From Candidatus Poribacteria bacterium (GTDB lineage Bacteria > Poribacteria > WGA-4E > WGA-3G), in NCBI GenBank assembly GCA_028821605.1, contig JAPPFM010000010.1, positions 248,001 through 312,000 on the forward strand: a DNA stretch of 64,000 nucleotides, in the 5' to 3' direction. The notes below the pieces were generated by a model. It saw only the letters and a list, made by a program, of their open reading frames with translations. It was not told the origin of the DNA and did not search any database. The translations under genes and the position numbers were made by a program. Position 1 is the first letter of the stretch; each line of letters opens with the position of its first letter. Shown piece after piece: positions 1 to 64,000 of this stretch.

Positions 1-101
1 CACCCAGAAATCGGAACGCCACTTCGATAGTCAGCAGATACGATTCTTACGGGGATAAACGAGCGTCCTGTTTTCCACATCTTCCGGTCCTAACCACGGT
101 A

Positions 102-123
102 GGAGCAGTTTCCTAACCGCTCC
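102..123. repeat. Mini-palindrome, GGTGCGGTT/AACCGCACC family, copy 1
   Basis: Arms GGAGC and GCTCC at the base, GTT and AAC above, loop TCCT. The same fold recurs at 3760-3780, 8122-8142 and 8306-8326 with different bases in the stem, so this is a dispersed hairpin family. Confidence 0.55.
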
Positions 124-160
124 ATACGTGTCGATTTTAGAAAAAACACCTCATAGCATT

Positions 161-405
161 GTAGGTTGGGTTGAGCGGAACTGAGAAAAATGATACCGAC
201 ACCCCGAGCACATTTTACCACTCTACTCCGTTTTATCAGTCAAGGAAATAGCGAAACCCAACGGAAACTTACGGCTATGTTTGTAGTGTTTGAGGCAAAG
301 AGCGTTGGGTTTCACTGATTTTCTCTATATCTATGCGGGTATATTAGGTTTGATATCCTTTGAAATACCTGCCCTTGCTTTTCAACTCCGCTCAACCCAA
401 CCTAC
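161..405. repeat. Nested inverted repeat (palindromic element)
   Basis: A perfect 19-bp inverted repeat, GTAGGTTGGGTTGAGCGGA at 161-179 and its reverse complement at 387-405, encloses a second inner pair, GAAACCCAACG at 253-263 and CGTTGGGTTTC at 303-313. The whole could fold into a long stem and looks like a small non-autonomous element without coding capacity. No obvious target-site duplication was seen. Confidence 0.7.
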
Positions 406-579
406 GGGACTAAAATCCTGCAAATCCTGATTCTGAGAAATTAACAATCAGCAATCAAAAATCCGTTACGTCCCACCCCTTTGCTGGTGAGGTTGTAACC
501 TCGCCCTAATGCTCCTAACCGCGTCTGCGCGTACAAAGCGCACCTACCGATAACCGACAACCAACAAACCACAAATCCG

Positions 580-608
580 TTGACAGAAACGGTTTTTTGG
601 AGTATAAT
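580..608 (+). promoter_or_regulatory. Consensus sigma70-type promoter
   Basis: TTGACA at 580-585 and TATAAT at 603-608 are separated by 17 bases, an exact match to the vegetative consensus. It points toward the aldolase gene and would give a leader of about 150 nt. Confidence 0.8.
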
Positions 609-766
609 TATAAAGGCTTGGGCGTGGCTTGTCGCGCCTACCTTACTTTCGGGATAGCATTCTACGATGCTATTTTAGGACAAAACTAAACTTACGCGCG
701 CACCGCAGACAGTAGTTAACAGCAGGTTTTGACTTGCAAGCTGCACTAAAAAAGCGAGGGATGACA

Positions 767-1474
767 ATGTCAGCAGCAAATTTGAAACAGCGGATACATA
801 ACGGGGAACACGTCTATGGCGCTAACGTCTCTATGGCAACAACCGCCGACGCGCTCGTCTCCAGAGTCGAAGACGGGGGTTACGATTTTGTCGCCGTAGA
901 TAGTCAGCATTCTCCATACAACGAAGATCGGCTCGTTGCTTTCTGTAATATGGCGAATGAATTGGGGATTCCCGTCAACTTTCGGATTAAGCATACCCGA
1001 AACACCTATCTCATCGGCAACTACCTTGATTTGGGTCCCACTGGCATTGAGGTGCCGCAAGTTGAATTGGACGAAACGGTAAACGAAGCCGTTGCCGCGT
1101 TCTACTATCCACAGCAGGGTATCCGAAGTTGGGGTGGTGCCCCACGGGTCAATTCCGCAGGCAAAGAACGGCTCGAATACGCCGACTGGTGGAATTCCAA
1201 TGGTATCCTCTGGATGCAAATCGAATCTATAGAAGCTGTCACACATGCACGATATCTCGCTAAACCCGGTGTTGACTGTCTCTCCTTCGGTCCCGCTGAT
1301 TTGACATTTAGCATTGAGAGTCATCCGAATCATGCGCTCCAAACCGTGGATGCCTGCGTTGAATACGTCGCGCGCGCCTTGGAAGGAACGACAACTGCTG
1401 TCTGCTTTAGAAATGGTAACCCCAGCACACGTCAAAAGTATGCGGACATGGGCGTTACCGTCTTTTTGGAATAG
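767..1474 (+). CDS. HpcH/HpaI-family aldolase
   Basis: Class II pyruvate aldolase of the HpcH/HpaI (2,4-dihydroxyhept-2-ene-1,7-dioate aldolase) family, which cleaves 4-hydroxy-2-oxo acids with a divalent metal in a TIM barrel. Family residues are recognisable: the His in DSQHSPYN, the Arg in NFRIKHT, and the metal-binding Glu in QIES and Asp in GPADL. ATG 767 is chosen because GCGAGGG lies about 7 nt upstream; an in-frame TTG at 734 and ATG at 761 are alternatives. The protein is about 235 residues, close to the family norm. It stands alone with its own strong promoter. The true substrate cannot be read from sequence. The stop codon abuts a GCCATCAGTTTTCAG repeat. Confidence 0.85.
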   Translation: MSAANLKQRIHNGEHVYGANVSMATTADALVSRVEDGGYDFVAVDSQHSPYNEDRLVAFCNMANELGIPVNFRIKHTRNTYLIGNYLDLGPTGIEVPQVELDETVNEAVAAFYYPQQGIRSWGGAPRVNSAGKERLEYADWWNSNGILWMQIESIEAVTHARYLAKPGVDCLSFGPADLTFSIESHPNHALQTVDACVEYVARALEGTTTAVCFRNGNPSTRQKYADMGVTVFLE

Positions 1475-1612
1475 CCATCAGTTTTCAGTTCCGTTTTTCT
1501 GCGAAAAACCTTTCAGCTATCAGTTTTCAGTCTTCAGTTAAAAGAAGCGTTATGGCAGTGATAAATAAAGCGACCACCACAAGAAATTAACTGATAACTG
1601 GTAACTATTAAC
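1475..1612. repeat. TCAGTTATCAG / CTGATAACTG dispersed repeat
   Basis: Left part contains CAGCTATCAGTTTTCAGTC, right part TTAACTGATAACTGGTAAC, roughly inverted to each other, so the segment could form an imperfect hairpin. It belongs to the family found in about a dozen spacers of this window. Confidence 0.6.
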
Positions 1613-1615
1613 ACT

Positions 1616-2330
1616 CCTCCGTCAAATCCGCATGCTTTAGCTTGTGGGATGTAGACGGCGTAAGGCGTGAAAGCCAATTTTAATTTGAGATTCACAAAAA
1701 AATGTAGTATCATTAGAGTATCCGTTGGACCGACATGTTTAGCATTATCGCTTGGTAATGTGTCGGTCCCACCCACTAAACAGGGGTAAAAACGGCTAAT
1801 GGATTCATCATGAGAAAGACACACAAATACAAACTTCAATCACAATCTAATACACTCAAGATTGCTAATATGCTTGACGATATGTGGCAGATACACGTGC
1901 ATATCCTGCGGCTTGCGCGTAGGTATTATCGCATGTTTGGTAAAAACCTATTTGCGTATCGGATAAATGCTCATATTGCGAAACTCAAAAAGCGAACGAA
2001 ACCGCATTGGAAAGACCTCCCAAGCCAAGTTGTTCAAGACGTTGTATTGCGTTACGGCAAAGCACAAGACGCATTTTTTCAGAATATCAAAGACCGAAAA
2101 GCAGGTTTGACGAGACGTAAAGTCGGCAGACCGAAAATAAAACCACAACATAAATACAACTCCATGACGTTTACACAAGCAGGATACACACTTGACGGAA
2201 ACCGTATCAAAATCAACTGTATAGATACATGGTTCTCTTTCCACAAACACCGTGAAATCAAAGGTGTCATCAAATCTTCGGAAGTGCCGTTGTCGAGGAA
2301 GCACAAGCTCCTACCTTCAGGTAGTGGGTA
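1616..2330 (+). mobile_element. Internally deleted IS200/IS605-group (tnpB-only) element
   Basis: A short tnpB-like gene is flanked by end structures typical of the IS605/IS1341 group. The left end has a hairpin at 1626-1650 (ATCC...GGAT around CATGCTTTAGCTTG), and the right end has CTACC-TTCA-GGTAG at 2311-2324 just after the reading frame. There are no terminal inverted repeats or target duplication, as expected for single-strand transposition. No tnpA is present. Exact boundaries are estimated from the hairpins. The right end lies at the very start of the next gene, so insertion may have altered that gene's 5' region. Confidence 0.7.
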
Positions 2331-2337
2331 CCATTGA
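1810..2337 (+). pseudogene. Truncated TnpB / OrfB transposase (IS200/IS605 family)
   Basis: The first 150 or so residues match the N-terminal helix-turn-helix and early core region of TnpB (RKTHKYKL start, basic LKKRTKPHWKDLPSQVVQ, GRPKIK). TnpB is the RNA-guided nuclease ancestral to Cas12, normally about 370-400 residues. Here the frame jumps after FSFHKHREIKG to a short tail (PLSRKHKLL) resembling the extreme C-terminus and then runs into the right-end hairpin. The whole RuvC-like catalytic core and zinc finger are missing, so the protein cannot cut DNA. The in-frame join suggests an internal deletion. The 3' region that in intact relatives gives the guide RNA scaffold is retained. Confidence 0.8.
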
Positions 2338-2342
2338 CGAAC

Positions 2343-3683
2343 ATGTTGAATTACGGATTGGTAAGCACAGCAATAGGAGAAGACCGAGAACGATTGCTTG
2401 AGGGCATCCGACTATTAGCGAAAATCGCGCACAAACACGGTATACCCATAACATGGGCGATCGACACCCAGTCTGCTCCAGTTGTTGCGAAGTTGCTTAC
2501 GACACTGCACACGGACTTTGAACAGTGTGGGGGCGACGCTCCGTTGCTGATGCTCAATGTCAAACCGATCTGGGACACAAACTGGGAGGAAGAAAGAAAC
2601 GCGAATCCGGGTGCCAGTACAGAAGCCATGGCGACGCATCTCGTCAAGATGCGAGAGCGGTTACCGGTGTATATAACCAAGGAATCCGAAAAACTGAAGC
2701 GCGCAATGCCTTGGGCAGAGCCTAATGTCGCAGGCGCAATCTTCAAGAATGATGTTTTTCTGCGCGCGCTTAAACAGACCGGGTTTCGGGGACTCTGGGG
2801 CTATCATTGGAATCAACAAGATATTGATGAGACCGATCCCAAGGCGCAAGAAGTGGAAATTGACCGTGGGGGGTTCGGGTGCTTTTATCCGCTTGAGGCA
2901 CCAACGTCCGCTGATACTATTGCAATGCAAGGTACTGCTGATGAGAACCGCGCGCAATCGTTTGAGAAAATTGTTGGCATCCCTTACCATACCGCCGGTC
3001 ATCTTGCCGAGGATACACATAATCTTCGCGCCGCACTCTTAAATGGAACGGCACAGCAGCATTACGATACCTATTTGGAGAACACGGCGTGGAATCAGTG
3101 GCTCGGTTATGTAGAACATATTAATCCGCTCACCGTTGCACATCTCGGACAAGACGGACTTGACCGACTGGATGCATACTTCGCACACGTCGTGAGTGTT
3201 GAAGAAACGAAGCCGCTACTGCTCTCTCAAATGGTTGACGATTACATAGCGCATTGTAAACTAACCGAACCGGTGGCTGTTGTCGGTACAAGTACGAAGG
3301 TACAAGAGGAAACCGCTGATCCGAAGTCTACGTTAAAGATGTTTTACTGTGACGCGGCGTGTGAATTTGCCTTTATTGAAGGTGCTATGGACCCCGTTGG
3401 AATCAAAAATTATGCAAGCGAACGGGTGTTGCAATCTGAGGCGACGAAACCTGTTCTAATAGGCTTTTCGCCAACTCGACATCGAACGCAACTACGCATC
3501 GCTATCACAGTAGAATCAACGAAAGCGATGCCTTATGGGATAGCAGTGTGGGGGGACCACAACGGTTTACGACTCACCGAGTCTAACGCCGATGATGTCA
3601 GATGGGTCGGAGAACATTTGCTTTTTATACGTCTTACATTGCAACCCGGAAAAAACGAATTTAGCGTTAAATTGACAATCTAA
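2343..3683 (+). CDS. Deacetylase-fold hypothetical protein
   Basis: About 446 residues. The N-terminal third has the alternating pattern of NodB/GH57-type barrels: a first strand NYGLVSTA, then a helix and HGIPITWAID, comparable to the HGIKATFF segment of polysaccharide deacetylases. However, no canonical DD and HxxxH metal motif was identified. The last 100 residues look like a beta-sandwich. Substrate and reaction are unknown. The start is uncertain: an in-frame TTG at 2334 lies inside the end of the IS element, ATG 2343 is the first ATG, and neither has a Shine-Dalgarno. The original 5' end and promoter may therefore have been displaced by the insertion. Confidence 0.6.
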   Translation: MLNYGLVSTAIGEDRERLLEGIRLLAKIAHKHGIPITWAIDTQSAPVVAKLLTTLHTDFEQCGGDAPLLMLNVKPIWDTNWEEERNANPGASTEAMATHLVKMRERLPVYITKESEKLKRAMPWAEPNVAGAIFKNDVFLRALKQTGFRGLWGYHWNQQDIDETDPKAQEVEIDRGGFGCFYPLEAPTSADTIAMQGTADENRAQSFEKIVGIPYHTAGHLAEDTHNLRAALLNGTAQQHYDTYLENTAWNQWLGYVEHINPLTVAHLGQDGLDRLDAYFAHVVSVEETKPLLLSQMVDDYIAHCKLTEPVAVVGTSTKVQEETADPKSTLKMFYCDAACEFAFIEGAMDPVGIKNYASERVLQSEATKPVLIGFSPTRHRTQLRIAITVESTKAMPYGIAVWGDHNGLRLTESNADDVRWVGEHLLFIRLTLQPGKNEFSVKLTI

Positions 3684-3704
3684 TCATTTACCGATCACCT
3701 CCGC

Positions 3705-3844
3705 TGGCGGGGTTTCATGAGGATTAAAAAATTAATTCGGTAATTTATTGGTGAAGTCCGGTGCGATTGCAAACCGCACCTACCGGGCCTAGGGGCGAAT
3801 TAGAATTACCGATTTAAATAATTAAACTTCATCTAACCCCGCCA
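3705..3844. repeat. MITE-like inverted-repeat element, family 2, copy A
   Basis: Terminal arms GGCGGGGTT (3706-3714) and AACCCCGCC (3835-3843) continue inward as TCATGAGGATTAA / TTAAACTTCAT and TTCGGTAAT / ATTACCGA, giving a long imperfect palindrome. The centre carries the GGTGCG...CGCACC mini-hairpin at 3760-3780. A second copy with the same arms lies at 61249-61378. Confidence 0.7.
3760..3780. repeat. Mini-palindrome, GGTGCGGTT/AACCGCACC family, copy 2
   Basis: Stem GGTGCG/CGCACC with a mismatch, then TT/AA and a GCA loop. It sits in the centre of the larger inverted-repeat element. Confidence 0.55.
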
Positions 3845-3984
3845 ATCTTTTGGTGTATAGGTGATTGTAGATTAACAATAAACGCGGACGGACTAAAAGG
3901 AAATTCTTGGAATCTATTCGTTCACCGTGATGGTGTTCAAATTCATTGAAAACCAATCGTTAGAAATCGAAAAGGAAAGAAACA

Positions 3985-5217
3985 ATGGAAAAAGTATTAG
4001 GGCTCAAATGCCGCGAATGTGGTGAGCAATATCCCAAAGAGCCGCTTCACGTTTGCGAATTCTGTTTTGGGCCTCTGGAAGTAGACTATGACTATGAAGT
4101 GATACAAAAATCTATCTCAAGGCGTTCAATAGAGAGCGGTCCCGAAAGTATGTGGCGATATGCAGATCTGCTGCCGATAGACGGTGAACCGACGGATGGT
4201 GAGCACACTGGGTTCACACCCCTCGTTCGCGCCAAAAATCTCGCAGACGTGCTCGGGGTCAAGGAGATCTATATCAAAGACGACACCGTCTGCCATCCGA
4301 CGTTTTCCTTCAAAGATCGGGTTGTCGCAGTCGCTTTGAGCAAAGCGAAAGAATTCGACTTTGATACTGTCTCTTGTGCATCTACTGGCAATCTCGCCAA
4401 CGCTGTTGCCGCACACGCCGCCATCGCGAAACTGAACTGCTTTCTCTTTATCCCAGCGGATCTTGAGGTCGGCAAAGTCGTTGCATCCCTCGTTTACGGT
4501 CCCACAGTCGTAGGCATCACTGGCACTTACGACGATGTCAACCGGCTTTGTAGTGAAATTGGTGGGGTTTATCCGTGGGCATTTGTGAACATCAACATCC
4601 GACCTTTCTATGCTGAAGGCTCGAAAACCCTCTGCTTTGAACTGCTCGAACAACTCGGTTGGAAGGCACCCGCACATATCGTCGCACCTGCCGCCGGTGG
4701 TTCTCTCATCACAAAGATTGGCAAGGCATTAAAAGAATTCCACACTTTGGATTTAATAGACACACCGAACACTAAAATCCACGTCGCCCAAGCGGAAGGT
4801 TGTGGTCCCATTGTCAACACATACAAAGAAAACGGCGACTTTGTAAAGCCTGTCAGACCGAACACAATCGCTAAATCCCTTGCTATTGGAAATCCGGCAG
4901 ATGGTATCTATGCTGTTGATACAGTCCGAAACTCCGGTGGCGTCGGCGAACACGCCACTGATGGTGAGATCGTGGAGGCGATAAAACTGCTCGCTTCTAC
5001 AGAAGGTATCTTCACCGAAACTGCTGGCGGTGTTACGCTCGCCGCTGCACAAAAATTGATAGAGAGCGGCGACATTGGGCGGGATGAGTCGATAGTTCTC
5101 GCTATCACCGGTAACGGACTCAAAACCGTTGAGGCACTCCAAGATAAAACCGATAAGCCGTATACCATTCCGCCGCAGCTCAACGCTTTTCGGAAATTGA
5201 TGACGGAAATTGGATAG
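3985..5217 (+). CDS. thrC: Threonine synthase
   Basis: PLP enzyme converting O-phosphohomoserine to threonine, the last step of threonine synthesis. The 410-residue protein begins with a small zinc-ribbon-like segment (CREC...CEFC, residues 8-27) seen in this subclass. It then has the PLP-lysine motif SFKDR near residue 110 and the substrate-loop motif ASTGNLANA near 134. A glycine-rich phosphate-binding stretch (APAAGG) lies near residue 235. AAGGA 9 nt upstream supports ATG 3985. No other threonine-pathway gene is adjacent. Confidence 0.92.
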   Translation: MEKVLGLKCRECGEQYPKEPLHVCEFCFGPLEVDYDYEVIQKSISRRSIESGPESMWRYADLLPIDGEPTDGEHTGFTPLVRAKNLADVLGVKEIYIKDDTVCHPTFSFKDRVVAVALSKAKEFDFDTVSCASTGNLANAVAAHAAIAKLNCFLFIPADLEVGKVVASLVYGPTVVGITGTYDDVNRLCSEIGGVYPWAFVNINIRPFYAEGSKTLCFELLEQLGWKAPAHIVAPAAGGSLITKIGKALKEFHTLDLIDTPNTKIHVAQAEGCGPIVNTYKENGDFVKPVRPNTIAKSLAIGNPADGIYAVDTVRNSGGVGEHATDGEIVEAIKLLASTEGIFTETAGGVTLAAAQKLIESGDIGRDESIVLAITGNGLKTVEALQDKTDKPYTIPPQLNAFRKLMTEIG

Positions 5218-5340
5218 TTCTCATTCAGCGACTTCAGTTGGGAAAAGTTTCAAAGTCCATAAAATGTTCTAAAGTCCGTAAAGTGGTTTCCAGAGGTTTC
5301 TGGTTCATCTGCAAACTTTCTATTCGGAGGGATTAAAAGC

Positions 5341-5529
5341 ATGAAACTACAAGAAATCCACGAAGTTGAGCAAGGAATACGTCTTGTTTGGGTGCTTGAA
5401 CCTGTTGCTAAAACGGTGACGGTATATCGCTCCGAGACAGATATTGAGACATTAACACGCAACGATACACTCACCGGTGAGGATGTCGTACCAGGGTTTT
5501 CTTGTCCAATCGCACACCTATTTGAGTAG
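5341..5529 (+). pseudogene. Uma2-family nuclease C-terminal remnant
   Basis: The 62 residues match only the last third of Uma2 (DUF820) proteins: GIRLVWVLEP, TVTVYRS, and the closing DTLTGEDVVPGFSCPIAHLFE. Full-length Uma2 proteins have about 190 residues with a PD-(D/E)XK nuclease core, which is absent here. No matching upstream frame was found. A good GGAGG 10 nt before ATG may mean that a short peptide is still made, but loss of the catalytic core makes it a likely relic. Confidence 0.65.
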
Positions 5530-5612
5530 TTCGCTCTATTTGTAGTTCTAATAAAATTGTCCGAAGTGCATCGTGTGTCCTTTCAAAGCTCCCGTTAGGG
5601 CTAAATTAAAAA

Positions 5613-7988
5613 ATGGAAACACTGCAGGGTATACTTGAACGCATCGTCTATGAGAACCCTGACACCGGCTACACAGTCGGGCGACTTTCCGCGCGCGACC
5701 ATGCCGAACTCATCACTGTTGTCGGCAGCCTGGCATCCATCAATCCCGGTGAAAGCCTTCTCCTCCAAGGCGAGTGGGTAGACAATCCCAGATACGGCAG
5801 ACAGTTCCAGATTGAGAAATATGAAACCATCCTACCCGCAAACATCGTCGGATTAAGAAAATACCTCGGCTCAGGTCTCATCAAAGGCATCGGTCCGAAG
5901 ATGGCAGCACTCATCGTCCGAAAGTTCGGCATGGATACGATGGATGTCATTGAGTACGAACCTGACAAATTGGCGCGCGTCCCCGGCATCGGACGGAAGC
6001 GTGTAGAGATGATCAAAGAGGCGTGGGAAGCACAGCGCGAAATTAAAAACGTCATGATCTTCCTGCAATCGCACGATGTAAGCACGGCGCACGCCGCAAA
6101 GATTTACAAGACTTATGAGAGCGATGCAATCCCAATCGTCACAGAAAACCCATATCGTCTTGCCGACGACATTTACGGCATCGGATTCGTAACAGCGGAC
6201 ACAATCGCGCAGAAACTCGGCATAGATAAGGACGCACCGCAACGGGTGCAAGCGGGAATCAAATATGTTCTCAGCCAAAAGGCAGATGAAGGACACGTCT
6301 TTCAACACCGCTCCGAACTGATTGAGGCGTGTCAGACGATGCTTGAGCAGGAGCCGGAAGCTATTGAAGAAGGTATCTCTGCCCTCATTGAAACAGAAGA
6401 AATTATTAATCCCAGTTTTACAGACTTCTCGGATTCCGACGAACAGGTTAGCATAGACGAGATACAGGAGCACTATGAGATTTCCGAGGCAGATCAGGAA
6501 CCTCTTTCAACTGACAACCGAGAACCGACGACTGATAACCCTTCCGCTATCTACCTTGCGCCTTTTTTCTATGCAGAACTCGGTGTCGCAAATCAGTTTT
6601 TGAGACTCCTGAATTCCAATGAGAGACACGGCACCGGTCACATCCAAACCGAGGCGGCATCGCTCTCCGAATTGGAGAGCGAGATGCGTATCCGTTTCGC
6701 ACCGCAGCAACGTGAAGCGATCCATACAGCGATGACAGCGCGTGCCTTGATTCTTACGGGCGGACCCGGCACTGGCAAAACGACAACCACGGTCGGCATG
6801 ATTCGTCTGTTTGAGGCACAAGGCAGACACATCACTTTGGCAGCACCCACTGGACGCGCCGCCAAACGCCTCAGCGAGACAACAGGCGGCGAAGCCAAAA
6901 CTATCCATCGACTCCTTGAATTCTCGCCACAAATTAACGCCTTTAAACGGGACCGACACAACCCTTTAAACACGGATGTTGTCATTGTTGACGAGACATC
7001 CATGGTAGACCTCGTCCTGATGAACCGTTTGATGCAGGCAATCCGTCCGAGTACCACCGTCATCCTCATCGGTGACACCGATCAGCTTCCCTCTGTTGGT
7101 GCAGGCAATGTTCTAAAGGAACTCATCGATTCCCGAAGGATACCTGTCATTCAACTGACCGAGATATTCCGCCAAGCGCAGGAGAGCATGATCGTCACAA
7201 ATGCCCATCGTATTAACAAAGGCGATTTTCCTGAACTCACTGGGGACACAGACCGAAACTTTTTCTTTATCGAGGAGGAAGATCCCGAAGAAATTACCGA
7301 ATTGGTATGTTCCATCATAGCGGATCGGTTACCGCAGCACTACGATTACCATCCGGTAGACGACATCCAACTCCTATGTCCGATGCGGCGTGGGACCCTC
7401 GGCACTGAAAACCTCAACAGACGGCTCCAAGAAGTATTGAACCCGGAATATACTGCGCCGGTCTACCGTCATCCCTTGGAAAAATCGCGGTTCGGTGCCC
7501 AATCTTATGCACAAGTATCTCGCTCGAAAGACCTATCCATCACGGCGGGTGGCTTCCGTGTCGGCGATAAAGTGATGCAGATCCGAAACAACTACGACTA
7601 TGACGTGTTCAACGGCGATATCGGGAGAGTTGTCGCGATTGAGCATATTGACAAGAAAGTCTACATCCAGTTTCCTGATAAACAGGTGGCTTACGATACG
7701 GCGGACCTGGGGGAACTCGTGTTGGCGTATGCAACGACGATCCATAAAGCACAGGGCAGTGAATATCCCGCTGTTGTTATCCCCTTACACACGCAGCACT
7801 ATCTGATGTTACAACGGAATCTTCTTTACACCGGAATCACCCGCGCGCGCGAGCGCGTCGTAGTTGTCGGGACCAAACAGGCACTCGGCATCTGTATCCG
7901 TAACAATCAAGTCATGCAACGCAACAGCTACCTCGCCGAACGCCTTCAAGAGGCTGAAGGTAGAAATTATGGTGGGACCAAGAAATAA
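5613..7988 (+). CDS. recD2: RecD2-type ATP-dependent 5'-3' DNA helicase
   Basis: Superfamily 1B helicase acting in DNA repair without RecBC. Order: N-terminal OB-like and helix-hairpin-helix region (GIGPKMAALI, VPGIGRKRVE), Walker A GGPGTGKTTTT near residue 383, Walker B VVIVDETSMVD near 457, DTDQLPSVGAGN, motif V ATTIHKAQGSEY near 704, and motif VI YTGITRARERVVVVG near 739. At 791 residues it is about 50 longer than usual. The excess lies between residues 270 and 313, where nucleotides 6501-6540 are a copy of the dispersed CTGACAACCG repeat, translated as STDNREPTTDN. The start ATG follows TTAGGGCTAAATTAAAAA, reminiscent of the R-element tail. Confidence 0.92.
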   Translation: METLQGILERIVYENPDTGYTVGRLSARDHAELITVVGSLASINPGESLLLQGEWVDNPRYGRQFQIEKYETILPANIVGLRKYLGSGLIKGIGPKMAALIVRKFGMDTMDVIEYEPDKLARVPGIGRKRVEMIKEAWEAQREIKNVMIFLQSHDVSTAHAAKIYKTYESDAIPIVTENPYRLADDIYGIGFVTADTIAQKLGIDKDAPQRVQAGIKYVLSQKADEGHVFQHRSELIEACQTMLEQEPEAIEEGISALIETEEIINPSFTDFSDSDEQVSIDEIQEHYEISEADQEPLSTDNREPTTDNPSAIYLAPFFYAELGVANQFLRLLNSNERHGTGHIQTEAASLSELESEMRIRFAPQQREAIHTAMTARALILTGGPGTGKTTTTVGMIRLFEAQGRHITLAAPTGRAAKRLSETTGGEAKTIHRLLEFSPQINAFKRDRHNPLNTDVVIVDETSMVDLVLMNRLMQAIRPSTTVILIGDTDQLPSVGAGNVLKELIDSRRIPVIQLTEIFRQAQESMIVTNAHRINKGDFPELTGDTDRNFFFIEEEDPEEITELVCSIIADRLPQHYDYHPVDDIQLLCPMRRGTLGTENLNRRLQEVLNPEYTAPVYRHPLEKSRFGAQSYAQVSRSKDLSITAGGFRVGDKVMQIRNNYDYDVFNGDIGRVVAIEHIDKKVYIQFPDKQVAYDTADLGELVLAYATTIHKAQGSEYPAVVIPLHTQHYLMLQRNLLYTGITRARERVVVVGTKQALGICIRNNQVMQRNSYLAERLQEAEGRNYGGTKK
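6501..6540 (+). repeat. Dispersed repeat inserted in frame in recD2
   Basis: The bases AACTGACAACCGAGAACCG and GACTGATAACC are the same words that fill the spacers. Here they form part of the coding frame (residues about 297-311) without breaking it, in a linker between the N-terminal domain and the motor core. Confidence 0.75.
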
Positions 7989-8121
7989 ATAGGTTTTTGA
8001 CAGACGATGTGAACGGAAGGCACTATCTACGCTGGCGAGGTTTCCTAACCTTGCCCAATTCGCAACTGAATCATAGGTGTCAATTTTAGAGCGAATAACC
8101 ATTGTAGTCCCAGGTCCGGTA

Positions 8122-8142
8122 GGTGCTGTTTCTAACTGCGCC
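8122..8142. repeat. Mini-palindrome, GGTGCGGTT/AACCGCACC family, copy 3
   Basis: GGTGC pairs with GCGCC, GTT with AAC, around a TCT loop. Compared with the other copies, stem bases differ while pairing is largely kept. Confidence 0.55.
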
Positions 8143-8185
8143 GGATTTGAGTCATGAACTTTGTACATACCAGAATGCCTCTTTA

Positions 8186-8260
8186 GTCCCGTAGGGACGG
8201 CATGTTTATAGAAATGCGATGCCTCCGTCTCCTAAGCCCTGTAAGGGCGGCATGTTTATA
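8186..8260. repeat. Two hairpin-plus-GGCATGTTTATA units
   Basis: Unit 1 (8186-8210) is GTCCC-GTA-GGGAC followed by GGCATGTTTATA. Unit 2 (8236-8260) is GCCCT-GTA-AGGGC followed by the same 12 bases. The two units start exactly 50 nt apart. Two stem positions differ on both arms in a compensating way (T-A to C-G and C-G to T-A). Confidence 0.75.
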
Positions 8261-8305
8261 TCTGTGGTTGCTGAAACGCTGCGAAAAACCTGAATTGACA
8301 CCTAT

Positions 8306-8326
8306 GGTGTGGTTTTCAACCGCACC
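8306..8326. repeat. Mini-palindrome, GGTGCGGTT/AACCGCACC family, copy 4
   Basis: GGTGTGGTT and AACCGCACC form nine continuous pairs (one G-T) around a TTC loop, the best-formed copy of this family in the window. Confidence 0.6.
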
Positions 8327-8432
8327 GGGTCAGAAAGAGGAAGGTTCCTAGGCGGGTTGGGCAGGATACCTAAAATAGCCCGCTCCCTCGGCAGAGATGT
8401 GAAGTCAATTCGATAAGATAAGGAACAGAAAT

Positions 8433-9476
8433 ATGACACTGAAGGAACATATTGACAATATCCGCAATGGGTTGGAACGCCGACAGTTCACGAGTGAAAC
8501 TGCGGTACGCCAGGGAATTATAAATCCGCTGCTTGGGCAGTTGGGTTGGCCGACATCCAAGACTCAGATTGTCTTTCCTGAATACACAGTTGAAGGAGGG
8601 AAAGTTGACTACGCACTGTGCCATCCATCCGCAATGCCACGTATTTTCATTGAGGCGAAGCAAGTTGGCAAACTTGACGGTGCGGAAAGGCAACTCTTTG
8701 AATATGCTGTCCATCAAGGTGTCAGCGTCGTTATTCTTACCGATGGACAAAAATGGATCTTTTTTTACCCACCCGGTGAAGGTACTTACGAAGAACGCAA
8801 GGTCATCGAATTGGATCTCGTCATAGGAGATCGCGCTGAAAGTGCTAACTTTCTAAACAGATACCTCAGTTATGAATCAGTACAGACAAATGAGGCATTT
8901 GCTGCAATCCGAGAAGACTATGAAAACTTTTCGCGGCAACGCGAGTTGGCGCGACATTTACCCGAAGTATGGCACAAACTCTTGCATAAAAAAAACCGGA
9001 TGTTGCTGCAAACTATGATAGAAGATACTAAGAAAGTTTGTAGATACACGCCGACAGAAGAAGAGGTGCTTGCCTTTCTGAAAAGTTTAACGTCCGTACC
9101 TCAAGAAGACCCAGTTCTGCCGATTCATGCTTCGTCCGTTCCTTCAGTTCCGGATCCACAACGAAAAAAATCACGGCAATTGACAAGACTCGTTGTTACG
9201 ATGCCCGATGGTGAAATAATTGAGTGCTCTAAGATAAGAGATACATTCGCTACGGTAATTGAAAAGTTAGGAGTAGAGAAAGTCGCAGCACTTGACATAA
9301 TCCGGCAAAAGATCCCTCTCGTCTCAGCGTCTGAATACACAGGGTATGCCCAAAGGCAATCAGGTTCATATTACATCAGTGTGGACGCGACGACGATAGA
9401 TAAGAAACGGGATCTTATGAAAATTGCCAAAGGTTTAGGGGTTGAACTAAAAGTGGAAATTATTCCGAAAGAGTGA
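8433..9476 (+). CDS. Stand-alone HsdR N-terminal-type restriction nuclease domain protein
   Basis: The first 160 residues resemble the N-terminal nuclease domain of type I restriction HsdR subunits (HSDR_N). They show the PD-(D/E)XK pattern VDYAL (Asp near residue 59) followed by PRIFIEAKQ (Glu and Lys near 74-76). No helicase motor, HsdM or HsdS lies nearby and the protein is only 347 residues, so it is not a complete type I enzyme. The C-terminal 100 residues (LVVTMPDGEIIECSKIRDTF onward) form a separate small domain that I do not recognise. AAGGA lies 8-9 nt before ATG. A defensive or repair role is possible but unproven. Confidence 0.7.
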   Translation: MTLKEHIDNIRNGLERRQFTSETAVRQGIINPLLGQLGWPTSKTQIVFPEYTVEGGKVDYALCHPSAMPRIFIEAKQVGKLDGAERQLFEYAVHQGVSVVILTDGQKWIFFYPPGEGTYEERKVIELDLVIGDRAESANFLNRYLSYESVQTNEAFAAIREDYENFSRQRELARHLPEVWHKLLHKKNRMLLQTMIEDTKKVCRYTPTEEEVLAFLKSLTSVPQEDPVLPIHASSVPSVPDPQRKKSRQLTRLVVTMPDGEIIECSKIRDTFATVIEKLGVEKVAALDIIRQKIPLVSASEYTGYAQRQSGSYYISVDATTIDKKRDLMKIAKGLGVELKVEIIPKE

Positions 9477-9564
9477 TAAATCATTGACAATCCATCTCTA
9501 ACGACTTGATAACTTGAAACTGGAGAGTTTACACCACTAACTATCTAATTGGAGGAACGACGAC

Positions 9565-11094
9565 ATGAAACGAATTACGCTATTTCTCATTGGTTTACTA
9601 TTATTCCTCACACAACCGTTTGGGCATGCCGAGGTTACGTTGCCGCGCGTCATCGGCAATAACATGGTACTACAACGCGACATGCAGGTCCCTATCTGGG
9701 GCTGGGCATCCGCAGGCGAAGAAATTACCGTAACCCTCACTTCCGAACCTGTCTTCTCAACCACTGTAACTGCTGACGCTGAAGGCAATTGGCAGATCAA
9801 ACTTCCCGCTATGGCAGCTGGCGGTCCCTACATACTTCGAGTTAAAGGCAGCAACACGCTTGAATTGACGAACGTGCTTTTCGGTGAAGTCTGGGTCTGC
9901 TCTGGACAATCAAACATGCAGTGGTCCGTGAGTGCCTCGAAAGACAGCGAGGCAGAAATCGCTGCAGCAGACTATCCAACGATCCGATTGTTCTATGTAC
10001 CGAGAAGACCTTCAGGATTACTTCAGAAAGACGTGGAAGCGGATTGGTACGAAACCACACCAGAGACAATTGCCAATTTCTCTGCCGTCGCTTACTATTT
10101 CGGTCGGAAACTGTATAAGAACCTTGATATACCGATCGGGTTAATCAACACTTCATGGGGTGGCACCCGTATTGAACCGTGGACACCCCCTGCAGGCTTT
10201 GCAACCGTGCCTGCCCTTGAATCCATATCCAAAGAGATTCAAGAGGCGGACACGAACTATCGCGGGCAACTTCCCGAAAAAATGAAGGAAATTGAGGCAT
10301 GGATAGCCGAAACACGCGAGGCATTAGAAAAAGACACACCGCTTACACAGATGCCTGACAATAGACACGCCTTAAGGCATCAAGCCAGACCAACCGGACT
10401 TTACAACGGCATGGTGCATCCAATTGTTCCGTATGCAATACGCGGCGCGCTCTGGTATCAAGGTGAGTCAAATCTCCGAGACGGGATGCTCTACCACGAG
10501 AAAATGAAGGCACTCATCAATGGATGGCGCGAGGTCTGGGGACAAGGTGATTTTCCGTTCTATTTCGTCCAACTTGCACCCTTCAATTACGGCGGACGGA
10601 ATGCGAATCCATTCTTCCTACCGCAAATCTGGGAGGCACAAGCGGCGACGTTGGCACTGCCAAATACCGGCATGGCTGTGACAACCGACATCGGTAATCT
10701 CAGAGACATCCATCCCCGAAACAAGCAAGAGGTTGGCAGACGATTGGCGTTGTGGGCACTTGCGAAAACCTACGGTAGAGACGATGTAACCAACTCCGGT
10801 CCACTTTATGAGTCGATGAAGGTAGAGGAGAGCACAATCCGACTCAGTTTTGACTATGTCGGTAGCGGCTTGATGGCACGGGATGAGAAACCACTCACAT
10901 GGTTTGAGATCGCAGGTGAGGATAAGCAGTTCGTTGAGGCGAAAGCCATAATTGATGGCGACACAATCGTCGTCTCCAGTGATGCTGTTGCGAATCCGGT
11001 CGCTGTCCGATTCGGTTGGCATCAGAGCGCGGAACCGAATTTCGTGAACAAGGAAGGATTACCTGCATCCCCATTCCGTACGGATTCATGGTAA
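9565..11094 (+). CDS. Sialate O-acetylesterase family protein, copy 1
   Basis: Secreted SGNH-type carbohydrate esterase removing O-acetyl groups from sialic acid or related sugars. A signal peptide covers residues 1-22 (ends GHAE). Catalytic motifs are CSGQSNM (Ser, near residue 116), WYQGESN, and the DIHPRNK segment with the expected Asp-x-x-His dyad. GGAGG is 9 nt before ATG. It lies head-to-tail with a closely similar copy at 11150, including a shared CTATCTAATTG leader, so the pair arose by tandem duplication. The exact substrate is unknown; a role in using acetylated host or algal glycans fits the other carbohydrate genes. Confidence 0.9.
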   Translation: MKRITLFLIGLLLFLTQPFGHAEVTLPRVIGNNMVLQRDMQVPIWGWASAGEEITVTLTSEPVFSTTVTADAEGNWQIKLPAMAAGGPYILRVKGSNTLELTNVLFGEVWVCSGQSNMQWSVSASKDSEAEIAAADYPTIRLFYVPRRPSGLLQKDVEADWYETTPETIANFSAVAYYFGRKLYKNLDIPIGLINTSWGGTRIEPWTPPAGFATVPALESISKEIQEADTNYRGQLPEKMKEIEAWIAETREALEKDTPLTQMPDNRHALRHQARPTGLYNGMVHPIVPYAIRGALWYQGESNLRDGMLYHEKMKALINGWREVWGQGDFPFYFVQLAPFNYGGRNANPFFLPQIWEAQAATLALPNTGMAVTTDIGNLRDIHPRNKQEVGRRLALWALAKTYGRDDVTNSGPLYESMKVEESTIRLSFDYVGSGLMARDEKPLTWFEIAGEDKQFVEAKAIIDGDTIVVSSDAVANPVAVRFGWHQSAEPNFVNKEGLPASPFRTDSW

Positions 11095-11149
11095 AATAGC
11101 CGAAGGACTTGACTTATCCATTCCGCTATCTAATTGAAGGAGCAAAGGT

Positions 11150-12694
11150 ATGGAACTAACTCTGCTATTTCTCATCGGTTTTCTACCACTTCTCATCGGA
11201 AATTTCGCGTATTCCGGGGTCACATTACCGCGTGTCTTCGGCAGTAACATGGTGCTGCAGCACAACAGGCAGGCACCTATCTGGGGGTGGGCATCCCCAG
11301 GCGAAGAGATCACGATAACACTCAGTGCTGAAGTCGAAGATGTAGAACCGCTTTCAACAACAACCGCAGTTGCCGACGCTGATGGCAATTGGCAAACTAA
11401 ACTCCCCGCTATGGCAGCTGGGGGTCCCTACACACTCCGAATCACAGGTAGTAACACCCTTGAACTGACGAACGTGCTTTTCGGTGAAGTCTGGGTCTGT
11501 TCCGGGCAGTCAAACATGGAATGGCCCGTAAGTGCCTCAAACAATAGCGAGGAAGAGATCGCCGCGGCGATGTATCCGAAGGTCCGACTGTTCCATATCC
11601 CGCGAGTCCCATCAGGTTTACCTCAGCAAGATGTAGAGGCGGATTGGTACAAGACCACACCTGAGACGATTCCGAATTTCTCCGCTGTCGCTTACTATTT
11701 CGGGCGAAAACTCTATAAGAACCTTGATGTACCGATCGGGCTAATCAACACGTCGTGGGGCGGGACCCTCATCGAACCGTGGACACCCCCTGTGGGTCTC
11801 GCTGGTGTGCCTGCACTTGCGTCCATAAACAAGGAAGTCGAAAACATACAGGCGAACTATCGTTCACAACTCCCAGACAAAATAAACGCGATAGAAGCGT
11901 GGATAGCCGAGACCCGTAAAGCGTTAGAAACCGAGGCACAGATTAAACCGATGCCTGACAATACGCATCCGTTAATGGATCAAGGGAGACCGACTGCACT
12001 CTACAACGGTATGGTGCATCCGATTGTTCCTTACGCCATACGCGGTGCGCTCTGGTATCAAGGCGAATCAAACCATCAGGACGGTATGATCTATCACGAG
12101 AAGATGAAGGCACTCATCAAGGGGTGGCGCGAGATCTGGGGACAAGGTGATTTCCCTTTCTATTTCGTGCAACTCGCGCCGTTCAATTACGGTAATCAAG
12201 ACGGAAGCCAGTTTTTCCTGCCGCAAATCTGGGAGGCACAAACCGCAACATTGGCACTCCCAAATACCGGTATGGCTGTGACAACCGACATTGGTGACCC
12301 GAGGGATGTTCATCCCCGAAATAAACAAGGAGTCGGTAGACGGCTTGCATTGTGGGCACTTGCGAAGGACTACGGCAGAGATGATGTGATCTATTCCGGC
12401 CCGCTCTACAAATCAATGGCGGTCGAAGGAAACACGATCCGACTCATGTTTGATCATGTCGGTAGTGGTTTAACCTCGCGAGATGAAAAACCGCTCACAT
12501 GGTTCCAAATCGCCGGTGAAGATAAGGAATTCGTCGAAGCGGAAGCAACAATTGATGGCGATACGGTTGTCGTCTCCAGCGATACCATCGCAAATCCGGT
12601 CGCTGTTCGATTTGGTTGGCATCAGAGCGCGGAACCGAATTTCGTGAACAAAGAAGGGTTACCCGCATCACCGTTTCGTACACATCCGTGGTAA
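11150..12694 (+). CDS. Sialate O-acetylesterase family protein, copy 2
   Basis: 514 residues and strongly similar along its whole length to the preceding gene. It has the same CSGQSNM catalytic serine motif, WYQGESN motif, a DVHPRNK catalytic dyad region and an almost identical C-terminal end. A signal peptide precedes GVTLPRV. A few extra residues (EVEDVEPL) appear near position 66. Differences are spread evenly, with many at third codon positions, so both copies appear to be under selection. GAAGGAGC precedes the ATG. The copies may differ in substrate range. Confidence 0.9.
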   Translation: MELTLLFLIGFLPLLIGNFAYSGVTLPRVFGSNMVLQHNRQAPIWGWASPGEEITITLSAEVEDVEPLSTTTAVADADGNWQTKLPAMAAGGPYTLRITGSNTLELTNVLFGEVWVCSGQSNMEWPVSASNNSEEEIAAAMYPKVRLFHIPRVPSGLPQQDVEADWYKTTPETIPNFSAVAYYFGRKLYKNLDVPIGLINTSWGGTLIEPWTPPVGLAGVPALASINKEVENIQANYRSQLPDKINAIEAWIAETRKALETEAQIKPMPDNTHPLMDQGRPTALYNGMVHPIVPYAIRGALWYQGESNHQDGMIYHEKMKALIKGWREIWGQGDFPFYFVQLAPFNYGNQDGSQFFLPQIWEAQTATLALPNTGMAVTTDIGDPRDVHPRNKQGVGRRLALWALAKDYGRDDVIYSGPLYKSMAVEGNTIRLMFDHVGSGLTSRDEKPLTWFQIAGEDKEFVEAEATIDGDTVVVSSDTIANPVAVRFGWHQSAEPNFVNKEGLPASPFRTHPW

Positions 12695-12707
12695 ACGTTA
12701 AAAAGGG

Positions 12708-12737
12708 TTGACAGGACTCGGTAAACTACGGTATACT
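12708..12737 (+). promoter_or_regulatory. Sigma70-type promoter giving a probably leaderless transcript
   Basis: TTGACA at 12708-12713, an 18-base spacer and TATACT at 12732-12737. The expected transcription start, about 7 bases downstream, coincides with the ATG at 12744. Confidence 0.7.
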
Positions 12738-12743
12738 CTCTCT

Positions 12744-13154
12744 ATGAGACAACGCTACGACAATGCCGCCAAATTTGTAACCTTGGGCTATCCGAAGCCC
12801 TTCACTGAGCACATTCTTGAATATCCAGACCTGATTGTGCTGGAGGAATTGGCAACGGAGCAAATTACGCTCAAAACGCACCACACCGATACCGGAGGGC
12901 ATTATGCAAGAATTTCCTTTTTTCAAGAATATGTGCAGGACGCGGAAGCACGCGGGCTTGAACGCGGGCGAAGAACGGGGACCATCGACGCAATTCTGAC
13001 GCTCCTCAGGGACCGGTTTCAGCCGGAAGCCGTGCAAGCCTTAAAGCCGAGACTTGAAACTATTGAAGATTTAGAACACCTGAAAGCGTTGCTCCGCGCA
13101 GCACACCGAGCACAAAGTTTAGAAGCCTTCACGCAAGACATACAAAAATCATAG
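12744..13154 (+). CDS. Small Rpn/DUF4351-like protein, probably internally deleted
   Basis: 136 residues. The start (MRQRYDNAAKFV...PFTEHIL) and the end (GTIDAILTLLRDRF...LEHLKALL...SLEAFTQDI) resemble the two ends of Rpn/YhgA-like PD-(D/E)XK proteins of 250-300 residues that end in a DUF4351-like helical domain. The central nuclease part appears to be missing, so activity is doubtful. This family assignment is a recollection of pattern and not certain. ATG 12744 is preferred to an upstream TTG because that TTG is part of the -35 box. No Shine-Dalgarno is present. Confidence 0.5.
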   Translation: MRQRYDNAAKFVTLGYPKPFTEHILEYPDLIVLEELATEQITLKTHHTDTGGHYARISFFQEYVQDAEARGLERGRRTGTIDAILTLLRDRFQPEAVQALKPRLETIEDLEHLKALLRAAHRAQSLEAFTQDIQKS

Positions 13155-13199
13155 GCAAGATATGTTCTGCCGTTACCTCAGTAAACAAAGGTTAAGAAC

Positions 13200-14342
13200 G
13201 TGAAGATTACTGCTATCAAAACCTTTATGGCACGGTTTGGTAACCGACCCCGTGGCCTCATCAAAGTCGAAACAGACGAAGGACTCTACGGATGGGGTGA
13301 AGCCTACTCCACGGGTCCTGACCTCTCTGTTGAACCGATCGCTGATTACATCTTTGAGATGATTCAAGGCGACGATCCGAGACGGATTGAGTATATCATG
13401 ATGAAACTGCATCAGCAGTTCCGGTTTCCAGCGGGCGGTGCCGGGCTTGCTGTCATTTCTGCTGTTGATCATGCGTTGTGGGACATCAGTGGAAAGGCAG
13501 CGGGTTTACCAGTCTATATGCTCCTCGGTGGACACGCCCGTGACCGCGTCCGCATCTATCGTGGCATTGGTGGCAGAGACGGTATCGAAGCCGCAGATCA
13601 AGCACACAAACTTCATGAAGAGTGGGGATTCACTGCTTTCAAGACGAGTCCTTATCAACTTGATCCCGATGCAGATCGGTGGGGACGTGTCTGTGATGCT
13701 GCCGCCACCTATTTTGAGCAAATTCGGAATAACACCCCAACGGATTGGGAATTCGCCTTCGATCCGCACGCCAAAATCTTCGAGCCGATTCGCGCGCTCC
13801 AACTCGCAAACGCACTCGCGCCCTACGATCCGTATTTCTACGAGGAACCGCTCCGACCTGAGCATATACCTGCCTGGGCGCGCCTGCGTGCCCAGATGCA
13901 AGTGCCACTCGCAACCGGGGAATCCCTCTATACACGTTTTGAGTTTCTGGATCTCATCGCAGCGCAGGGGGCTGACATCATTCAGCCGGACGTTTGTGTT
14001 TGTGGTGGATTGTTGGAGATGCGGAAAATCGCTGCAATCGCCGAAGCGCACTATGTCAGTGTCGCACCCCACAACCCAATGGGACCGCTCGCAACGGCTG
14101 TTAATGTCCACTTCGCCGCCGCAACCCCAAATTTTAAAATCCTTGAATATCTGCTGCCCACTGAAACCGAATGGAACGCGTGGGTAGATGAACCTTATCT
14201 ACCGAAAGATGGATATTTGGAATTGCGAGACCGTCCCGGCTTAGGCGTAGAGGTGAGCGAAGAGGCGATCACGGACAATGAATACATCCACTGGCAGCGC
14301 ACCTGTCCTATCCGTCCCGATGGTTCAACTGGCTACATTTAA
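13200..14342 (+). CDS. Enolase-superfamily sugar-acid dehydratase (galactonate dehydratase-like)
   Basis: Mandelate racemase/muconate lactonizing enzyme superfamily, most like D-galactonate dehydratase, which converts an aldonate to a 2-keto-3-deoxy sugar acid. Seen: N-terminal capping domain, barrel metal ligands in FAFDPHAK (Asp), YEEPL (Glu) and ATGESLY (Glu), and the catalytic His in APHNPMGP. The start is GTG 13200 with AAAGG 9 nt upstream. The 380 residues are the usual family length. A product of this type could feed a KDG-type aldolase such as the HpcH/HpaI protein at the start of the window, but the two are far apart. Substrate specificity cannot be told. Confidence 0.85.
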   Translation: MKITAIKTFMARFGNRPRGLIKVETDEGLYGWGEAYSTGPDLSVEPIADYIFEMIQGDDPRRIEYIMMKLHQQFRFPAGGAGLAVISAVDHALWDISGKAAGLPVYMLLGGHARDRVRIYRGIGGRDGIEAADQAHKLHEEWGFTAFKTSPYQLDPDADRWGRVCDAAATYFEQIRNNTPTDWEFAFDPHAKIFEPIRALQLANALAPYDPYFYEEPLRPEHIPAWARLRAQMQVPLATGESLYTRFEFLDLIAAQGADIIQPDVCVCGGLLEMRKIAAIAEAHYVSVAPHNPMGPLATAVNVHFAAATPNFKILEYLLPTETEWNAWVDEPYLPKDGYLELRDRPGLGVEVSEEAITDNEYIHWQRTCPIRPDGSTGYI

Positions 14343-14359
14343 TTGACTCTTGGTAACCT

Positions 14360-14460
14360 TAAGCTGTCGGTTGTCAGAAGAATGGCTCTCGATGGTCGGA
14401 AACCATCAGCAAGAGGATCTCTTTACTGATTGCTGATTGCTGATTGCTAATGGCTATTCT
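14360..14460. repeat. TCAG/CTGATTGCTGATTG dispersed repeat
   Basis: AAGCTGTCGGTTGTCAG on the left and three tandem CTGATTG units plus CTAATGGCTATTC on the right. The right end supplies the last codons and stop of the minus-strand gene that follows. Confidence 0.6.
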
Positions 14461-15916
14461 GAACATACGCTTGCAGGTGCTTCAATGCGCTTCCGTTATC
14501 CATCACTGACCGTGTACGCGCAAGCGCGTCTTCAGGGATTGAACAAATCCCTAACAGATAGTCCACCATCGCTGTGTTCAATAGAATCCTATCGTAGATA
14601 GGTCCTTTCTCGCCTGAGAGTGCCGCCACACCCGCTTCTGCAAACGCTGCCGCGCTCACAACCTCTGGACGTGGACTCCGAGTATAGTCAAACCCGTAAC
14701 CTGCTGGATCTATGTCCAACGCGAAATCTTCGCGTACACCGTTGACCCGACGGAACCCTTGCGAATAGTTGATCGCCATTCTATCGCTTGTTGAAGGCTT
14801 TCCGAGGCGGAGCGCGTAATGGCTTGTCCCTTCCTCTCCCTTCACAGCGACTGCGGCATCAAACCCTCTCTCCCACGCCAGTTGGAGGAGCGGTTTCTCA
14901 TAACCGATGTGATAGTAGCCGAGTACCATATAGTTCGCTTCCCGTGCCGAGAAGAACTGTTGTGCTTTCTCAGTTGCTGCCCAAGGCGGACGTTTCTTGA
15001 TGTGCACTCGCAGTTCACGTAGGTTATAGGCAGCAGGGCAATACTCGCGTTGGCTGACGTATCCAAACCCCACCGATTCGTTTGTGATGAGTGAAGCGGT
15101 TTGCGCAAGCGATAGTTGTGTATTTGCACCGAGTGCCTTCAGGATAGCCTCCTCTGTCACACCGTTCTTCGGTGGCATTACATCCACACTGTGCAGCAGC
15201 GATGCTTCACCGAGTGCGGCGCGCACTGCAGCGACAAACAGCGTCGGACGGAAATAGCGCGTTGCGCCATCGTAGGGCTGCCCGAAATGCGTTAGCGTTG
15301 CGACATCGATAGGCTGAACCTCTTCCGGTCCGAAGAACGCATCGAGGTAACCTCTCACCTCTTCGTAGGTTTCACGGTTCATTCGTTGCCCGATGAGTGC
15401 AGCACCTTTAAATGCAGAATTGACATCATCGCTGAGAATGGCTTCGCACATCTCACGGGTTTCAGTGTAACTTAAATGCTTTGCCCGTAAAATCTTTTCC
15501 AAAGCGTTTATGACGATTGCCTCTGTCGGATTCGCTGGTACATAACCGTCCTCTGGATTCATGAGGTATTGAATTTCGGGTGGGAGCTGTTTTGTGAGTG
15601 CTGGGCGGTATTTGCGGAATGCTGCTTCTTCCGCAGGACTCCATTGTGTCTCTTTTGGGAAGTAGGCGCGGAGCGTCATTGCCGCGAAAAACGCGCCCAT
15701 CTGTGCCGCTGATGCAGCATCCGATTCAGGCAATTCACCCGTTATGGATTTTAGGAGCGTTTCAAGGAGAGGTTCCGGTTGCGGGAAATCTGAGGCATTT
15801 ACACCTAATGGTCGTGTCTGATGCGGTCCTGTGCAAACGCGTGCCTGTGCTTCGAGCAGATCGTCGTTCGGACCGGGATATACCGGTGTGTATGGATGAG
15901 AATTAGCAGCTGCCAT
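14447..15916 (-). CDS. TrpD / glycosyltransferase family 3-like protein
   Basis: 489 residues. The C-terminal half follows the anthranilate phosphoribosyltransferase/nucleoside phosphorylase fold (a RPTLFVAAVRAALGEASLLHS strand-helix, GVTEEAILKALG, VAVKGEEGTSHYALR comparable to the HGEDGLDE motif). The glycine-rich phosphate loop is not typical, and the N-terminal helical part is longer than in TrpD. It is not beside tryptophan genes, so a TrpD-like enzyme of unknown substrate is the best call. The last residues (NSH) and stop are encoded by the dispersed repeat at 14447-14460, suggesting that repeat insertion redefined the C-terminus. Confidence 0.6.
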   Translation of the reverse strand: MAAANSHPYTPVYPGPNDDLLEAQARVCTGPHQTRPLGVNASDFPQPEPLLETLLKSITGELPESDAASAAQMGAFFAAMTLRAYFPKETQWSPAEEAAFRKYRPALTKQLPPEIQYLMNPEDGYVPANPTEAIVINALEKILRAKHLSYTETREMCEAILSDDVNSAFKGAALIGQRMNRETYEEVRGYLDAFFGPEEVQPIDVATLTHFGQPYDGATRYFRPTLFVAAVRAALGEASLLHSVDVMPPKNGVTEEAILKALGANTQLSLAQTASLITNESVGFGYVSQREYCPAAYNLRELRVHIKKRPPWAATEKAQQFFSAREANYMVLGYYHIGYEKPLLQLAWERGFDAAVAVKGEEGTSHYALRLGKPSTSDRMAINYSQGFRRVNGVREDFALDIDPAGYGFDYTRSPRPEVVSAAAFAEAGVAALSGEKGPIYDRILLNTAMVDYLLGICSIPEDALARTRSVMDNGSALKHLQAYVQNSH

Positions 15917-16068
15917 TGCGCCATGTCCTCCGATTAAAACTGAATCAAATTTATTCGTATCATGCTTATGTTATTGACGGGCATGCCTTTTTAACTTCAC
16001 TTGCAAGATGATAGAAAGTTAGAGTTTCAGCCACTGACGCACTGCATTTTCAACTAACGAGCCAAACT

Positions 16069-16275
16069 TCACCTCGGTTTTGCTTCGGCATCCTCCGCCT
16101 CCATTTTGTCATGTTCAACAAAAAGCGCGTCAGCAATTTCCGTGAGTGCCTCATCTGTTAGGGGTGGGAAACCCAACAGAGCTACCTGTTTTATGATTTC
16201 AGAGGCGATCGCATGTTTTTCTATCTCAGGAAGTTGGTTAAATGCTTCCAATATGTTTTCTGAGGTTGCGTGCAT
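16069..16275 (-). CDS. Putative type II antitoxin, no toxin partner seen
   Basis: 68 residues, acidic C-terminus (LTDEALTEIADALFVEHDKMEAEDAEAKPR, read in parts), similar in pattern to small antitoxins that accompany PemK/MazF or PIN toxins, where an ADALFxExD segment precedes the toxin gene. ATG 16275 is chosen because GGAGG lies 7 nt upstream. A GTG overlaps the stop codon but opens only a 17-codon frame, so the expected toxin is missing or deleted. The family match is tentative. Confidence 0.5.
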   Translation of the reverse strand: MHATSENILEAFNQLPEIEKHAIASEIIKQVALLGFPPLTDEALTEIADALFVEHDKMEAEDAEAKPR

Positions 16276-16609
16276 CTGGAACCTCCGTGTGGTAAGAACA
16301 TATAGTTTATCCAAATTATACACGATGTCTTGGCGAAATTCAAGGCTTTTTTAGCGGTCTATAGGGGCATTTAGTTTTCCGAAATTTTAGGCTTTCGGTT
16401 CTGTATTCCTTGCTGTAGGAGTGACCTTCCGGTCGCGAATTTTTCGACTACATTGGACAAAAATTCTAAAGCTAAATAGTCCTAATACACTAACAAAAGA
16501 CTTGACGGAATACGGAAAAGAAAATACAATGTAATGTATGTGAGCACAACTGTTGAGATGTCCAATCCAAGTTATCGTCAGATATCGTTATATTTCTTAC
16601 CATCTCGTT
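16276..16609. other. Spacer upstream of hen1
   Basis: Contains a GTAGGAGTGACCTTCCGGTC palindromic segment near 16418-16437 and the hen1 promoter. No other coding potential was judged real. Confidence 0.5.
16502..16530 (+). promoter_or_regulatory. Sigma70-type promoter of hen1
   Basis: TTGACG at 16502-16507, 17-base spacer, TACAAT at 16525-16530. It would start transcription about 70 nt before the hen1 ATG and can drive both RNA repair genes. Confidence 0.65.
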
Positions 16610-18019
16610 ATGCTATTAACAATATCAACCACATATTCTCCTGCGACCGATCTTGGTTATTTGTTACATAAACACCCCGCGCGAATTCAATCCTTTGGGC
16701 TTACCTTTGGTCAAGCACACGTCTTTTACCCAGAAGCGCGTGCCGAAACCTGCACGGCAGCCCTGCTTCTTGATGTTGATCCGGTTGGACTTGTCCGCCG
16801 TCCGCACGGGCAATTTGCGGAAAATTTCGCCTTGGCGGAGTACGTCAGTGATCGTCCTTACGTTGCGTCGTCGTTTTTGAGTGTAGCAATCGCACGGGTA
16901 TTTAGCACTGCGTTATCGGGCAAGTGCAAAGAACGTCCAGAACTTGTGGAAACAGAGATCCCTTTAAAGGCAAAATTATCCATCTTGCCCTGCCGCGGTG
17001 GAGAAAAATTGTTGCGCCGACTTTTTGAGCCTCTGGGGTATACAGTAGGCGCAGAACGATATATGTTAGACCCCCAATTCCCAGATTGGGGACAGAGTCG
17101 TTATTTTACGGTGACGCTCGAAAATACCTGTCAATTGAGCGAACTCCTCACGCATCTTTATGTTTTGATGCCAGTGCTTGACGACGAAAAGCACTACTGG
17201 GTGGGTGAAGCGGAGATCGAAAAACTCTTAAAGCATGGCAATGATTGGCTCGCTGGGCATCCAGAACAAGAATCGATTGTTCGTCGTTACTTGAAACATC
17301 AACGTCGGCTGACGCATGAGGCACTCGCCCAATTGCGCGAAGAAGATGCTCAAGAGACTGACGAGGCAAGTCAAGCACATAAAGAAGAACAGATTGAAGA
17401 ACGTATCTCTCTGAACGAAGTCCGCTTGGCTGCGGTCACTGAGGTCCTTAAAACGTGTGGTGCGAAACGCGTTCTTGATTTAGGATGCGGTGAGGGAAAA
17501 CTTCTCCGCAAGTTATTGGCTGAAAAGCAATTTGAAGAAATCGTAGGAATGGACGTTTCACATCACATCCTGAAAATCGCACAAGATCGACTCCATTACG
17601 ATCGATTACCGGAAAGGCAGAAAAAACGGCTTCATCTATTCCAAGGATCGCTCGGGTATCGGGATAAACGCTTGATTGGATATGATGCGGCTGCAGTCAT
17701 AGAGGTCATCGAACACTTAGACATGCCACGACTTATGGCTTTTGAACGCGTACTTTTCGAGTGTGCCTGTCCTCGGACGGTTGTGTTGACGACACCGAAT
17801 ATCGAATACAACGTGAAATTTGAGAATCTGGAGGCTGGGAACTATCGGCACAAAGATCACCGTTTTGAATGGACACGGGACGAATTTCAATCTTGGGCAG
17901 CAGGTGTTGCGAAACGTTTCGATTACACCGTTGTGTTTCACCCGATCGGTCCAGAGACTGAAGACGTTGGATCGCCGACGCAGATGGCTGTCTTTACCCG
18001 AAACCGCAAGGAAAAATGA
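16610..18019 (+). CDS. hen1: 3' terminal RNA ribose 2'-O-methyltransferase Hen1
   Basis: Bacterial Hen1 methylates the ribose 2'-OH at the break in cleaved tRNAs so that the repaired junction resists renewed cutting. The N-terminal half (MLLTISTT, DLGYLLHKHP, FGQAHVFYPEA) is the bacterial Hen1 L domain. The C-terminal half has the SAM motif VLDLGCGEGKLL near residue 290, the metal motif VIEVIEHLD (ExxEH) and the distal HRFEWTRDEF. ATG 16610 is chosen because homologues begin MLLTI; an upstream in-frame TTG is rejected. The last codons and stop lie within a copy of the ACCGCAAGGAAAAA tail of the R repeat. It is followed by pnkp on the same strand, the classic arrangement. Confidence 0.93.
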   Translation: MLLTISTTYSPATDLGYLLHKHPARIQSFGLTFGQAHVFYPEARAETCTAALLLDVDPVGLVRRPHGQFAENFALAEYVSDRPYVASSFLSVAIARVFSTALSGKCKERPELVETEIPLKAKLSILPCRGGEKLLRRLFEPLGYTVGAERYMLDPQFPDWGQSRYFTVTLENTCQLSELLTHLYVLMPVLDDEKHYWVGEAEIEKLLKHGNDWLAGHPEQESIVRRYLKHQRRLTHEALAQLREEDAQETDEASQAHKEEQIEERISLNEVRLAAVTEVLKTCGAKRVLDLGCGEGKLLRKLLAEKQFEEIVGMDVSHHILKIAQDRLHYDRLPERQKKRLHLFQGSLGYRDKRLIGYDAAAVIEVIEHLDMPRLMAFERVLFECACPRTVVLTTPNIEYNVKFENLEAGNYRHKDHRFEWTRDEFQSWAAGVAKRFDYTVVFHPIGPETEDVGSPTQMAVFTRNRKEK

Positions 18020-18161
18020 AAAAAGTGCAATGCTTCTCAAGATTCAGAGCCGTAAGCCCGTAATGAAATGGAGGGGTTTTTGCTTGGGTGTTTCTTCAAT
18101 TCTACGGAAAGGCGCGTCTTTTACCAAGTCCCGCTGACCGAACCGTAAGGAAAAATAAAAA
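18002..18161 (+). repeat. R element (type B) between hen1 and pnkp
   Basis: Begins with a tail copy ACCGCAAGGAAAAATG that overlaps the hen1 stop. The body follows (GTAAGCCCGTAATGAAATGG, TTTTTGCTTGGGTGTTTC, TTCTACGGAAAGGCGCGTC), then the second tail GAACCGTAAGGAAAAATAAA just before the pnkp ATG. The tail AAGG lies 11 nt before the ATG and is the only Shine-Dalgarno-like site for pnkp. Confidence 0.8.
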
Positions 18162-20729
18162 ATGAATATTCCTGAACCCTCACTTGTCCTTCTCATTGGA
18201 CCTTCAGGATCGGGTAAGTCTACCTTTGCCCGTAAGCATTTTAAACCAACCGAAGTTCTTTCATCAGATTTCTGCCGAGGGCTTGTTTCAGACGATGAGA
18301 CCGACCAGACGGCAACGGATGATGCATTTGAAGTGCTGCGTTTCATCGCTGCGAAGCGGCTTGCTGCAGGGAAATTAACGGTCATTGATGCAACCAACGT
18401 CCAGGTTGAAGCGCGGAAACCTTTAGTTGCCCTGGCACGCGAATACCACTATCTAACCGTTGCGATTGTGTTTAACATGCCGACAAAACTCTGTCAGGAA
18501 AGAAATGAGGCACGTCCTGACCGAGATTTAAAACCGCATGTCGTCCGTCAGCAGAACCAGCAACTTCGCCGCTCACTGCGTAATCTCAAACGCGAGGGTT
18601 TTCGACACTTCACCTATGTCATGTCCACGCCGGAAGCGGTTGAAGCTGCCTGCGTGGAGCGACAGCCATTGTGGGTAAACCGCACAGACGACCAGGGACC
18701 CTTTGACATCATAGGTGATATTCACGGTTGTTTTGATGAGCTTGTTGAATTGCTCACAGAACTCGGTTATGAAATCTCAACGCAGCCAGAAGGTGAAACC
18801 GTTGTTCAGCCACCACAAGGTAAGAAAGCGATTTTTGTTGGGGATTTTGTTGACCGGGGTCCAAAAGTTGCCGAAGTGTTACGCTTGGTTATGGGGATGC
18901 AAAAAACTGGCGCGGCTATCTGTGTACCGGGGAATCATGATGTAAAACTGGTTCGCGCGCTTCGCGGCAAAAACGTGAATCCGACATACGGGTTGGCAGA
19001 ATCGCTCTCTCAATTGGAGAAAGAATCAACCGAATTTAAAACGCAAATCGTAGAATTCCTTGATGGCTTGGTGAGCCACTACGTCCTTGACAACGGGAAG
19101 TTGGTCGTCGCACACGCTGGAATGAAGGCTGAATTACAAGGCAGGGCATCGGGGCGCGTACGTGAATTCGCATTGTATGGAGAGACAACCGGAGAGACCG
19201 ATGACTTCGGTTTGCCTATTCGGGTCGATTGGGCTGATGAGTATCGCGGCACTGCGATGGTCGTCTATGGGCACACGCCTGTCGCCGAGCCACAGTGGGT
19301 AAATCGAACAATCAACATTGATACAGGCTGTGTTTTCGGCGGAAGACTGACAGCGTTGCGATACCCTGAAAGAGAACTCGTTTCTATTCCCGCACGCCAG
19401 ACGTATTATGAACCAACAAAGCCACTTCTTGTAGGACGGAACTCCGATTCCCGACTTCGTACTGCCGAAACGCAGCACTCTGGTGATATTTTAGACATCG
19501 ATGATGTACTGGGAAAGCGCGTTATCAGCACGCGATTACATAATAACGTGACAATCCGTGAAGAAAATACCATAACTGCCTTGGAGGTTATCAGCCGTTT
19601 CGCTGTAGACCCAAAATGGCTTATATACCTTCCACCGACGATGTCCCCGACCGAGACGACAAACATCTCCGGTTTGCTTGAACATCCAACCGAGGCGTTC
19701 ACATATTATCGCAAACAGGGTGTATCCAACGTCATCTGGGAAGAAAAACACATGGGGTCCCGCGCTGTCGTTATCGTTTGTCGAGATCCGGAAACCGCAA
19801 AAAGGCGGTTTGGTGTCGCAGACGAGACGCTTGGCATCTGTTACACACGAACCGGCAGACGTTTCTTTGACGATGCCGCGATTGAAACCGAACTGTTGAG
19901 ACAGGTGAAAACGGCAGTAGATAAAGTGAATTATTGGGAGGTCTTCAATACGGATTGGGTATGTCTTGACTGTGAACTAATGCCTTGGTCGGTCAAGGCG
20001 CAGGAGTTGTTACGACAACAATATGCCCCGGTGGGGACATCGGCGCGTGTCGCTTTGGGAGAAGCAGTTGCCTCCTTGGAAACCGCTGCCGAACGAGGCG
20101 TTGACGTAAACGATATATTGAACGACTATCGTCAACGCGCAGATGCAGTGACCGAATACGTCAAGGCTTATCAGCAATACTGTTGGCAGGTCCAATCTAT
20201 TACCGATCTAAAACTCGCCCCATTCCACCTACTCGCGACGGAAGGTACGGTTTACTTTGACAAAGACCATCTGTGGCACATGGAAACGCTTAGCAAACTC
20301 TGCCAAAGTTCTGAAGATACCCTGTTGTTCGCGACTTCCTATGGGATAGTTGATGTGACTGACGACGCGAGTCAAACTGAGGCGATCCATCAATGGGAAG
20401 AACTCACTGAGCATGGCGGTGAAGGCACAGTCATCAAGCCTCTGGATTTTATCGCTCAGAGCAAGCGAGGATTAATACAACCGGCTGTAAAATCCCGAGG
20501 TCGTGAGTATCTCCGAATAATCTATGGACTTGAATATACATTGCCTCAAAACTTAGAACGTCTCCGTTCCCGCGGACTTTCTCACAAACGTTCCCTTGCA
20601 CTTCGAGAATTCGCATTGGGTGTTGAGGCACTTGAGCGTTTTGTTCATCGTGAACCGCTATCTCATGTTCATGAGTGCGTTTTCGGAATTTTGGCACTCG
20701 AAAGTGAAGCAGTTGATCCAAGACTCTGA
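18162..20729 (+). CDS. pnkp: Polynucleotide kinase-phosphatase (RNA repair end-healing and sealing)
   Basis: Partner of Hen1. It heals 2',3'-cyclic phosphate and 5'-OH ends and, with Hen1, seals broken tRNA. Three modules are visible: an N-terminal kinase (GPSGSGKST near residue 12), a binuclear metallophosphoesterase (GDIHGC near 184, GDFVDRGP near 227, GNHD near 258, GHTP), and a C-terminal adenylyltransferase/ligase domain (EEKHMGSRAVV near 527 with the AMP-accepting Lys, DCELMPW, GEGTVIKP). At 855 residues it is full length. The start follows the R-element tail. Both genes being intact implies a working defence against ribotoxin-type RNA damage. Confidence 0.94.
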   Translation: MNIPEPSLVLLIGPSGSGKSTFARKHFKPTEVLSSDFCRGLVSDDETDQTATDDAFEVLRFIAAKRLAAGKLTVIDATNVQVEARKPLVALAREYHYLTVAIVFNMPTKLCQERNEARPDRDLKPHVVRQQNQQLRRSLRNLKREGFRHFTYVMSTPEAVEAACVERQPLWVNRTDDQGPFDIIGDIHGCFDELVELLTELGYEISTQPEGETVVQPPQGKKAIFVGDFVDRGPKVAEVLRLVMGMQKTGAAICVPGNHDVKLVRALRGKNVNPTYGLAESLSQLEKESTEFKTQIVEFLDGLVSHYVLDNGKLVVAHAGMKAELQGRASGRVREFALYGETTGETDDFGLPIRVDWADEYRGTAMVVYGHTPVAEPQWVNRTINIDTGCVFGGRLTALRYPERELVSIPARQTYYEPTKPLLVGRNSDSRLRTAETQHSGDILDIDDVLGKRVISTRLHNNVTIREENTITALEVISRFAVDPKWLIYLPPTMSPTETTNISGLLEHPTEAFTYYRKQGVSNVIWEEKHMGSRAVVIVCRDPETAKRRFGVADETLGICYTRTGRRFFDDAAIETELLRQVKTAVDKVNYWEVFNTDWVCLDCELMPWSVKAQELLRQQYAPVGTSARVALGEAVASLETAAERGVDVNDILNDYRQRADAVTEYVKAYQQYCWQVQSITDLKLAPFHLLATEGTVYFDKDHLWHMETLSKLCQSSEDTLLFATSYGIVDVTDDASQTEAIHQWEELTEHGGEGTVIKPLDFIAQSKRGLIQPAVKSRGREYLRIIYGLEYTLPQNLERLRSRGLSHKRSLALREFALGVEALERFVHREPLSHVHECVFGILALESEAVDPRL

Positions 20730-20823
20730 AGCGTTGTCATCTTCTTATCCAAATTTTTGATGAAAATTTTCGCAAGTTGCAACAAACACTTCAAAATAGC
20801 GTTTTTTATTACAATCAAGCACA

Positions 20824-20914
20824 TAAGCCCAAGCATCGCGCCGGGAAACCGGATATACGGAGTAAACATTTCACACACAACAACCCCAACCGAACCGTAA
20901 GGAAAATTAAAAAG
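20824..20914 (+). repeat. R element (type A) before lipoprotein gene
   Basis: Starts TAAGCCCAAGCATCGCG, contains the perfect hairpin CCGG-GAAA-CCGG, then GATATACGGAGTA, and ends CGAACCGTAAGGAAAATTAA directly before the start region of the next gene. The same body occurs at 61928. Confidence 0.8.
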
Positions 20915-21832
20915 ATGAAAATTCAACACTTAAAAAACTGTCTGGTAATCTTCTACTTGAGTTTAATGGTCGGTCTCGGTTGTACAACCCAAGAAACATC
21001 TAACCCCGTAGCACCCGAAGAAAGTTCCGAGATTGTACTTGAAAACTATCAGTTAGCTGGAGATGAAACGTGGGAGTCTGAGAAGACTTACGTTGTGCGT
21101 AGCACATTAGTGGTCCCACAGAATATAACCCTCAACATTCCGCCCGGCACGACTGTTAAATTTGGGCGAGATGCGCGCCTTACAGTGAGAGGGGTACTAA
21201 GGCTTGGAACGCCTTTGGATCAAGAGCAAGTGACCCAACTTGTGCATCTCACCTCGGACAATATCGGACCAGCACCCGGCGATTGGAACGGTATACTCTT
21301 CGACCATACACACGATTTAGAGAGTTTTGTCAGAGGCGCAGTTATAGAACATGCCACGGTCGCGCTTGACATCAAAACGACATCGCCAACTGTCGCAGAG
21401 TGCGTGCTTCGTCTAAATAAAACTGCTATTTCTTTAGACGGTAGCGATGCCCGCCTCCAGCGCAACGATATTCTTGATAATCACATTGGGATTAGTACGA
21501 TCGGACGTCAAACACGTCCAAGGATTGAGAAAAATAATATCACCAAAAACGAGACCGGAATCTTCTGTGAAAATGTTCAATCTATCATTCAAAACAACAA
21601 TCTGAACGCGAATATCTTTGCACTCCGTTTGAATGTAAAGTTTGATCTGAGGGTAACCAACAATTGGTGGGGAAATTCAGATGCCACCGAAATAGCGAAT
21701 GTCATCATAGATGCCGCTGATCAGGTGCTGATTACCAAACAGGTAGGTACAGTCTATTATGAACCGTTCGTAAATGTCCGAATTGTTGATGCGGGTTTTC
21801 CATATCCGATACTCCTCACTGGGTTAAAGTAG
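20915..21832 (+). CDS. Lipoprotein with right-handed parallel beta-helix
   Basis: A lipoprotein signal (MKIQHLKNCLVIFYL... ending GLGC, Cys near residue 23) is followed by a short linker and about 250 residues with the strand pattern of right-handed beta-helix proteins (NosD/CASH type: repeated IxxNxI, as in NDILDNHIGIS, KNNITKNETGIF, NNNLNANIFAL). Such proteins often bind or process polysaccharide, but no catalytic motif is evident. ATG 20915 is chosen because it follows the R-element AAGG. Longer in-frame starts would translate the repeat and put the signal peptide in the middle. The context is the 5' edge of the polysaccharide locus. Confidence 0.75.
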   Translation: MKIQHLKNCLVIFYLSLMVGLGCTTQETSNPVAPEESSEIVLENYQLAGDETWESEKTYVVRSTLVVPQNITLNIPPGTTVKFGRDARLTVRGVLRLGTPLDQEQVTQLVHLTSDNIGPAPGDWNGILFDHTHDLESFVRGAVIEHATVALDIKTTSPTVAECVLRLNKTAISLDGSDARLQRNDILDNHIGISTIGRQTRPRIEKNNITKNETGIFCENVQSIIQNNNLNANIFALRLNVKFDLRVTNNWWGNSDATEIANVIIDAADQVLITKQVGTVYYEPFVNVRIVDAGFPYPILLTGLK

Positions 21833-21860
21833 TAGGCACACACTGTGTGCTGTTCACAAG

Positions 21861-22004
21861 AGCCGCAAGCCCGTAATGAAATGGAGGGGTTTTTGCTTGG
21901 GCATTTCTGCGGATTGCTTGGGTGTTTCTGCGGATTTCTTCAATTCTACGGAAAGGCACGTTTTTTGATTAGCCTACCTCACCGAACCGCAAGGAAAAAT
22001 AAAA
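21861..22004 (+). repeat. R element (type B) before deacetylase gene
   Basis: Same body as the 18047 copy but with an internal duplication of GGCATTTCTGCGGATTGCTT-like units. It ends CTCACCGAACCGCAAGGAAA and AATAAAA. At the position where other copies have ATG, the sequence reads ATT (22005). Confidence 0.75.
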
Positions 22005-22019
22005 ATTCTTAAGAATATA

Positions 22020-22880
22020 GTGGCAACCCTAATCTGTTTATCAGGCATACACATCCTCATTCGGGAATGGTTCTGCCGGAACCGAATTGCTATCCTCATG
22101 TATCACGATGTAGAGTCTACTGTTTTCGCTAAACATATCGCTTATCTCTCGCGTCATTATACGATTATCTCACTTGATACCTTGGTCACTGCTATTCATC
22201 AGCAGGATTTCTCACGGATCCCCTCCAAGAGTGTTGTAATTACAATCGACGATGGCCACGCAGGTAACATTGAACTCTTGCCTCTTTTCAAGCAGTACCG
22301 TATTTGTCCAACGCTCTTTGTCTGCACACAGATTGTTGATACACATCGGCATTTCTGGTTCAAAATAGAAGGGCAGTCCAAAACAGAAAGAGAAAAACTG
22401 AAAAGACTGCCGAATGTAGAGCGGTTGGCTCACCTTAAGCATACTGCTGGCTTTAAACCTGAAAAGACGTATCCACACAGGCAGGCACTGAATATTGCTG
22501 AAATGAAAGAGATGGCACAGAACGTTGACTTTCAACCACATACACAATTCCATCCGATTTTACCGCATTGCACAGAAACAGAATGTAGGCAAGAAATTCT
22601 TGGTAGTAAGGTGGATTTAGAGAAGTTTTTGGGGATTGAATGCTTCCATTTCAGTTACCCGAATGGCGATTATACTGAACGCGAAATTGGGATTGTAAAA
22701 GCGAGTGGATTCCATTCAGCGCGCACGACAGATATAGGATGGAATACGCTAAAGACGGAGCCGTATCGACTGAAAACTGTTCCGATTGCGGATGATGCTG
22801 GACTGACACTTTTCCGCGCCCAACTCACAACAATTCCGCAACGACTGAATAAATGGGTAGGTGCATTATTGGGAAGATAA
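22020..22880 (+). CDS. Polysaccharide deacetylase (NodB / CE4 family)
   Basis: Carbohydrate esterase family 4 enzyme removing N- or O-acetyl groups from polysaccharide. Motif 1 ITIDDGHAGN supplies the metal-binding Asp, motif 2 HTQFHPIL the two His, and FSYPNGDY a later barrel motif. An N-terminal hydrophobic segment suggests membrane anchoring or secretion. GTG 22020 is the first conventional start but is about 28 nt from the R-element AAGG. An in-frame ATT at 22005 sits exactly where other copies have ATG and would give the N-terminus (M)LKNIVATL. Located in the polysaccharide locus. Confidence 0.85.
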   Translation: MATLICLSGIHILIREWFCRNRIAILMYHDVESTVFAKHIAYLSRHYTIISLDTLVTAIHQQDFSRIPSKSVVITIDDGHAGNIELLPLFKQYRICPTLFVCTQIVDTHRHFWFKIEGQSKTEREKLKRLPNVERLAHLKHTAGFKPEKTYPHRQALNIAEMKEMAQNVDFQPHTQFHPILPHCTETECRQEILGSKVDLEKFLGIECFHFSYPNGDYTEREIGIVKASGFHSARTTDIGWNTLKTEPYRLKTVPIADDAGLTLFRAQLTTIPQRLNKWVGALLGR

Positions 22881-22930
22881 TAAGTTGATAAAATGCTACG
22901 CTGTCTACATTAAGAGTACTTACTGTGAAT

Positions 22931-23047
22931 TATGGTAAAACCCGAAAATAAGAGGCACTTTGGAAAACACAAAACACCTCACCACCGCTGGCGAGGTTTA
23001 TAACCTCGCTCTTCTCCAATGTCTAATTAATTGTCGGTTTTACTATA
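22931..23047. mobile_element. MITE-like element, family 1, copy A
   Basis: Terminal inverted repeats TATGGTAAAACCCG and CGGTTTTACTATA (one mismatch and one extra base) flank about 90 bp. That interior is nearly identical to the interior of the copy at 32621-32761 (GGCACTTTGGAAAACACAAA, AATGTCTAATTAATTG). The centre forms a hairpin GGCGAGGTT...AACCTCGC. It has no coding capacity. Confidence 0.8.
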
Positions 23048-23120
23048 AAACGTGCAAAACGCAAAGAGGTTTGATGTGCTAAATATCAATGGATTTAGAG
23101 ATTTCAAGGTAATTTGTGCC

Positions 23121-23149
23121 TTGACATTTTGTATGCAGTGTGTTAAAAT
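23121..23149 (+). promoter_or_regulatory. Sigma70-type promoter upstream of epimerase gene
   Basis: TTGACA at 23121-23126, 17-base spacer, TAAAAT at 23144-23149. Confidence 0.7.
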
Positions 23150-23254
23150 ACTGGCATCTTGGATGCGGGTTTTCCCTATAGTTTCTGAAGGTTTTCACGC
23201 TGTATCATTATTTTGTGGAAAAAATTATACTTATTTTTTAGGGAGGTGATTTAG

Positions 23255-24007
23255 ATGGTTTTCCTAACAGGGAACAGAGGTTATGTTGGCGCACACTTGC
23301 ATCAAACGTACCCTTCAGCAAAAACTCTTGATGAAAATCAATGTTTTCAGCGTTGGGAGACGTTATTTGCCGAAATCCGTGATTCAATAGAACAGGCAAC
23401 AACAATTGTTCATTGCGGCGCAATAGCCGATTCACTTTATCAAGACCCTGACATCTTTAAATGGAACTATGAAGCGACAAAGCAAATTGCGGATATGGCG
23501 CGTCGGGACAGTGCTTTTCTGATCTTTATTTCATCTTGCACAGCAATCGCTCCGAAATCATTATATGGGTGGTCCAAGCGGGTCGCTGAGGACTACATCC
23601 GGGCAAACAATGAAAAGTATTGTATTTTGAGGCTCTACAATGTGTATGGTGCTGAGGACAATCGCCCACCCGAAAACCATTCTGTACCCGAAAAGCTCAT
23701 GCGGCGGACGCTTCGATATGTGTTCTATCCGTTTCGCCGAGACTATATCCATGTAGAAGACGTGGTTCGTGCAGTCCATTATGCTGAGGACTTAAATATT
23801 ACCGGCACCTATGATGTTGGGACGGGTCAAGCTGTTGAAGTGAAGGAATTGGCGAAATTAACCGATGGCGGATTCTATACAGAAACGACGGCTGCAGATG
23901 TTTTGGGAGAAAACCATCCACCGCTCGAACTGCAAGCACGTCCAGACTATATGCTTCCTGGCTTTAAAACAGTCCGAGATGTGTATTCTCAGTTTGTTGG
24001 AACCTAA
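23255..24007 (+). CDS. NAD-dependent epimerase/dehydratase (short form)
   Basis: Extended SDR-type nucleotide-sugar enzyme. A Rossmann motif TGNRGYVG lies at the N-terminus, the FISSC strand carries the catalytic Ser, and YGWSKRVAE provides the Tyr-x-x-x-Lys pair. RDYIHVEDVV and YDVGTGQAV are typical later motifs. At 250 residues it is shorter than the usual 310-330. Strong GGGAGGTGAT Shine-Dalgarno 7 nt before the ATG. It probably makes or modifies a nucleotide sugar for the surface polysaccharide. Confidence 0.85.
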   Translation: MVFLTGNRGYVGAHLHQTYPSAKTLDENQCFQRWETLFAEIRDSIEQATTIVHCGAIADSLYQDPDIFKWNYEATKQIADMARRDSAFLIFISSCTAIAPKSLYGWSKRVAEDYIRANNEKYCILRLYNVYGAEDNRPPENHSVPEKLMRRTLRYVFYPFRRDYIHVEDVVRAVHYAEDLNITGTYDVGTGQAVEVKELAKLTDGGFYTETTAADVLGENHPPLELQARPDYMLPGFKTVRDVYSQFVGT

Positions 24008-24150
24008 AAGGAAAATGAACATTCAATACATACGGCATTTGTTGTAATCTTCTGTCTTGGTTATTGACCCAAGTTACACAACTTAACCACCGCTTACATC
24101 GCTACACGCAATGTAAATATCCCGCAGTCCTGTTGAAATCAAAACAGTAA
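24008..24150 (+). pseudogene. Decayed remnant of a lipoprotein leader with R-element tail
   Basis: AAAAGGAAA followed by ATGAACATTCAATACAT resembles AAGGAAAATTAAAAAGATGA and AAATTCAACACTTAAAA at the 20915 lipoprotein start. The next 50 bases (GTAATCTTCTGTCTTGG, GTTACACAAC) align with that gene's signal-peptide codons (GTAATCTTCTACTTGAG, GTTGTACAAC). The frame is broken after about ten codons, so this looks like an eroded copy. The similarity is by eye. Confidence 0.45.
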
Positions 24151-24166
24151 CACCAACCTTAGCAGA

Positions 24167-25369
24167 ATGCATACTATTCTAAATGTCTCACAAAATCATT
24201 ATATCCGTGGTGGTTCTGATCGCTACTTTTTTGTGCTTGCCGAGTTACTGAGAAAGCATGGGCACCGAGTCATCCCTTTTGCAGCATCAAATCCTAAAAA
24301 TGAGTCGTCTGAATGGGAACGCTATTTCCCGCGCGGCGCAGATTTTGAGCAACCCGCAGTAGGCGACTTGATGCGCTTTCTATATTCACGTGATGCCGTT
24401 AAATCCATTCAGAGATTGTTAAATGACGCAGATATTGATCTTGCACATTTTCACATCTACTACGGTAAACTAACCGCTTCAATCTTAGGTGAACTCAAAA
24501 AAGTGGGAATCCCACTCATTCAGACGTTACATGATTTTAAATTGACCTGTCCGGTTCATAGCCATATCTCAAACGGTGAGATTTGTGAGGCATGTGCGGG
24601 TAAACACTTTTGGCGCGCGCTTCCAAAGCGATGCAATAAAAGTTCGATCGCCCGCACTGCGTTGAGTGTTACCGAATCTTATTTCTCTCGAATACTTGGT
24701 TCACATGACAAGTTTGACCATTTCATTTCGGTCTGCCACTTCAATCGGAAGAAGATGATCTCGTATGGCATCCCTGAAGATAAAATATCAACCGTTCATA
24801 ACTTTATTGATGCTTCTGACATTACACCAAATTTCAAAACAGGAAACTATCTGCTCTATTTTGGGCGGTTGTATCGCGCCAAAGGAATTTTTACGTTAAT
24901 AGAAGCAGCGCTGCCCCTCAAGCACGTCCCTCTCTATATCGTTGGAGATGGTGAGGCAGTGCCTGAAATCCAGCGTATGCTTGAACAGAATGAATGTGAA
25001 CATATTCATCTGCTCGGTTTTAAGCAGGGCGAGGAACTCCAGGAACTCATCCAGAATAGCATTTGTATGATCTTGCCATCCGAGTTGTATGAAAACTGTC
25101 CGATGTCTATTTTAGAATCTTATGCCTACGGTAAACCCGCGATCGGTGCCAATATCGGTGGGATTCCTGAACTCATCCGAGACAGTGTTGATGGCTTCCT
25201 CTTTCCATCAGGTGACCAAGATGCATTGCAAGATCGTCTGCTGTGGATGTTTGAGCATAAAAGCGAGGCTGTAGAAATGGGGCGCACAGGTCGCTACAAG
25301 GTCGAAACCGAGTTTAACGCCGACATTCATTATGAGAAAATTATGAATGTCTATCAACAATTTTTGTAG
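24167..25369 (+). CDS. GT4-family glycosyltransferase
   Basis: Retaining GT-B glycosyltransferase (group 1). The N-terminus YIRGGSDRYFFVLAELL is the acceptor-side glycine loop. The C-terminal donor domain has YFGRLYRAKGI, LLGFKQGEELQELI and the EX7E-type stretch LPSELYENCPMSILESYAYGKP. A cysteine-rich insert (residues about 125-165, CPVHS, CEACAGKHFW, RCNKSS) is found in a subset of these enzymes and may bind metal. No Shine-Dalgarno is evident. It transfers a sugar during synthesis of the surface polysaccharide; donor and linkage are unknown. Confidence 0.88.
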   Translation: MHTILNVSQNHYIRGGSDRYFFVLAELLRKHGHRVIPFAASNPKNESSEWERYFPRGADFEQPAVGDLMRFLYSRDAVKSIQRLLNDADIDLAHFHIYYGKLTASILGELKKVGIPLIQTLHDFKLTCPVHSHISNGEICEACAGKHFWRALPKRCNKSSIARTALSVTESYFSRILGSHDKFDHFISVCHFNRKKMISYGIPEDKISTVHNFIDASDITPNFKTGNYLLYFGRLYRAKGIFTLIEAALPLKHVPLYIVGDGEAVPEIQRMLEQNECEHIHLLGFKQGEELQELIQNSICMILPSELYENCPMSILESYAYGKPAIGANIGGIPELIRDSVDGFLFPSGDQDALQDRLLWMFEHKSEAVEMGRTGRYKVETEFNADIHYEKIMNVYQQFL

Positions 25370-25403
25370 TATCAGAATTCCGGATTTTAAAAAAGAAAAG
25401 CGC

Positions 25404-25503
25404 GTAAGCCCTAACCAATGGGTCGGGCTGGATATGCGGTGTAGGACGTTTTCTGCAAAACTTGCCTGAACAAACCGCAAGGAAAACAAAAAAAGGAGAA
25501 AAG
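25404..25503 (+). repeat. R element (type A, diverged) before FG-GAP protein gene
   Basis: GTAAGCCCTAACCAATGGG, GGATATGCGGTGTAGGACG and the tail GAACAAACCGCAAGGAAAAC. Here an extra AAGGAG just downstream provides a second, better-spaced ribosome site for GTG 25504. Confidence 0.7.
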
Positions 25504-28119
25504 GTGCGCGTTTTAATACTGTTATTGATTTTCTGTTTTTTGTCCCCCGCGTGGAGCGACATTCAATTTGAAGAAGTATCACAACAAGCAGGCATTGACC
25601 GTATCGGAGAGAGTTGGGGCAACGCTTGGGGCGATTTTGATGGTGATGGTTATCTCGATTTATGGGCGACGAATCACCGACACAAGCCGAGCCTCTACCG
25701 GAATAACGGTGACGGCACCTTCACAGACATTATTGACGAAGTTTGGGATGCGAATCCGCTTGCGGATACACATGGCGTAGCATGGGCAGACTACGATAAC
25801 GATGGCGACCAAGACCTGATTGTGCTGTCAGGCAGTGGAGGCGGTTTGGGCGGGGTGCGCAACAATCACGCTAACCACTTTTATGTGAACGAGAACGGAC
25901 TGTTGATTGAGCGCGCCGCTGAACTCGGTGTGGATTATCCACTTTTGCGAGGCAGGACACCGCTCTGGTTGGATGTAAACCGTGATGGACGGCTTGATCT
26001 CCTTCTCACAGGAACTACCAGATATAGTGCCGGCGCGTTAATTACATCCGCCTTGTTTGGACAAACGATGAACGGCTTTGAAGATATCAGTACCGTCACG
26101 GGTTTCTCTTTCCAAGAAAGTGCCGCGCTTGCACAATACGCTGACATAACTTCAGACGGGAGTATGGAGATCGTCGTTAGTTATCACAACTATCCACTCG
26201 CAATATATGATACATCTGGAAGTCCTTTTAAGGACCTAATCGGGACACTCGGTATTCCCAGGGGATATTCTGTACACGATGCTGCAATTGCGGATTTCAA
26301 CGGAGATCTGCACCTTGATATCTTTCTTGCCCGTGGACTCTATCAGTCTTCTGCAGGGCAGGTAGATCCCTATAAATTGGAGTTGAATATACGGACCTCC
26401 GGTGTAAATGAAAAAGGGGTTCGTTTTAAAACGGAAGGCGATGTCTCTTTTCAAATCTACTCGGAATGGGGACCGCGGTTGCCCTTGGTGAATATTGGCG
26501 CTGAGGGACACTGGGTGACAGCGTTTGAGGGGGGCGAGTTTCAAGGTGTAACGCCAAACCTCCGATCTGCGACCTTTGAGGTCACTCTTTCTCCGAATGA
26601 CCCAAGGGTTGCAGGCTTAAAACCTCGCCCTGAAGATGCCAACTATGGGATTTACGTAGGTTATCAACCCGATACGAAAACGTGGACACTCCTCTGTCAG
26701 GAGAAACCTGCCATAATCTTGGTGAAAGCGACACAACCTATATCAGAGTTGGAAACTATTAACTTTTCCATTGGAGATCTGCGCGGGCAGCCCCCGTCTC
26801 AGCTTTTTATCAACCAAGGAGATGGGTTCCAGAATACCGGATCCGTAGGTGCCCTTAATACTTTTGAGGACGGACGTTGTGTTGCAGCGGGTGATTTTGA
26901 CAACGATATGGATATAGACCTCTATGTTGTTCGTTCAAGGACATCCGCCAATGTTCCCAACCGTCTCTATACAAACGTTGGTAACGGCTTGTTCCTTACA
27001 AGTCTTGACACCGATAGTGTCTCTGGAAGTCCGAATGGTAGAGGACAGAGTGCGACGGTCGCTGATTACGATAGGGACGGTTACTTGGATCTCTTTGTGA
27101 CAAACGGACGAGCCGAATATCCGTTTAGCGAGGGACCCGATCAATTGTTCCGAAACATCGGGGGCAACAATAACTATCTGCAAATTGATTTAGAAGGAAC
27201 CGTATCCAATAGAGATGGAATCGGTGCTCGACTTTTCGTGACCACGCCCGATGGGAAAACTCAGCTCCGAGAAAATGGCGGTGGTATCCATTGGGCACAA
27301 CAAGACCAAAAACGTATCCATTTTGGACTCGCTCAGAATGAGAAAGTCAGCGAATTGGCTATCCACTGGCCGAGCGGAATAATTCAAAAATTGACAGATG
27401 TTCCTGTGAATCAAATATTGCGTGTTGTTGAACCTAATGAGCGACCTTATCTCACCGGTGATGTTAATCAAGATGAACAAGTGGATATACTTGACTTCCT
27501 TCTTATTCTGGTCCACTTTGGAGAGAAGCCACCTACAAATCCTCGAACTGATGTCAACAAAGATGGTGAAATCAATATCTCAGATCTCGCTTGGCTCGTC
27601 AACTTTATTGAAGAGAAGCGAGCAGCTGCAGCCGCACCATATCGTAAGCATATAACTGGGGCAACCTATAGGGATATATTGGATTCGACGCGCCAGCTTT
27701 CAAAGACGGATACCGCTCTGCTTAATTCCTTTTACGAAAAAATTGAAGGGATATCGGGGAACGCTGCACAAATAGAGTTAGTCAAACGCTTCTTAAGGCA
27801 GCTGTTAATGCCTGTTGAGGAACCTTTGGTAACCAAACTCCATGCGAACTTTCCGAATCCGTTTAACCCTGAAACTTGGATTCCATACCAACTCGCCACA
27901 GATGGCGACATCACAATACGTATCTATAATACATCAGGGCATGTTGTGCGGACGCTCTTTGCTGGGCATCAGGGGGCGGGGTATTACCTGAATCGGAGTA
28001 AAGCCGCATACTGGGATGGTAGAAACGAAATCGGCGAGCAGGTGGCGAGTGGCGTCTATATATACGAGTTGGTAACGCCGACATTCAAACAGACAAGACG
28101 ACTCGTGATACTAAAATAG
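25504..28119 (+). CDS. Secreted FG-GAP/VCBS repeat protein with UnbV, dockerin and C-terminal sorting-type domain
   Basis: A signal peptide (RVLILLLIFCFLSPAWS) is followed by several FG-GAP/VCBS calcium repeats (GDFDGDGYLDLW, ADYDNDGDQDLI, GDFDNDMDIDLY, ADYDRDGYLDLF) that build a beta-propeller. Next come an ASPIC/UnbV-type domain near residues 540-640, two dockerin-like EF-hand loops (DVNQDEQVDILD, DVNKDGEINISD), and a C-terminal module NPFNPETWIPY...GVYIYEL...ILK shared with the two sulfatases. That module resembles FlgD-Ig/type IX-style C-terminal domains and probably directs export or surface attachment. GTG 25504 is chosen for its AAGGAG and because it starts the signal peptide. Function is likely adhesion or glycan binding. 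Confidence 0.8.
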   Translation: MRVLILLLIFCFLSPAWSDIQFEEVSQQAGIDRIGESWGNAWGDFDGDGYLDLWATNHRHKPSLYRNNGDGTFTDIIDEVWDANPLADTHGVAWADYDNDGDQDLIVLSGSGGGLGGVRNNHANHFYVNENGLLIERAAELGVDYPLLRGRTPLWLDVNRDGRLDLLLTGTTRYSAGALITSALFGQTMNGFEDISTVTGFSFQESAALAQYADITSDGSMEIVVSYHNYPLAIYDTSGSPFKDLIGTLGIPRGYSVHDAAIADFNGDLHLDIFLARGLYQSSAGQVDPYKLELNIRTSGVNEKGVRFKTEGDVSFQIYSEWGPRLPLVNIGAEGHWVTAFEGGEFQGVTPNLRSATFEVTLSPNDPRVAGLKPRPEDANYGIYVGYQPDTKTWTLLCQEKPAIILVKATQPISELETINFSIGDLRGQPPSQLFINQGDGFQNTGSVGALNTFEDGRCVAAGDFDNDMDIDLYVVRSRTSANVPNRLYTNVGNGLFLTSLDTDSVSGSPNGRGQSATVADYDRDGYLDLFVTNGRAEYPFSEGPDQLFRNIGGNNNYLQIDLEGTVSNRDGIGARLFVTTPDGKTQLRENGGGIHWAQQDQKRIHFGLAQNEKVSELAIHWPSGIIQKLTDVPVNQILRVVEPNERPYLTGDVNQDEQVDILDFLLILVHFGEKPPTNPRTDVNKDGEINISDLAWLVNFIEEKRAAAAAPYRKHITGATYRDILDSTRQLSKTDTALLNSFYEKIEGISGNAAQIELVKRFLRQLLMPVEEPLVTKLHANFPNPFNPETWIPYQLATDGDITIRIYNTSGHVVRTLFAGHQGAGYYLNRSKAAYWDGRNEIGEQVASGVYIYELVTPTFKQTRRLVILK

Positions 28120-28136
28120 AGAAGGGAAATCGGTCT

Positions 28137-28256
28137 TCAGAGGAATAGTTATCAGTTACCGGTTGTCAGTTAATCGCCTGTGGCAGGCCAGTTAACTGTC
28201 TCCTCCACAACAACCCTCTTTAACTGACGACTGACGACTGACGACTGATAACTACT
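28137..28256. repeat. TCAGTTATCAG / CTGACGACTGATAAC repeat leading into a start codon
   Basis: Left arm GTTATCAGTTACCGGTTGTC, right arm with three tandem CTGACGA units and CTGATAACTACT immediately before ATG 28257. No Shine-Dalgarno is present. Confidence 0.7.
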
Positions 28257-29249
28257 ATGAAAAAAGCATTAGTCACAGGTGGTGCGGGCTTTATGGGCGC
28301 GCACGTCGTTAATGAACTTCTTCGTCAAGGGAACACAGAAGTTGTTGCACTTGATGACCTGAGTGGTGGTTTCCGTGGGAACCTCGACTCTGCCGTAACC
28401 TTTGTTGAGGGAAGTATCCTTGATGCTCAGCTTATAAATCAACTCTGTGAGCAATATAAATTCGACTATATCTATCATCTTGCCGCTTATGCAGCGGAGG
28501 GGCTGAGTCACTTTATCAAACGATTTAACTACCAGAATAATCTCATCGGAAGTGTGAACCTCATCAACGCAGCGGTAAACCACAATGTCAAACGATTTGT
28601 GTTCACTTCTTCTATCGCTGTTTATGGAGAAAACCAACTCCCGATGCATGAGGGACTCATCCCTGTCCCGGAAGATTCTTACGGTATTGCTAAGTATGCG
28701 GTGGAACAGGAACTCGCTGTCTCTAAGCGGCTCTTCGATTTAGATTATACGATTTTCCGACCGCACAACGTTTATGGCGAACTCCAGAATATCAGCGACA
28801 AGTATCGAAACGTTATCGGTATCTTCATGAATAATATCATGCAGGATAAACCGCTACGCATTTTTGGAGACGGAGAACAGACGCGCGCCTTCACACATAT
28901 CGCAGATGTTGCCCCACACATCGCCCGCGCTGTGGACATACCGGAGGCATCCGGAGAGGTTTTTAACGTCGGTTCGGATGAACATGTCTCGGTGAATGAG
29001 TTAGCGGATTTAGTGATGACGGCAATGGATAAGGAAGTATCTGTCATCAATGTGCATGCCAGAGAAGAGGTTAAACACGCCTATTGTTCCCATGAGAAAT
29101 TTCAGCAGATTTTCGGAAAAACATCGCAGGTCTCATTAGACGAGGGACTTCATCGCATGGCGACATGGGCTAAATCGGTTGGGCCACGTCCAGCTACCGA
29201 GTTCGATGACATTGAAATTCGCAAGAATCTGCCAGATAGCTGGAAATAA
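28257..29249 (+). CDS. NAD-dependent nucleotide-sugar epimerase (GalE-like)
   Basis: Extended SDR of 330 residues, the usual length of UDP-glucose 4-epimerase and relatives. Motifs: VTGGAGFMGAHV at the N-terminus, TSSIAVYGE with the catalytic Ser, YGIAKYAVE with Tyr-x-x-x-Lys, FRPHNVYGE, and FNVGSDEHVS. It interconverts nucleotide sugars for the polysaccharide pathway; the exact sugar is unknown. The start codon directly follows the dispersed repeat and lacks a Shine-Dalgarno. Confidence 0.85.
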   Translation: MKKALVTGGAGFMGAHVVNELLRQGNTEVVALDDLSGGFRGNLDSAVTFVEGSILDAQLINQLCEQYKFDYIYHLAAYAAEGLSHFIKRFNYQNNLIGSVNLINAAVNHNVKRFVFTSSIAVYGENQLPMHEGLIPVPEDSYGIAKYAVEQELAVSKRLFDLDYTIFRPHNVYGELQNISDKYRNVIGIFMNNIMQDKPLRIFGDGEQTRAFTHIADVAPHIARAVDIPEASGEVFNVGSDEHVSVNELADLVMTAMDKEVSVINVHAREEVKHAYCSHEKFQQIFGKTSQVSLDEGLHRMATWAKSVGPRPATEFDDIEIRKNLPDSWK

Positions 29250-29264
29250 GTCTAATATAGTTGT

Positions 29265-29388
29265 CGATGGAACAGTTATCAGTTAAGAGGTATCTTGTGG
29301 TACTAACAATAAAAGGAACCGACACAAGCGTTTAACTGACAACTGACAACTGATAACCGACAACTATTCTTCTGACAACTATTAAATC
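29265..29388. repeat. TCAGTTATCAG / CTGACAACTGATAAC repeat before flippase gene
   Basis: CAGTTATCAGTTAAGAGG on the left, and on the right a run of CTGACAACTGACAACTGATA words ending about 10 nt before the ATG. Confidence 0.7.
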
Positions 29389-30711
29389 ATGGTCAAAAGA
29401 CTCCTACAGCACAAAACGTTTTGGGTAATGGTGATTACCTTTGCTGGTATGGGGTTGAGCCTCCTCGTCCGTGTCTTATTGATTCCAAAACGGTTCGGCT
29501 TCACCGAAACCGCGGATGCACTCACGACCGCATTGACGGTCGTTTTGTTAGTCGATACGGTTGTCCGAGAGGGCACCAAATTTAGCCTTGTTCCTGTCTT
29601 TGTCACACGCGAAAAGGAGATGACTCCTACAGAATACCAGCGATTCACGAATAGTCTCCTGATTTTTTTCCTAACTGTTGGCTTCGCGGTTTTCGTTCTG
29701 ATGGAGCTTTTCGCACCATGGATAGTCGGTGGATTATTATGGAAATCGGAAACCGATGATGTGCAAAAGGTTACGACATTGTTAAGATTGTGTGCCCCAC
29801 TCCTTATTTTTGGATGTGGTAGCACAGTTCTCGGTGCTTTCCTGAACAGCCAGCAGCATTTCAAAACGGTCGCACTCCGAAACGCGCTACCTGCTGGCGT
29901 TGCAGGGTTTATATTTTTGCTCCTATGGAATGCACAAAACCTGGAGAACTGGGTGGCGATCGCATACACAGGCGGATTTGTCGCGTATTTTGGATGGCTT
30001 TGCATCGGTGCCTATCGAACGGGACATCGGTATACCTTTACAGGTATTTCTGCGGATACATTGCGTTCCTTGAAAGACACTGTGACTTTACCAACACTCG
30101 GCTTCGCAATTCGACAAGTTACAAACCGTTTGTTCGTTGAGGTGTCTCTTGTCTCGCAACTTGGAGACGGTGCTATTACACGCTATAAATCTGCTTTCCA
30201 AATCTTCTCGGCGCTACAGACACTTATCGGTATTAGTATTGCAACAACTGGTTTGCCCGACATGGCAGCGCACGACGTGGTAAAAGATAAAAAAGAATTA
30301 GGACGTACACTCAACCGAAATGCACGCACTGCTATAATCATTGGATTGCCAGTAACCTTAGTTTTGTTAATGTTTCATGGAAAAATCAGTTGGATTTTAT
30401 ATGGAAGAGGGACAATTGATCAAGCGTCAATCCAATTGATAGGACAGCTCCTCTTTTGGCTCGGCATGGGGATGATATTTTCGTGTCTGATACCTGTACT
30501 AAACGCTGGGCTTTACGCACAAAAAGCGTACCGGTCTGTTTTCGCAAATATGGTGACGATGGCTGTTCTCAATGTGCTGGTGGCTTACGGATTGATTAGA
30601 ACCTTGGAACTTCGAGCGATTGCAATCGCTGTATCAATCACTGCGCTACTCGCTGTTGCAAACCTAACGTATCTCCTCCGAAAAACGCGGGTTTCTTGGT
30701 TTCAAAAGTAA
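29389..30711 (+). CDS. MurJ/MviN-like lipid-linked oligosaccharide flippase
   Basis: Integral membrane protein of the MOP/MviN family, 440 residues with about 12 hydrophobic segments. The opening (GLSLLVRVLLIPKRFG, TADALTTALTVVLL) matches the MurJ/Wzx N-terminus, and FRQVTNR-like charged loops (IRQVTNRLFVEV) occur mid-protein. It would move an undecaprenyl-linked sugar repeat across the inner membrane. Its place among glycosyltransferases and a polymerase suggests export of surface polysaccharide rather than lipid II, but sequence alone cannot separate the two. No Shine-Dalgarno; the start follows a dispersed repeat. Confidence 0.8.
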   Translation: MVKRLLQHKTFWVMVITFAGMGLSLLVRVLLIPKRFGFTETADALTTALTVVLLVDTVVREGTKFSLVPVFVTREKEMTPTEYQRFTNSLLIFFLTVGFAVFVLMELFAPWIVGGLLWKSETDDVQKVTTLLRLCAPLLIFGCGSTVLGAFLNSQQHFKTVALRNALPAGVAGFIFLLLWNAQNLENWVAIAYTGGFVAYFGWLCIGAYRTGHRYTFTGISADTLRSLKDTVTLPTLGFAIRQVTNRLFVEVSLVSQLGDGAITRYKSAFQIFSALQTLIGISIATTGLPDMAAHDVVKDKKELGRTLNRNARTAIIIGLPVTLVLLMFHGKISWILYGRGTIDQASIQLIGQLLFWLGMGMIFSCLIPVLNAGLYAQKAYRSVFANMVTMAVLNVLVAYGLIRTLELRAIAIAVSITALLAVANLTYLLRKTRVSWFQK

Positions 30712-30752
30712 TAGGCACACTCCGTTGTGCCGTCCACACGAAAGTGGAAAAA

Positions 30753-31694
30753 ATGAAGAATATTGCGGATTATCACTACCTCATCGTGGCAGGCACTACC
30801 AAAGCGGCAACGACATCACTTTTCACCTATCTTGCCGACCACCCGGCTGTTTGTGCTGCGACTTACAAGGAAACCCGATTTTTTCTCAGCGATGATTATC
30901 CGCTTCCCTCAAAATATCGATATAAAGGTGATGCTGAGGAATACAACCTTTTGTTTTCTGATTCTGATGAAACACAACTCAGAATGGAGTCTACACCTGA
31001 TTATCTGTATTGTGAAAAGGCACGTGAGAGAATCGTCGAGTTTCTGCCGCATGCAAGGTTGGTTTTCAGTTTTCGGGAACCGATTTCAAGGTTAATCTCC
31101 TGGTATCGATTCGCAAAGCAAATTGGCAAATTGCCACAAACCTTGAGTTTTGATGCGTATGTTGAATTGCTTTTCACTTCTGTTGACTGCCACAGACGGA
31201 ACGGGGAACAGCACTTGCAAACACTTCAGCAGGGATGTTATACTATCTATTTGGAGCGTTATTTTAAGCAATTTGATCCAGCGCGTATCCACGTCCTCTT
31301 TTATGAGGAGTTTGCAGCGCAGCCATTAAATACCATGATGGAGTTGTGCAACTTCGCTGATATAGATGCCAATTTTTATAGCGATTACACCTTTGAAGTG
31401 ACGAATCGTTCCCAGAGGATGCGAAATTCCGAGTTGCATCGGAAATATAGGGACTTCCGGTTTCGATTGCGACAGTGGACACATAACAAGCCAATTGTTC
31501 ATATCCCTTTGCGGACGATTAGACGAACAATTGAACCGCTCTATCTCCGATTAAACACACAGGCAGATGAGAAGACTCAAATGTCAGAGGAAACACGATG
31601 TCGTTTAATCGATTATTACAAACCAGATGTTCATGCCCTCGGTGAATTAATTGGGAAACCTTTACCATGGGAGATTTTCGTAAAATCCAGTTAA
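30753..31694 (+). CDS. Sulfotransferase 1
   Basis: PAPS-dependent carbohydrate sulfotransferase. The 5'-phosphosulfate-binding loop is AGTTKAATTSLF and the 3'-phosphate-binding segment FREPISRLISWY. About 313 residues. ATG 30753 is preferred to an in-frame upstream start that overlaps the flippase gene, because the P-loop should lie close to the N-terminus. The 3' end overlaps the next sulfotransferase gene by 28 nt, so they are likely translated together. It probably adds sulfate to a sugar of the surface polysaccharide. Confidence 0.85.
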   Translation: MKNIADYHYLIVAGTTKAATTSLFTYLADHPAVCAATYKETRFFLSDDYPLPSKYRYKGDAEEYNLLFSDSDETQLRMESTPDYLYCEKARERIVEFLPHARLVFSFREPISRLISWYRFAKQIGKLPQTLSFDAYVELLFTSVDCHRRNGEQHLQTLQQGCYTIYLERYFKQFDPARIHVLFYEEFAAQPLNTMMELCNFADIDANFYSDYTFEVTNRSQRMRNSELHRKYRDFRFRLRQWTHNKPIVHIPLRTIRRTIEPLYLRLNTQADEKTQMSEETRCRLIDYYKPDVHALGELIGKPLPWEIFVKSS

Positions 31695-32587
31695 TGATTG
31701 TTGGCGCACAGAAAGCAGGAACCTCTTCGCTCCTTCGCTACTTGGCGCAGCATCCAGATATTCACACCCACGCACAACCAGAGATGACGTTTTTCCTGCA
31801 AGAGCGTGAATACACGCGTGGGTATGAGTGGGCTTTTGCAAAGTATTTTATCGGGGAAAGCACTCACGGTGAAATTCAGGATAAACAACTCATCGCTAAA
31901 AATGTGATGGTCATGCATTCACCGGAAGTCATGCAACGCATTTATGAACACAACCCTGAGATCCATCTCGTCGTCCTACTTCGCGAACCTGTGGCTCGTG
32001 CCTATTCTGCCTATTGGTGGGCTCGGCGGAGAGGTTGGGAAAACATCAAAACTTATGAAGAGGCACTCGCTGCCGAGAAAGCGCGTGTAAACGAAGATTG
32101 GTTTAAATGGCGACAGTGCGCCTATCAGTATAACAGTATCTATTATCCACACGTCAAGAATTTGATAACCCAATTCGGGGCGAGTCAGGTACACTGCGTC
32201 CTAACTGACGACCTGAAGGAGAACGCTGAAACTGTCTGTCAGCAACTCTTTGAGCGTATTGGTATCCATTCTGATTTCAAACCTCTTATTGGCGAACGGC
32301 ATAACCGAGCCGCTATGCCACGTTCCGAACGGTTCAACTTTCTGTTTACGCAATTTCTGGCATCTCATAATCCCATCAGAAGAGCCATTCGCAAACTTGT
32401 TCCAGATGCTACCGCTTACAAGTTGAGAAAAGCTGTGCTGGATTGGAACGACAAACCGCAGAAGGGGATGAAATCGGTTCCACCATCAATTAATCCTGAG
32501 ACGCGTGAACGCCAGATGGCGTATTTTAAACCCTTTAACGAACAATTGGCAGAATTACTGGGCAAAGACCTCTCCTCTTGGAATTAA
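31667..32587 (+). CDS. Sulfotransferase 2
   Basis: 306 residues, with 5'-PSB loop VGAQKAGTSSLLRYL and 3'-PB segment LREPVARAYSAYWWARRRG, a typical heparan-type (Sulfotransfer_1) layout. It starts inside the end of the preceding sulfotransferase gene in another frame. It is only moderately similar to that gene, so the two probably act on different positions. Confidence 0.87.
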   Translation: MGDFRKIQLMIVGAQKAGTSSLLRYLAQHPDIHTHAQPEMTFFLQEREYTRGYEWAFAKYFIGESTHGEIQDKQLIAKNVMVMHSPEVMQRIYEHNPEIHLVVLLREPVARAYSAYWWARRRGWENIKTYEEALAAEKARVNEDWFKWRQCAYQYNSIYYPHVKNLITQFGASQVHCVLTDDLKENAETVCQQLFERIGIHSDFKPLIGERHNRAAMPRSERFNFLFTQFLASHNPIRRAIRKLVPDATAYKLRKAVLDWNDKPQKGMKSVPPSINPETRERQMAYFKPFNEQLAELLGKDLSSWN

Positions 32588-32809
32588 ACACCCGCTGAAA
32601 GGCTTTCAGTTATTGACTATTATAGTAAAACCGGAAAATAACAGGGCACTTTGGAAAACACAAAACACCTCACCACCACTGGCGAGGAAGTTTTTACTTC
32701 GGTGTTTCCCCTAGGAACCTCGCCCTTCCACAATGTCTAATTAATTGTAGGTTTTACTATAGTTGTCGGAAACCGACAACCGACAACCGACGACTGACAA
32801 CCAATAAAA
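32588..32809. repeat. Dispersed repeats flanking a MITE before polymerase gene
   Basis: GGCTTTCAGTTATTGACTAT before and GTTGTCGGAAACCGACAACC plus CGACTGACAACCAATAAAA after the MITE at 32621-32761. The MITE seems to have inserted into an earlier TCAGT/ACTGA repeat. The ATG follows with no Shine-Dalgarno. Confidence 0.65.
32621..32761. mobile_element. MITE-like element, family 1, copy B
   Basis: Perfect 12-bp terminal inverted repeats TATAGTAAAACC (32621-32632) and GGTTTTACTATA (32750-32761). Its interior matches the copy at 22931 except for extra bases in the loop of the central GGCGAGG...ACCTCGCC hairpin (AAGTTTTTACTTCGGTG). Confidence 0.85.
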
Positions 32810-34189
32810 ATGATTTACTTTTTGACAGGATACGTCGCTTTTGAAGAGTTTATACTGAAGTTTTTGCCTGTTAGTGATACTGTCTACTCCTATTTAAGAT
32901 TCCTCGGTGAAATGCTCATCTATGTCGCTTTTGGGAAACTCGTTATCCATAAACTACATAGGGGTATTCCCTTCGTCAAAACAGCGATTGATTTACCGAT
33001 TATAGGCTTTTACAGCGTCGTCTTGTTGTCAATGCTCGTCAACAGATCACCTTTGATAGGCAGTCTTTACAATATCCGACCCTTTGCGCGATATATTGTG
33101 CTTTTCTATCTCGTTGCGAACTCCAGCCTGTCAGAAAGACGCATTACAACGTTTTTGCGGATAATTCTCGGTATCGGCATCTTCCAACTCACTGCAGGTC
33201 TCATTCAGTGGGTGGGGGGTCCCGCTGCCTTTGACTTCTTTCTACCACGAGAATCAACACTCGGCATCGCTGGATTTACGAAAGAATACAGATTGCTTGA
33301 GATTGGTAGGGAAATTGGAAGTATTTACGGAACGTTAGGCGATACCGTGATTTACGGTATCTTTATGATTCTTGTTCTTGTCATCTATCTCTCTCGTATT
33401 CGACGGCTTGAGTATCTGAACCTCCTCGGTGCAGCAGTGCTATTTTTCTTTATCGCGCGTTCGTATTCACGCGCTGCTACATTTTCGGCACTCTTCGCTG
33501 GTGGGGCGTGGTACTACTTCCACTATGGGTGGAGAAAAACCCTCCGTTTAGCACTGGCGACAGTATTAGTCTTTGGGCTACTATTGGCAGTCGTAAATCC
33601 ATTCAATCTTGAGTACATAAATCCGCGCAAAGCAAGGGTTGGACTCGTCGGCAACGTAACAGGTGTATTTTCTGGATCCTATGTCCGTGTTGCGCAAAAA
33701 CAGCGGCTGGGCGCATTAATCGGGAATGTACCGACAGTTCTCGTAAACAAACCTATCTTAGGCTATGGTGCCGACCAGAACGCCACAATTGAAGGACTCA
33801 ATATAAGCAAAAGGTCGTTCCTGCTGAAAGTACTCAGTAAAAGTGGATTCAAAGATGTATATTGGGTAGCGATCCTCTGTTTCTATGGCATATTGGGACT
33901 CGGTTTTTTCGCTTTGATATTTTATCGGCTCTTTCGCGCCGCGCTAAACCTTTACAGAAGGTCCGTCAATACACTGTTTGCTGGAGACGGGAGTGCTTCT
34001 GCTTCGCGCGTGACACAACAGATTGCAATCATAATGCTTTGTCTTGTTGCTGTTACAGTGTTTTTACTTTTCTTCAATCGAACCCTTGAATATCGAGGCT
34101 ACGGTTTCTACTTCTGGCTTTGTGCCGGTCTTATGTTCGCTAGCGATAGATCGCTCCCGACCTATAGACCCTTGAGGATAACATTATGA
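32810..34189 (+). CDS. O-antigen ligase / polysaccharide polymerase-like membrane protein
   Basis: 459 residues with 10-12 predicted membrane segments and a large periplasmic loop near residues 260-340, the layout of the Wzy/WaaL (O-antigen ligase) family. That family polymerises repeat units or attaches the chain to lipid A core. Sequence conservation in this family is low, so the choice between polymerase and ligase is open. The stop overlaps the next ATG (ATGA), implying translational coupling to the glycosidase. Confidence 0.75.
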   Translation: MIYFLTGYVAFEEFILKFLPVSDTVYSYLRFLGEMLIYVAFGKLVIHKLHRGIPFVKTAIDLPIIGFYSVVLLSMLVNRSPLIGSLYNIRPFARYIVLFYLVANSSLSERRITTFLRIILGIGIFQLTAGLIQWVGGPAAFDFFLPRESTLGIAGFTKEYRLLEIGREIGSIYGTLGDTVIYGIFMILVLVIYLSRIRRLEYLNLLGAAVLFFFIARSYSRAATFSALFAGGAWYYFHYGWRKTLRLALATVLVFGLLLAVVNPFNLEYINPRKARVGLVGNVTGVFSGSYVRVAQKQRLGALIGNVPTVLVNKPILGYGADQNATIEGLNISKRSFLLKVLSKSGFKDVYWVAILCFYGILGLGFFALIFYRLFRAALNLYRRSVNTLFAGDGSASASRVTQQIAIIMLCLVAVTVFLLFFNRTLEYRGYGFYFWLCAGLMFASDRSLPTYRPLRITL

Positions 34190-35895
34190 GCACTTTTATC
34201 ATAGGACGCAGTTCAATAAAGATAATTGCCGAATCGCGACGGGAAGAAATCTCGGTTGGAGGTATGGAAGTGTGGAAGTGTGGTAGGCAACCGCCTTCCA
34301 TCTTTCCATCCTTCCATTCTTCTATCCTTCCAGTCTTAAAGTCCTATATAGCGTTCTTCGGATTGATAGTATTGTTCCTTGGTATCGGATGTCAAGGAAA
34401 AAATACCTCTATGGATGCGCTACGTCTGGAAATTGACACACGCAATTCGCAACCGCTCCGTCAAGCACTCTACGGTTTCAATACAAACATGATGAATGGC
34501 GATTATGGATACCTTGATACCAATTTTGTTGAACTCACAAAGGTACTTGCGCCAAAGACCTTGCGGTTTCCGGGGGGGACAGTCGGGAATTTCTATCATT
34601 GGGAACCTGGTGGCTTTTTTGAGAGTGAAATGACATCAACCCTCAATCCAAAACTTAATAGTCGAAATAAAAGAAATTACGCGAGACTCCAAAAGCTGCG
34701 AGAAGGTAAAATCGTTTTTGACGACTTTATACAGTTATGCAACACGCTGAATATTACACCTGTTGTTGTTGTAAATTTATGGACGGGCAGCCCCGAAGAG
34801 AGTGCAGCGTGGGTGAATTACGCTAAAAACAAGGGGTATCATGTTAAGCATTGGGAACTCGGCAACGAGTATTATCTGCCACACTATCTCAATAAATACC
34901 CAACCGTTGAAACCTACATCAAGGCAGCCAAGAAACATGCGGCTGCAATGAAAGCCGTTGACCCAAATATAAAAGTGTCGGTCTGTGCTTCACCAATTGC
35001 ATTCCATAAGGAGGGGTGGTTGGTAAAAAAACAACAACGGAAATGGGATGAAGGGCTTGCAGCAGACACCAGTTTTTTCGATGCTTATACCGTTCATGTC
35101 TATGCCTACAAAGCCGTTCGGAAGAAAGCAATAGAAGAGATGCGAGGCTACCTCATGGGATGGATTCACTTTGCGGTTACGGAGGCGATTGATTACTATG
35201 AAAAATTATTTCCAGATAAAGAGATGTGGATAACCGAGTGGAACATCGCCAACCCCGCAAACCGCGTCGCGAACACGCAGCTTCACGCAATGTATATAGG
35301 TGATTTTTTCCTAAAAATGTTAGCTATCCCGAATGTCACACAGGCAAACTTCCACGTCATCGCTGGTCCCGGCAAAGGGTTTCCGGCTTTTTCGCTGATA
35401 ACCCCTCGGAATCCTGATAGCACATTTTGGAAGTATGGGGGCGAACCCGAATCTGATTTCGGTAATACTATTCGACGTGCTGTCTACCCTGTTTTTCAAC
35501 TTATAGGGGAGGCATTCGCACAGGCAGATACACAGTTTGACCTCTCAGTCCAAAACTCACCTCTTCTTACGGGTGCTATCGAGTATCAAGGGAGACAGAT
35601 GCCCGGTATTCAGGCACAAGTAATCGGTGAGAAGGCGGCAAAACATCTTGTTATTCTTATCAGCAATCGTACAGGTGAACAGCATATACCACAACTTTTT
35701 GTTGATGGTAAACGCTACAAAGGCAGTGCCACTTATCGCTATGTTGCTGATGAGAGACTCAACGCCACGAATGGAGGCAATGCAGAAATGGAAGGCTCTG
35801 GCGAAATTGAGGTCCGTATCCAAGAATGGACTGGGAAATCAGCAGAACTCGTCATTCCTAAAAATAGTTTTGGAATCCTCAAAATAGCGGAATAG
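34186..35895 (+). CDS. GH51-like glycoside hydrolase lipoprotein
   Basis: Clan GH-A barrel most like alpha-L-arabinofuranosidases. Seen: FPGGTVGNFYHWEPG, WELGNEYYL with the acid/base Glu, and MWITEWNIA with the nucleophile Glu. A hydrophobic segment ending LGIGC (Cys near residue 69) is a lipobox. The preceding 45 residues are odd for a signal peptide and include a translated GGAAGTGTGG...CTTCCATCC repeat (34264-34340). The true start may therefore be internal (ATG 34264 or a later TTG), although ATG 34186 is coupled to the previous stop. It probably trims the polysaccharide made by this locus or digests related glycans. Confidence 0.7.
   Translation: MSTFIIGRSSIKIIAESRREEISVGGMEVWKCGRQPPSIFPSFHSSILPVLKSYIAFFGLIVLFLGIGCQGKNTSMDALRLEIDTRNSQPLRQALYGFNTNMMNGDYGYLDTNFVELTKVLAPKTLRFPGGTVGNFYHWEPGGFFESEMTSTLNPKLNSRNKRNYARLQKLREGKIVFDDFIQLCNTLNITPVVVVNLWTGSPEESAAWVNYAKNKGYHVKHWELGNEYYLPHYLNKYPTVETYIKAAKKHAAAMKAVDPNIKVSVCASPIAFHKEGWLVKKQQRKWDEGLAADTSFFDAYTVHVYAYKAVRKKAIEEMRGYLMGWIHFAVTEAIDYYEKLFPDKEMWITEWNIANPANRVANTQLHAMYIGDFFLKMLAIPNVTQANFHVIAGPGKGFPAFSLITPRNPDSTFWKYGGEPESDFGNTIRRAVYPVFQLIGEAFAQADTQFDLSVQNSPLLTGAIEYQGRQMPGIQAQVIGEKAAKHLVILISNRTGEQHIPQLFVDGKRYKGSATYRYVADERLNATNGGNAEMEGSGEIEVRIQEWTGKSAELVIPKNSFGILKIAE
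34261..34340. repeat. GGAAGTGTGGAAG / CTTCCATCTTTCCATCC repeat inside coding 5' end
   Basis: Left arm GGTATGGAAGTGTGGAAG, right arm of four CTTCC/TTCC units, roughly complementary. A related GGAAGGTTGGAAG...CATCCTTCCATCC copy lies at 49597-49632 in a spacer. Confidence 0.6.
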
Positions 35896-35949
35896 TCTTC
35901 AACCTTTTTGACTTTCGGCTTAATGATTTGTGGCATCAACAAATATTGT

Positions 35950-36055
35950 AATTCCCATAAGGATCTGCTGACTGCTGATGGCTGATGGCTGATGGCTGAT
36001 GGCTGAGAGCCATCTTACTGATAACTGATAACTGACAACCGATGACTATAAAAAA
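35950..36055. repeat. GCTGATGGCTGATGG / CTGATAACTGACAACC repeat
   Basis: Four tandem GGCTGAT units near 35977-36005 followed by GATAACTGATAACTGACAAC and TATAAAAAA just before ATG 36056. There is no Shine-Dalgarno. Confidence 0.7.
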
Positions 36056-37063
36056 ATGATATTTGTTGTAGGGAATAGTCGCAGTGGAACAACGATGATG
36101 GGGCGGATTTTGGGAAAACACCCAAGTGTTTACACCTTTGGTGAACTCCACTTCTTTGGTCAACTCTGTGCACCGCCGTTTTCATCAGAGACGCGTAAAG
36201 AAGAGATAGAAAACGTTGCTTCGCAGTTATATTGTATTCAACAAGAGGGGTATCGTACACATGGAAATCCACATCGTTTTCTAAACGAAGCAAGGACATT
36301 TCTTGAAGGTTTAACCACCTACCCTGAAACGCAAGCGGCACTCTTTGAGGCTTTCCTCCGCCACGGTACTGCCGAAAACGGTGGAACTATTCCTTGTGAC
36401 CAGACACCACGCAATGTCTTTTACATTGCAGATATTCTTGAGCTTTATCCGAAAGCGCGCATTATTAATATGATCCGTGATCCACGCGACGTACTTTTAT
36501 CTCAAAAGAGGAAATGGAAACGCCGGTTTCTCGGTGGGAGCGATATGCCCATGAAAGAAACCTTTCGGGATTGGATGAACTATCATCCGATAACCATTAG
36601 CCACATCTGGCGAACTGCTGTCACTGCTGCTGAGCAGTTTCTGCAGCACGAACGAGTTACCTCCGTCTATTTTGAGGAACTCCTTGCACACCCTGAAGCA
36701 ACCGTTAAACATCTCTGTGATTTTGTTGGTATCACTTACATGCATGAGATGCTCCAAATCCCACAAGTCGGGTCTTCTGTGGCAGGAGATCAACCGCAGA
36801 AGTTTGGTATAAATCCACATCGCGCACACAGTTGGCACGGTGAAACAACGCGCGGAGAACTCAGTTCAGCTGAGATTTACCTTAACCAGACAATAACCGC
36901 ACCTCTTATGAAAAAACATAATTATAGTCCTGTGTCAACACAACCGAATGTGGTAAGTTTGGTACTTCATCTATTGACATTCCCAGTGAAATTAGTCGGA
37001 GCATTCCTTTTTAATCTTGATCGCATGAAAAATATCCGCCAAACCTTAAAAAGACGTTTTTAA
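36056..37063 (+). CDS. Sulfotransferase 3
   Basis: 335 residues. The PAPS 5'-PSB loop VVGNSRSGTTMMGRIL begins within the first residues, supporting this start. 3'-PB segment: NMIRDPRDVLLSQKRKW. It belongs to the same broad Sulfotransfer family as the other three but to a different branch (SRSGTT type). The likely acceptor is a sugar of the local polysaccharide. The start follows a dispersed repeat with an A-rich leader. Confidence 0.86.
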   Translation: MIFVVGNSRSGTTMMGRILGKHPSVYTFGELHFFGQLCAPPFSSETRKEEIENVASQLYCIQQEGYRTHGNPHRFLNEARTFLEGLTTYPETQAALFEAFLRHGTAENGGTIPCDQTPRNVFYIADILELYPKARIINMIRDPRDVLLSQKRKWKRRFLGGSDMPMKETFRDWMNYHPITISHIWRTAVTAAEQFLQHERVTSVYFEELLAHPEATVKHLCDFVGITYMHEMLQIPQVGSSVAGDQPQKFGINPHRAHSWHGETTRGELSSAEIYLNQTITAPLMKKHNYSPVSTQPNVVSLVLHLLTFPVKLVGAFLFNLDRMKNIRQTLKRRF

Positions 37064-37069
37064 GAATTA

Positions 37070-37186
37070 GTCTTCAGTTGTATCAGTTATCAGTTTTCAG
37101 TGACTCGTTTATGGACATCTAAACCTTTTCACCCGCCACACGTCTGACTGAAAACCGATAGCCGATAACTGATAACCTTAAAAAAT
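37070..37186. repeat. TCAGTTATCAGTTTTCAG / CCGATAACTGATAACC repeat
   Basis: Left CAGTTATCAGTTTTCAGTG, right TGAAAACCGATAGCCGATAA, clearly inverted to one another, then CTTAAAAAAT before ATG 37187. Confidence 0.7.
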
Positions 37187-38188
37187 ATGATCGCACAAAT
37201 AGATCCACTCTACATCAGAACGCGACCGACAAAGGTACTGACGCGTCTCATGAGCTACGCCTTCTTTGAAGGACGGCCCGTAACGACAAAGGGACGTTGG
37301 ATAAATCCACTTGTTTTTTCTATTTTGAAAACTGTTGCCACGAACAACAGCAGATACAAACCCGTTGAGAAGCCTATCTTTATCTTGGGTACTGGGCGCA
37401 GCGGCACCACAATACTTGGTATTGTGCTTTCTATGCACAGAGAAGTCGGTTATCTCAACGAACCGAAAGCGATGTGGCACCTCATCCATCCATACGAAGA
37501 TGTCATTGGAAACTACAGCCAAACCGACGCTAAGTATCGCCTCACCGCAGAAGATGCGACGGACGAAATGCATCGACGCGCTTCGCAAATGTTTGGTGCC
37601 TACTTAACAGCGACCCGGTCGCAGCGTCTTGTAGATAAGTATCCGGAGCTCATCTTCAGAGTGAGTTTCGTGCGCGCCTTGTTTCCCGATGCGCGCTTTA
37701 TTTTCCTCGTCCGTAATGGATGGGATACGTGTCATTCAATTGCGACTTGGTCAGAACGGCTAGGTGTTCAGATCAATGGTGAGAAACACGACTGGTGGGG
37801 CGTGAATGATCGGAAGTGGAGACTTTTAGTTGAGCAACTCATTAGAACTGATCCTACGTTCTCTGAAATCGCTGATGAAGTTAAGCGTTTTGAGCGGCAC
37901 CTCGACAGAGCTGCCGTAGAGTGGATCCTCACTATGCAAGAGGGGATCCGTTTAAGGCAAGCCTCATCCGATTATATTCACCTCCTCCGTTTTGAGGAGT
38001 TGACACTGGAGCCGGACAAGACACTCGCTGAGTTATGCGATTTCTGTGAACTATCCACAGATAGCACGTTCCGCCAGTACGCTCGGCAAACCCTACATCC
38101 AGTACCTGCCAGACAACCTTTTGATGTTCATCCGAAAATTGCCCCCATTTTCCATGACACGATGCGGAAATTAAGGTATAATGAATAG
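37187..38188 (+). CDS. Sulfotransferase 4
   Basis: 333 residues with 5'-PSB loop LGTGRSGTTILG near residue 66 and 3'-PB segment LVRNGWDTCHSIATW. A 60-residue N-terminal extension precedes the P-loop, unlike sulfotransferase 3. The conserved Trp-rich middle (HDWWGVNDRKW) is typical of a bacterial sulfotransferase branch. The start is SD-less after a dispersed repeat. Confidence 0.85.
   Translation: MIAQIDPLYIRTRPTKVLTRLMSYAFFEGRPVTTKGRWINPLVFSILKTVATNNSRYKPVEKPIFILGTGRSGTTILGIVLSMHREVGYLNEPKAMWHLIHPYEDVIGNYSQTDAKYRLTAEDATDEMHRRASQMFGAYLTATRSQRLVDKYPELIFRVSFVRALFPDARFIFLVRNGWDTCHSIATWSERLGVQINGEKHDWWGVNDRKWRLLVEQLIRTDPTFSEIADEVKRFERHLDRAAVEWILTMQEGIRLRQASSDYIHLLRFEELTLEPDKTLAELCDFCELSTDSTFRQYARQTLHPVPARQPFDVHPKIAPIFHDTMRKLRYNE
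38154..38182 (+). promoter_or_regulatory. Putative promoter inside end of sulfotransferase 4
   Basis: ATGACA at 38154-38159, 17-base spacer, TATAAT at 38177-38182, directed at the lipoprotein and sulfatase genes downstream. Confidence 0.5.
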
Positions 38189-38250
38189 GAATTTTTTAAT
38201 ATGAGTTGACTGTTGAAAGAAGTTCATGGTTTACTTGAAAAGGAGCTAAA

Positions 38251-38808
38251 ATGAGATTACCGATACTGCTGATTGCAGTAATGCTTTGTGTATCTGTATT
38301 GTTGATCGGCTGCGATCGAGCAGCGAGGCAGCCAATCACGGGGGCTGTTACGCCGCCAGACATGGAGATTGTTGCACCTATACAGGGTTCTTTAGAAAAA
38401 GCGCAAGCGGCAATGGAAAAAGTCAATGAAAGACGGGCAGAGGCACACCGAAAAGCTGAAGAAACAGGCGATTTTTTTACCGTGTTCACTGCTTCTGAAG
38501 ACATCTTTAAAGAAGAACTCGGTTTTAGAAAAGAACTTTGGGTGGATTTGGTGGAGATATATCACCAAGAAAATCTTGAAAATACGGCGTTGTTAGAAGG
38601 ACTTGAAAATCTTCAAGCTGCTTTTGCTGAAAGATTGAAAGAAGGAACACTTGGAATGTTTTACTTTGAATACATTAGTTCCTTTGATGAGATAATCATT
38701 GAATATCTCCGCCTATCTTTTGAGTTCCCTGAAAAAAGTGAACAAGAGCTTCTTGGACTATTCAGAGAGTCTATGAAAAATCGAGAAGTGGTCATAATAT
38801 TTCCATAG
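38251..38808 (+). CDS. Small helical lipoprotein of unknown function
   Basis: 185 residues with a lipoprotein signal MRLPILLIAVMLCVSVLLIGC (split here: hydrophobic run ending LLIGC, Cys near 21). The mature part is charged and helical (SLEKAQAAMEKVNERRAEAH, ENTALLEGLENLQAAFAERL), possibly coiled coil. AAAAGGAGC lies 5-8 nt before the ATG. I do not recognise a family. It directly precedes two sulfatase genes, so an envelope role beside them is possible. Confidence 0.75.
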   Translation: MRLPILLIAVMLCVSVLLIGCDRAARQPITGAVTPPDMEIVAPIQGSLEKAQAAMEKVNERRAEAHRKAEETGDFFTVFTASEDIFKEELGFRKELWVDLVEIYHQENLENTALLEGLENLQAAFAERLKEGTLGMFYFEYISSFDEIIIEYLRLSFEFPEKSEQELLGLFRESMKNREVVIIFP

Positions 38809-38822
38809 GAATCGTTCACATA

Positions 38823-40925
38823 ATGCAAAAAGATTCAACCAATCAGAGACTGGAGCAATCCTTTACAAAACATCCCTTTACTCGGCGTGACTTCCTTTCA
38901 ACCAGTTTAAAAGTAGGAGCCGCCGCCTTCACAACCGCGCTGCTCCCTAACAGTCAAACGAATGCCAAGGGACAACACAACGTATTGTTAATTATTGTTG
39001 ATGACCTGCGACCCCTCCTTGGCTGCTATGGGCATCCGGAAATACATACACCTAATATTGACGCTTTAGCAGCGCAAGGCACTCTATTTAACCGCGCCTA
39101 TTGTCAGAATCCGCTGTGTCATCCTTCCCGCGTATCAATGCTAACCGGATTGAGACCTCAGACAACAAAGGTGTTGTTCAATTCAACGGACTTTCGTGAA
39201 AAATTACCTGATGCTGTGACGCTTCCGCAGTACTTTAAAGCATCTGGATATCACACACAATCTGTTGGTAAAATCGGACATAACGCAGCAGCACAAGATG
39301 ATGCCCATTCGTGGAGTGTCCCATCGTGGGTGCCACCGTGGATCTCCTCTGATCCTTTACTTGTTCCGGCTTGGCAAGCATTTGATGTGGAAGATAATCA
39401 TCTGCCAGATGGTAGAACTGCCCAACGGGCAACGGATGTTTTAGAGCAAATTCAACACACTCAATTTTTTCTCGCAGTCGGCTTTGAGAAACCCCATTTG
39501 CCCTTCTATGCACCCCGGAAATATTACGAACTCTACGCACAACAAGAGTTTGATCTCCCTGCAACTTCCATGCTTCCAACGGATGCGCCAGCAATTGCCA
39601 ACAACAATTTGGATGGGCTTAGACTATACAAAGATATTCCCGATGAAGGACCTTTCTCGGATACAAAGACCTTAGAGTTGATTCGAGCGTATGCGGCATC
39701 AACAAGTTACATGGACGCGCAAGTCGGGCGTGTACTCCAGCGTCTGGATACATTGGGTTTATCTCAAAATACGGTTGTCGTTTTTGTTGGGGATCACGGT
39801 TTTCATCTTGGAGAGCATGGGACTTGGCGCAAGAATACACTGTTTGAAGTTGCCCTCCATTCTCCTCTGATTATTAGCGTTCCAGGACAACAACCCAGCC
39901 GAACCGATGCACTCGCTGAACTGGTTGACATCTATCCAACGTTATGTGATGCGTGTCAGCTGCCTGTGCCTTCGCCCCCATCCTCAGGATTAGAGGGCTT
40001 GAGTCTAATGCCTGTTATTGAGGAACCCACACGTCCCTGGAAAGCCGCTGCCTTTAGTCGACTCAATAGGGGTAATACGAGTGGGCGATCCATGCGGACA
40101 ACGCAATATCGATACACTGAGTGGGGAGGGAACGCAAGACGAGGACGAGAACTTTATGACTACGAGGCTGATCCAGATGAGACGGTCAATATCGCAGATC
40201 TTCCAGAAAACGCCCAACTTGTTGCTCATCTCAGTGCACAACTTCGCGCTGGGTGGCAGGGTGCTTTGCCAGATACCCAAGAGCAAATCCCCATCCCACA
40301 AACGTTGCCGTGGGATATCAACAACGATGGGATCGTCAATATTCAAGACCTCGTCTTAGTCTCAAATAGTTTTAAGGTAGATGCGCCCGAACTCCCAAAG
40401 GTTGATGTCAATAAGGATGGTCGCGTTAACATTCTTGATTTAATTCTTGTTGCTGCACATTTCGGTGAATCCAGCAATGCAGCCGCATCACCAAACTCCA
40501 CTATCTTTTCGCCGGAATATATCAATCATATTGAAGAGTGGCTCACTGAGGCACGCTTAGTGGATGATGGGTCTGATATTTTTCGACGCGGTATTGCGAC
40601 TTTAGAGCATCTAATCAATACGGTTGTCCCTACAGAGACCATGCTTTTACCCAACTATCCCAATCCATTCAACCCCGAGACCTGGATCCCTTACGATTTG
40701 GCGCGCGATGCAGATGTTCACATCCACATCTATAATACAAAAGGCGAGTCTGTTCGTCAGTTATCACTCGGATTCCAAACCGCGGGCACCTATCGGACGC
40801 GATCGCGTGCTGCGTATTGGGATGGACGTAATTCCGCTGGTGAGCCTGTTGCGAGTGGTGTCTATTTTTATACACTTCAAGCGGGACAAGTCAGTGCTAC
40901 ACGTCGAATGGTGATTCTCAAATAG
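38823..40925 (+). CDS. Tat-exported sulfatase with dockerin and C-terminal sorting-type module, copy 1
   Basis: Type I sulfatase, iduronate-2-sulfatase-like. A twin-arginine signal (TRRDFLSTSLKVGAAAF) leads to the alkaline-phosphatase fold with IIVDDLRP metal ligands and the formylglycine motif LCHPSR (Cys near residue 99, to be oxidised to formylglycine). VGKIGH, VGFEKPHLPF and GDHGFHLGEH follow. After about residue 495 come two dockerin-like loops (DINNDGIVNIQD, DVNKDGRVNILD), then the NPFNPETWIPY module. It removes sulfate esters from polysaccharide outside the cytoplasm. Maturation needs a formylglycine-generating enzyme not found in this window. Confidence 0.9.
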   Translation: MQKDSTNQRLEQSFTKHPFTRRDFLSTSLKVGAAAFTTALLPNSQTNAKGQHNVLLIIVDDLRPLLGCYGHPEIHTPNIDALAAQGTLFNRAYCQNPLCHPSRVSMLTGLRPQTTKVLFNSTDFREKLPDAVTLPQYFKASGYHTQSVGKIGHNAAAQDDAHSWSVPSWVPPWISSDPLLVPAWQAFDVEDNHLPDGRTAQRATDVLEQIQHTQFFLAVGFEKPHLPFYAPRKYYELYAQQEFDLPATSMLPTDAPAIANNNLDGLRLYKDIPDEGPFSDTKTLELIRAYAASTSYMDAQVGRVLQRLDTLGLSQNTVVVFVGDHGFHLGEHGTWRKNTLFEVALHSPLIISVPGQQPSRTDALAELVDIYPTLCDACQLPVPSPPSSGLEGLSLMPVIEEPTRPWKAAAFSRLNRGNTSGRSMRTTQYRYTEWGGNARRGRELYDYEADPDETVNIADLPENAQLVAHLSAQLRAGWQGALPDTQEQIPIPQTLPWDINNDGIVNIQDLVLVSNSFKVDAPELPKVDVNKDGRVNILDLILVAAHFGESSNAAASPNSTIFSPEYINHIEEWLTEARLVDDGSDIFRRGIATLEHLINTVVPTETMLLPNYPNPFNPETWIPYDLARDADVHIHIYNTKGESVRQLSLGFQTAGTYRTRSRAAYWDGRNSAGEPVASGVYFYTLQAGQVSATRRMVILK

Positions 40926-40946
40926 TCTTTTCTCAGAGGGTAGTAT

Positions 40947-42986
40947 ATGGCAAAAACGACTATTGGACGATATGATTTCTCACGGCAGACCCGTCGAGAT
41001 TTTCTGTCAACAAGCCTTAAAACAGGTGCTGCTGCCTTTACAACAGGTTTGCTACCACGCCTTAATGCGAAAGCATCAGACCTGTATAATGTTTTGTTCA
41101 TTATTGTGGACGACTTACGTCCTTTATTGGGCTGCTACGGTCATTCAGAGATGCACACGCCCAACATTGATGCCTTGGCTGAACGCGGAACACTCTTCAA
41201 TCGTGCTTACTGCCAATATCCACTCTGTAATCCATCTCGCATTTCAATGATGACAGGTTTGCGACCAGAGACGACTGGTGTGTATGGTAATACCAAGGGA
41301 TGGCGTGAGGCACTGCCAGAAGTTGTGACGCTTCCGCAACATTTCAAAACTCATGGTTATCATACGCGTTCCGTTGGTAAAATTGCACACGCTGCCACGT
41401 GGGATGATGAACTCTCTTGGAGTGCCCCAATTTGGAGCCAGCGTTGGACAATTGATAAAGCAACAACCCCTTCTTGGCAAATCCTTGATGTTCCTGATGA
41501 TGAACTAAAAGATGGCAGAATTGCAAACGCAGCTATTGAAATTCTAACGCAGATTAAAGACCAGCAATTTTTCCTCGCTGTTGGGTTTCATAAACCGCAT
41601 CTTCCTTACAACGCACCTCGGAAATATTATGATTTATATGATATCGAAACCTTCACAGATGTTTCATCTGTAGTACCACACCCCCTCAATGATGTAAGAG
41701 CCTATGCAGATATTCCCGACGGGAACGCTCCGATTTCTGAAGACAAAACATTGGAGCTAATGCACGGGTACGCTGCATCGACAAGTTATATGGATGCTCA
41801 AGTCGGACGCGTTCTGGACCAACTGGAGGCACTCAGGCTGACTGAAAATACAGTTATTGCTTTCTGTGGGGACCATGGGTTTCATCTTGGAGAACATGGG
41901 ACGTGGAGAAAAAATACGCTTTTTGAGGTTGGACTCCGTTCCCCATTGATTCTGAGTGTCCCTAAACAGACACACCGTGGAGTAAAGACGGATTCTCTCG
42001 TGGAACTGGTTGATATCTATCCAACGTTATGTGATGCGTGTCAGTTGCCCATATCTTCACAATTAGAAGGCCTCAGCATGGTGCCAGTTATTGAGCAACC
42101 TAAGCGTCCATGGAAAGCTGCTGCTTTTAGTCAACTTATGAGAGGTCGCACAATGCGTACGAATCAGTACCGCTACACCGAGCGGGGAACTGGTAAAAAT
42201 CCAAGGCGAGAACTCTATGACTATCACGTGGATCCGGATGAGGCTGTTAACATAGCTTATCTTCCGAAAAATAAGGAACTTGTCGCTCATCTCAGTGAAC
42301 GACTTCACGCCGGGTGGCGGGGTGCGCTGCCGGACGTGCAGCAACAAATCCCTATCCCACAAACATTACCTTGGGATATAAACAGCGACGGTGTTATCGA
42401 TATCCGAGACCTCATCTTGGTTTCAGACAGCTTTGGCGTAGAAGTTCCTGCATATCCCAAAGTCGATGTGAACAAAGATGGGAAGGTTGACATCACTGAC
42501 CTGCTTCTGGTTGCTGCACACTTCGGTGAATCTGGCAATTCTAACGCCCCATCAGCACCCGCCGATATTAGTTCGGAACATTTTGAGTTGATAGAGCAAT
42601 GGCTCACTGAAGCACATCTTGCACATGATGGTTCTCCACTTTTTCAGCGTGGTATTGCGACTTTGGAACGTCTCATTAATGCTGTCGTACCCGTAGAAAC
42701 CGCCCTCTTGCCAAACTATCCAAATCCTTTTAACCCAGAGACCTGGATCCCTTATGATTTGGCAGAAGGCGTGGATGTCCACATCCATATTTATAACTTA
42801 AAAGGTGAATCCATTCGGGACTTATCACTCGGCTTTCAAACCGCGGGCATCTATCGAACGCGATCGCGTGCTGCGTATTGGGATGGACGTGATTCCGTTG
42901 GTGAACGTGTCGCAAGCGGTGTCTACTTTTATACACTCCATGCAGGACAAATTAAAGCCACACGCCAAATGGTGATTCTCAAATAA
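40947..42986 (+). CDS. Tat-exported sulfatase with dockerin and C-terminal sorting-type module, copy 2
   Basis: Close paralogue of the preceding gene with the same architecture: RRDFLSTSLKTGAAAF Tat signal, IIVDDLRPLL, LCNPSR with formylglycine Cys near residue 94, GDHGFHLGEHGTW, dockerin-like DINSDGVIDIRD and DVNKDGKVDITD, and C-terminal NPFNPETWIPY...GVYFYTL...ILK. The two genes are 21 bp apart. They differ near the active site (CHPSR versus CNPSR) and in mid-domain loops, so they may prefer different sulfated sugars. Tandem duplication is evident. Confidence 0.9.
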   Translation: MAKTTIGRYDFSRQTRRDFLSTSLKTGAAAFTTGLLPRLNAKASDLYNVLFIIVDDLRPLLGCYGHSEMHTPNIDALAERGTLFNRAYCQYPLCNPSRISMMTGLRPETTGVYGNTKGWREALPEVVTLPQHFKTHGYHTRSVGKIAHAATWDDELSWSAPIWSQRWTIDKATTPSWQILDVPDDELKDGRIANAAIEILTQIKDQQFFLAVGFHKPHLPYNAPRKYYDLYDIETFTDVSSVVPHPLNDVRAYADIPDGNAPISEDKTLELMHGYAASTSYMDAQVGRVLDQLEALRLTENTVIAFCGDHGFHLGEHGTWRKNTLFEVGLRSPLILSVPKQTHRGVKTDSLVELVDIYPTLCDACQLPISSQLEGLSMVPVIEQPKRPWKAAAFSQLMRGRTMRTNQYRYTERGTGKNPRRELYDYHVDPDEAVNIAYLPKNKELVAHLSERLHAGWRGALPDVQQQIPIPQTLPWDINSDGVIDIRDLILVSDSFGVEVPAYPKVDVNKDGKVDITDLLLVAAHFGESGNSNAPSAPADISSEHFELIEQWLTEAHLAHDGSPLFQRGIATLERLINAVVPVETALLPNYPNPFNPETWIPYDLAEGVDVHIHIYNLKGESIRDLSLGFQTAGIYRTRSRAAYWDGRDSVGERVASGVYFYTLHAGQIKATRQMVILK

Positions 42987-43001
42987 GATGGACCGAAGAA
43001 T

Positions 43002-44693
43002 ATGACAATTTTACGTAATTTACTAATTGTTTACCTCGCAATATTAGTCTTAGCTTCTCCAGTGGTAGAAGCTGCCTCGCTCATCAATGTTCCACTCAAC
43101 CCTGATTTGTCTGACTTTAATCGTGAAACCTATCGTTTTATTCATCGTTTACTTAACAAAAGGGTATTGCCGGGTATACCGCGCGGGTCTTTACCGCTTA
43201 CTTACAAACAGGTCATCTCCTATCTACTACAAGTGAAACAGAAACAGGAGAGTGGCGAAATTACATTAAGTGCCATCGACCAGAAACGATTGAACGACTT
43301 GCTCGCTTTTTTCCAGGATAATCGTGAGTCCTCCAAACGTGCTACAGAAACGGCGAATCAAGATGCACCGGAAAGTACATCTACCAGGCGACATCTGATG
43401 GCACATACCGGGGTGCATGCTGGCGAAGACTACAGCTTCTTTTTTGATATGAGAGGTTCACAACGCTTTATCAGTCGTCTCGTTGATAACGTATCAGAGG
43501 AACCACCTGTTGAGGGAAACATGTTTGTTACCACCATCTATCCACATCTCTATGGACAGGTGGGGGAAAAATTCGCGTTTACGACCGATATAGCGCATAG
43601 GTTCGTATACGGTGAATTTTTTGAAGATTTCTTTCCTGACGAGACGAAAATTAGACAATTGGAGGGTGACCTCAAAAATCGAACTGCCATTAACGGTTAT
43701 CTAAAATTTAACTTACCGTGGTTTGAGCTGCAGCTTGGACAAGATACGCTTCAGTGGGGACCTGGTTATCATGACAGTCTGTTAGTTTCCAAAAACCCGC
43801 TCGCTATGGATATGATTAAGCTGCAAGCCACATATTCACCCATTACCTTCACGGCATTTACCGGTATATTAGAAGATATGGCAGAGGATATCAATGAGAA
43901 GTATATTTCGGGACATAGGGCTGAAGGGTATTTTTGGGATAGGTTTGGTTTTGGTATTTCTGAAGTCGTCGTCTATGGCAGCCGTTTTGAGCCGGGGTAT
44001 CTGAACCCGGTCAATATCTACCTGATTAACGAGCAACCGATTTCACGGGCAGATGGACGAGTTCCGGGTAGTGGGGACAATGTTCTTATGAGTGTGGATA
44101 TGCGACTTCGCCCAGTAGATAATTTTGAAATTTATGGCGAACTAATGGTTGATGATGGCAATCCTGCGGCGAATTTTAAGCATTGGGATACGAAATTCGG
44201 TATCCTTGGTGGCATATATCTGACAGATCCTTTTGGTATTCCAGACACCGATTTCCACGCCGAGTACGCCTTTATCAACCAATATGCATATACGCATGTA
44301 AACCCGTTCAATGTCTACAAACACTTTACCACACCTATTGGACATCGGATCGGTTCTGATGCTGACAACCTATGGCTGGAGATGCATCGTCGGTGGACAG
44401 ATAAACTTGAAACAGTTTTCGGTTACGAATTAGAACGGCACGGGTCCGGCGATATTGATAAGGAACATCCCGCTGATGCCCCTAAAGATGATGTATGGAC
44501 ACCTTTATCTGGAATTACGCAGAGTGAGCATCGTCTGTCGGTCGCAGCTAACTGGGTTGTTATTGGGAGTGGTGTAGGGAGTTATTCAATTTATGCGGAG
44601 TGGGCGCGCGTATGGCAGCGGAACGTCGGAAATCGTACGGATGTGCACGAAAATGCGAACGAAATTGAAGCCAAATTTCTTTACCGATGGTAA
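43002..44693 (+). CDS. Wzi-like capsule assembly outer-membrane protein
   Basis: 563 residues with an N-terminal signal (LLIVYLAILVLASPVVEA), a helical periplasmic-type segment (residues about 45-110) and then a beta-barrel pattern of alternating aromatic strands. The stretch LQLGQDTLQWGPGYHDSLLV matches the conserved W-G-P-G motif of Wzi, the outer-membrane lectin that anchors capsule at the cell surface. It lies 15 bp after the sulfatases in the polysaccharide locus, which supports a capsule role. Confidence 0.75.
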   Translation: MTILRNLLIVYLAILVLASPVVEAASLINVPLNPDLSDFNRETYRFIHRLLNKRVLPGIPRGSLPLTYKQVISYLLQVKQKQESGEITLSAIDQKRLNDLLAFFQDNRESSKRATETANQDAPESTSTRRHLMAHTGVHAGEDYSFFFDMRGSQRFISRLVDNVSEEPPVEGNMFVTTIYPHLYGQVGEKFAFTTDIAHRFVYGEFFEDFFPDETKIRQLEGDLKNRTAINGYLKFNLPWFELQLGQDTLQWGPGYHDSLLVSKNPLAMDMIKLQATYSPITFTAFTGILEDMAEDINEKYISGHRAEGYFWDRFGFGISEVVVYGSRFEPGYLNPVNIYLINEQPISRADGRVPGSGDNVLMSVDMRLRPVDNFEIYGELMVDDGNPAANFKHWDTKFGILGGIYLTDPFGIPDTDFHAEYAFINQYAYTHVNPFNVYKHFTTPIGHRIGSDADNLWLEMHRRWTDKLETVFGYELERHGSGDIDKEHPADAPKDDVWTPLSGITQSEHRLSVAANWVVIGSGVGSYSIYAEWARVWQRNVGNRTDVHENANEIEAKFLYRW

Positions 44694-44778
44694 AAAAATT
44701 ATCAAAAATGAAGATTTAGCCTGCTTGAATCATCAAAGGTTTGAAAGGTTACTTGACCGTTTCTGTAAGAAAAAGAAA

Positions 44779-44808
44779 TTGGACTTTCGCGCCTAAAATG
44801 GGTATAAT
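44779..44808 (+). promoter_or_regulatory. Sigma70-type promoter
   Basis: TTGGAC at 44779-44784, 18-base spacer, TATAAT at 44803-44808. It would give a leader of about 240 nt that includes the R element. Confidence 0.65.
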
Positions 44809-44984
44809 ATATATGTAGAACCCAATCTAAAATAGAGGCGGACTGTGCTTTAATAGCGTTATCTGATCTTTTTACTGTATCTTGCGGTCGGTCAAAGCGT
44901 TCTTGAAAAGAAGTGTTATCGTGTCCGTCCGGCACGATATTTGGACGACGATTTTTAGCCAAAGTGCGTAGCTTGAGACGAAGT

Positions 44985-45056
44985 GGAAAGCGGATATACG
45001 GAGTAGGACATAGATTTACAGGTTTACCTCTTTGAACCGCAAGGGAAATTAAAAAA
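44985..45056 (+). repeat. R element (type A, partial) before glycosyltransferase
   Basis: GGAAAGCGGATATACGGAG, TAGGACATAG and the tail TTTGAACCGCAAGGGAAATT with A-run next to ATG 45057. Confidence 0.75.
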
Positions 45057-46175
45057 ATGAGAATTCGGGTATTGGGCATACGTGGGCTCCCCGCTACCTA
45101 CAGTGGGTTAGAAACGATCATGGGCGAATTAGCCCCCCGCTGGGTAGAAGCTGGACATGAAGTGATTGTCTACTGCCGGAAGGCACTTTTCAAGGAGAGG
45201 CCTGCTGAATGGAAGGGCATCAAGCTCGTTTACTTGCCAAGTATAGAACATAAGATGTTCAGTACCCTTAGTCACAGCTTTCTCGCAACGCTACACGCTT
45301 CAGTTACCGCATCTGATGTTATTCTGACCTGGAACGCTGGCAACGGCCCGTTCGGGTGGTTCTTTCGTATCGCAGGCAAAACCGCTGTTATCAATGTTGA
45401 TGGAATGGAATGGCTACGTCCAAAATGGAAAGGAATCGGGGCAGTTTACTTCAAGTGGGCGGCAAAGATGGCGACAGCGGCGTTTCCAATTGTTATTACC
45501 GATGCATCTGAAATGAAACGGCTCTATCTTGAGGAATTGGGGGCAGAAACAACCTATATCGCTTATGGTGCGAACATTGAGCCGTCAGAGCATCCGGAAA
45601 TCTTGGAAACGTATGGGCTTGAATCCGGGAATTATTATCTCATCGCCAGTCGGCTCGTACCTGATAACAATGCCGATCTCATTTTAGAGGCGTTCGTTGC
45701 TTCAAACAGTCAAAAGCAACTTGCTATTGCCGGCGGTGCTGATTACAAAGGCAACAAACTCGAAAATGAATTTTTATCGAAGTTGAAAAGCATTGCCAAC
45801 GAAAACGTCAAGTTTCTCGGGCATATTGACGATTCTGGCCACATTAAGGAACTTCACCATCACTGCTTTGCCTATATTCACGGGCATCAGTTCGGCGGCA
45901 TTAACCCTTCTATTCTGAAGGCGTTGGGGTTTTCCAACTGCATCCTCGCACTCAATACGCCTTTCAACGATGAAGTACTGGAAAGCGGACATTATGGCGT
46001 GCTCTTTGACAAAAATGTCGCATCACTCACAGAGAAAATTCAGATGTTGGAACAACATCCAGAGCAGGTTGAAGATTTCCGAAAGCGTGCCACAGAACAG
46101 ATCCAAAAGCGATTCAATTGGGAAAACATCGCACAGCAATATCTTGATGTTTTTGAGAAACTCCAACACAATTAA
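45057..46175 (+). CDS. GT4 glycosyltransferase with DUF1972 N-terminus
   Basis: 372 residues. The N-terminus VLGIRGLPATYSGLETIMGEL is the DUF1972 signature of rhamnosyl-type transferases. The C-terminal donor domain has SRLVPDNNADLILEAF, FLGHIDDSGHIKELHHHCFAY and HGHQFGGINPSILKALGFSN in place of the usual EX7E. It transfers a sugar, perhaps a deoxyhexose, in surface polysaccharide synthesis. The start follows the R-element ribosome site. Confidence 0.86.
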   Translation: MRIRVLGIRGLPATYSGLETIMGELAPRWVEAGHEVIVYCRKALFKERPAEWKGIKLVYLPSIEHKMFSTLSHSFLATLHASVTASDVILTWNAGNGPFGWFFRIAGKTAVINVDGMEWLRPKWKGIGAVYFKWAAKMATAAFPIVITDASEMKRLYLEELGAETTYIAYGANIEPSEHPEILETYGLESGNYYLIASRLVPDNNADLILEAFVASNSQKQLAIAGGADYKGNKLENEFLSKLKSIANENVKFLGHIDDSGHIKELHHHCFAYIHGHQFGGINPSILKALGFSNCILALNTPFNDEVLESGHYGVLFDKNVASLTEKIQMLEQHPEQVEDFRKRATEQIQKRFNWENIAQQYLDVFEKLQHN

Positions 46176-46228
46176 CGTTTGTCAGTTGTAAACACCGTAA
46201 GATTGAATTGCAATCAGAGGAATTAACC

Positions 46229-46945
46229 ATGCCATTCCTATCAAGAAGCATAAACCAGATAGGAAAAGACACAGAGAATAATAGCGTGCATCGCGATGAA
46301 AGTTTAACAGCAAGCCTTGACGCGCAAACTTCGCCAAAAATACCAAAGACAGGGAATCTAGTGGAACGACTCTCCTCTTTCTACGCAAAGCGTGGCAAAC
46401 ATTTGTTTGATGCAATCGCTGCATTTTTCCTTATTATTATTTTTGCCCCACTGATGGGGTTGATTGCCATTCTTATTAAGCTCACCTCGTCCGGTTCCGT
46501 TTTTTTCTCCCACAAACGGGTTGGATTAAACAACGAACTGTTTATCATGCACAAGTTTCGGAGCCTCCATGTTGATACGCCGTCCTATTCGGAGAAACCT
46601 GATTCGACGGACGATGAACGCATTACGCTGATCGGCAAATGGCTCCGTAAAACAAGCCTGGACGAATTACCGCAGCTTTTCAATGTACTAAAAGGGGAAA
46701 TGAGCCTCGTAGGTCCACGACCAGAAATGCCTTTCCTTGCTAAACATTATGAAGCCTGGGAAAATCAGCGCCACCTTGTTCGACCGGGGATGACCGGGCT
46801 TTGGCAGCTCAGTCCCCGTCGCCAAGGCACAATCCGAGAGGGTATATCTGTAGATCTGGAGTACATTGAGAACCTATCTCTGTGGAACGATTTTAAAATA
46901 CTCCTGCGTACCTTCAAAGTTTTTTGGGATAACAATACCTATTAA
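46229..46945 (+). CDS. Undecaprenyl-phosphate sugar phosphotransferase (WbaP/WcaJ type)
   Basis: Polyprenol-phosphate hexose-1-phosphate transferase that starts repeat-unit assembly on the inner membrane. It is a short form without the N-terminal five-helix domain, with one hydrophobic segment ([17 protein letters not shown]) and then the catalytic domain: [57 protein letters not shown] 46229 is preferred to an upstream TTG because AGAGGA lies 7-8 nt before it. It would supply the first sugar for the flippase and polymerase in this locus. Confidence 0.92.
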
Positions 46946-47302
46946 ATGCAGTTAACCCTTCGGGATCTCGCTAAAATTCTCCGATACAGTTTTCGACTGA
47001 AATGCCCGCGGTGTGGCGCAGGGGACCTGTTTCAAACGTATTTCAAGATGTTCGCTTGCTGTCCACGGTGCGATTTGAAGTTTGAACGAGAGTCCGGCTA
47101 TTTTATCGGTGCTATGTACCTCAACTATGGTGCGACGGTCTGCACCGCTTTCCCCTGCTACTTCCTCGTTGAAACGTTTACCGCTATTCCCTTCCTCGTC
47201 AATTTAGGCATCTGGGCACTCTTTTCCGCTATCTTCCCTATTTTCTTCTATCGTTATTCAAAAAGTTTGTGGCTGAATTTCGATTACATCTTTTCATCTT
47301 AA
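46946..47302 (+). CDS. DUF983 small membrane protein
   Basis: 118 residues. It begins with a zinc-ribbon-like pair, LKCPRCGAGDLF and CCPRCDLKFERESGYFIGAMY, followed by two membrane segments (ATVCTAFPCYFLV, VNLGIWALFSAIFPIFF), the pattern of DUF983. Its function is unknown. It starts directly after the stop of the sugar transferase with no gap, so the two are translationally linked. It ends one base from the stop of the convergent SDR gene. Confidence 0.85.
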   Translation: MQLTLRDLAKILRYSFRLKCPRCGAGDLFQTYFKMFACCPRCDLKFERESGYFIGAMYLNYGATVCTAFPCYFLVETFTAIPFLVNLGIWALFSAIFPIFFYRYSKSLWLNFDYIFSS

Positions 47303-47303
47303 T

Positions 47304-48056
47304 TTATCTCGTGAAAATCTGTCCGCGCGTGTATGAAGCCGCGTCGGAAGCAAGGAACGTAAGGACCCGGGCAACGCCTGCTGGATCACCCAGTGAATTG
47401 CGTGCATTTTCAACAGCGGCATCTGGATCTTGCCCATCGCGTTTCGCCGATTCTGCGATTTGCCCCAATTTAAGAGGTGTTGCCAGTCCACCGGGACAAA
47501 TAGTGTGCATACGAATACCCATTGACCCAACTTGGTTTTCCACCGTCATTACAAGTCCATTCACGCCGCCCTTGCTGGAGGCGTAAGCCACTGAGGAACT
47601 ACCGCCGCGGACACCTGCTCCTGAGGCAATACATAGGATAACACCGCCACTTTCTCGTCCCATTATCGGTACAGCGTGTTTAAGGGCAAAAAAAGTCCCT
47701 TTGAGGTTAACATCGATAACCGAATCAAAAGTCGCGGCTTCAAAGTCATCAATACGGACGCTCGGACCGCGCAGGACACCTGCTGAAGTTACCAATACGT
47801 CAATCCCACCAAATGCTGTATCAGCGGTTTTCATCAAATCCGCCACCTCAGCTTCTATGGTGACATCTGTGCGCTGGAACTGCGCAACACCTCCGTTTTC
47901 AACGATTGTATTGAGCGTTTCTTGAGCATCTTCCTCGTTAATATCGCCAAAGACAACTTTCGCTCCCGCTTTAGCATATTCAATTGCTGTTGCTGCGCCA
48001 ATCCCTGTAGCTCCGCCCGTAATCACAGCCACTTTGTTATTAAGTCCAATATCCAT
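47304..48056 (-). CDS. Short-chain dehydrogenase/reductase
   Basis: Classical SDR of 250 residues. NAD(P)-binding TGGATGIG near residue 14, NSAG-like SAGVL, catalytic Ser in CIASGAG and YASSKGG with Tyr-x-x-x-Lys; the tail ASDAASYTRGQIF matches the usual FLASD...TGQ ending. ATG 48056 is chosen (AAGGAG about 11 nt upstream) over a longer start. The substrate is unknown. It ends tail-to-tail with the DUF983 gene with no terminator space. Confidence 0.88.
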   Translation of the reverse strand: MDIGLNNKVAVITGGATGIGAATAIEYAKAGAKVVFGDINEEDAQETLNTIVENGGVAQFQRTDVTIEAEVADLMKTADTAFGGIDVLVTSAGVLRGPSVRIDDFEAATFDSVIDVNLKGTFFALKHAVPIMGRESGGVILCIASGAGVRGGSSSVAYASSKGGVNGLVMTVENQVGSMGIRMHTICPGGLATPLKLGQIAESAKRDGQDPDAAVENARNSLGDPAGVARVLTFLASDAASYTRGQIFTR

Positions 48057-48248
48057 AGTGTTTGGTCTCCTTGAAAATGGTAGACGCAATCCGTGAATTG
48101 CGACCCTTTATCAATCTTGGCTTCTTTACGTTCAGTGGAAAAGATTATAGAGGGAATAGGTGGAGAGCGCAAGCCTTTTTTCTTCTGACACTAAAGGGAA
48201 GCGCGAGCGGGGTTGGTGATGTTAGATCGGGAATCATCGTGCGGACAT

Positions 48249-49046
48249 CTAACTTTTAAACTTGAAACGATAGGGAATACGGAGACGTTGACTGATAACT
48301 ACGCTGCCCCGTTTCGCTGGCACGAATTGGGACGCTTTGAGTGCCGTGATTGCCGCTTCTTCACACCCTAATCCACTAATTTCAGTCACTTTAACAACTT
48401 TGATGTTTCTCGCTATACCATCTACACCTATTGTCGCTTCGAGCACAACGAGACCCTGTTTGTGGGAAAGCCGAGCAGATTCCGGATATATAGGGTCCAC
48501 TTTGTGAGAGAATTGAGCGTTTTGCGTCGGTTCATTCAAATCTACCGAAACTGATGGAAGTTCTGTGGTATGTACACTCGCAATAATCGTTCGTGTTGAT
48601 GTCCATTCCGGGCGTGATACCCGTTTAGGAGCGAAGCGTGTTGGTTGTGAACCGCGGGCCGCTGGACGTGGAGGTAAACGGTGCTGGAGTGCATTTTCAC
48701 TCCCAGGACTAATTTCTGTGAAGGTTGTCTGGTGAACAACAGAAACTGGGAGCGTATCAGCGACGAATTGCGTTTCGTTTTGTGAGACGTGCGGAATTTT
48801 CGCGATCGTCTGGATACGTGGTGGTTGTGAACGAAGCATATCCGGCTGCGTTAATTCCGGCATCTTGAGCCGACGGGGTGTGAGCACCGCTTTCGTCTTC
48901 GGAAGTGAGATAAACTCCGCAACAAAGGTATCACCGTATTTATCTGGACTTCCAACGATAGACAACGATGCAATCGCAGCACCTATCAGGTGAACGCAGA
49001 TGGATAAAAATATAGATTTGTTCAGAAATTGGATAGCCTTGTTCAT
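48249..49046 (-). CDS. tonB: TonB-family energy transducer
   Basis: 265 residues with an N-terminal membrane anchor (FLSICVHLIGAAIASL, containing the SxxxH-like pattern SICVH) and a Pro/Arg-rich periplasmic spacer. The C-terminal TonB domain reads DPIYPESARLSHKQGLVVLE...VDGIARNIKVVKVTEISGLG...AITALKASQFVPAKR. It couples the inner-membrane proton gradient to outer-membrane receptors. No exbB/exbD or receptor gene is adjacent. It is divergent from the selenoprotein gene. Confidence 0.88.
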   Translation of the reverse strand: MNKAIQFLNKSIFLSICVHLIGAAIASLSIVGSPDKYGDTFVAEFISLPKTKAVLTPRRLKMPELTQPDMLRSQPPRIQTIAKIPHVSQNETQFVADTLPVSVVHQTTFTEISPGSENALQHRLPPRPAARGSQPTRFAPKRVSRPEWTSTRTIIASVHTTELPSVSVDLNEPTQNAQFSHKVDPIYPESARLSHKQGLVVLEATIGVDGIARNIKVVKVTEISGLGCEEAAITALKASQFVPAKRGSVVISQRLRIPYRFKFKS

Positions 49047-49219
49047 AATTTAAACACCTATATCCTAACTTCCCGTCGGTAAACCGTGTCCAACACAACG
49101 GTGGCGTATACTTTACAATTCCGTTTCTGCAGACCGAACGAGTATCTGCACTAAGTATAGCAAGATTCGTGCCAAAAGTATGTCTGCTTGAGCGATTCTT
49201 ATACAAGACGCGAAAAAAC

Positions 49220-49248
49220 TTGCAATTTACTGCTGTTTATGGTAAAAT
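49220..49248 (+). promoter_or_regulatory. Sigma70-type promoter of the selenoprotein gene
   Basis: TTGCAA at 49220-49225, 17-base spacer, TAAAAT at 49243-49248. GAGGAGGG at 49286-49293 provides the ribosome site. Confidence 0.65.
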
Positions 49249-49303
49249 TTTATGAGCAACGATTGAATTCACTCGAAATTTAAATGAGGAGGGATAATAC
49301 CCC

Positions 49304-49537
49304 ATGGAAGTGAGAATTGAATACTGCACCGCTTGAAACTACCAACCACGGGCAGCCAGTTTGGCAGATGCCTTGAGACAGAAGTATGGTACGGCGGTTA
49401 AGACAGTTGATCTGATTCCCGGTAGTGGTGGGGCTTTTGAAGTTTCACTAAACGGGACATTGCTCTACTCCAAATTAGAGACTGGACAGTTTCCAACGGC
49501 AGATCAGATAACATCTGCAATAGACGCGGCGGCATAA
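49304..49537 (+). CDS. selW: SelW/Rdx-family selenoprotein (in-frame TGA = selenocysteine)
   Basis: 77 residues if TGA at 49334-49336 is read as selenocysteine (U). The N-terminus reads VRIEYCTAUNYQPRAASLA, with the CxxU redox motif of SelW/SelT/SelH-type thioredoxin-like proteins. Downstream, DLIPGSGGAFEVSLNGTLLY and SKLETGQFP match the conserved Rdx features (PGxGGxFEV, SKxxxGxFP). The frame is open on both sides of the TGA, ends at a TAA, and has a GAGGAGGG ribosome site and a promoter. A hairpin suited to a bacterial SECIS follows the TGA. The role is probably thiol redox. Reading TGA as stop would leave a meaningless 10-residue peptide, so an ordinary gene finder misses it. Confidence 0.92.
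49351..49372 (+). promoter_or_regulatory. Putative bacterial SECIS hairpin
   Basis: Lower stem GGCA/TGCC (49351-49354, 49369-49372), AGA bulge, upper stem GCCA/TGGC, loop GTT beginning with G at 49359, 22 nt after the TGA. Known bSECIS elements have a small loop with a G among the first positions about 16-37 nt from the UGA. Confidence 0.75.
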
Positions 49538-49549
49538 CCAGCGTCTTTA

Positions 49550-49668
49550 GAAGGGCTATCGGCTATCAGTAAATCGGCTCTCGGAACGGAAGGTTGGAAG
49601 ACTGAAAGATTAGGGCATCCATCCTTCCATCCAAATGCTGACACCTGATGGCTGATGGCTATTTTTTA
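49550..49668. repeat. Dispersed GCTATCAG and CCTTCC repeats
   Basis: GGGCTATCGGCTATCAGTAA, GGAAGGTTGGAAGACTG, CATCCATCCTTCCATCC and CTGATGGCTGATGGCTAT in succession, ending just past the lpxI stop. The CCTTCC part matches the repeat inside the GH51-like gene. Confidence 0.65.
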
Positions 49669-50472
49669 TCATTCCACAGCAACGATTGCGATCTTCCACT
49701 GGTCGGCTTGCTGAACGAGCACATCGGCATCCATAACAAAGGTTCGTCGTGCCTCCACTGCCAATACACCTGCTTTGACTTGATGTAACACCTCTAATGT
49801 TTGCATTCCCACTGTCGGCACATCAATACGAAAATCATGATTCTCGGCAGCCGCTTTTGACACAACAACTCCTTTCCTTCCTAAGTTCCCACCTCTCTGA
49901 ATAGTTGCATCCGTTCCTTCAATGGCTTCCATAGCAAGCACAATCTGATTTTTAACGACAACCGTTTGTCCTATATCCATGTTTGCTATTTGGCGGGCGG
50001 TGCTAATACCGAGTTCAATATCCGCCCATTGACTTGCTGTTGGTTGTCGAGTTGTTAAGACGTTGGGTTGTGGAAGAAGGTGGTGCAGATAGCGGTCTTG
50101 GGTGAGGATAGTAAGTCCAGCAGATTCAAGGTAATTGAGTGCTGCGTTGACAATTGCGGTAGGTTTTTCGCGTCGATTCTGTACTAAGATTTTAATGATG
50201 GTGGTATCAATTTGAAATGGACGAAGGAGAATATTTTTTTCGACTTTCCCTATAATAACAACCTCTTTTACGCCTGAATTGAGGAGTGTTCGGGTAATCT
50301 TTTGAATCTGGCCCACCCCATAAGTGTGGAGTTCACAGGCAATTCCGGCAAAGCGTTGCGGGTCGGATTTTGTGATTTGGATGATAACGGGTTGTCTTTC
50401 GTGGGCAACAGCGGCACGTGCTAATAGCACCGGCAGCTTACCTGCACCTGCAATGATACCCAATTTTTCCAT
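49669..50472 (-). CDS. lpxI: UDP-2,3-diacylglucosamine pyrophosphatase LpxI
   Basis: Lipid A pathway enzyme that hydrolyses UDP-2,3-diacylglucosamine to lipid X. LpxI replaces LpxH in many lineages (former DUF1009). 267 residues with GIIAGAGKLPVLLA at the N-terminus, EVVIIGKVEK, VVVKNQIVLAMEAIEGTD with the catalytic Asp region, and a closing GMQTLEVLHQVKAGVLAVEA. The start is preceded by the R-element tail (ACCGCAAGGTAATATAAAAA). Last gene of the minus-strand lipid A cluster. Confidence 0.92.
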   Translation of the reverse strand: MEKLGIIAGAGKLPVLLARAAVAHERQPVIIQITKSDPQRFAGIACELHTYGVGQIQKITRTLLNSGVKEVVIIGKVEKNILLRPFQIDTTIIKILVQNRREKPTAIVNAALNYLESAGLTILTQDRYLHHLLPQPNVLTTRQPTASQWADIELGISTARQIANMDIGQTVVVKNQIVLAMEAIEGTDATIQRGGNLGRKGVVVSKAAAENHDFRIDVPTVGMQTLEVLHQVKAGVLAVEARRTFVMDADVLVQQADQWKIAIVAVE

Positions 50473-50619
50473 ATTTTTATATTACCTTGCGGTTCGTTTA
50501 GGTAGGTTTTGCATAAGACGTGCCTCTCCGTAGAGTTGAAGAAACACCCAAGCAATACGCAGAAATACCCAGGCAAAAACACACCAAGCAAAAACCCCTC
50601 CATTTCATTACGGGCTTAC
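50473..50619 (-). repeat. R element (type B) before lpxI, minus strand
   Basis: Read on the minus strand: GTAAGCCCGTAATGAAATGG, GGGTTTTTGCTTGG, a repeated CTGGGTATTTCTGCGTATTG unit, TTCAACTCTACGGAGAGGC and the tail CTAAACGAACCGCAAGGTAA immediately before the lpxI ATG. It occupies nearly the whole lpxA-lpxI spacer. Confidence 0.8.
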
Positions 50620-50653
50620 ATTTCGGGGCAGAAACCCAATATTTAAAAATATG

Positions 50654-51478
50654 TCAACCACTCAGAGTGCGATTCGGTTGGCTAAATCCGATGCCACGTT
50701 TGGATGTCTCAATAAATTCGAGTAAATATTCAACTTCCGGAGTTGCTTCAAGTTCTTCCTTGACTCTGGCGACAGCATGTTTGAGAGGTAGACCGGAGCG
50801 GAACAAGATGCGAAATGCCTTCTTTAATGCTGCAAGTGTTTCATCGGTCAGCTGCGACAAAGGATTAATCCGCGATGTTCGGATGCCGATGCGGTTGAGA
50901 CTGCGAACACGCGCTGGTTGGCCAGCAGAGAGCGCAAACGGTGGAATATCTTGTACGATCTTTGAGAAACCTCCTGCCATTGCCATTTTACCCACGCGTA
51001 CGTATTGATGCAATGCTGCGTGTGCGCCAAGTCGAACGTCATCCTCAATTACGACATGCCCCGCAAGTGAGACAAAGTTTGCCATAATTATTCTATTGCC
51101 GACGATAGTATCATGGGCAAGATTAACCCAGTTCATCAGCAAATTGTTGTCGCCGACGGTAGTTGCCCCGTCTTCAAAGGTTGATCTGGAGATGGAGACG
51201 TACTCGCGTAGTGTATTACGATTCCCAATTTTCACATAACTCCGCCAACCTCCGTACTTCAAGTCTTTAGATTCGTTACCGATGGTAGCACCAAAATAAA
51301 TTTTGCATTCTGCACCTATAGTTGTCCACTTCTCAATCTGAACGTGCGGACCAATCACGGTGCCGCGTCCAATATGAACATCTTCACCGACAAGACTGTA
51401 GGCACCGACTTTAACCCCTTCTTCCAACGTCGCTTTTGGAGAGATAATAGCCGTAGGGTGAATGTTGGTTTCTAACAC
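50654..51478 (-). CDS. lpxA: UDP-N-acetylglucosamine acyltransferase LpxA
   Basis: First lipid A step, adding a hydroxyacyl chain to the 3-OH of UDP-GlcNAc. Left-handed beta-helix hexapeptides (IHPTAIISPKATLEEGVKVG, YSLVGEDVHIG), the family block NRNTLREYVSISRST, and the catalytic His in LAHDTIVG. C-terminal helices include LNRIGIRTSRI. GTG 51478 has GGAGGG 8 nt upstream. At 274 residues it is normal length. Third in order in the minus-strand cluster before lpxI. Confidence 0.94.
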   Translation of the reverse strand: MLETNIHPTAIISPKATLEEGVKVGAYSLVGEDVHIGRGTVIGPHVQIEKWTTIGAECKIYFGATIGNESKDLKYGGWRSYVKIGNRNTLREYVSISRSTFEDGATTVGDNNLLMNWVNLAHDTIVGNRIIMANFVSLAGHVVIEDDVRLGAHAALHQYVRVGKMAMAGGFSKIVQDIPPFALSAGQPARVRSLNRIGIRTSRINPLSQLTDETLAALKKAFRILFRSGLPLKHAVARVKEELEATPEVEYLLEFIETSKRGIGFSQPNRTLSG

Positions 51479-51489
51479 AGATGTCCCTC

Positions 51490-51655
51490 CGTTTAATAGT
51501 TTTCAGCTACCAGTTTGCCTCGTAGTGAGAGTTAAGCGGTTTTCTGTAACAATCTTCTGCTTTCTTGATGTGTTCCAAGAGTTATTGTTGTTACAAGTTC
51601 TCACTGCAAAACATCTTTAACTGATAACTGATAACCGATAACTGACAACCATAAA
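51490..51655. repeat. Dispersed TCAGCTACCAG / CTGATAACTGATAACC repeat
   Basis: GTTTTCAGCTACCAGTTTG on one side, AACTGATAACTGATAACCGA and TAACTGACAACC on the other. It fills the lpxC-fabZ/lpxA spacer. Confidence 0.65.
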
Positions 51656-52942
51656 TCAGACCGATGCTAACACGATTGATAACTCAGCTTCTGTGGCAAG
51701 TTCGTCTCCTACATAAACGCGTCCTTCGATACGTGCAAGCCTGCTCCGTAGTTGGGCAACTTCTATTTCTAAACGAAGTTGGTCGCCCGGAATGACGGCG
51801 CGTCGGAATGTTGCCTTGCTAATCGAACGAAAATAGCCAAGTTCGCCTTCCTTACCAATGTCCCGAAGCACGAGCCACGCCGCAAGCTGCGCGAGTGCTT
51901 CAATCTGTAGTACGCCCGGCATCACAGGTTGCGTCGGGAAATGTCCCTCAAAAATCGGTTCGTTATAGGTCACATTTTTGATGCCAACTGCGCGTTTCTT
52001 ACTTTCATATTCAATGACTCTATCAACCATGCACATCGGATGCCGATGCGGTAATACGTCGTAGATATCCATTACCTCAATAGGTTCTTGAACAAGAGGC
52101 TGTTGAAGATGCCCTGCCTCAGCAAGCGCACGCACAAATTCCGCATGGAATGTATGCCCAGTCCGCGTTGCCATAACATGTGCCTTTGGCAAGTGTCCGG
52201 CCAGATAAAGATCACCGATCAGATCAAGAATTTTATGTCGGACGAACTCGTCTTCAAATCGTAAGGGCGTGCTGGGGTCACCTGCCTCATTGATGACGAG
52301 CACATTGTCATAGCTTGCTCCTTTTCCTATACCGAGTGCTTGCAGTGCTTCAATTTCATTCTCGAAACAGAAACTTCGAGCTGGCGCGATGTCATGCGCG
52401 TATGATTCCGGAGTTATTTTGAATGTCACGACTTGTGGGGTGGTTTGCGGGTGTGCGTAAACAAATGTTACTTCCAGTGCGTCAGCGGGTAACAGAACGA
52501 GCTGCCTATCACCTTCGGAGAGCGCGAAGGGTTCCGTAATCTCAATAAAATTCCGTGGCACATCTTGTGAAACAAGCCCTGTCGCTTGAATATTTTCCAC
52601 GTATGGCACTGCACTCCCATCAAGCCCAGGAGGTTCCGGGGCATCCAATTCCACTATCACGTTGTCAACACCAAGTCCACCGAGTGCGGAAAGAAGATGT
52701 TCAACACTACTAACCGTTGTATCACCACTGCGTAAACTGGTGCATCGCGGCAGAATATCCGCCCAGTTCTCCGGACATACCTCCACTTCTGGCTTGCCTT
52801 CCATATCCACACGCCGGAAGACAATGCCGGAATCTGCAGGTGCTGGCTTCAAGGTTAATGTCACAGGTTCCCCTAACATTAACCCTATCCCTGTCATTGT
52901 TATTTCGTTTTGAATCGTTTGCTGTGAATCAGCCTTTGCCAT
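51656..52942 (-). CDS. lpxC-fabZ: Fused LpxC deacetylase / FabZ dehydratase
   Basis: One 428-residue chain. Residues 1-270 form LpxC, the zinc UDP-3-O-acyl-GlcNAc deacetylase and committed step of lipid A. They have SVEHLLSALGGLGVDN and the zinc-site EFVRHKILDLIGDLYLAG with HxxxD, plus a final GHTFH. Residues 283-428 form FabZ, the 3-hydroxyacyl-ACP dehydratase (DVLPHRHPMCMVDRV with the catalytic His, FEGHFPTQPVMPGVLQIEALAQ with the catalytic Glu). Such fusions are known in Bacteroidetes/Chlorobi-type bacteria. The enzymes compete for hydroxyacyl-ACP, so fusion fixes their ratio. Confidence 0.95.
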   Translation of the reverse strand: MAKADSQQTIQNEITMTGIGLMLGEPVTLTLKPAPADSGIVFRRVDMEGKPEVEVCPENWADILPRCTSLRSGDTTVSSVEHLLSALGGLGVDNVIVELDAPEPPGLDGSAVPYVENIQATGLVSQDVPRNFIEITEPFALSEGDRQLVLLPADALEVTFVYAHPQTTPQVVTFKITPESYAHDIAPARSFCFENEIEALQALGIGKGASYDNVLVINEAGDPSTPLRFEDEFVRHKILDLIGDLYLAGHLPKAHVMATRTGHTFHAEFVRALAEAGHLQQPLVQEPIEVMDIYDVLPHRHPMCMVDRVIEYESKKRAVGIKNVTYNEPIFEGHFPTQPVMPGVLQIEALAQLAAWLVLRDIGKEGELGYFRSISKATFRRAVIPGDQLRLEIEVAQLRSRLARIEGRVYVGDELATEAELSIVLASV

Positions 52943-52959
52943 TCGCTTTTATCACTTTC

Positions 52960-53045
52960 TTTTTATTTAGTAGTCAGTTATCAGAAATCATCAACTATCA
53001 GCAAGAGGTCTTCGCTTAACCAACACCTCTTTTGCTGAAAACCGA
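52960..53045. repeat. Short dispersed repeat between mltG and lpxC-fabZ
   Basis: AGTAGTCAGTTATCAGAAAT, CATCAACTATCAGCAAGAGG and GCTGAAAACCGACTGCTATT, arms of the TCAGTTATCAG family. Confidence 0.55.
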
Positions 53046-53048
53046 CTG

Positions 53049-54071
53049 CTATTCCGAGGCACGCCGCATTTTTCGTATCATTCTATTATGTTCTGAAAGC
53101 GTCTTTGAAAAGTGGTGCTTTCCCTCGCCTATCGCCACGAAATAGAGATAATCTGTTTTTTCGGGGCGCAGTGCCGCTATGATTGAATCAATACCCGGAT
53201 TTGCAATGGGACCGGGTGGTAAACCCTTATGTTTGTATGTATTGTAAAGTGAATCAACGCTCAAATCCGCTTTAGTTAAGAGTCTTTCTGGATTTCCTAA
53301 GGCGTAAAGCACCGTTGGATCTGCCTGAAGCCTCCACTTACGCCTGAGTCGGTTATGGAAAACGCTCGAAATACGCGGACGTTCCGATTCAGATTGCGCT
53401 TCCTTTTCAATGATGGAAGCAAGCGTTACGATTTCATGACGTGTGTGCCCTAAATTTCGAGCTTCCTCGTCGAATGCGTCTCTCCACCTCTGTTTGAATT
53501 CATCGAGCATCATCTCAACAACCGTCTCTACTTTCGTACCTTTTGCGAACTTATATGTATTTGGGAAAAGGTAACCCTCTACTGTTTTGTCTGCAAGTCC
53601 ATATCGCTCCAACAAATGAGGCGATTCATAGGCTTCCTGAAATGCCTTAGCTGCACCGAGACCCGCTGTCTCCCAAAGTTCAGCAATGGCAGGTGCCGTT
53701 AGACCCTCTGGCACCGTCCAACTAATTAGCGTAACCTGTCCCTTTTCAAATTCGTCAAGGATGTTCCACAACGCCATATTCCGACGCAACACATAAGTTC
53801 CGGCTTGTAGACGTTTGCCAGTCCCTCTATATCGGACAACCAGGCGAAAAGCATGTTCGCTCCGTATTAACTTTTCTTCAACCAGCCGCTTTGCTATTGC
53901 TTGTGAACTACTACCCGTTGGTACGTCAAAGTTGACGACCTCTTCTGAAGACGTTGGTGGTAATACCAGAAACATTCCAATCAACAGAACAGTGAGGCAA
54001 AGTGCGACGAGACTACAGAGTGCTAAGATAACTATTTTTTTAATGTTTCGTGTTTTTTTGATTGACCCCAT
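53049..54071 (-). CDS. mltG: Endolytic murein transglycosylase MltG
   Basis: Inner-membrane enzyme that cuts nascent glycan strands and sets their length. One N-terminal membrane segment (IVILALCSLVALCLTVLLIG), a LysM-like part, and the YceG core with the catalytic Glu in TLASIIEKEAQ. Also typical are VFHNRLRRKWRLQADPTVLYA, YNTYKHKGLPPGPIANPG and the closing YFVAIGEGKHHFSKTLSEHN. At 340 residues it is normal length. The start has no strong Shine-Dalgarno. It precedes the lipid A genes and follows ruvX, a common neighbour. Confidence 0.94.
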   Translation of the reverse strand: MGSIKKTRNIKKIVILALCSLVALCLTVLLIGMFLVLPPTSSEEVVNFDVPTGSSSQAIAKRLVEEKLIRSEHAFRLVVRYRGTGKRLQAGTYVLRRNMALWNILDEFEKGQVTLISWTVPEGLTAPAIAELWETAGLGAAKAFQEAYESPHLLERYGLADKTVEGYLFPNTYKFAKGTKVETVVEMMLDEFKQRWRDAFDEEARNLGHTRHEIVTLASIIEKEAQSESERPRISSVFHNRLRRKWRLQADPTVLYALGNPERLLTKADLSVDSLYNTYKHKGLPPGPIANPGIDSIIAALRPEKTDYLYFVAIGEGKHHFSKTLSEHNRMIRKMRRASE

Positions 54072-54155
54072 ACGTCCCGTGGGATTGATCCCCCGATCGC
54101 GACCTTCTATTGATAAAAATTGTTAGAGCAAATCCTTCACACCCGAATGGAGAAA

Positions 54156-54602
54156 TCAAGAATCCTCCGTAGATGCTGGAGGATCGATCTCTTGGTCGCG
54201 GTTCAAGTAGTCGTCAAGAATAATCACCGCTGACACCTCATCGATAAGTTCTTTCTGTGCTTTTGCGTCTTTATTAAGTTCATGCAAAATTTCTTCTGCC
54301 TCAGCGGTTGTGAAACGTTCATCCTGAAATTCAATTGGGATGTCAATTACATGTTCTAAGCGTTTTGCAAACTTCTGAATCTTCTCTGCCTGCGTGCCGA
54401 TAGAGCCATCAAGAGAGATGGGCAAACCGATAACAACGCATTCCACCTTGTGAATGGAAACGAGATCAGAGATAGCAATTAAATCAACCTTCCGATTTTT
54501 TCGGGTGAGTGTACACAGAGGATGTGCCGCGATACCAAGTTCATCACTGAGTGCCACGCCAATACGTGTATCACCGACATCTAATCCGAGTAGAATTGCC
54601 AT
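54156..54602 (-). CDS. ruvX: Putative Holliday junction resolvase / pre-16S rRNA nuclease RuvX (YqgF)
   Basis: RNase H-fold nuclease of the YqgF family, linked to 16S rRNA 5' maturation and recombination. The first strand ILLGLDVGDTRIGVALSD holds the catalytic Asp, VVIGLPISLDGS the middle strand, and FQDERFTTAEAEEIL the conserved Glu/Arg segment, with VSAVIILDDYL at the end. ATG 54602 is chosen because the family starts at this strand. A longer frame would translate the hairpin repeat at 54622-54671. Confidence 0.92.
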   Translation of the reverse strand: MAILLGLDVGDTRIGVALSDELGIAAHPLCTLTRKNRKVDLIAISDLVSIHKVECVVIGLPISLDGSIGTQAEKIQKFAKRLEHVIDIPIEFQDERFTTAEAEEILHELNKDAKAQKELIDEVSAVIILDDYLNRDQEIDPPASTEDS

Positions 54603-54621
54603 GATCGACCCCTTTTTGTTT

Positions 54622-54671
54622 GTAGGGGTTGGGTTACCCAACCCGTGCGGACGAGGAAACCTCGCCCCTAC
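54622..54671. repeat. Three-way-junction (cloverleaf-like) repeat
   Basis: Outer stem GTAGGGG (54622-54628) with CCCCTAC (54665-54671) encloses two hairpins: TTGGGT/ACCCAA at 54629-54641 and CGAGG-AAA-CCTCG at 54652-54664. The same GTTGGGTTACCCAAC and GCGAGG words appear in other spacers. Confidence 0.65.
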
Positions 54672-54704
54672 TAACAACCTTCCCGCGATGTGAATGTGCA
54701 TAAA

Positions 54705-56483
54705 TTAGAAGCGACCCGACCGCAAAATAGAGATTATCAATCCGAATCCGAAGAACGTCGCAGTCAAATAGCCCATAATGCCCAGAAAAAACTTCCATTC
54801 CCAGATTTCAACACCTTGTAGGATGATTGACGACCCTACAATCAGTGAAGCGATGATGAGGCTGAAAGCAACCCGATTGATAACCCGATCGAAGGCTTTA
54901 ATCACCGCTTCAAGGCTCAGATGCTCTAACTCAAATTTGAGAGAACCTCGCTGTAATTTTTGGAGGATGCGCTGTAATTGCAGCGGCATGTCGCGTGCCA
55001 GTTCTGTAAAATCTTCTACCGAATCCGCGAGCTGCCTCTCCCACCTTTTGCTCCCAAAGTTTTGGACGAGAAATTGCGAAATATACGGTTGGCTGAATTC
55101 CAGAATCTTGAAATCAGGATTTAATTTCATTACAACTGATTCAACCGTTGCAACCGTTTTACCGAGCATCAAAAATGCTGGCGGCACATGGATTTGATGC
55201 CGCAACGATGCGTTAAAGACTTCGTGAATTACCTCTCCGAGACGGAGCCTGCTCGGCGGCATATTGAAGTAACGTTCCAAAAAATCGTTCATTTCCAACT
55301 TTAGTGCTGCGATGTCTGTTTCATCACCCAAAATGCCCATCCGAATGTAACTTCTAACAACAGCGTCTACATCTTTGGTTAACACGGCACTCAGCCAATT
55401 ACAGATATGCCTTAACATATCGTCGCTTATTCTGCCCACCATGCCGAAGTCAACCAGTCCGATCCGTCCATCTTCTAAAACGAAGACGTTCCCCGGATGC
55501 GGATCCGCATGGAAAAATCCATCGCTCAGGACTTGCGTATAGAACATCTCCACAAGTGTTTCAGCGAGTTCCGTCCGATCAAATCCCATCTCGTCCAGTT
55601 GAGCGATGGCGTTGATTGGCACCCCATCAATCCGTTCCAACGTCAAAACACGGCGATTCGTAAAGTCCCAGTGGACTTTAGGGATCTTTACCTTCGATGA
55701 CGTTGCGAATCTCTGGTAGAAAGCATCTGTATTTGTTGCCTCGATTGTAAAATCGATCTCTTTCCGAATCGAGCGTGAAAACTCCCGAACAAGTTCAGTC
55801 GGTTTAAAGAGGTGCATCTCTGGATCCCGGTTTTCAAGCCGTTCGGCTAACTCCATCAATAGGTTGAGATCTGTCTGAATAATCGTTGCAACACGTGGAC
55901 GTTGGACTTTAACGACTACCGATTCACCTGTTTCTAACGTTGCTGCATGCACCTGTGCAATTGAAGCCGCCGCGAACGGTTGTTGTTCGTAAGTCGAAAA
56001 CACTTTCTCAAGCGGCATTTTGAATTCCTGTTCAATCGTCGTACGAACTTCTGAGAAATCAAAGGGCTGCGCATGTCGCTGCAATTTCTGAAACTCAGTG
56101 CTCCATGCCAATGCTTCTTCTTGCCCAACGAGTTCGGAAAGAATGTCCACACGGGTGCTGAGCACTTGCCCTAATTTAACAAACGTCGGTCCCAACTCTT
56201 CAAACGCAAGCCGCAGTCGTTCTGGAACAGACAGTAATGTTCCTGAAGTGTTTTCGTCTGAATCCTTTTTTACCTTTCGGAAACGCCACCATCTCGATTT
56301 CTGCGGGTGGCTACCTCCTCTCGCCCTCCGCGTGAACACGCTTCTGAGACTGAAACGACGTGTCCGTCCTCGCTCAAAAATTTGAGAGAGAATATGCCCG
56401 AAACCGTGTCTCGCGAAAACGCTAACAATCTCAGGCAGGCGTTTGGCGCTTTTAAGTTTACGATTCAGATTCAGAAGGCGCAT
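54705..56483 (-). CDS. UbiB/ABC1/AarF-family atypical kinase
   Basis: 592 residues. Typical motifs: the KxGQ loop in FVKLGQVLSTRVD, the Ala-rich nucleotide loop AAASIAQVHAA, VVVKVQRP with the ATP-binding Lys, and HADPHPGNVFVLEDGRIGLVDFGMVG with the metal-binding Asp/Asn and DFG. Two C-terminal membrane helices. In other bacteria the family supports isoprenoid quinone synthesis or lipid homeostasis. First gene of the minus-strand envelope cluster. No quinone genes are seen here, so the role is inferred from family. Confidence 0.92.
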   Translation of the reverse strand: MRLLNLNRKLKSAKRLPEIVSVFARHGFGHILSQIFERGRTRRFSLRSVFTRRARGGSHPQKSRWWRFRKVKKDSDENTSGTLLSVPERLRLAFEELGPTFVKLGQVLSTRVDILSELVGQEEALAWSTEFQKLQRHAQPFDFSEVRTTIEQEFKMPLEKVFSTYEQQPFAAASIAQVHAATLETGESVVVKVQRPRVATIIQTDLNLLMELAERLENRDPEMHLFKPTELVREFSRSIRKEIDFTIEATNTDAFYQRFATSSKVKIPKVHWDFTNRRVLTLERIDGVPINAIAQLDEMGFDRTELAETLVEMFYTQVLSDGFFHADPHPGNVFVLEDGRIGLVDFGMVGRISDDMLRHICNWLSAVLTKDVDAVVRSYIRMGILGDETDIAALKLEMNDFLERYFNMPPSRLRLGEVIHEVFNASLRHQIHVPPAFLMLGKTVATVESVVMKLNPDFKILEFSQPYISQFLVQNFGSKRWERQLADSVEDFTELARDMPLQLQRILQKLQRGSLKFELEHLSLEAVIKAFDRVINRVAFSLIIASLIVGSSIILQGVEIWEWKFFLGIMGYLTATFFGFGLIISILRSGRF

Positions 56484-56592
56484 GAGGTTTTCGTCTCTTT
56501 GTTAGTTTGACAATACCACTTTTAAAATTTTACACGAAAAATTGTGTGGAGTCAAGAAAAATCTCATGGATACAAACACTGCGTACAGAGAC

Positions 56593-56621
56593 TTGATAAA
56601 TTACCATGGAGCTGCTATAAT
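56593..56621 (+). promoter_or_regulatory. Sigma70-type promoter of methyltransferase gene
   Basis: TTGATA at 56593-56598, 17-base spacer, TATAAT at 56616-56621. Confidence 0.65.
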
Positions 56622-56738
56622 TTTGCTAAGAGGACAGAAAAAACTCGCTATCGGTATTGAAGACAAGAATCAATTCCCCTTTTGCCTTTGGTAGAAAGGG
56701 AATCGCTCATACACTATCGCACACAGAGTTGGAAGTAA

Positions 56739-57620
56739 ATGTCTAAACACCGTCTCTATTACGGAGATAACATCGCTATTCTTCAAAAATATGTTCCTGA
56801 TAAGAGCATCAACCTGATTTACATTGATCCGCCGTTTAATACGGGAAAACTTCAACAGCGCACAGAGATACAGGTTGAACCAGATGCCCAAGGCGACCGA
56901 GTCGGTTTCCAAGGCAGGACGTACCGAACCCACAAAGGCAAAACCACACACTACACTGATAAGTTTGAAAGTTCGGATGCCTATTTGCAGTTTTTACGAC
57001 CTCGTTTTGAAGAGGCATATCGTGTACTACATCCCCACGGCAGTTTTTTTCTCCATATTGATTACCGAGAGGTCCATTATTGTAAGATAATGCTTGATGA
57101 GATTTTCGGACGAGAGTCGTTTATCAACGAAATTATCTGGGCTTACGATTACGGCGGTAGATCCAAGTCGAAGTGGCCCGCGAAACACGATAACATCTTG
57201 TGGTATGCTAAAACGCCGAAGCATTACACTTTCAATTTCGATGAGATGGATAGAATACCGTATATGGCACCTGGATTGGTCGGCAAAGCGAAGGCAGCGC
57301 GCGGCAAAACGCCAACCGATGTTTGGTGGCATACCATCGTCAGTACCAGTGGGAGTGAAAAAACAGGCTATCCCACACAAAAGCCTCTCGGTATTCTGAA
57401 TCGCATCGTCAAGGTACATTCAGCACCAGACGATATCCTCTTAGATTTTTTTGCTGGTAGTGGGACACTTGGAGAAGCCGCAGCACTCCACAATCGCTCC
57501 TCAATTTTGGTTGATAACAACATCCCCGCGATCAAAGAAATCATGAAGAGATTAGCGTTTTATGACGTTGAGCTTGTCAATGCTGATTATGAGGCATTGC
57601 CCGCGTATCAAATGGAGTAA
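56739..57620 (+). CDS. Orphan site-specific DNA methyltransferase (N6-adenine/N4-cytosine type)
   Basis: 293 residues. Catalytic motif IDPPFNTG comes first (near residue 30) and the SAM-binding motif LDFFAGSGTLGEAA late (near residue 235), the beta-class order. The middle segment would be the target recognition part (WAYDYGGRSKSKWPAKHDNILWY is typical of DNA modification methylases). No restriction nuclease is adjacent, so it is probably an orphan enzyme. GGAAG lies about 7 nt before ATG. Confidence 0.88.
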   Translation: MSKHRLYYGDNIAILQKYVPDKSINLIYIDPPFNTGKLQQRTEIQVEPDAQGDRVGFQGRTYRTHKGKTTHYTDKFESSDAYLQFLRPRFEEAYRVLHPHGSFFLHIDYREVHYCKIMLDEIFGRESFINEIIWAYDYGGRSKSKWPAKHDNILWYAKTPKHYTFNFDEMDRIPYMAPGLVGKAKAARGKTPTDVWWHTIVSTSGSEKTGYPTQKPLGILNRIVKVHSAPDDILLDFFAGSGTLGEAAALHNRSSILVDNNIPAIKEIMKRLAFYDVELVNADYEALPAYQME

Positions 57621-57640
57621 AACTGTTTGGTGTTCTCATT

Positions 57641-57671
57641 CCTTTCCAGAAACCGGAAATTGCGTTTTTAA
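57641..57671 (+). terminator. Possible weak terminator after methyltransferase
   Basis: TTTCC and GGAAA arms around AGAAACC are followed by TTGCGTTTTT. The stem is only 5 bp, so this is tentative. Confidence 0.3.
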
Positions 57672-57771
57672 CTATACTTTTTAGGGATAGATGTCTCTAA
57701 TAAACAGACGTACTACATTATGGCGACGGATCCTGAAGAAACTGAGTGCCTCTAAGGATAAACGCTTCCGT

Positions 57772-57800
57772 TTGATTTGCATTAAGGAATTGTGTATAAT
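57772..57800 (+). promoter_or_regulatory. Sigma70-type promoter of the PspA-like gene
   Basis: TTGATT at 57772-57777, 17-base spacer, TATAAT at 57795-57800, then CTGGAG as ribosome site before ATG 57821. Confidence 0.7.
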
Positions 57801-57820
57801 AAACATCTGGAGACATAACA

Positions 57821-58486
57821 ATGAAAAGAATCAAAGAGATTTCAGAGCAGATTCGAGAGAACATAAGCCAGTTTCTGGAGGCGGTGGATGGGACAGAATC
57901 CCTTCTTGATAAAGCCATCGTTGACATGAAAGCGCGGCTCGCTGAGGCAAAAGAGCTCGTCGCTACAGCGATTGCCGAAGAGCAGCGGCTCACGCGCGCT
58001 TATCAGGAGGCTATTGCCACTGCCAAGGTATGGGGTGAAAAGGCGGACACTGCTTTGCAAAATCAAGACATGGCACGTGTAAAAGAGGCACGACAACGCA
58101 AGCAACAGCAATTGGATATTGCAGACGGCTATAAACGTCAGATTGTTGCGCAGGAAGCGGTTGTCGCATCTCTCAAAACAGCACTCCACGAATTTTATCA
58201 ACAGTTCCAGAACGCAGCGGTGCGAGCCGAAACGCTATCTCACCGTCAAAAACAGGCAGAGACCCATGCTAAACTCCATAAGTTAATTGCAGCAGCGGCA
58301 AATACAATTTCTACCGCTTTTGAACAGGCTGAACAGAAATTGAAAACGGCGGAAGAGAAAGCAGAAATTTGGGGGAACCGGGATCGCAGCGCTGCCACTG
58401 AAGTGAAAAAAAATGTAAACGACTCCGACCTTGACCAAGCACTTGCAGAACTTAAAAACGATGTCTTGGGCAGTAATGAAAAGTAA
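57821..58486 (+). CDS. PspA/IM30-family membrane-stress protein
   Basis: 221 residues, almost wholly alpha-helical coiled coil, with the family features of a start helix (RIKEISEQIRENISQFL) and a long hairpin (ARLAEAKELVATAIAEEQRL, AKVWGEKADTALQNQDMARV, QRKQQQLDIADGYKRQI). ESCRT-III-like PspA/Vipp1 proteins polymerise on damaged inner membrane. Family membership rests on helical pattern and length and is probable. It has its own promoter and a good CTGGAG. The ABC transporter genes follow on the same strand after 81 bp. Confidence 0.75.
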   Translation: MKRIKEISEQIRENISQFLEAVDGTESLLDKAIVDMKARLAEAKELVATAIAEEQRLTRAYQEAIATAKVWGEKADTALQNQDMARVKEARQRKQQQLDIADGYKRQIVAQEAVVASLKTALHEFYQQFQNAAVRAETLSHRQKQAETHAKLHKLIAAAANTISTAFEQAEQKLKTAEEKAEIWGNRDRSAATEVKKNVNDSDLDQALAELKNDVLGSNEK

Positions 58487-58567
58487 TCTTTTAACTGTGG
58501 ACATTGCTATGATTGCTCTCGTTGAGAGGATCAATCGGTTTTCGCGGAACATTCCGGTTTCTAAAGA

Positions 58568-59326
58568 ATGATTAAAACCTTAAGCTTAACTAAATATTTT
58601 GGTAAGTTGTGTGCTGTAGATGAACTGACACTTGAGGTAGATGCCGGTGAAATATTTGGATTTCTTGGACCCAATGGTGCTGGAAAGACCACAACAATCA
58701 ATATGCTGACGGGCTTACTCCGCCCTACATCTGGCACCGCAACGCTTGGTGGGTACGACATTCAGAAGCAAAGTTTACAGGCGAAAGCGATTCTCGGACT
58801 GATGCCGGATACGCCACAACTTTACGAAGCGTTAAGCGGTAGACAGTTTGTCCGTATGATCGCTGATTTATATGAGGTGCCGCCCGAGCAAGCCGAAAAT
58901 GAGATGGATGTACTACTTGAGCAGCTTGAACTTACCGATGCCGCTGACGATCAGATTAAGGGATATTCTTACGGTATGCAGAAGAAAATCCTGCTCATCT
59001 CGGTACTTGTGCATCACCCGCAAATTCTTTTCCTTGATGAACCCACCAGTGGTCTGGATCCAAGGAGTGCCCGTACTGTCAGGGAGATTTTGCGCGAACG
59101 CTGTGAACAGGGTTCGACTGTATTTATGACGACACACATTCTTGAAATTGCCGAACGCATCTGTGACCGAGTTGGCATTATCAGTAAAGGTCAACTTATT
59201 GCCGTTGGAACCCTTGAAGAATTGCAACAAAAGAAGCAGGAGGACTGCAAACAACCTGCCCATAGCAGTGAGCACCAGACGGAGACGCTGGAGGACATTT
59301 TTCTTGATCTGACAGCAGATACCTAA
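58568..59326 (+). CDS. ABC transporter ATP-binding protein
   Basis: 252 residues. Walker A GPNGAGKTTTI near residue 38, signature YSYGMQKKI (a variant of LSGGQ), Walker B ILFLDEPTSGLDP, and the switch His in TTHILEIAERICDRVG. The subfamily is that of drug/Na+/polysaccharide-type export ATPases (CcmA/NatA). The start has no clear Shine-Dalgarno. It pairs with the permease 41 bp downstream. Substrate unknown. Confidence 0.92.
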   Translation: MIKTLSLTKYFGKLCAVDELTLEVDAGEIFGFLGPNGAGKTTTINMLTGLLRPTSGTATLGGYDIQKQSLQAKAILGLMPDTPQLYEALSGRQFVRMIADLYEVPPEQAENEMDVLLEQLELTDAADDQIKGYSYGMQKKILLISVLVHHPQILFLDEPTSGLDPRSARTVREILRERCEQGSTVFMTTHILEIAERICDRVGIISKGQLIAVGTLEELQQKKQEDCKQPAHSSEHQTETLEDIFLDLTADT

Positions 59327-59367
59327 ATTTTGTTGACAACACTGCTGACTTCGCCAATCGCAATCCG

Positions 59368-61233
59368 ATGGCAGTTGAATTGAGAATACTTCAGCGGGTA
59401 AGCCTAAGCATCGCGCGGGGAAACTGGGTATGTGGAGAAGATCATTCTGGCAGGACGAGCCTTATTGAACCGCAAGGTAAATTAAAAAAGACAGTTGCAT
59501 TAGGAATACTTCAGCGGGTAAGCCCAAGCATCGCGCCGGGCTGGATATACGGGGAGGATCATTCCCGCAAAATGAGCCTTATCGAACCGCAAGGTAAATT
59601 AAAAAATATTAAGATTCTACTCAAAGCGGATTTGCAGGGGTGGTTGAACGGTATTAAACACGGTGGAGAGGCATGGCGAAAAACTGCTTTAAAGTGTGTC
59701 GGTTACCTCGTCTTCGTTGTTGCGTTATCGGTGTTAGGGAACTCCCTTTTCACACACTTGCAGCTCACTGAAGCACAACCGGCACTTGTGTTAGGTGTGA
59801 TTAACGGTTTCATAGTTTTCGGAATTATCGTTGTTGCAAAGGAATTGATGGAGAGCTCGCTAAAGGTTCTATACGAGGCACCGGACACCAATCTGTTACA
59901 CGCTGCACCAATTCAACCAGTCGCAATTTTCGGGTATAAGCTTATACATCTCACGATTACGCGCTTTTTGAGTATACTCTGTTTTTTGGGACCTCCGTGG
60001 GTAGCGTTCGGTCTCATATTTGACCTGCCGTGGTATTTTTATGCAGGACTGTTTCCCGTATGTTTGTGTCTTCTGGTGATGATCGCGAGTTATGTTATCA
60101 TCAGCGTGATGTTGATTGCGCGCTTCTTTTCATCCGGGTGGCTCCTCGCAACACTCAAGGTAATCGGTGCTGCAATCGGCGTAGTAGTAGGCTTTCTATT
60201 GTCGTTGACCCTGTTTTCCGAGTTTGAACCGATTCACATAAAAAAGTTTTTGCTCAATTGGGCTTCTGAGGGAACAGCGGATGCGGGTGCTACATGGTAT
60301 CCACACGAGTGGATTGGGAAGTTCCTACTGAGTTGGGTAACTGAACCCACAATAGGAGTCCGATTGAGATGGGCACTGCAGGGTTTCGCGGGAAGTCTCG
60401 CTGCTGTCGGCATGGCAACGCTCGTCGCGCAATTGATTTATCAGCGTGGTTGGGAGAACATCCGGCAATTGAAATCTAAGCGAAAACCTGTGGGGCGTAC
60501 CGGTGATTCTAAAGTATCTCACCTGAAACGTATGGGAATTACGCTTGGGCGCGGGAAGGTCCGAGCCATGATGCTAAAGGACTTCCTCATTTTTGTCAGG
60601 CACAGTGGGCGGTTAATTGCTATTGTGATGCTCACACTTTTTTTGGTAATTCACATCGCTATCTTGTTCATGCATGGAGGCGGTGCAGATGAAAACGCTG
60701 GGCAAATCCTAACGGTGCAGATAGTTCTTTATAGTATGCTGATTACCTTCGGTATTAGTTGTAACGGTCTTCGAGATGAAGCGAAAACATGGTGGATGCT
60801 GAAAACCGCACCTGTTGCACCGAAGTTAGTGTTCATGGGTAAATTCCTGACTGCGCTCCTCTGTGCGCTGATTTATGCTGAGTTCTGGTCCCTGTTTGCT
60901 GTTTGTCTGCTCCAAATCCCGAGAGATGCTATGATACCGGTGATGCTAACGCCTATCTTAACACTTCCGGCAGCGTGCGCGATGAACACGGCGATTGGGA
61001 CACTGCCGTGGATGGCGGAATTGACACATCAACCGAGACCGATCTTGCGGGTTTTAACGTTCACGGTAACACTCATTTTTGATGTGATGCTCGTCCTTGC
61101 ACCGGTGATAGCGTGGCATACGGAAAGTTTCATTGCATTTATCGTGTTGATAATCCTGCTTGCAGGCGTATTTGCGATGTCTTATAGATGGGGAATAGGA
61201 AACCTCCGTAGGTTGTTGGTCGCACAGCAGTGA
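59368..61233 (+). CDS. ABC transporter permease with repeat-encoded N-terminal extension
   Basis: About 540 residues of membrane protein with some 12 hydrophobic segments, partner of the ATPase upstream (ABC-2-like exporter). The first 80 codons from ATG 59368 are two translated R elements: ILQRVSLSIARG...EDHSGRTSLIEPQGKLKK and ILQRVSPSIAPG...EDHSRKMSLIEPQGKLKN. The real protein seems to begin near KILLKADLQGWL; there an ATT (59608) lies where other R elements have ATG. The opening MAVELRILQ also resembles the start of the E2 gene at 63626. Either the cell makes an extended protein or it starts at a rare codon after the second repeat. Confidence 0.8.
   Translation: MAVELRILQRVSLSIARGNWVCGEDHSGRTSLIEPQGKLKKTVALGILQRVSPSIAPGWIYGEDHSRKMSLIEPQGKLKNIKILLKADLQGWLNGIKHGGEAWRKTALKCVGYLVFVVALSVLGNSLFTHLQLTEAQPALVLGVINGFIVFGIIVVAKELMESSLKVLYEAPDTNLLHAAPIQPVAIFGYKLIHLTITRFLSILCFLGPPWVAFGLIFDLPWYFYAGLFPVCLCLLVMIASYVIISVMLIARFFSSGWLLATLKVIGAAIGVVVGFLLSLTLFSEFEPIHIKKFLLNWASEGTADAGATWYPHEWIGKFLLSWVTEPTIGVRLRWALQGFAGSLAAVGMATLVAQLIYQRGWENIRQLKSKRKPVGRTGDSKVSHLKRMGITLGRGKVRAMMLKDFLIFVRHSGRLIAIVMLTLFLVIHIAILFMHGGGADENAGQILTVQIVLYSMLITFGISCNGLRDEAKTWWMLKTAPVAPKLVFMGKFLTALLCALIYAEFWSLFAVCLLQIPRDAMIPVMLTPILTLPAACAMNTAIGTLPWMAELTHQPRPILRVLTFTVTLIFDVMLVLAPVIAWHTESFIAFIVLIILLAGVFAMSYRWGIGNLRRLLVAQQ
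59391..59607 (+). repeat. Two tandem R elements (type A) inside the permease frame
   Basis: Unit 1 begins TCAGCGGGTAAGCCTAAGCA at 59391 and unit 2 the same at 59511, exactly 120 nt (40 codons) later. The two differ by substitutions and a 3-nt indel, so the frame stays open. Each ends GAACCGCAAGGTAAATTAAA. Confidence 0.85.
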
Positions 61234-61248
61234 AGCCCACATCACTTG

Positions 61249-61378
61249 CAGGCGAGGTTTAATGAAGTTTAAATAAATACTTCGGTAATGTTATCCGTAA
61301 AAAAATGTTGTAGGGGCAGGTCTTGTACCTGCCCGCAATTACCGAATTAAATTCTTAATCTTCATGAACCTCGCCTGT
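61249..61378. repeat. MITE-like inverted-repeat element, family 2, copy B
   Basis: Arms CAGGCGAGGTTT (61249-61260) and AACCTCGCCTG (61368-61378), continued by AATGAAGTTTAA/TTAATCTTCAT and TTCGGTAAT/ATTACCGAA. The centre has a GGGCAGGT-CTTGT-ACCTGCCC hairpin. It shares its arms with 3705-3844 but has a different centre. Confidence 0.75.
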
Positions 61379-61405
61379 TTCTAAAAGCGTAAGAAAGAAG
61401 GAAAG

Positions 61406-61930
61406 ATGTTGATAGAATATGAAGGCATAACGCCAGATGTACATCCTTCTGTTTTCGTCGCTCCAGGGGCGATGATTATTGGTGATGTAACAATTGGTAA
61501 AGAGTCGAGCATCTGGTTTAACAGTGTGCTCCGCGGAGATTTAGAGCCGATCCGAATCGGGTGTCGCACCAACGTTCAGGACGGCGCAGTCATACACATG
61601 GACAAAGAGATTCCGTGTCTCATCGGCGATGATGTTACCATCGGACACGGCGCAATTCTCCATAGCTGCACCATCGGCAACGGTGCCCTGATCGGTATGG
61701 GAGCGATTCTCCTGACAGGTTCAGTGATTGGCGAAAATGCCGTTGTTGCAGCGGGGGCCCTTGTCCGTGAAGGACAGGAAATCCCGCCGGGTACCGTTGC
61801 AATGGGAGTACCGGCAAAAGTGAACCGTGAGGCTACCGAGGCAGAACTTGAGCGTGTTCGACACGGTAAGGACGATTACGTCGAACGTGGCAAACTGATG
61901 CGAGAAGCAGGTGTTGGTCAAGGTGCCTAA
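61406..61930 (+). CDS. Gamma-carbonic-anhydrase-like hexapeptide protein
   Basis: 174 residues of left-handed beta-helix (DVHPSVFVAPGAMIIGDVTI, SSIWFNSVLRGDLEPIRIG, NVQDGAVIHMD, VTIGHGAILHSCTIGNGALI). The metal-binding His of the YrdA/PaaY gamma-CA group are recognisable in VIHMD, IGHGA and LHSC. Either carbonic anhydrase or a CoA-thioester related enzyme is possible; activity in this group is variable. AGAAGGAAAG precedes the ATG. Its stop codon TAA forms the first bases of the R element that follows. Confidence 0.88.
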   Translation: MLIEYEGITPDVHPSVFVAPGAMIIGDVTIGKESSIWFNSVLRGDLEPIRIGCRTNVQDGAVIHMDKEIPCLIGDDVTIGHGAILHSCTIGNGALIGMGAILLTGSVIGENAVVAAGALVREGQEIPPGTVAMGVPAKVNREATEAELERVRHGKDDYVERGKLMREAGVGQGA

Positions 61931-62044
61931 GCCCAAGCATCGCGCCGGGAAACCGGATATACGGATAAGAACATTCTTGCAAAATCGAGTTGATCGAACC
62001 GCAAGGAAAATTAAAAATATCGAACCGCAAGGAAAATTAGAAAT
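61928..62044 (+). repeat. R element (type A) with duplicated ribosome-site tail
   Basis: TAAGCCCAAGCATCGCG, hairpin CCGG-GAAA-CCGG, GATATACGGATAAGAACATT, then two tandem 26-nt tails (61993-62018 and 62019-62044, one mismatch), each holding GAACCGCAAGGAAAATTA. The second tail abuts ATG 62045. Confidence 0.85.
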
Positions 62045-63085
62045 ATGGCAAAACGAACATGTTTAATGATTGGTGGAAGTGGTATGGCTGGTGGCTGGAT
62101 CAACAATTTCACGACTAATTTCGACGATCGAATTGAAATTGTTGGTTTAGCAGATGTGAATACAGATGTCCTCACAGCACAGGGCGAAGCGTTAGGACTT
62201 AGCACCTCCCAACTCTTCACGGACTTTAACGAGGCGTGTGCAACGGTCAAGGCAGACTTCTGTGGCATTGCTGTCCCACCGCAATTCCATAGCCCCGCCG
62301 CGATTGCTGCTATGGAAAACGGGATGCCCGTTATCTGCGAAAAACCGATTGCAGACACTTTAGATGCAGCAAAGGCGATGGTGCGCACTGCTCAAAAGAC
62401 CGGGTTGCCGTGCGCTATTATCCAAAATTATCGTTATGCTGATAATAAGCAGGAATTAATCCGTATCCGTGATGAAGGCAGATTGGGAAGACTTCAGCAT
62501 ATTGTCGGTCGATACGCGTGCGATTACCGTCGTTATCTCTCATGGGGAAGGGATTGGCGGCACGATATGGATTTCGGGCTTCTTTTTGAAGGGTCCGTCC
62601 ATCACCTTGATATGCTTCGGTTCCTCTCTGGTGGTGATTGTGAAACCCTGATCGGGTTTGGGTGGAATCCCGAATGGTCGAGTTTCCAACATTACTCCAG
62701 CGGGTTCTATATGATGCGGATGGACAACGGTGTCCATACCTCTTATGAAGGCAACAGTTCAGCGGCTGGTATCGTCAACTGTTGGAACCATGAGCATTAT
62801 CGCGCCGAGTTTGAAGAGGGTGCCGTCGAAATCGCAGGTGGAAACCAAATGACGATCCATCGTGTCGGTGGTGAAACAGAAGTTTATGAAGCACCGGGAA
62901 TCCCCTATCAAGCGCATCAGCACCTGTTTGATGAATTCCTGAATTGGCTTGACGGTGGTGAACCTTCTGATACGCGGGTTGAAGACAACATCAAGAGTTT
63001 CGTACTTGTCATCGCCGCGATGGAGACAACCCTTGATGGACAACCGAAACAGATCGCTGATTATCTAAGTGATTTGGAACTTTGA
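62045..63085 (+). CDS. Gfo/Idh/MocA-family oxidoreductase
   Basis: 346 residues. N-terminal Rossmann domain with MIGGSGMAGGWINNF, then VGLADVN, GIAVPPQFHSPAAIAAMENG and the family lysine motif VICEKPIADT. The C-terminal alpha/beta domain has LLFEGSVHHLDMLRFLSGG with the conserved Asp/His. It oxidises or epimerises sugars or inositols with NAD(P). The substrate cannot be read. The start follows the R element. Confidence 0.92.
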   Translation: MAKRTCLMIGGSGMAGGWINNFTTNFDDRIEIVGLADVNTDVLTAQGEALGLSTSQLFTDFNEACATVKADFCGIAVPPQFHSPAAIAAMENGMPVICEKPIADTLDAAKAMVRTAQKTGLPCAIIQNYRYADNKQELIRIRDEGRLGRLQHIVGRYACDYRRYLSWGRDWRHDMDFGLLFEGSVHHLDMLRFLSGGDCETLIGFGWNPEWSSFQHYSSGFYMMRMDNGVHTSYEGNSSAAGIVNCWNHEHYRAEFEEGAVEIAGGNQMTIHRVGGETEVYEAPGIPYQAHQHLFDEFLNWLDGGEPSDTRVEDNIKSFVLVIAAMETTLDGQPKQIADYLSDLEL

Positions 63086-63134
63086 GGTCTGGCTTCTCAT
63101 ACTTAGAGAGTTGCGCGTCGGATAGGTACTCACT

Positions 63135-63431
63135 ATGTTCGATCCGAACCCCGAAATACCGCGTGTCCTTGAGGATATTCCTGAATCCGAGCAACGCGCA
63201 CTGCTTGAGAAGGCAGCAACGTGGATTGTGCGGCGCGGTTTGACCGCGCCAGCGATTCTCTTCTTGGAGATCGGCAAGCCGCTTAACTTTTTGGGGAGTC
63301 AACTTTTAATTGGGTTTAGTCCTTTTATTCAGGCGGTTTTCAAGGGTGACGAATACCATAAATTCGCGCTCATCTTGGAAAGAGATGAAAATGTTGAATT
63401 GCTGATTGAATTGATCGAGGCACATTCGTGA
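63135..63431 (+). CDS. Small hypothetical protein
   Basis: 98 residues, not recognised. It has a helical N-terminus (EIPRVLEDIPESEQRALLEK), a central WIVRRGLTAPAILFLEIGKP and a hydrophobic middle that might touch membrane, ending LIELIEAHS. No good Shine-Dalgarno (GGTACTCACT before ATG). Its codon use and its position 49 bp after the oxidoreductase suggest a real gene. Confidence 0.6.
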   Translation: MFDPNPEIPRVLEDIPESEQRALLEKAATWIVRRGLTAPAILFLEIGKPLNFLGSQLLIGFSPFIQAVFKGDEYHKFALILERDENVELLIELIEAHS

Positions 63432-63435
63432 CCGC

Positions 63436-63607
63436 AGACGGATAGTTATCAGTTCTCGGTCTTCAGTTGTCAGTAACCCGTTTGTGAAAGTCTAAACGTT
63501 TTTATGCATCAATTCGTATGTTTGTAAATGTAGAGATCTACGAATTGATAGTAAATTTCCACAATGCCCTCTGGACTGACAACTGACAACTGATAACTGA
63601 TAACTAA
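63436..63607. repeat. Dispersed TCAGTTCTCGG / CTGACAACTGATAACTG repeat
   Basis: AGTTATCAGTTCTCGGTCTT and CAGTTGTCAG on the left. ACTGACAACTGACAACTGAT, AACTGATAAC on the right, next to a partial R tail. Confidence 0.7.
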
Positions 63608-63625
63608 AAAAGGAAAATTAAAAAA
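63608..63625 (+). repeat. Partial R-element tail before E2 gene
   Basis: AAAGGAAAATTAAAAAA directly before ATG 63626, the ribosome site without the rest of the element. Confidence 0.65.
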
Positions 63626-64000
63626 ATGGCAGTAGAATTGAGAATGCTTCAGATGGATCAGACGATGACCAAGGGAAAGATCGGAAAATGGCTTGTCAAG
63701 GAAGGCGATACCGTCACGCAGGGACAACCCCTGCTGGAGATTGAAACCGATAAGGTCGTCCATGAACAGGAATCCCCTACCGACGGTGTGATCGCGCAAT
63801 TGTTTGCTGAGGAAGGTGCAAATGTCCCCGTCAACGCCTTATTAGCAATTATCGGCGCACCCGGAGAAGAGGTCGCACGCGTTGAGGTGGATACCGCGGC
63901 GGAACAGCAGCAAGAACCAGAACAAGAAGAACCGGTGCAACCCGCACAACCGAAGGCAACACCATCAACGCCGACAGTTGCCCCAAAAGCCTCACCAGCA
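63626..64000 (+). CDS. 2-oxoacid dehydrogenase E2 component (dihydrolipoamide acyltransferase), 5' part
   Basis: The gene runs off the window after 125 codons. Residues 1-80 are a lipoyl domain: KWLVKEGDTVTQGQPLLEIE, the lipoylated Lys in ETDKVVHE, and the closing VPVNALLAIIG. Then a flexible Glu/Gln/Pro/Ala linker begins (EQQQEPEQEEPVQPAQPK). It transfers acyl groups in a pyruvate or branched-chain dehydrogenase complex. Which complex cannot be told without the catalytic domain. Confidence 0.9.
   Translation, partial: MAVELRMLQMDQTMTKGKIGKWLVKEGDTVTQGQPLLEIETDKVVHEQESPTDGVIAQLFAEEGANVPVNALLAIIGAPGEEVARVEVDTAAEQQQEPEQEEPVQPAQPKATPSTPTVAPKASPA

What the first reader, a model, noticed from the sequence alone, without database searches (positions are those of the whole stretch)
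49304..49537. Hidden selenoprotein gene (SelW/Rdx family) with in-frame TGA and bSECIS-like hairpin
Seen: an open frame of 78 codons interrupted only by TGA at 49334-49336 encodes CTAUNYQPRA followed by PGSGGAFEV and SKLETGQFP, the whole Rdx/SelW domain. It has a promoter, a ribosome site and a hairpin whose loop starts with G 22 nt past the TGA. Known: SelW-like proteins carry CxxU or CxxC at this spot. Inference: the organism decodes UGA as Sec, so selA, selB, selC (tRNA-Sec) and selD should be present elsewhere.
Basis: partly seen in the sequence, partly recalled or inferred. Interest (0 to 1): 0.85.

Follow-up and report, generated by a model that had tools for sequence, protein, structure and literature searches.

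The report
Poribacterial SelW-like selenoprotein gene with bSECIS
The finding is real: this sponge-associated bacterium (Candidatus Poribacteria) carries a small redox-protein gene in which the 'stop' codon TGA is read as the 21st amino acid, selenocysteine; the protein family and the mechanism are already known, but I found no paper describing it in this phylum.

Summary
Window 49304-49537 (+) encodes a 77-residue Rdx/SelW protein (PF10262, E 1.4e-25, positions 1-73 of 74) with one in-frame TGA as the U of a CxxU redox motif. The genome (a Poribacteria assembly, 98% complete) has tRNA-Sec (anticodon TCA), selB next to it, selA, and a selD that also holds one TGA. Of 60 genomes searched (own included), 54 carry the gene, each with that single TGA and none with Cys. 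Of 65 loci in named genomes across many phyla, 64 have TGA and one Cys. The frame after the TGA is under purifying selection (dN/dS about 0.11). The hairpin meets all four published bSECIS constraints. Fold energy alone does not show it (z -0.7), but comparison does: the loop G is invariant (70/70) and the 4-bp stem forms in 69/70 distinct sequences, with compensating exchanges, against 15% under synonymous codon randomisation. SelW-like CxxU selenoproteins are a listed bacterial family, so this is a new member of a known kind. The genome also appears to encode Sec peroxiredoxins and a Sec AhpD/CMD-like protein.

The parts
49220..49248 (+). sigma-70-like promoter, TTGCAA - 17 nt - TAAAAT, with TG before the second hexamer
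   Evidence: Consensus scan, 9 of 12 matches; a similar CTTGCAATTT...GGTARAATTTT block precedes the gene in most congeners printed.
49287..49292 (+). ribosome-binding site AGGAGG, 11 nt before the ATG
   Evidence: Read from the sequence; AGGAGG stands shortly before the ATG in all 14 sequences printed.
49304..49537 (+). SelW-like/Rdx selenoprotein gene, 77 residues plus TAA stop, one in-frame Sec codon (U11)
   Evidence: Pfam PF10262 E 1.4e-25, NF041051 and TIGR02174; one TGA in each orthologue in 54 of 60 genomes; dN/dS 0.09 before and 0.11 after the TGA.
49325..49336 (+). CxxU redox motif, Cys8-Thr-Ala-Sec11
   Evidence: Translation; Cys8 and position 11 (U or C) are invariant in a 24-sequence alignment across phyla; L139 and the solved homologue 2fa8 carry Cys at position 11.
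49334..49336 (+). TGA read as selenocysteine
   Evidence: tRNA-Sec, selA, selB and selD are in the genome; TGA is conserved in every orthologue and homologue read except L139, which has Cys.
49350..49373 (+). bSECIS hairpin: stem GGGCA (49350-49354) + GCCA (49355-49358), loop GUU (49359-49361), UGGC (49362-49365), bulge AGA (49366-49368), UGCCU (49369-49373)
   Evidence: Fold -10.5 kcal/mol, pair probabilities 0.66-1.0; core pairs and loop G conserved in 69-70 of 70 distinct sequences; synonymous divergence in codons 12-22 is reduced, pS 0.12 vs 0.45 further downstream.

Best explanation
This is a functional bacterial SelW-like (Rdx-domain) selenoprotein gene. A promoter just upstream transcribes it as a single gene. 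When the ribosome reaches the UGA at 49334, SelB (encoded beside tRNA-Sec) binds the hairpin at 49350-49373, in which the loop G is the invariant base, and delivers Sec-tRNA, so UGA is read as selenocysteine. The product is a 77-residue thioredoxin-like protein with a CTAU (CxxU) active site. It most likely acts as a small cytosolic thiol/selenol oxidoreductase, forming a Cys-Sec selenenylsulfide during catalysis. Shown here: the gene, the conserved TGA, the conserved hairpin, the Sec machinery and selection on the downstream frame. Inferred: actual Sec insertion, SelB binding, the fold, the redox activity and its substrates.
For: Rdx domain complete across the TGA. tRNA-Sec 78 bits with TCA anticodon, selB 353 bits about 0.3 kb away on the same strand, selA 600 bits, selD 359 bits with a TGA of its own. 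54 of 60 genomes carry the gene, every full match with one TGA. SelW and SelB presence co-vary: 51 of 54 with SelW have SelB, against 2 of 6 without (Fisher p 0.001, uncorrected for kinship). dN/dS about 0.1 on both sides of the TGA. Hairpin core paired in 69/70 distinct sequences and loop G in 70/70; where residue UGA+8 is Ser the codon is AGT in 64/64, against 50 of 297 Ser codons elsewhere in the genes. bSECIS constraints met: loop 3-9 nt, stem 4-16 bp, G in the first two loop positions, spacing 16-37 nt, MFE at most -7.5 (PMC13188914). Synteny with lpxI in nearly all near relatives and with the TonB-like gene in most.
Against: No expression or mass-spectrometry data. The hairpin's folding energy is ordinary, and in a few relatives (e.g. 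L026, L041) the predicted minimum-energy fold differs in part or whole. Some assemblies with the gene lack tRNA-Sec (G024, G030, G033, G042) or SelB (G003, G027, G042); all are draft assemblies, and only G042 (80% complete) lacks both. The substrate is unknown.
Confidence: 0.96

Rival explanations
1. A decaying pseudogene in which TGA is a true nonsense mutation of a Cys codon.
For: A stop codon early in the frame.
Against: The same TGA is in every orthologue in 54 of 60 genomes and in nearly all homologues from other phyla, with dN/dS about 0.11 after it, no other stops in the frames, and intact Sec machinery.
Confidence: 0.01
2. UGA is read as another residue (Trp, Gly or Cys) through a changed code, or by leaky read-through, not as Sec.
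For: The frame is open if UGA is read as any residue.
Against: A single TGA, at the catalytic Cys/Sec position; tRNA-Sec with UCA anticodon and full sel genes; the bSECIS hairpin is conserved. TGA sits at catalytic Cys positions in peroxiredoxins and SelD of the same genome, while the selA and selB frames have no stop inside.
Confidence: 0.02
3. Translation restarts downstream (TTG 49361) and makes a 58-aa protein without the CxxU motif.
For: A 58-aa ORF exists.
Against: The 10 codons before the TGA and the CxxU motif are conserved (dN/dS 0.09; Cys8 invariant); the RBS lies before the ATG at 49304 in congeners; a product without the motif would lack the family's active site.
Confidence: 0.01

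Closest known systems
Bacterial SelW-like / SELENOW-like selenoprotein (PF10262 Rdx, TIGR02174 CXXU_selWTH)
   Same: Full Rdx domain, CxxU motif, about 77 residues, bSECIS directly after the UGA; listed in PMC13188914 (PF10262, CxxU) and described in PMC1088965 and PMC1794560.
   Different: Host lineage only (Candidatus Poribacteria); about 40-55% identical to members found in other phyla.
NF041051 SelTWH_Campy (SelT/SelW/SelH family (seleno)protein; compare epsilonproteobacterial SelW in PMC4607533)
   Same: Passes the curated cut-off (89.1 vs 88 bits); PMC4607533 reports SelW genes with SECIS elements there, some missed entirely by annotation.
   Different: Other phylum; score only just over the cut-off.
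Rdx proteins with solved structures (2fa8 Atu0228, 2ljk C17orf37/MIEN1; 2npb selenoprotein W)
   Same: Same domain and same motif position.
   Different: Cys replaces Sec in the two homologues whose alignments were printed (2fa8, 2ljk); 2npb is only a weak match by sequence (E 0.002).

Membership tests
Bacterial SelW-like selenoprotein (Rdx) | Rdx domain (PF10262) over its curated cut-off | tested here: met
   89.7 vs 22.6 bits, profile positions 1-73 of 74.
Bacterial SelW-like selenoprotein (Rdx) | CxxU motif with in-frame UGA aligned to Cys of Cys homologues | tested here: met
   CTAU; Cys at the same place in L139 and in 2fa8.
Bacterial SelW-like selenoprotein (Rdx) | UGA and downstream frame conserved in orthologues | tested here: met
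   54 of 60 genomes, each with one TGA; dN/dS about 0.11.
Bacterial SelW-like selenoprotein (Rdx) | bSECIS: loop 3-9 nt, upper stem 4-16 bp, G in the first two loop positions, 16-37 nt spacing, MFE at most -7.5 kcal/mol | tested here: met
   Loop GUU, 9 bp with a 3-nt bulge, G first, 22 nt, -10.5 kcal/mol; constraints from PMC13188914; covariation.
Bacterial Sec-decoding trait | tRNA-Sec, SelA, SelB and SelD in the genome | tested here: met
   All over the curated cut-offs.
Bacterial SelW-like selenoprotein (Rdx) | Sec actually present in the protein; redox activity | not testable with these tools
   Needs 75Se labelling, mass spectrometry or an enzyme assay.
Thioredoxin-like fold | Fold with CxxU between the first strand and helix | not tested
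   Inferred from sequence relation to solved Rdx structures; no structure was predicted.

The most novel reading that the evidence does not exclude
Poribacteria hold SelW as a core gene kept only in the Sec form, lost together with the Sec machinery rather than converted to Cys, as part of a redox-centred selenoproteome (Prx, Prx-like, AhpD/CMD, SelD, SelW) that may serve life in a sponge host; [quoted passage not shown]
Probability: 0.45. Interest if true: 0.4.

Novelty: new member of a known kind. Interest (0 to 1): 0.25.

Why it matters
It shows that raw-sequence reading can recover a small selenoprotein gene that table-11 ORF calling misses, and it documents Sec decoding across an uncultured phylum of sponge-associated bacteria. 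The SelW-like bSECIS is a neat example of RNA structure constraining codon choice: the loop G and, nearly always, its AGT codon persist across phyla. Mechanistically it is ordinary.

Tried and rejected
Rfam scan of the window gave no match. Single-sequence folding energy was uninformative (z -0.69), so covariation and a synonymous-codon null were used instead. No phage record encodes it. A scan of the 10.6% of the window outside long open frames found eight other TGA-interrupted frames, none of which resembled a known family by eye; they were not searched further. Pseudogene, reassigned-code and restart readings were rejected on conservation. Structure prediction was not run, as the sequence relation to solved Rdx proteins was enough.

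Full report
Observation. The frame 49304-49537 (+) is open except for TGA at 49334-49336. Read with TGA as Sec, it is 77 residues and matches Pfam Rdx (1.4e-25, profile 1-73 of 74) and the NCBIfam SelT/SelW/SelH families. A table-11 ORF finder returns only a 58-aa piece after the TGA. A promoter-like site lies at 49220-49248 and AGGAGG at 49287-49292; similar elements recur upstream of orthologues.

Genome. The window is part of a 6.0-Mb, 98%-complete assembly. Its nearest named relatives are all Candidatus Poribacteria (97% protein identity to JAJECN010000034.1). The assembly holds tRNA-Sec (78.1 bits, TCA anticodon), selB about 0.3 kb away on the same strand (352.9 bits; layout), selA (600 bits) and selD (358.6 bits, one TGA). 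The selD TGA lies in KCAGUASK, so selD itself looks like a selenoprotein gene.

Conservation. Of 60 genomes searched (own included), 54 carry the gene, and every full match has exactly one TGA; no Cys form was found although the query had Cys at that place. A scan of named genomes, whose patterns flank but do not include position 11, gave 65 loci from Poribacteria, Gemmatimonadota, Acidobacteriota, Chloroflexota, Binatota, Planctomycetota, Rossellomorea and others. Reading them, 64 have TGA and one, from Defluviimonas (L139), has Cys. Selection is purifying on both sides of the TGA: dN/dS 0.09 before, 0.11 after. SelW and SelB co-occur: 51 of 54 against 2 of 6; Fisher p 0.001, not corrected for kinship. 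G051 (95% complete), G055 and G059 lack SelW, tRNA-Sec and SelB together, as does the 83%-complete G034.

Hairpin. The RNA after the UGA folds at 49350-49373 as GGGCA-GCCA, loop GUU, UGGC, bulge AGA, UGCCU, at -10.5 kcal/mol with pair probabilities of 0.66-1.0. The loop starts with G, 22 nt past the UGA. This meets the published bSECIS constraints (PMC13188914). Energy alone proves nothing (z -0.69). Across 70 distinct 45-nt sequences, the four core pairs are formed in 69, with exchanges C-G/G-C at one pair, C-G/U-A/U-G at another and G-C/A-U at a third; the loop G is invariant. 279 of 280 pair cells are standard, against at most 269 in 2000 shuffles. Randomising synonymous codons at each gene's own GC3 keeps the core in only 15%. 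Where residue UGA+8 is serine its codon is AGT in 64 of 64, although AGT is only 50 of 297 serine codons elsewhere in these genes. Synonymous divergence over codons 12-22 is 0.12, against 0.45 in codons 23-76. These sequences are related, so the counts are not independent events, but the exchanges occur in different phyla.

Context. The gene lies alone on the + strand between a TonB-like gene (48249-49046, -) and an lpxI-like gene (49669-50472, -); both names are from my reading of the sequences. The lpxI-like gene sits beside it in almost all near relatives and the TonB-like gene in most. So it looks like a single-gene unit, not part of an operon, and the neighbours do not point to a substrate.

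Mechanism. Established knowledge of bacterial Sec decoding (SelA charges tRNA-Sec with selenium from the SelD product; SelB brings it to the UGA on binding the hairpin) fits every piece found. The protein should work as a small CxxU oxidoreductase. Sec insertion, activity and partners are inferred.

Novelty. SelW-like CxxU selenoproteins with bSECIS are an established bacterial family: 48 Sargasso Sea sequences (PMC1088965), 10 in PMC1794560, epsilonproteobacterial cases some of which annotation missed (PMC4607533), and a listed entry in PMC13188914. No held paper has both 'Poribacteria' and 'selenoprotein'; PMC5649159 notes that SelA and SelB co-occur in most sponge symbiont bins but are missing from most related references. 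The contribution is a new lineage, not a new kind. The same genome has TGA at catalytic positions of several AhpC-TSA peroxiredoxins, two of them adjacent, and of a CMD/AhpD-like protein, all known selenoprotein families.

Noticed in passing
G000:C2:244890-245708 (-), L145/L149: Two adjacent peroxiredoxin frames, each with TGA at the catalytic position (DFTGGU-TAELC and DFGRGU-TAQVC) and a hairpin after it: a likely tandem pair of Sec peroxiredoxins.
   Followed up: partly
G000:C10:318959-319333 (+), L146; G000:C16:5797-6168 (-), L148: Prx-like frames with UxxC motifs (GGWUPFC, GTUGTC); further likely selenoproteins, the first about 7 kb past the window's end. Two further AhpC-TSA matches with one TGA (C41:236763, C2:214557) were not read.
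   Followed up: partly
G000:C50:152956-153147 (-), L153: CMD/AhpD-like frame with CHYU (CxxU): likely selenoprotein.
   Followed up: partly
G000:C30:71300-72223 (-), L077: selD is itself interrupted by one TGA in KCAGUASK, so the Sec pathway probably makes its own selenophosphate synthetase with Sec, a known arrangement.
   Followed up: partly
G012:C607:1-108 and 208-438: A partial, stop-containing second copy of SelW faces the main copy at a contig end; probably an assembly artefact.
   Followed up: no
49560-49665: The stretch after the gene holds near-repeated short words (ggaaggttggaagactgaaag, tccatccttccatcc, tgatggctgatggct), like a small repeat element; no terminator was found there.
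   Followed up: no
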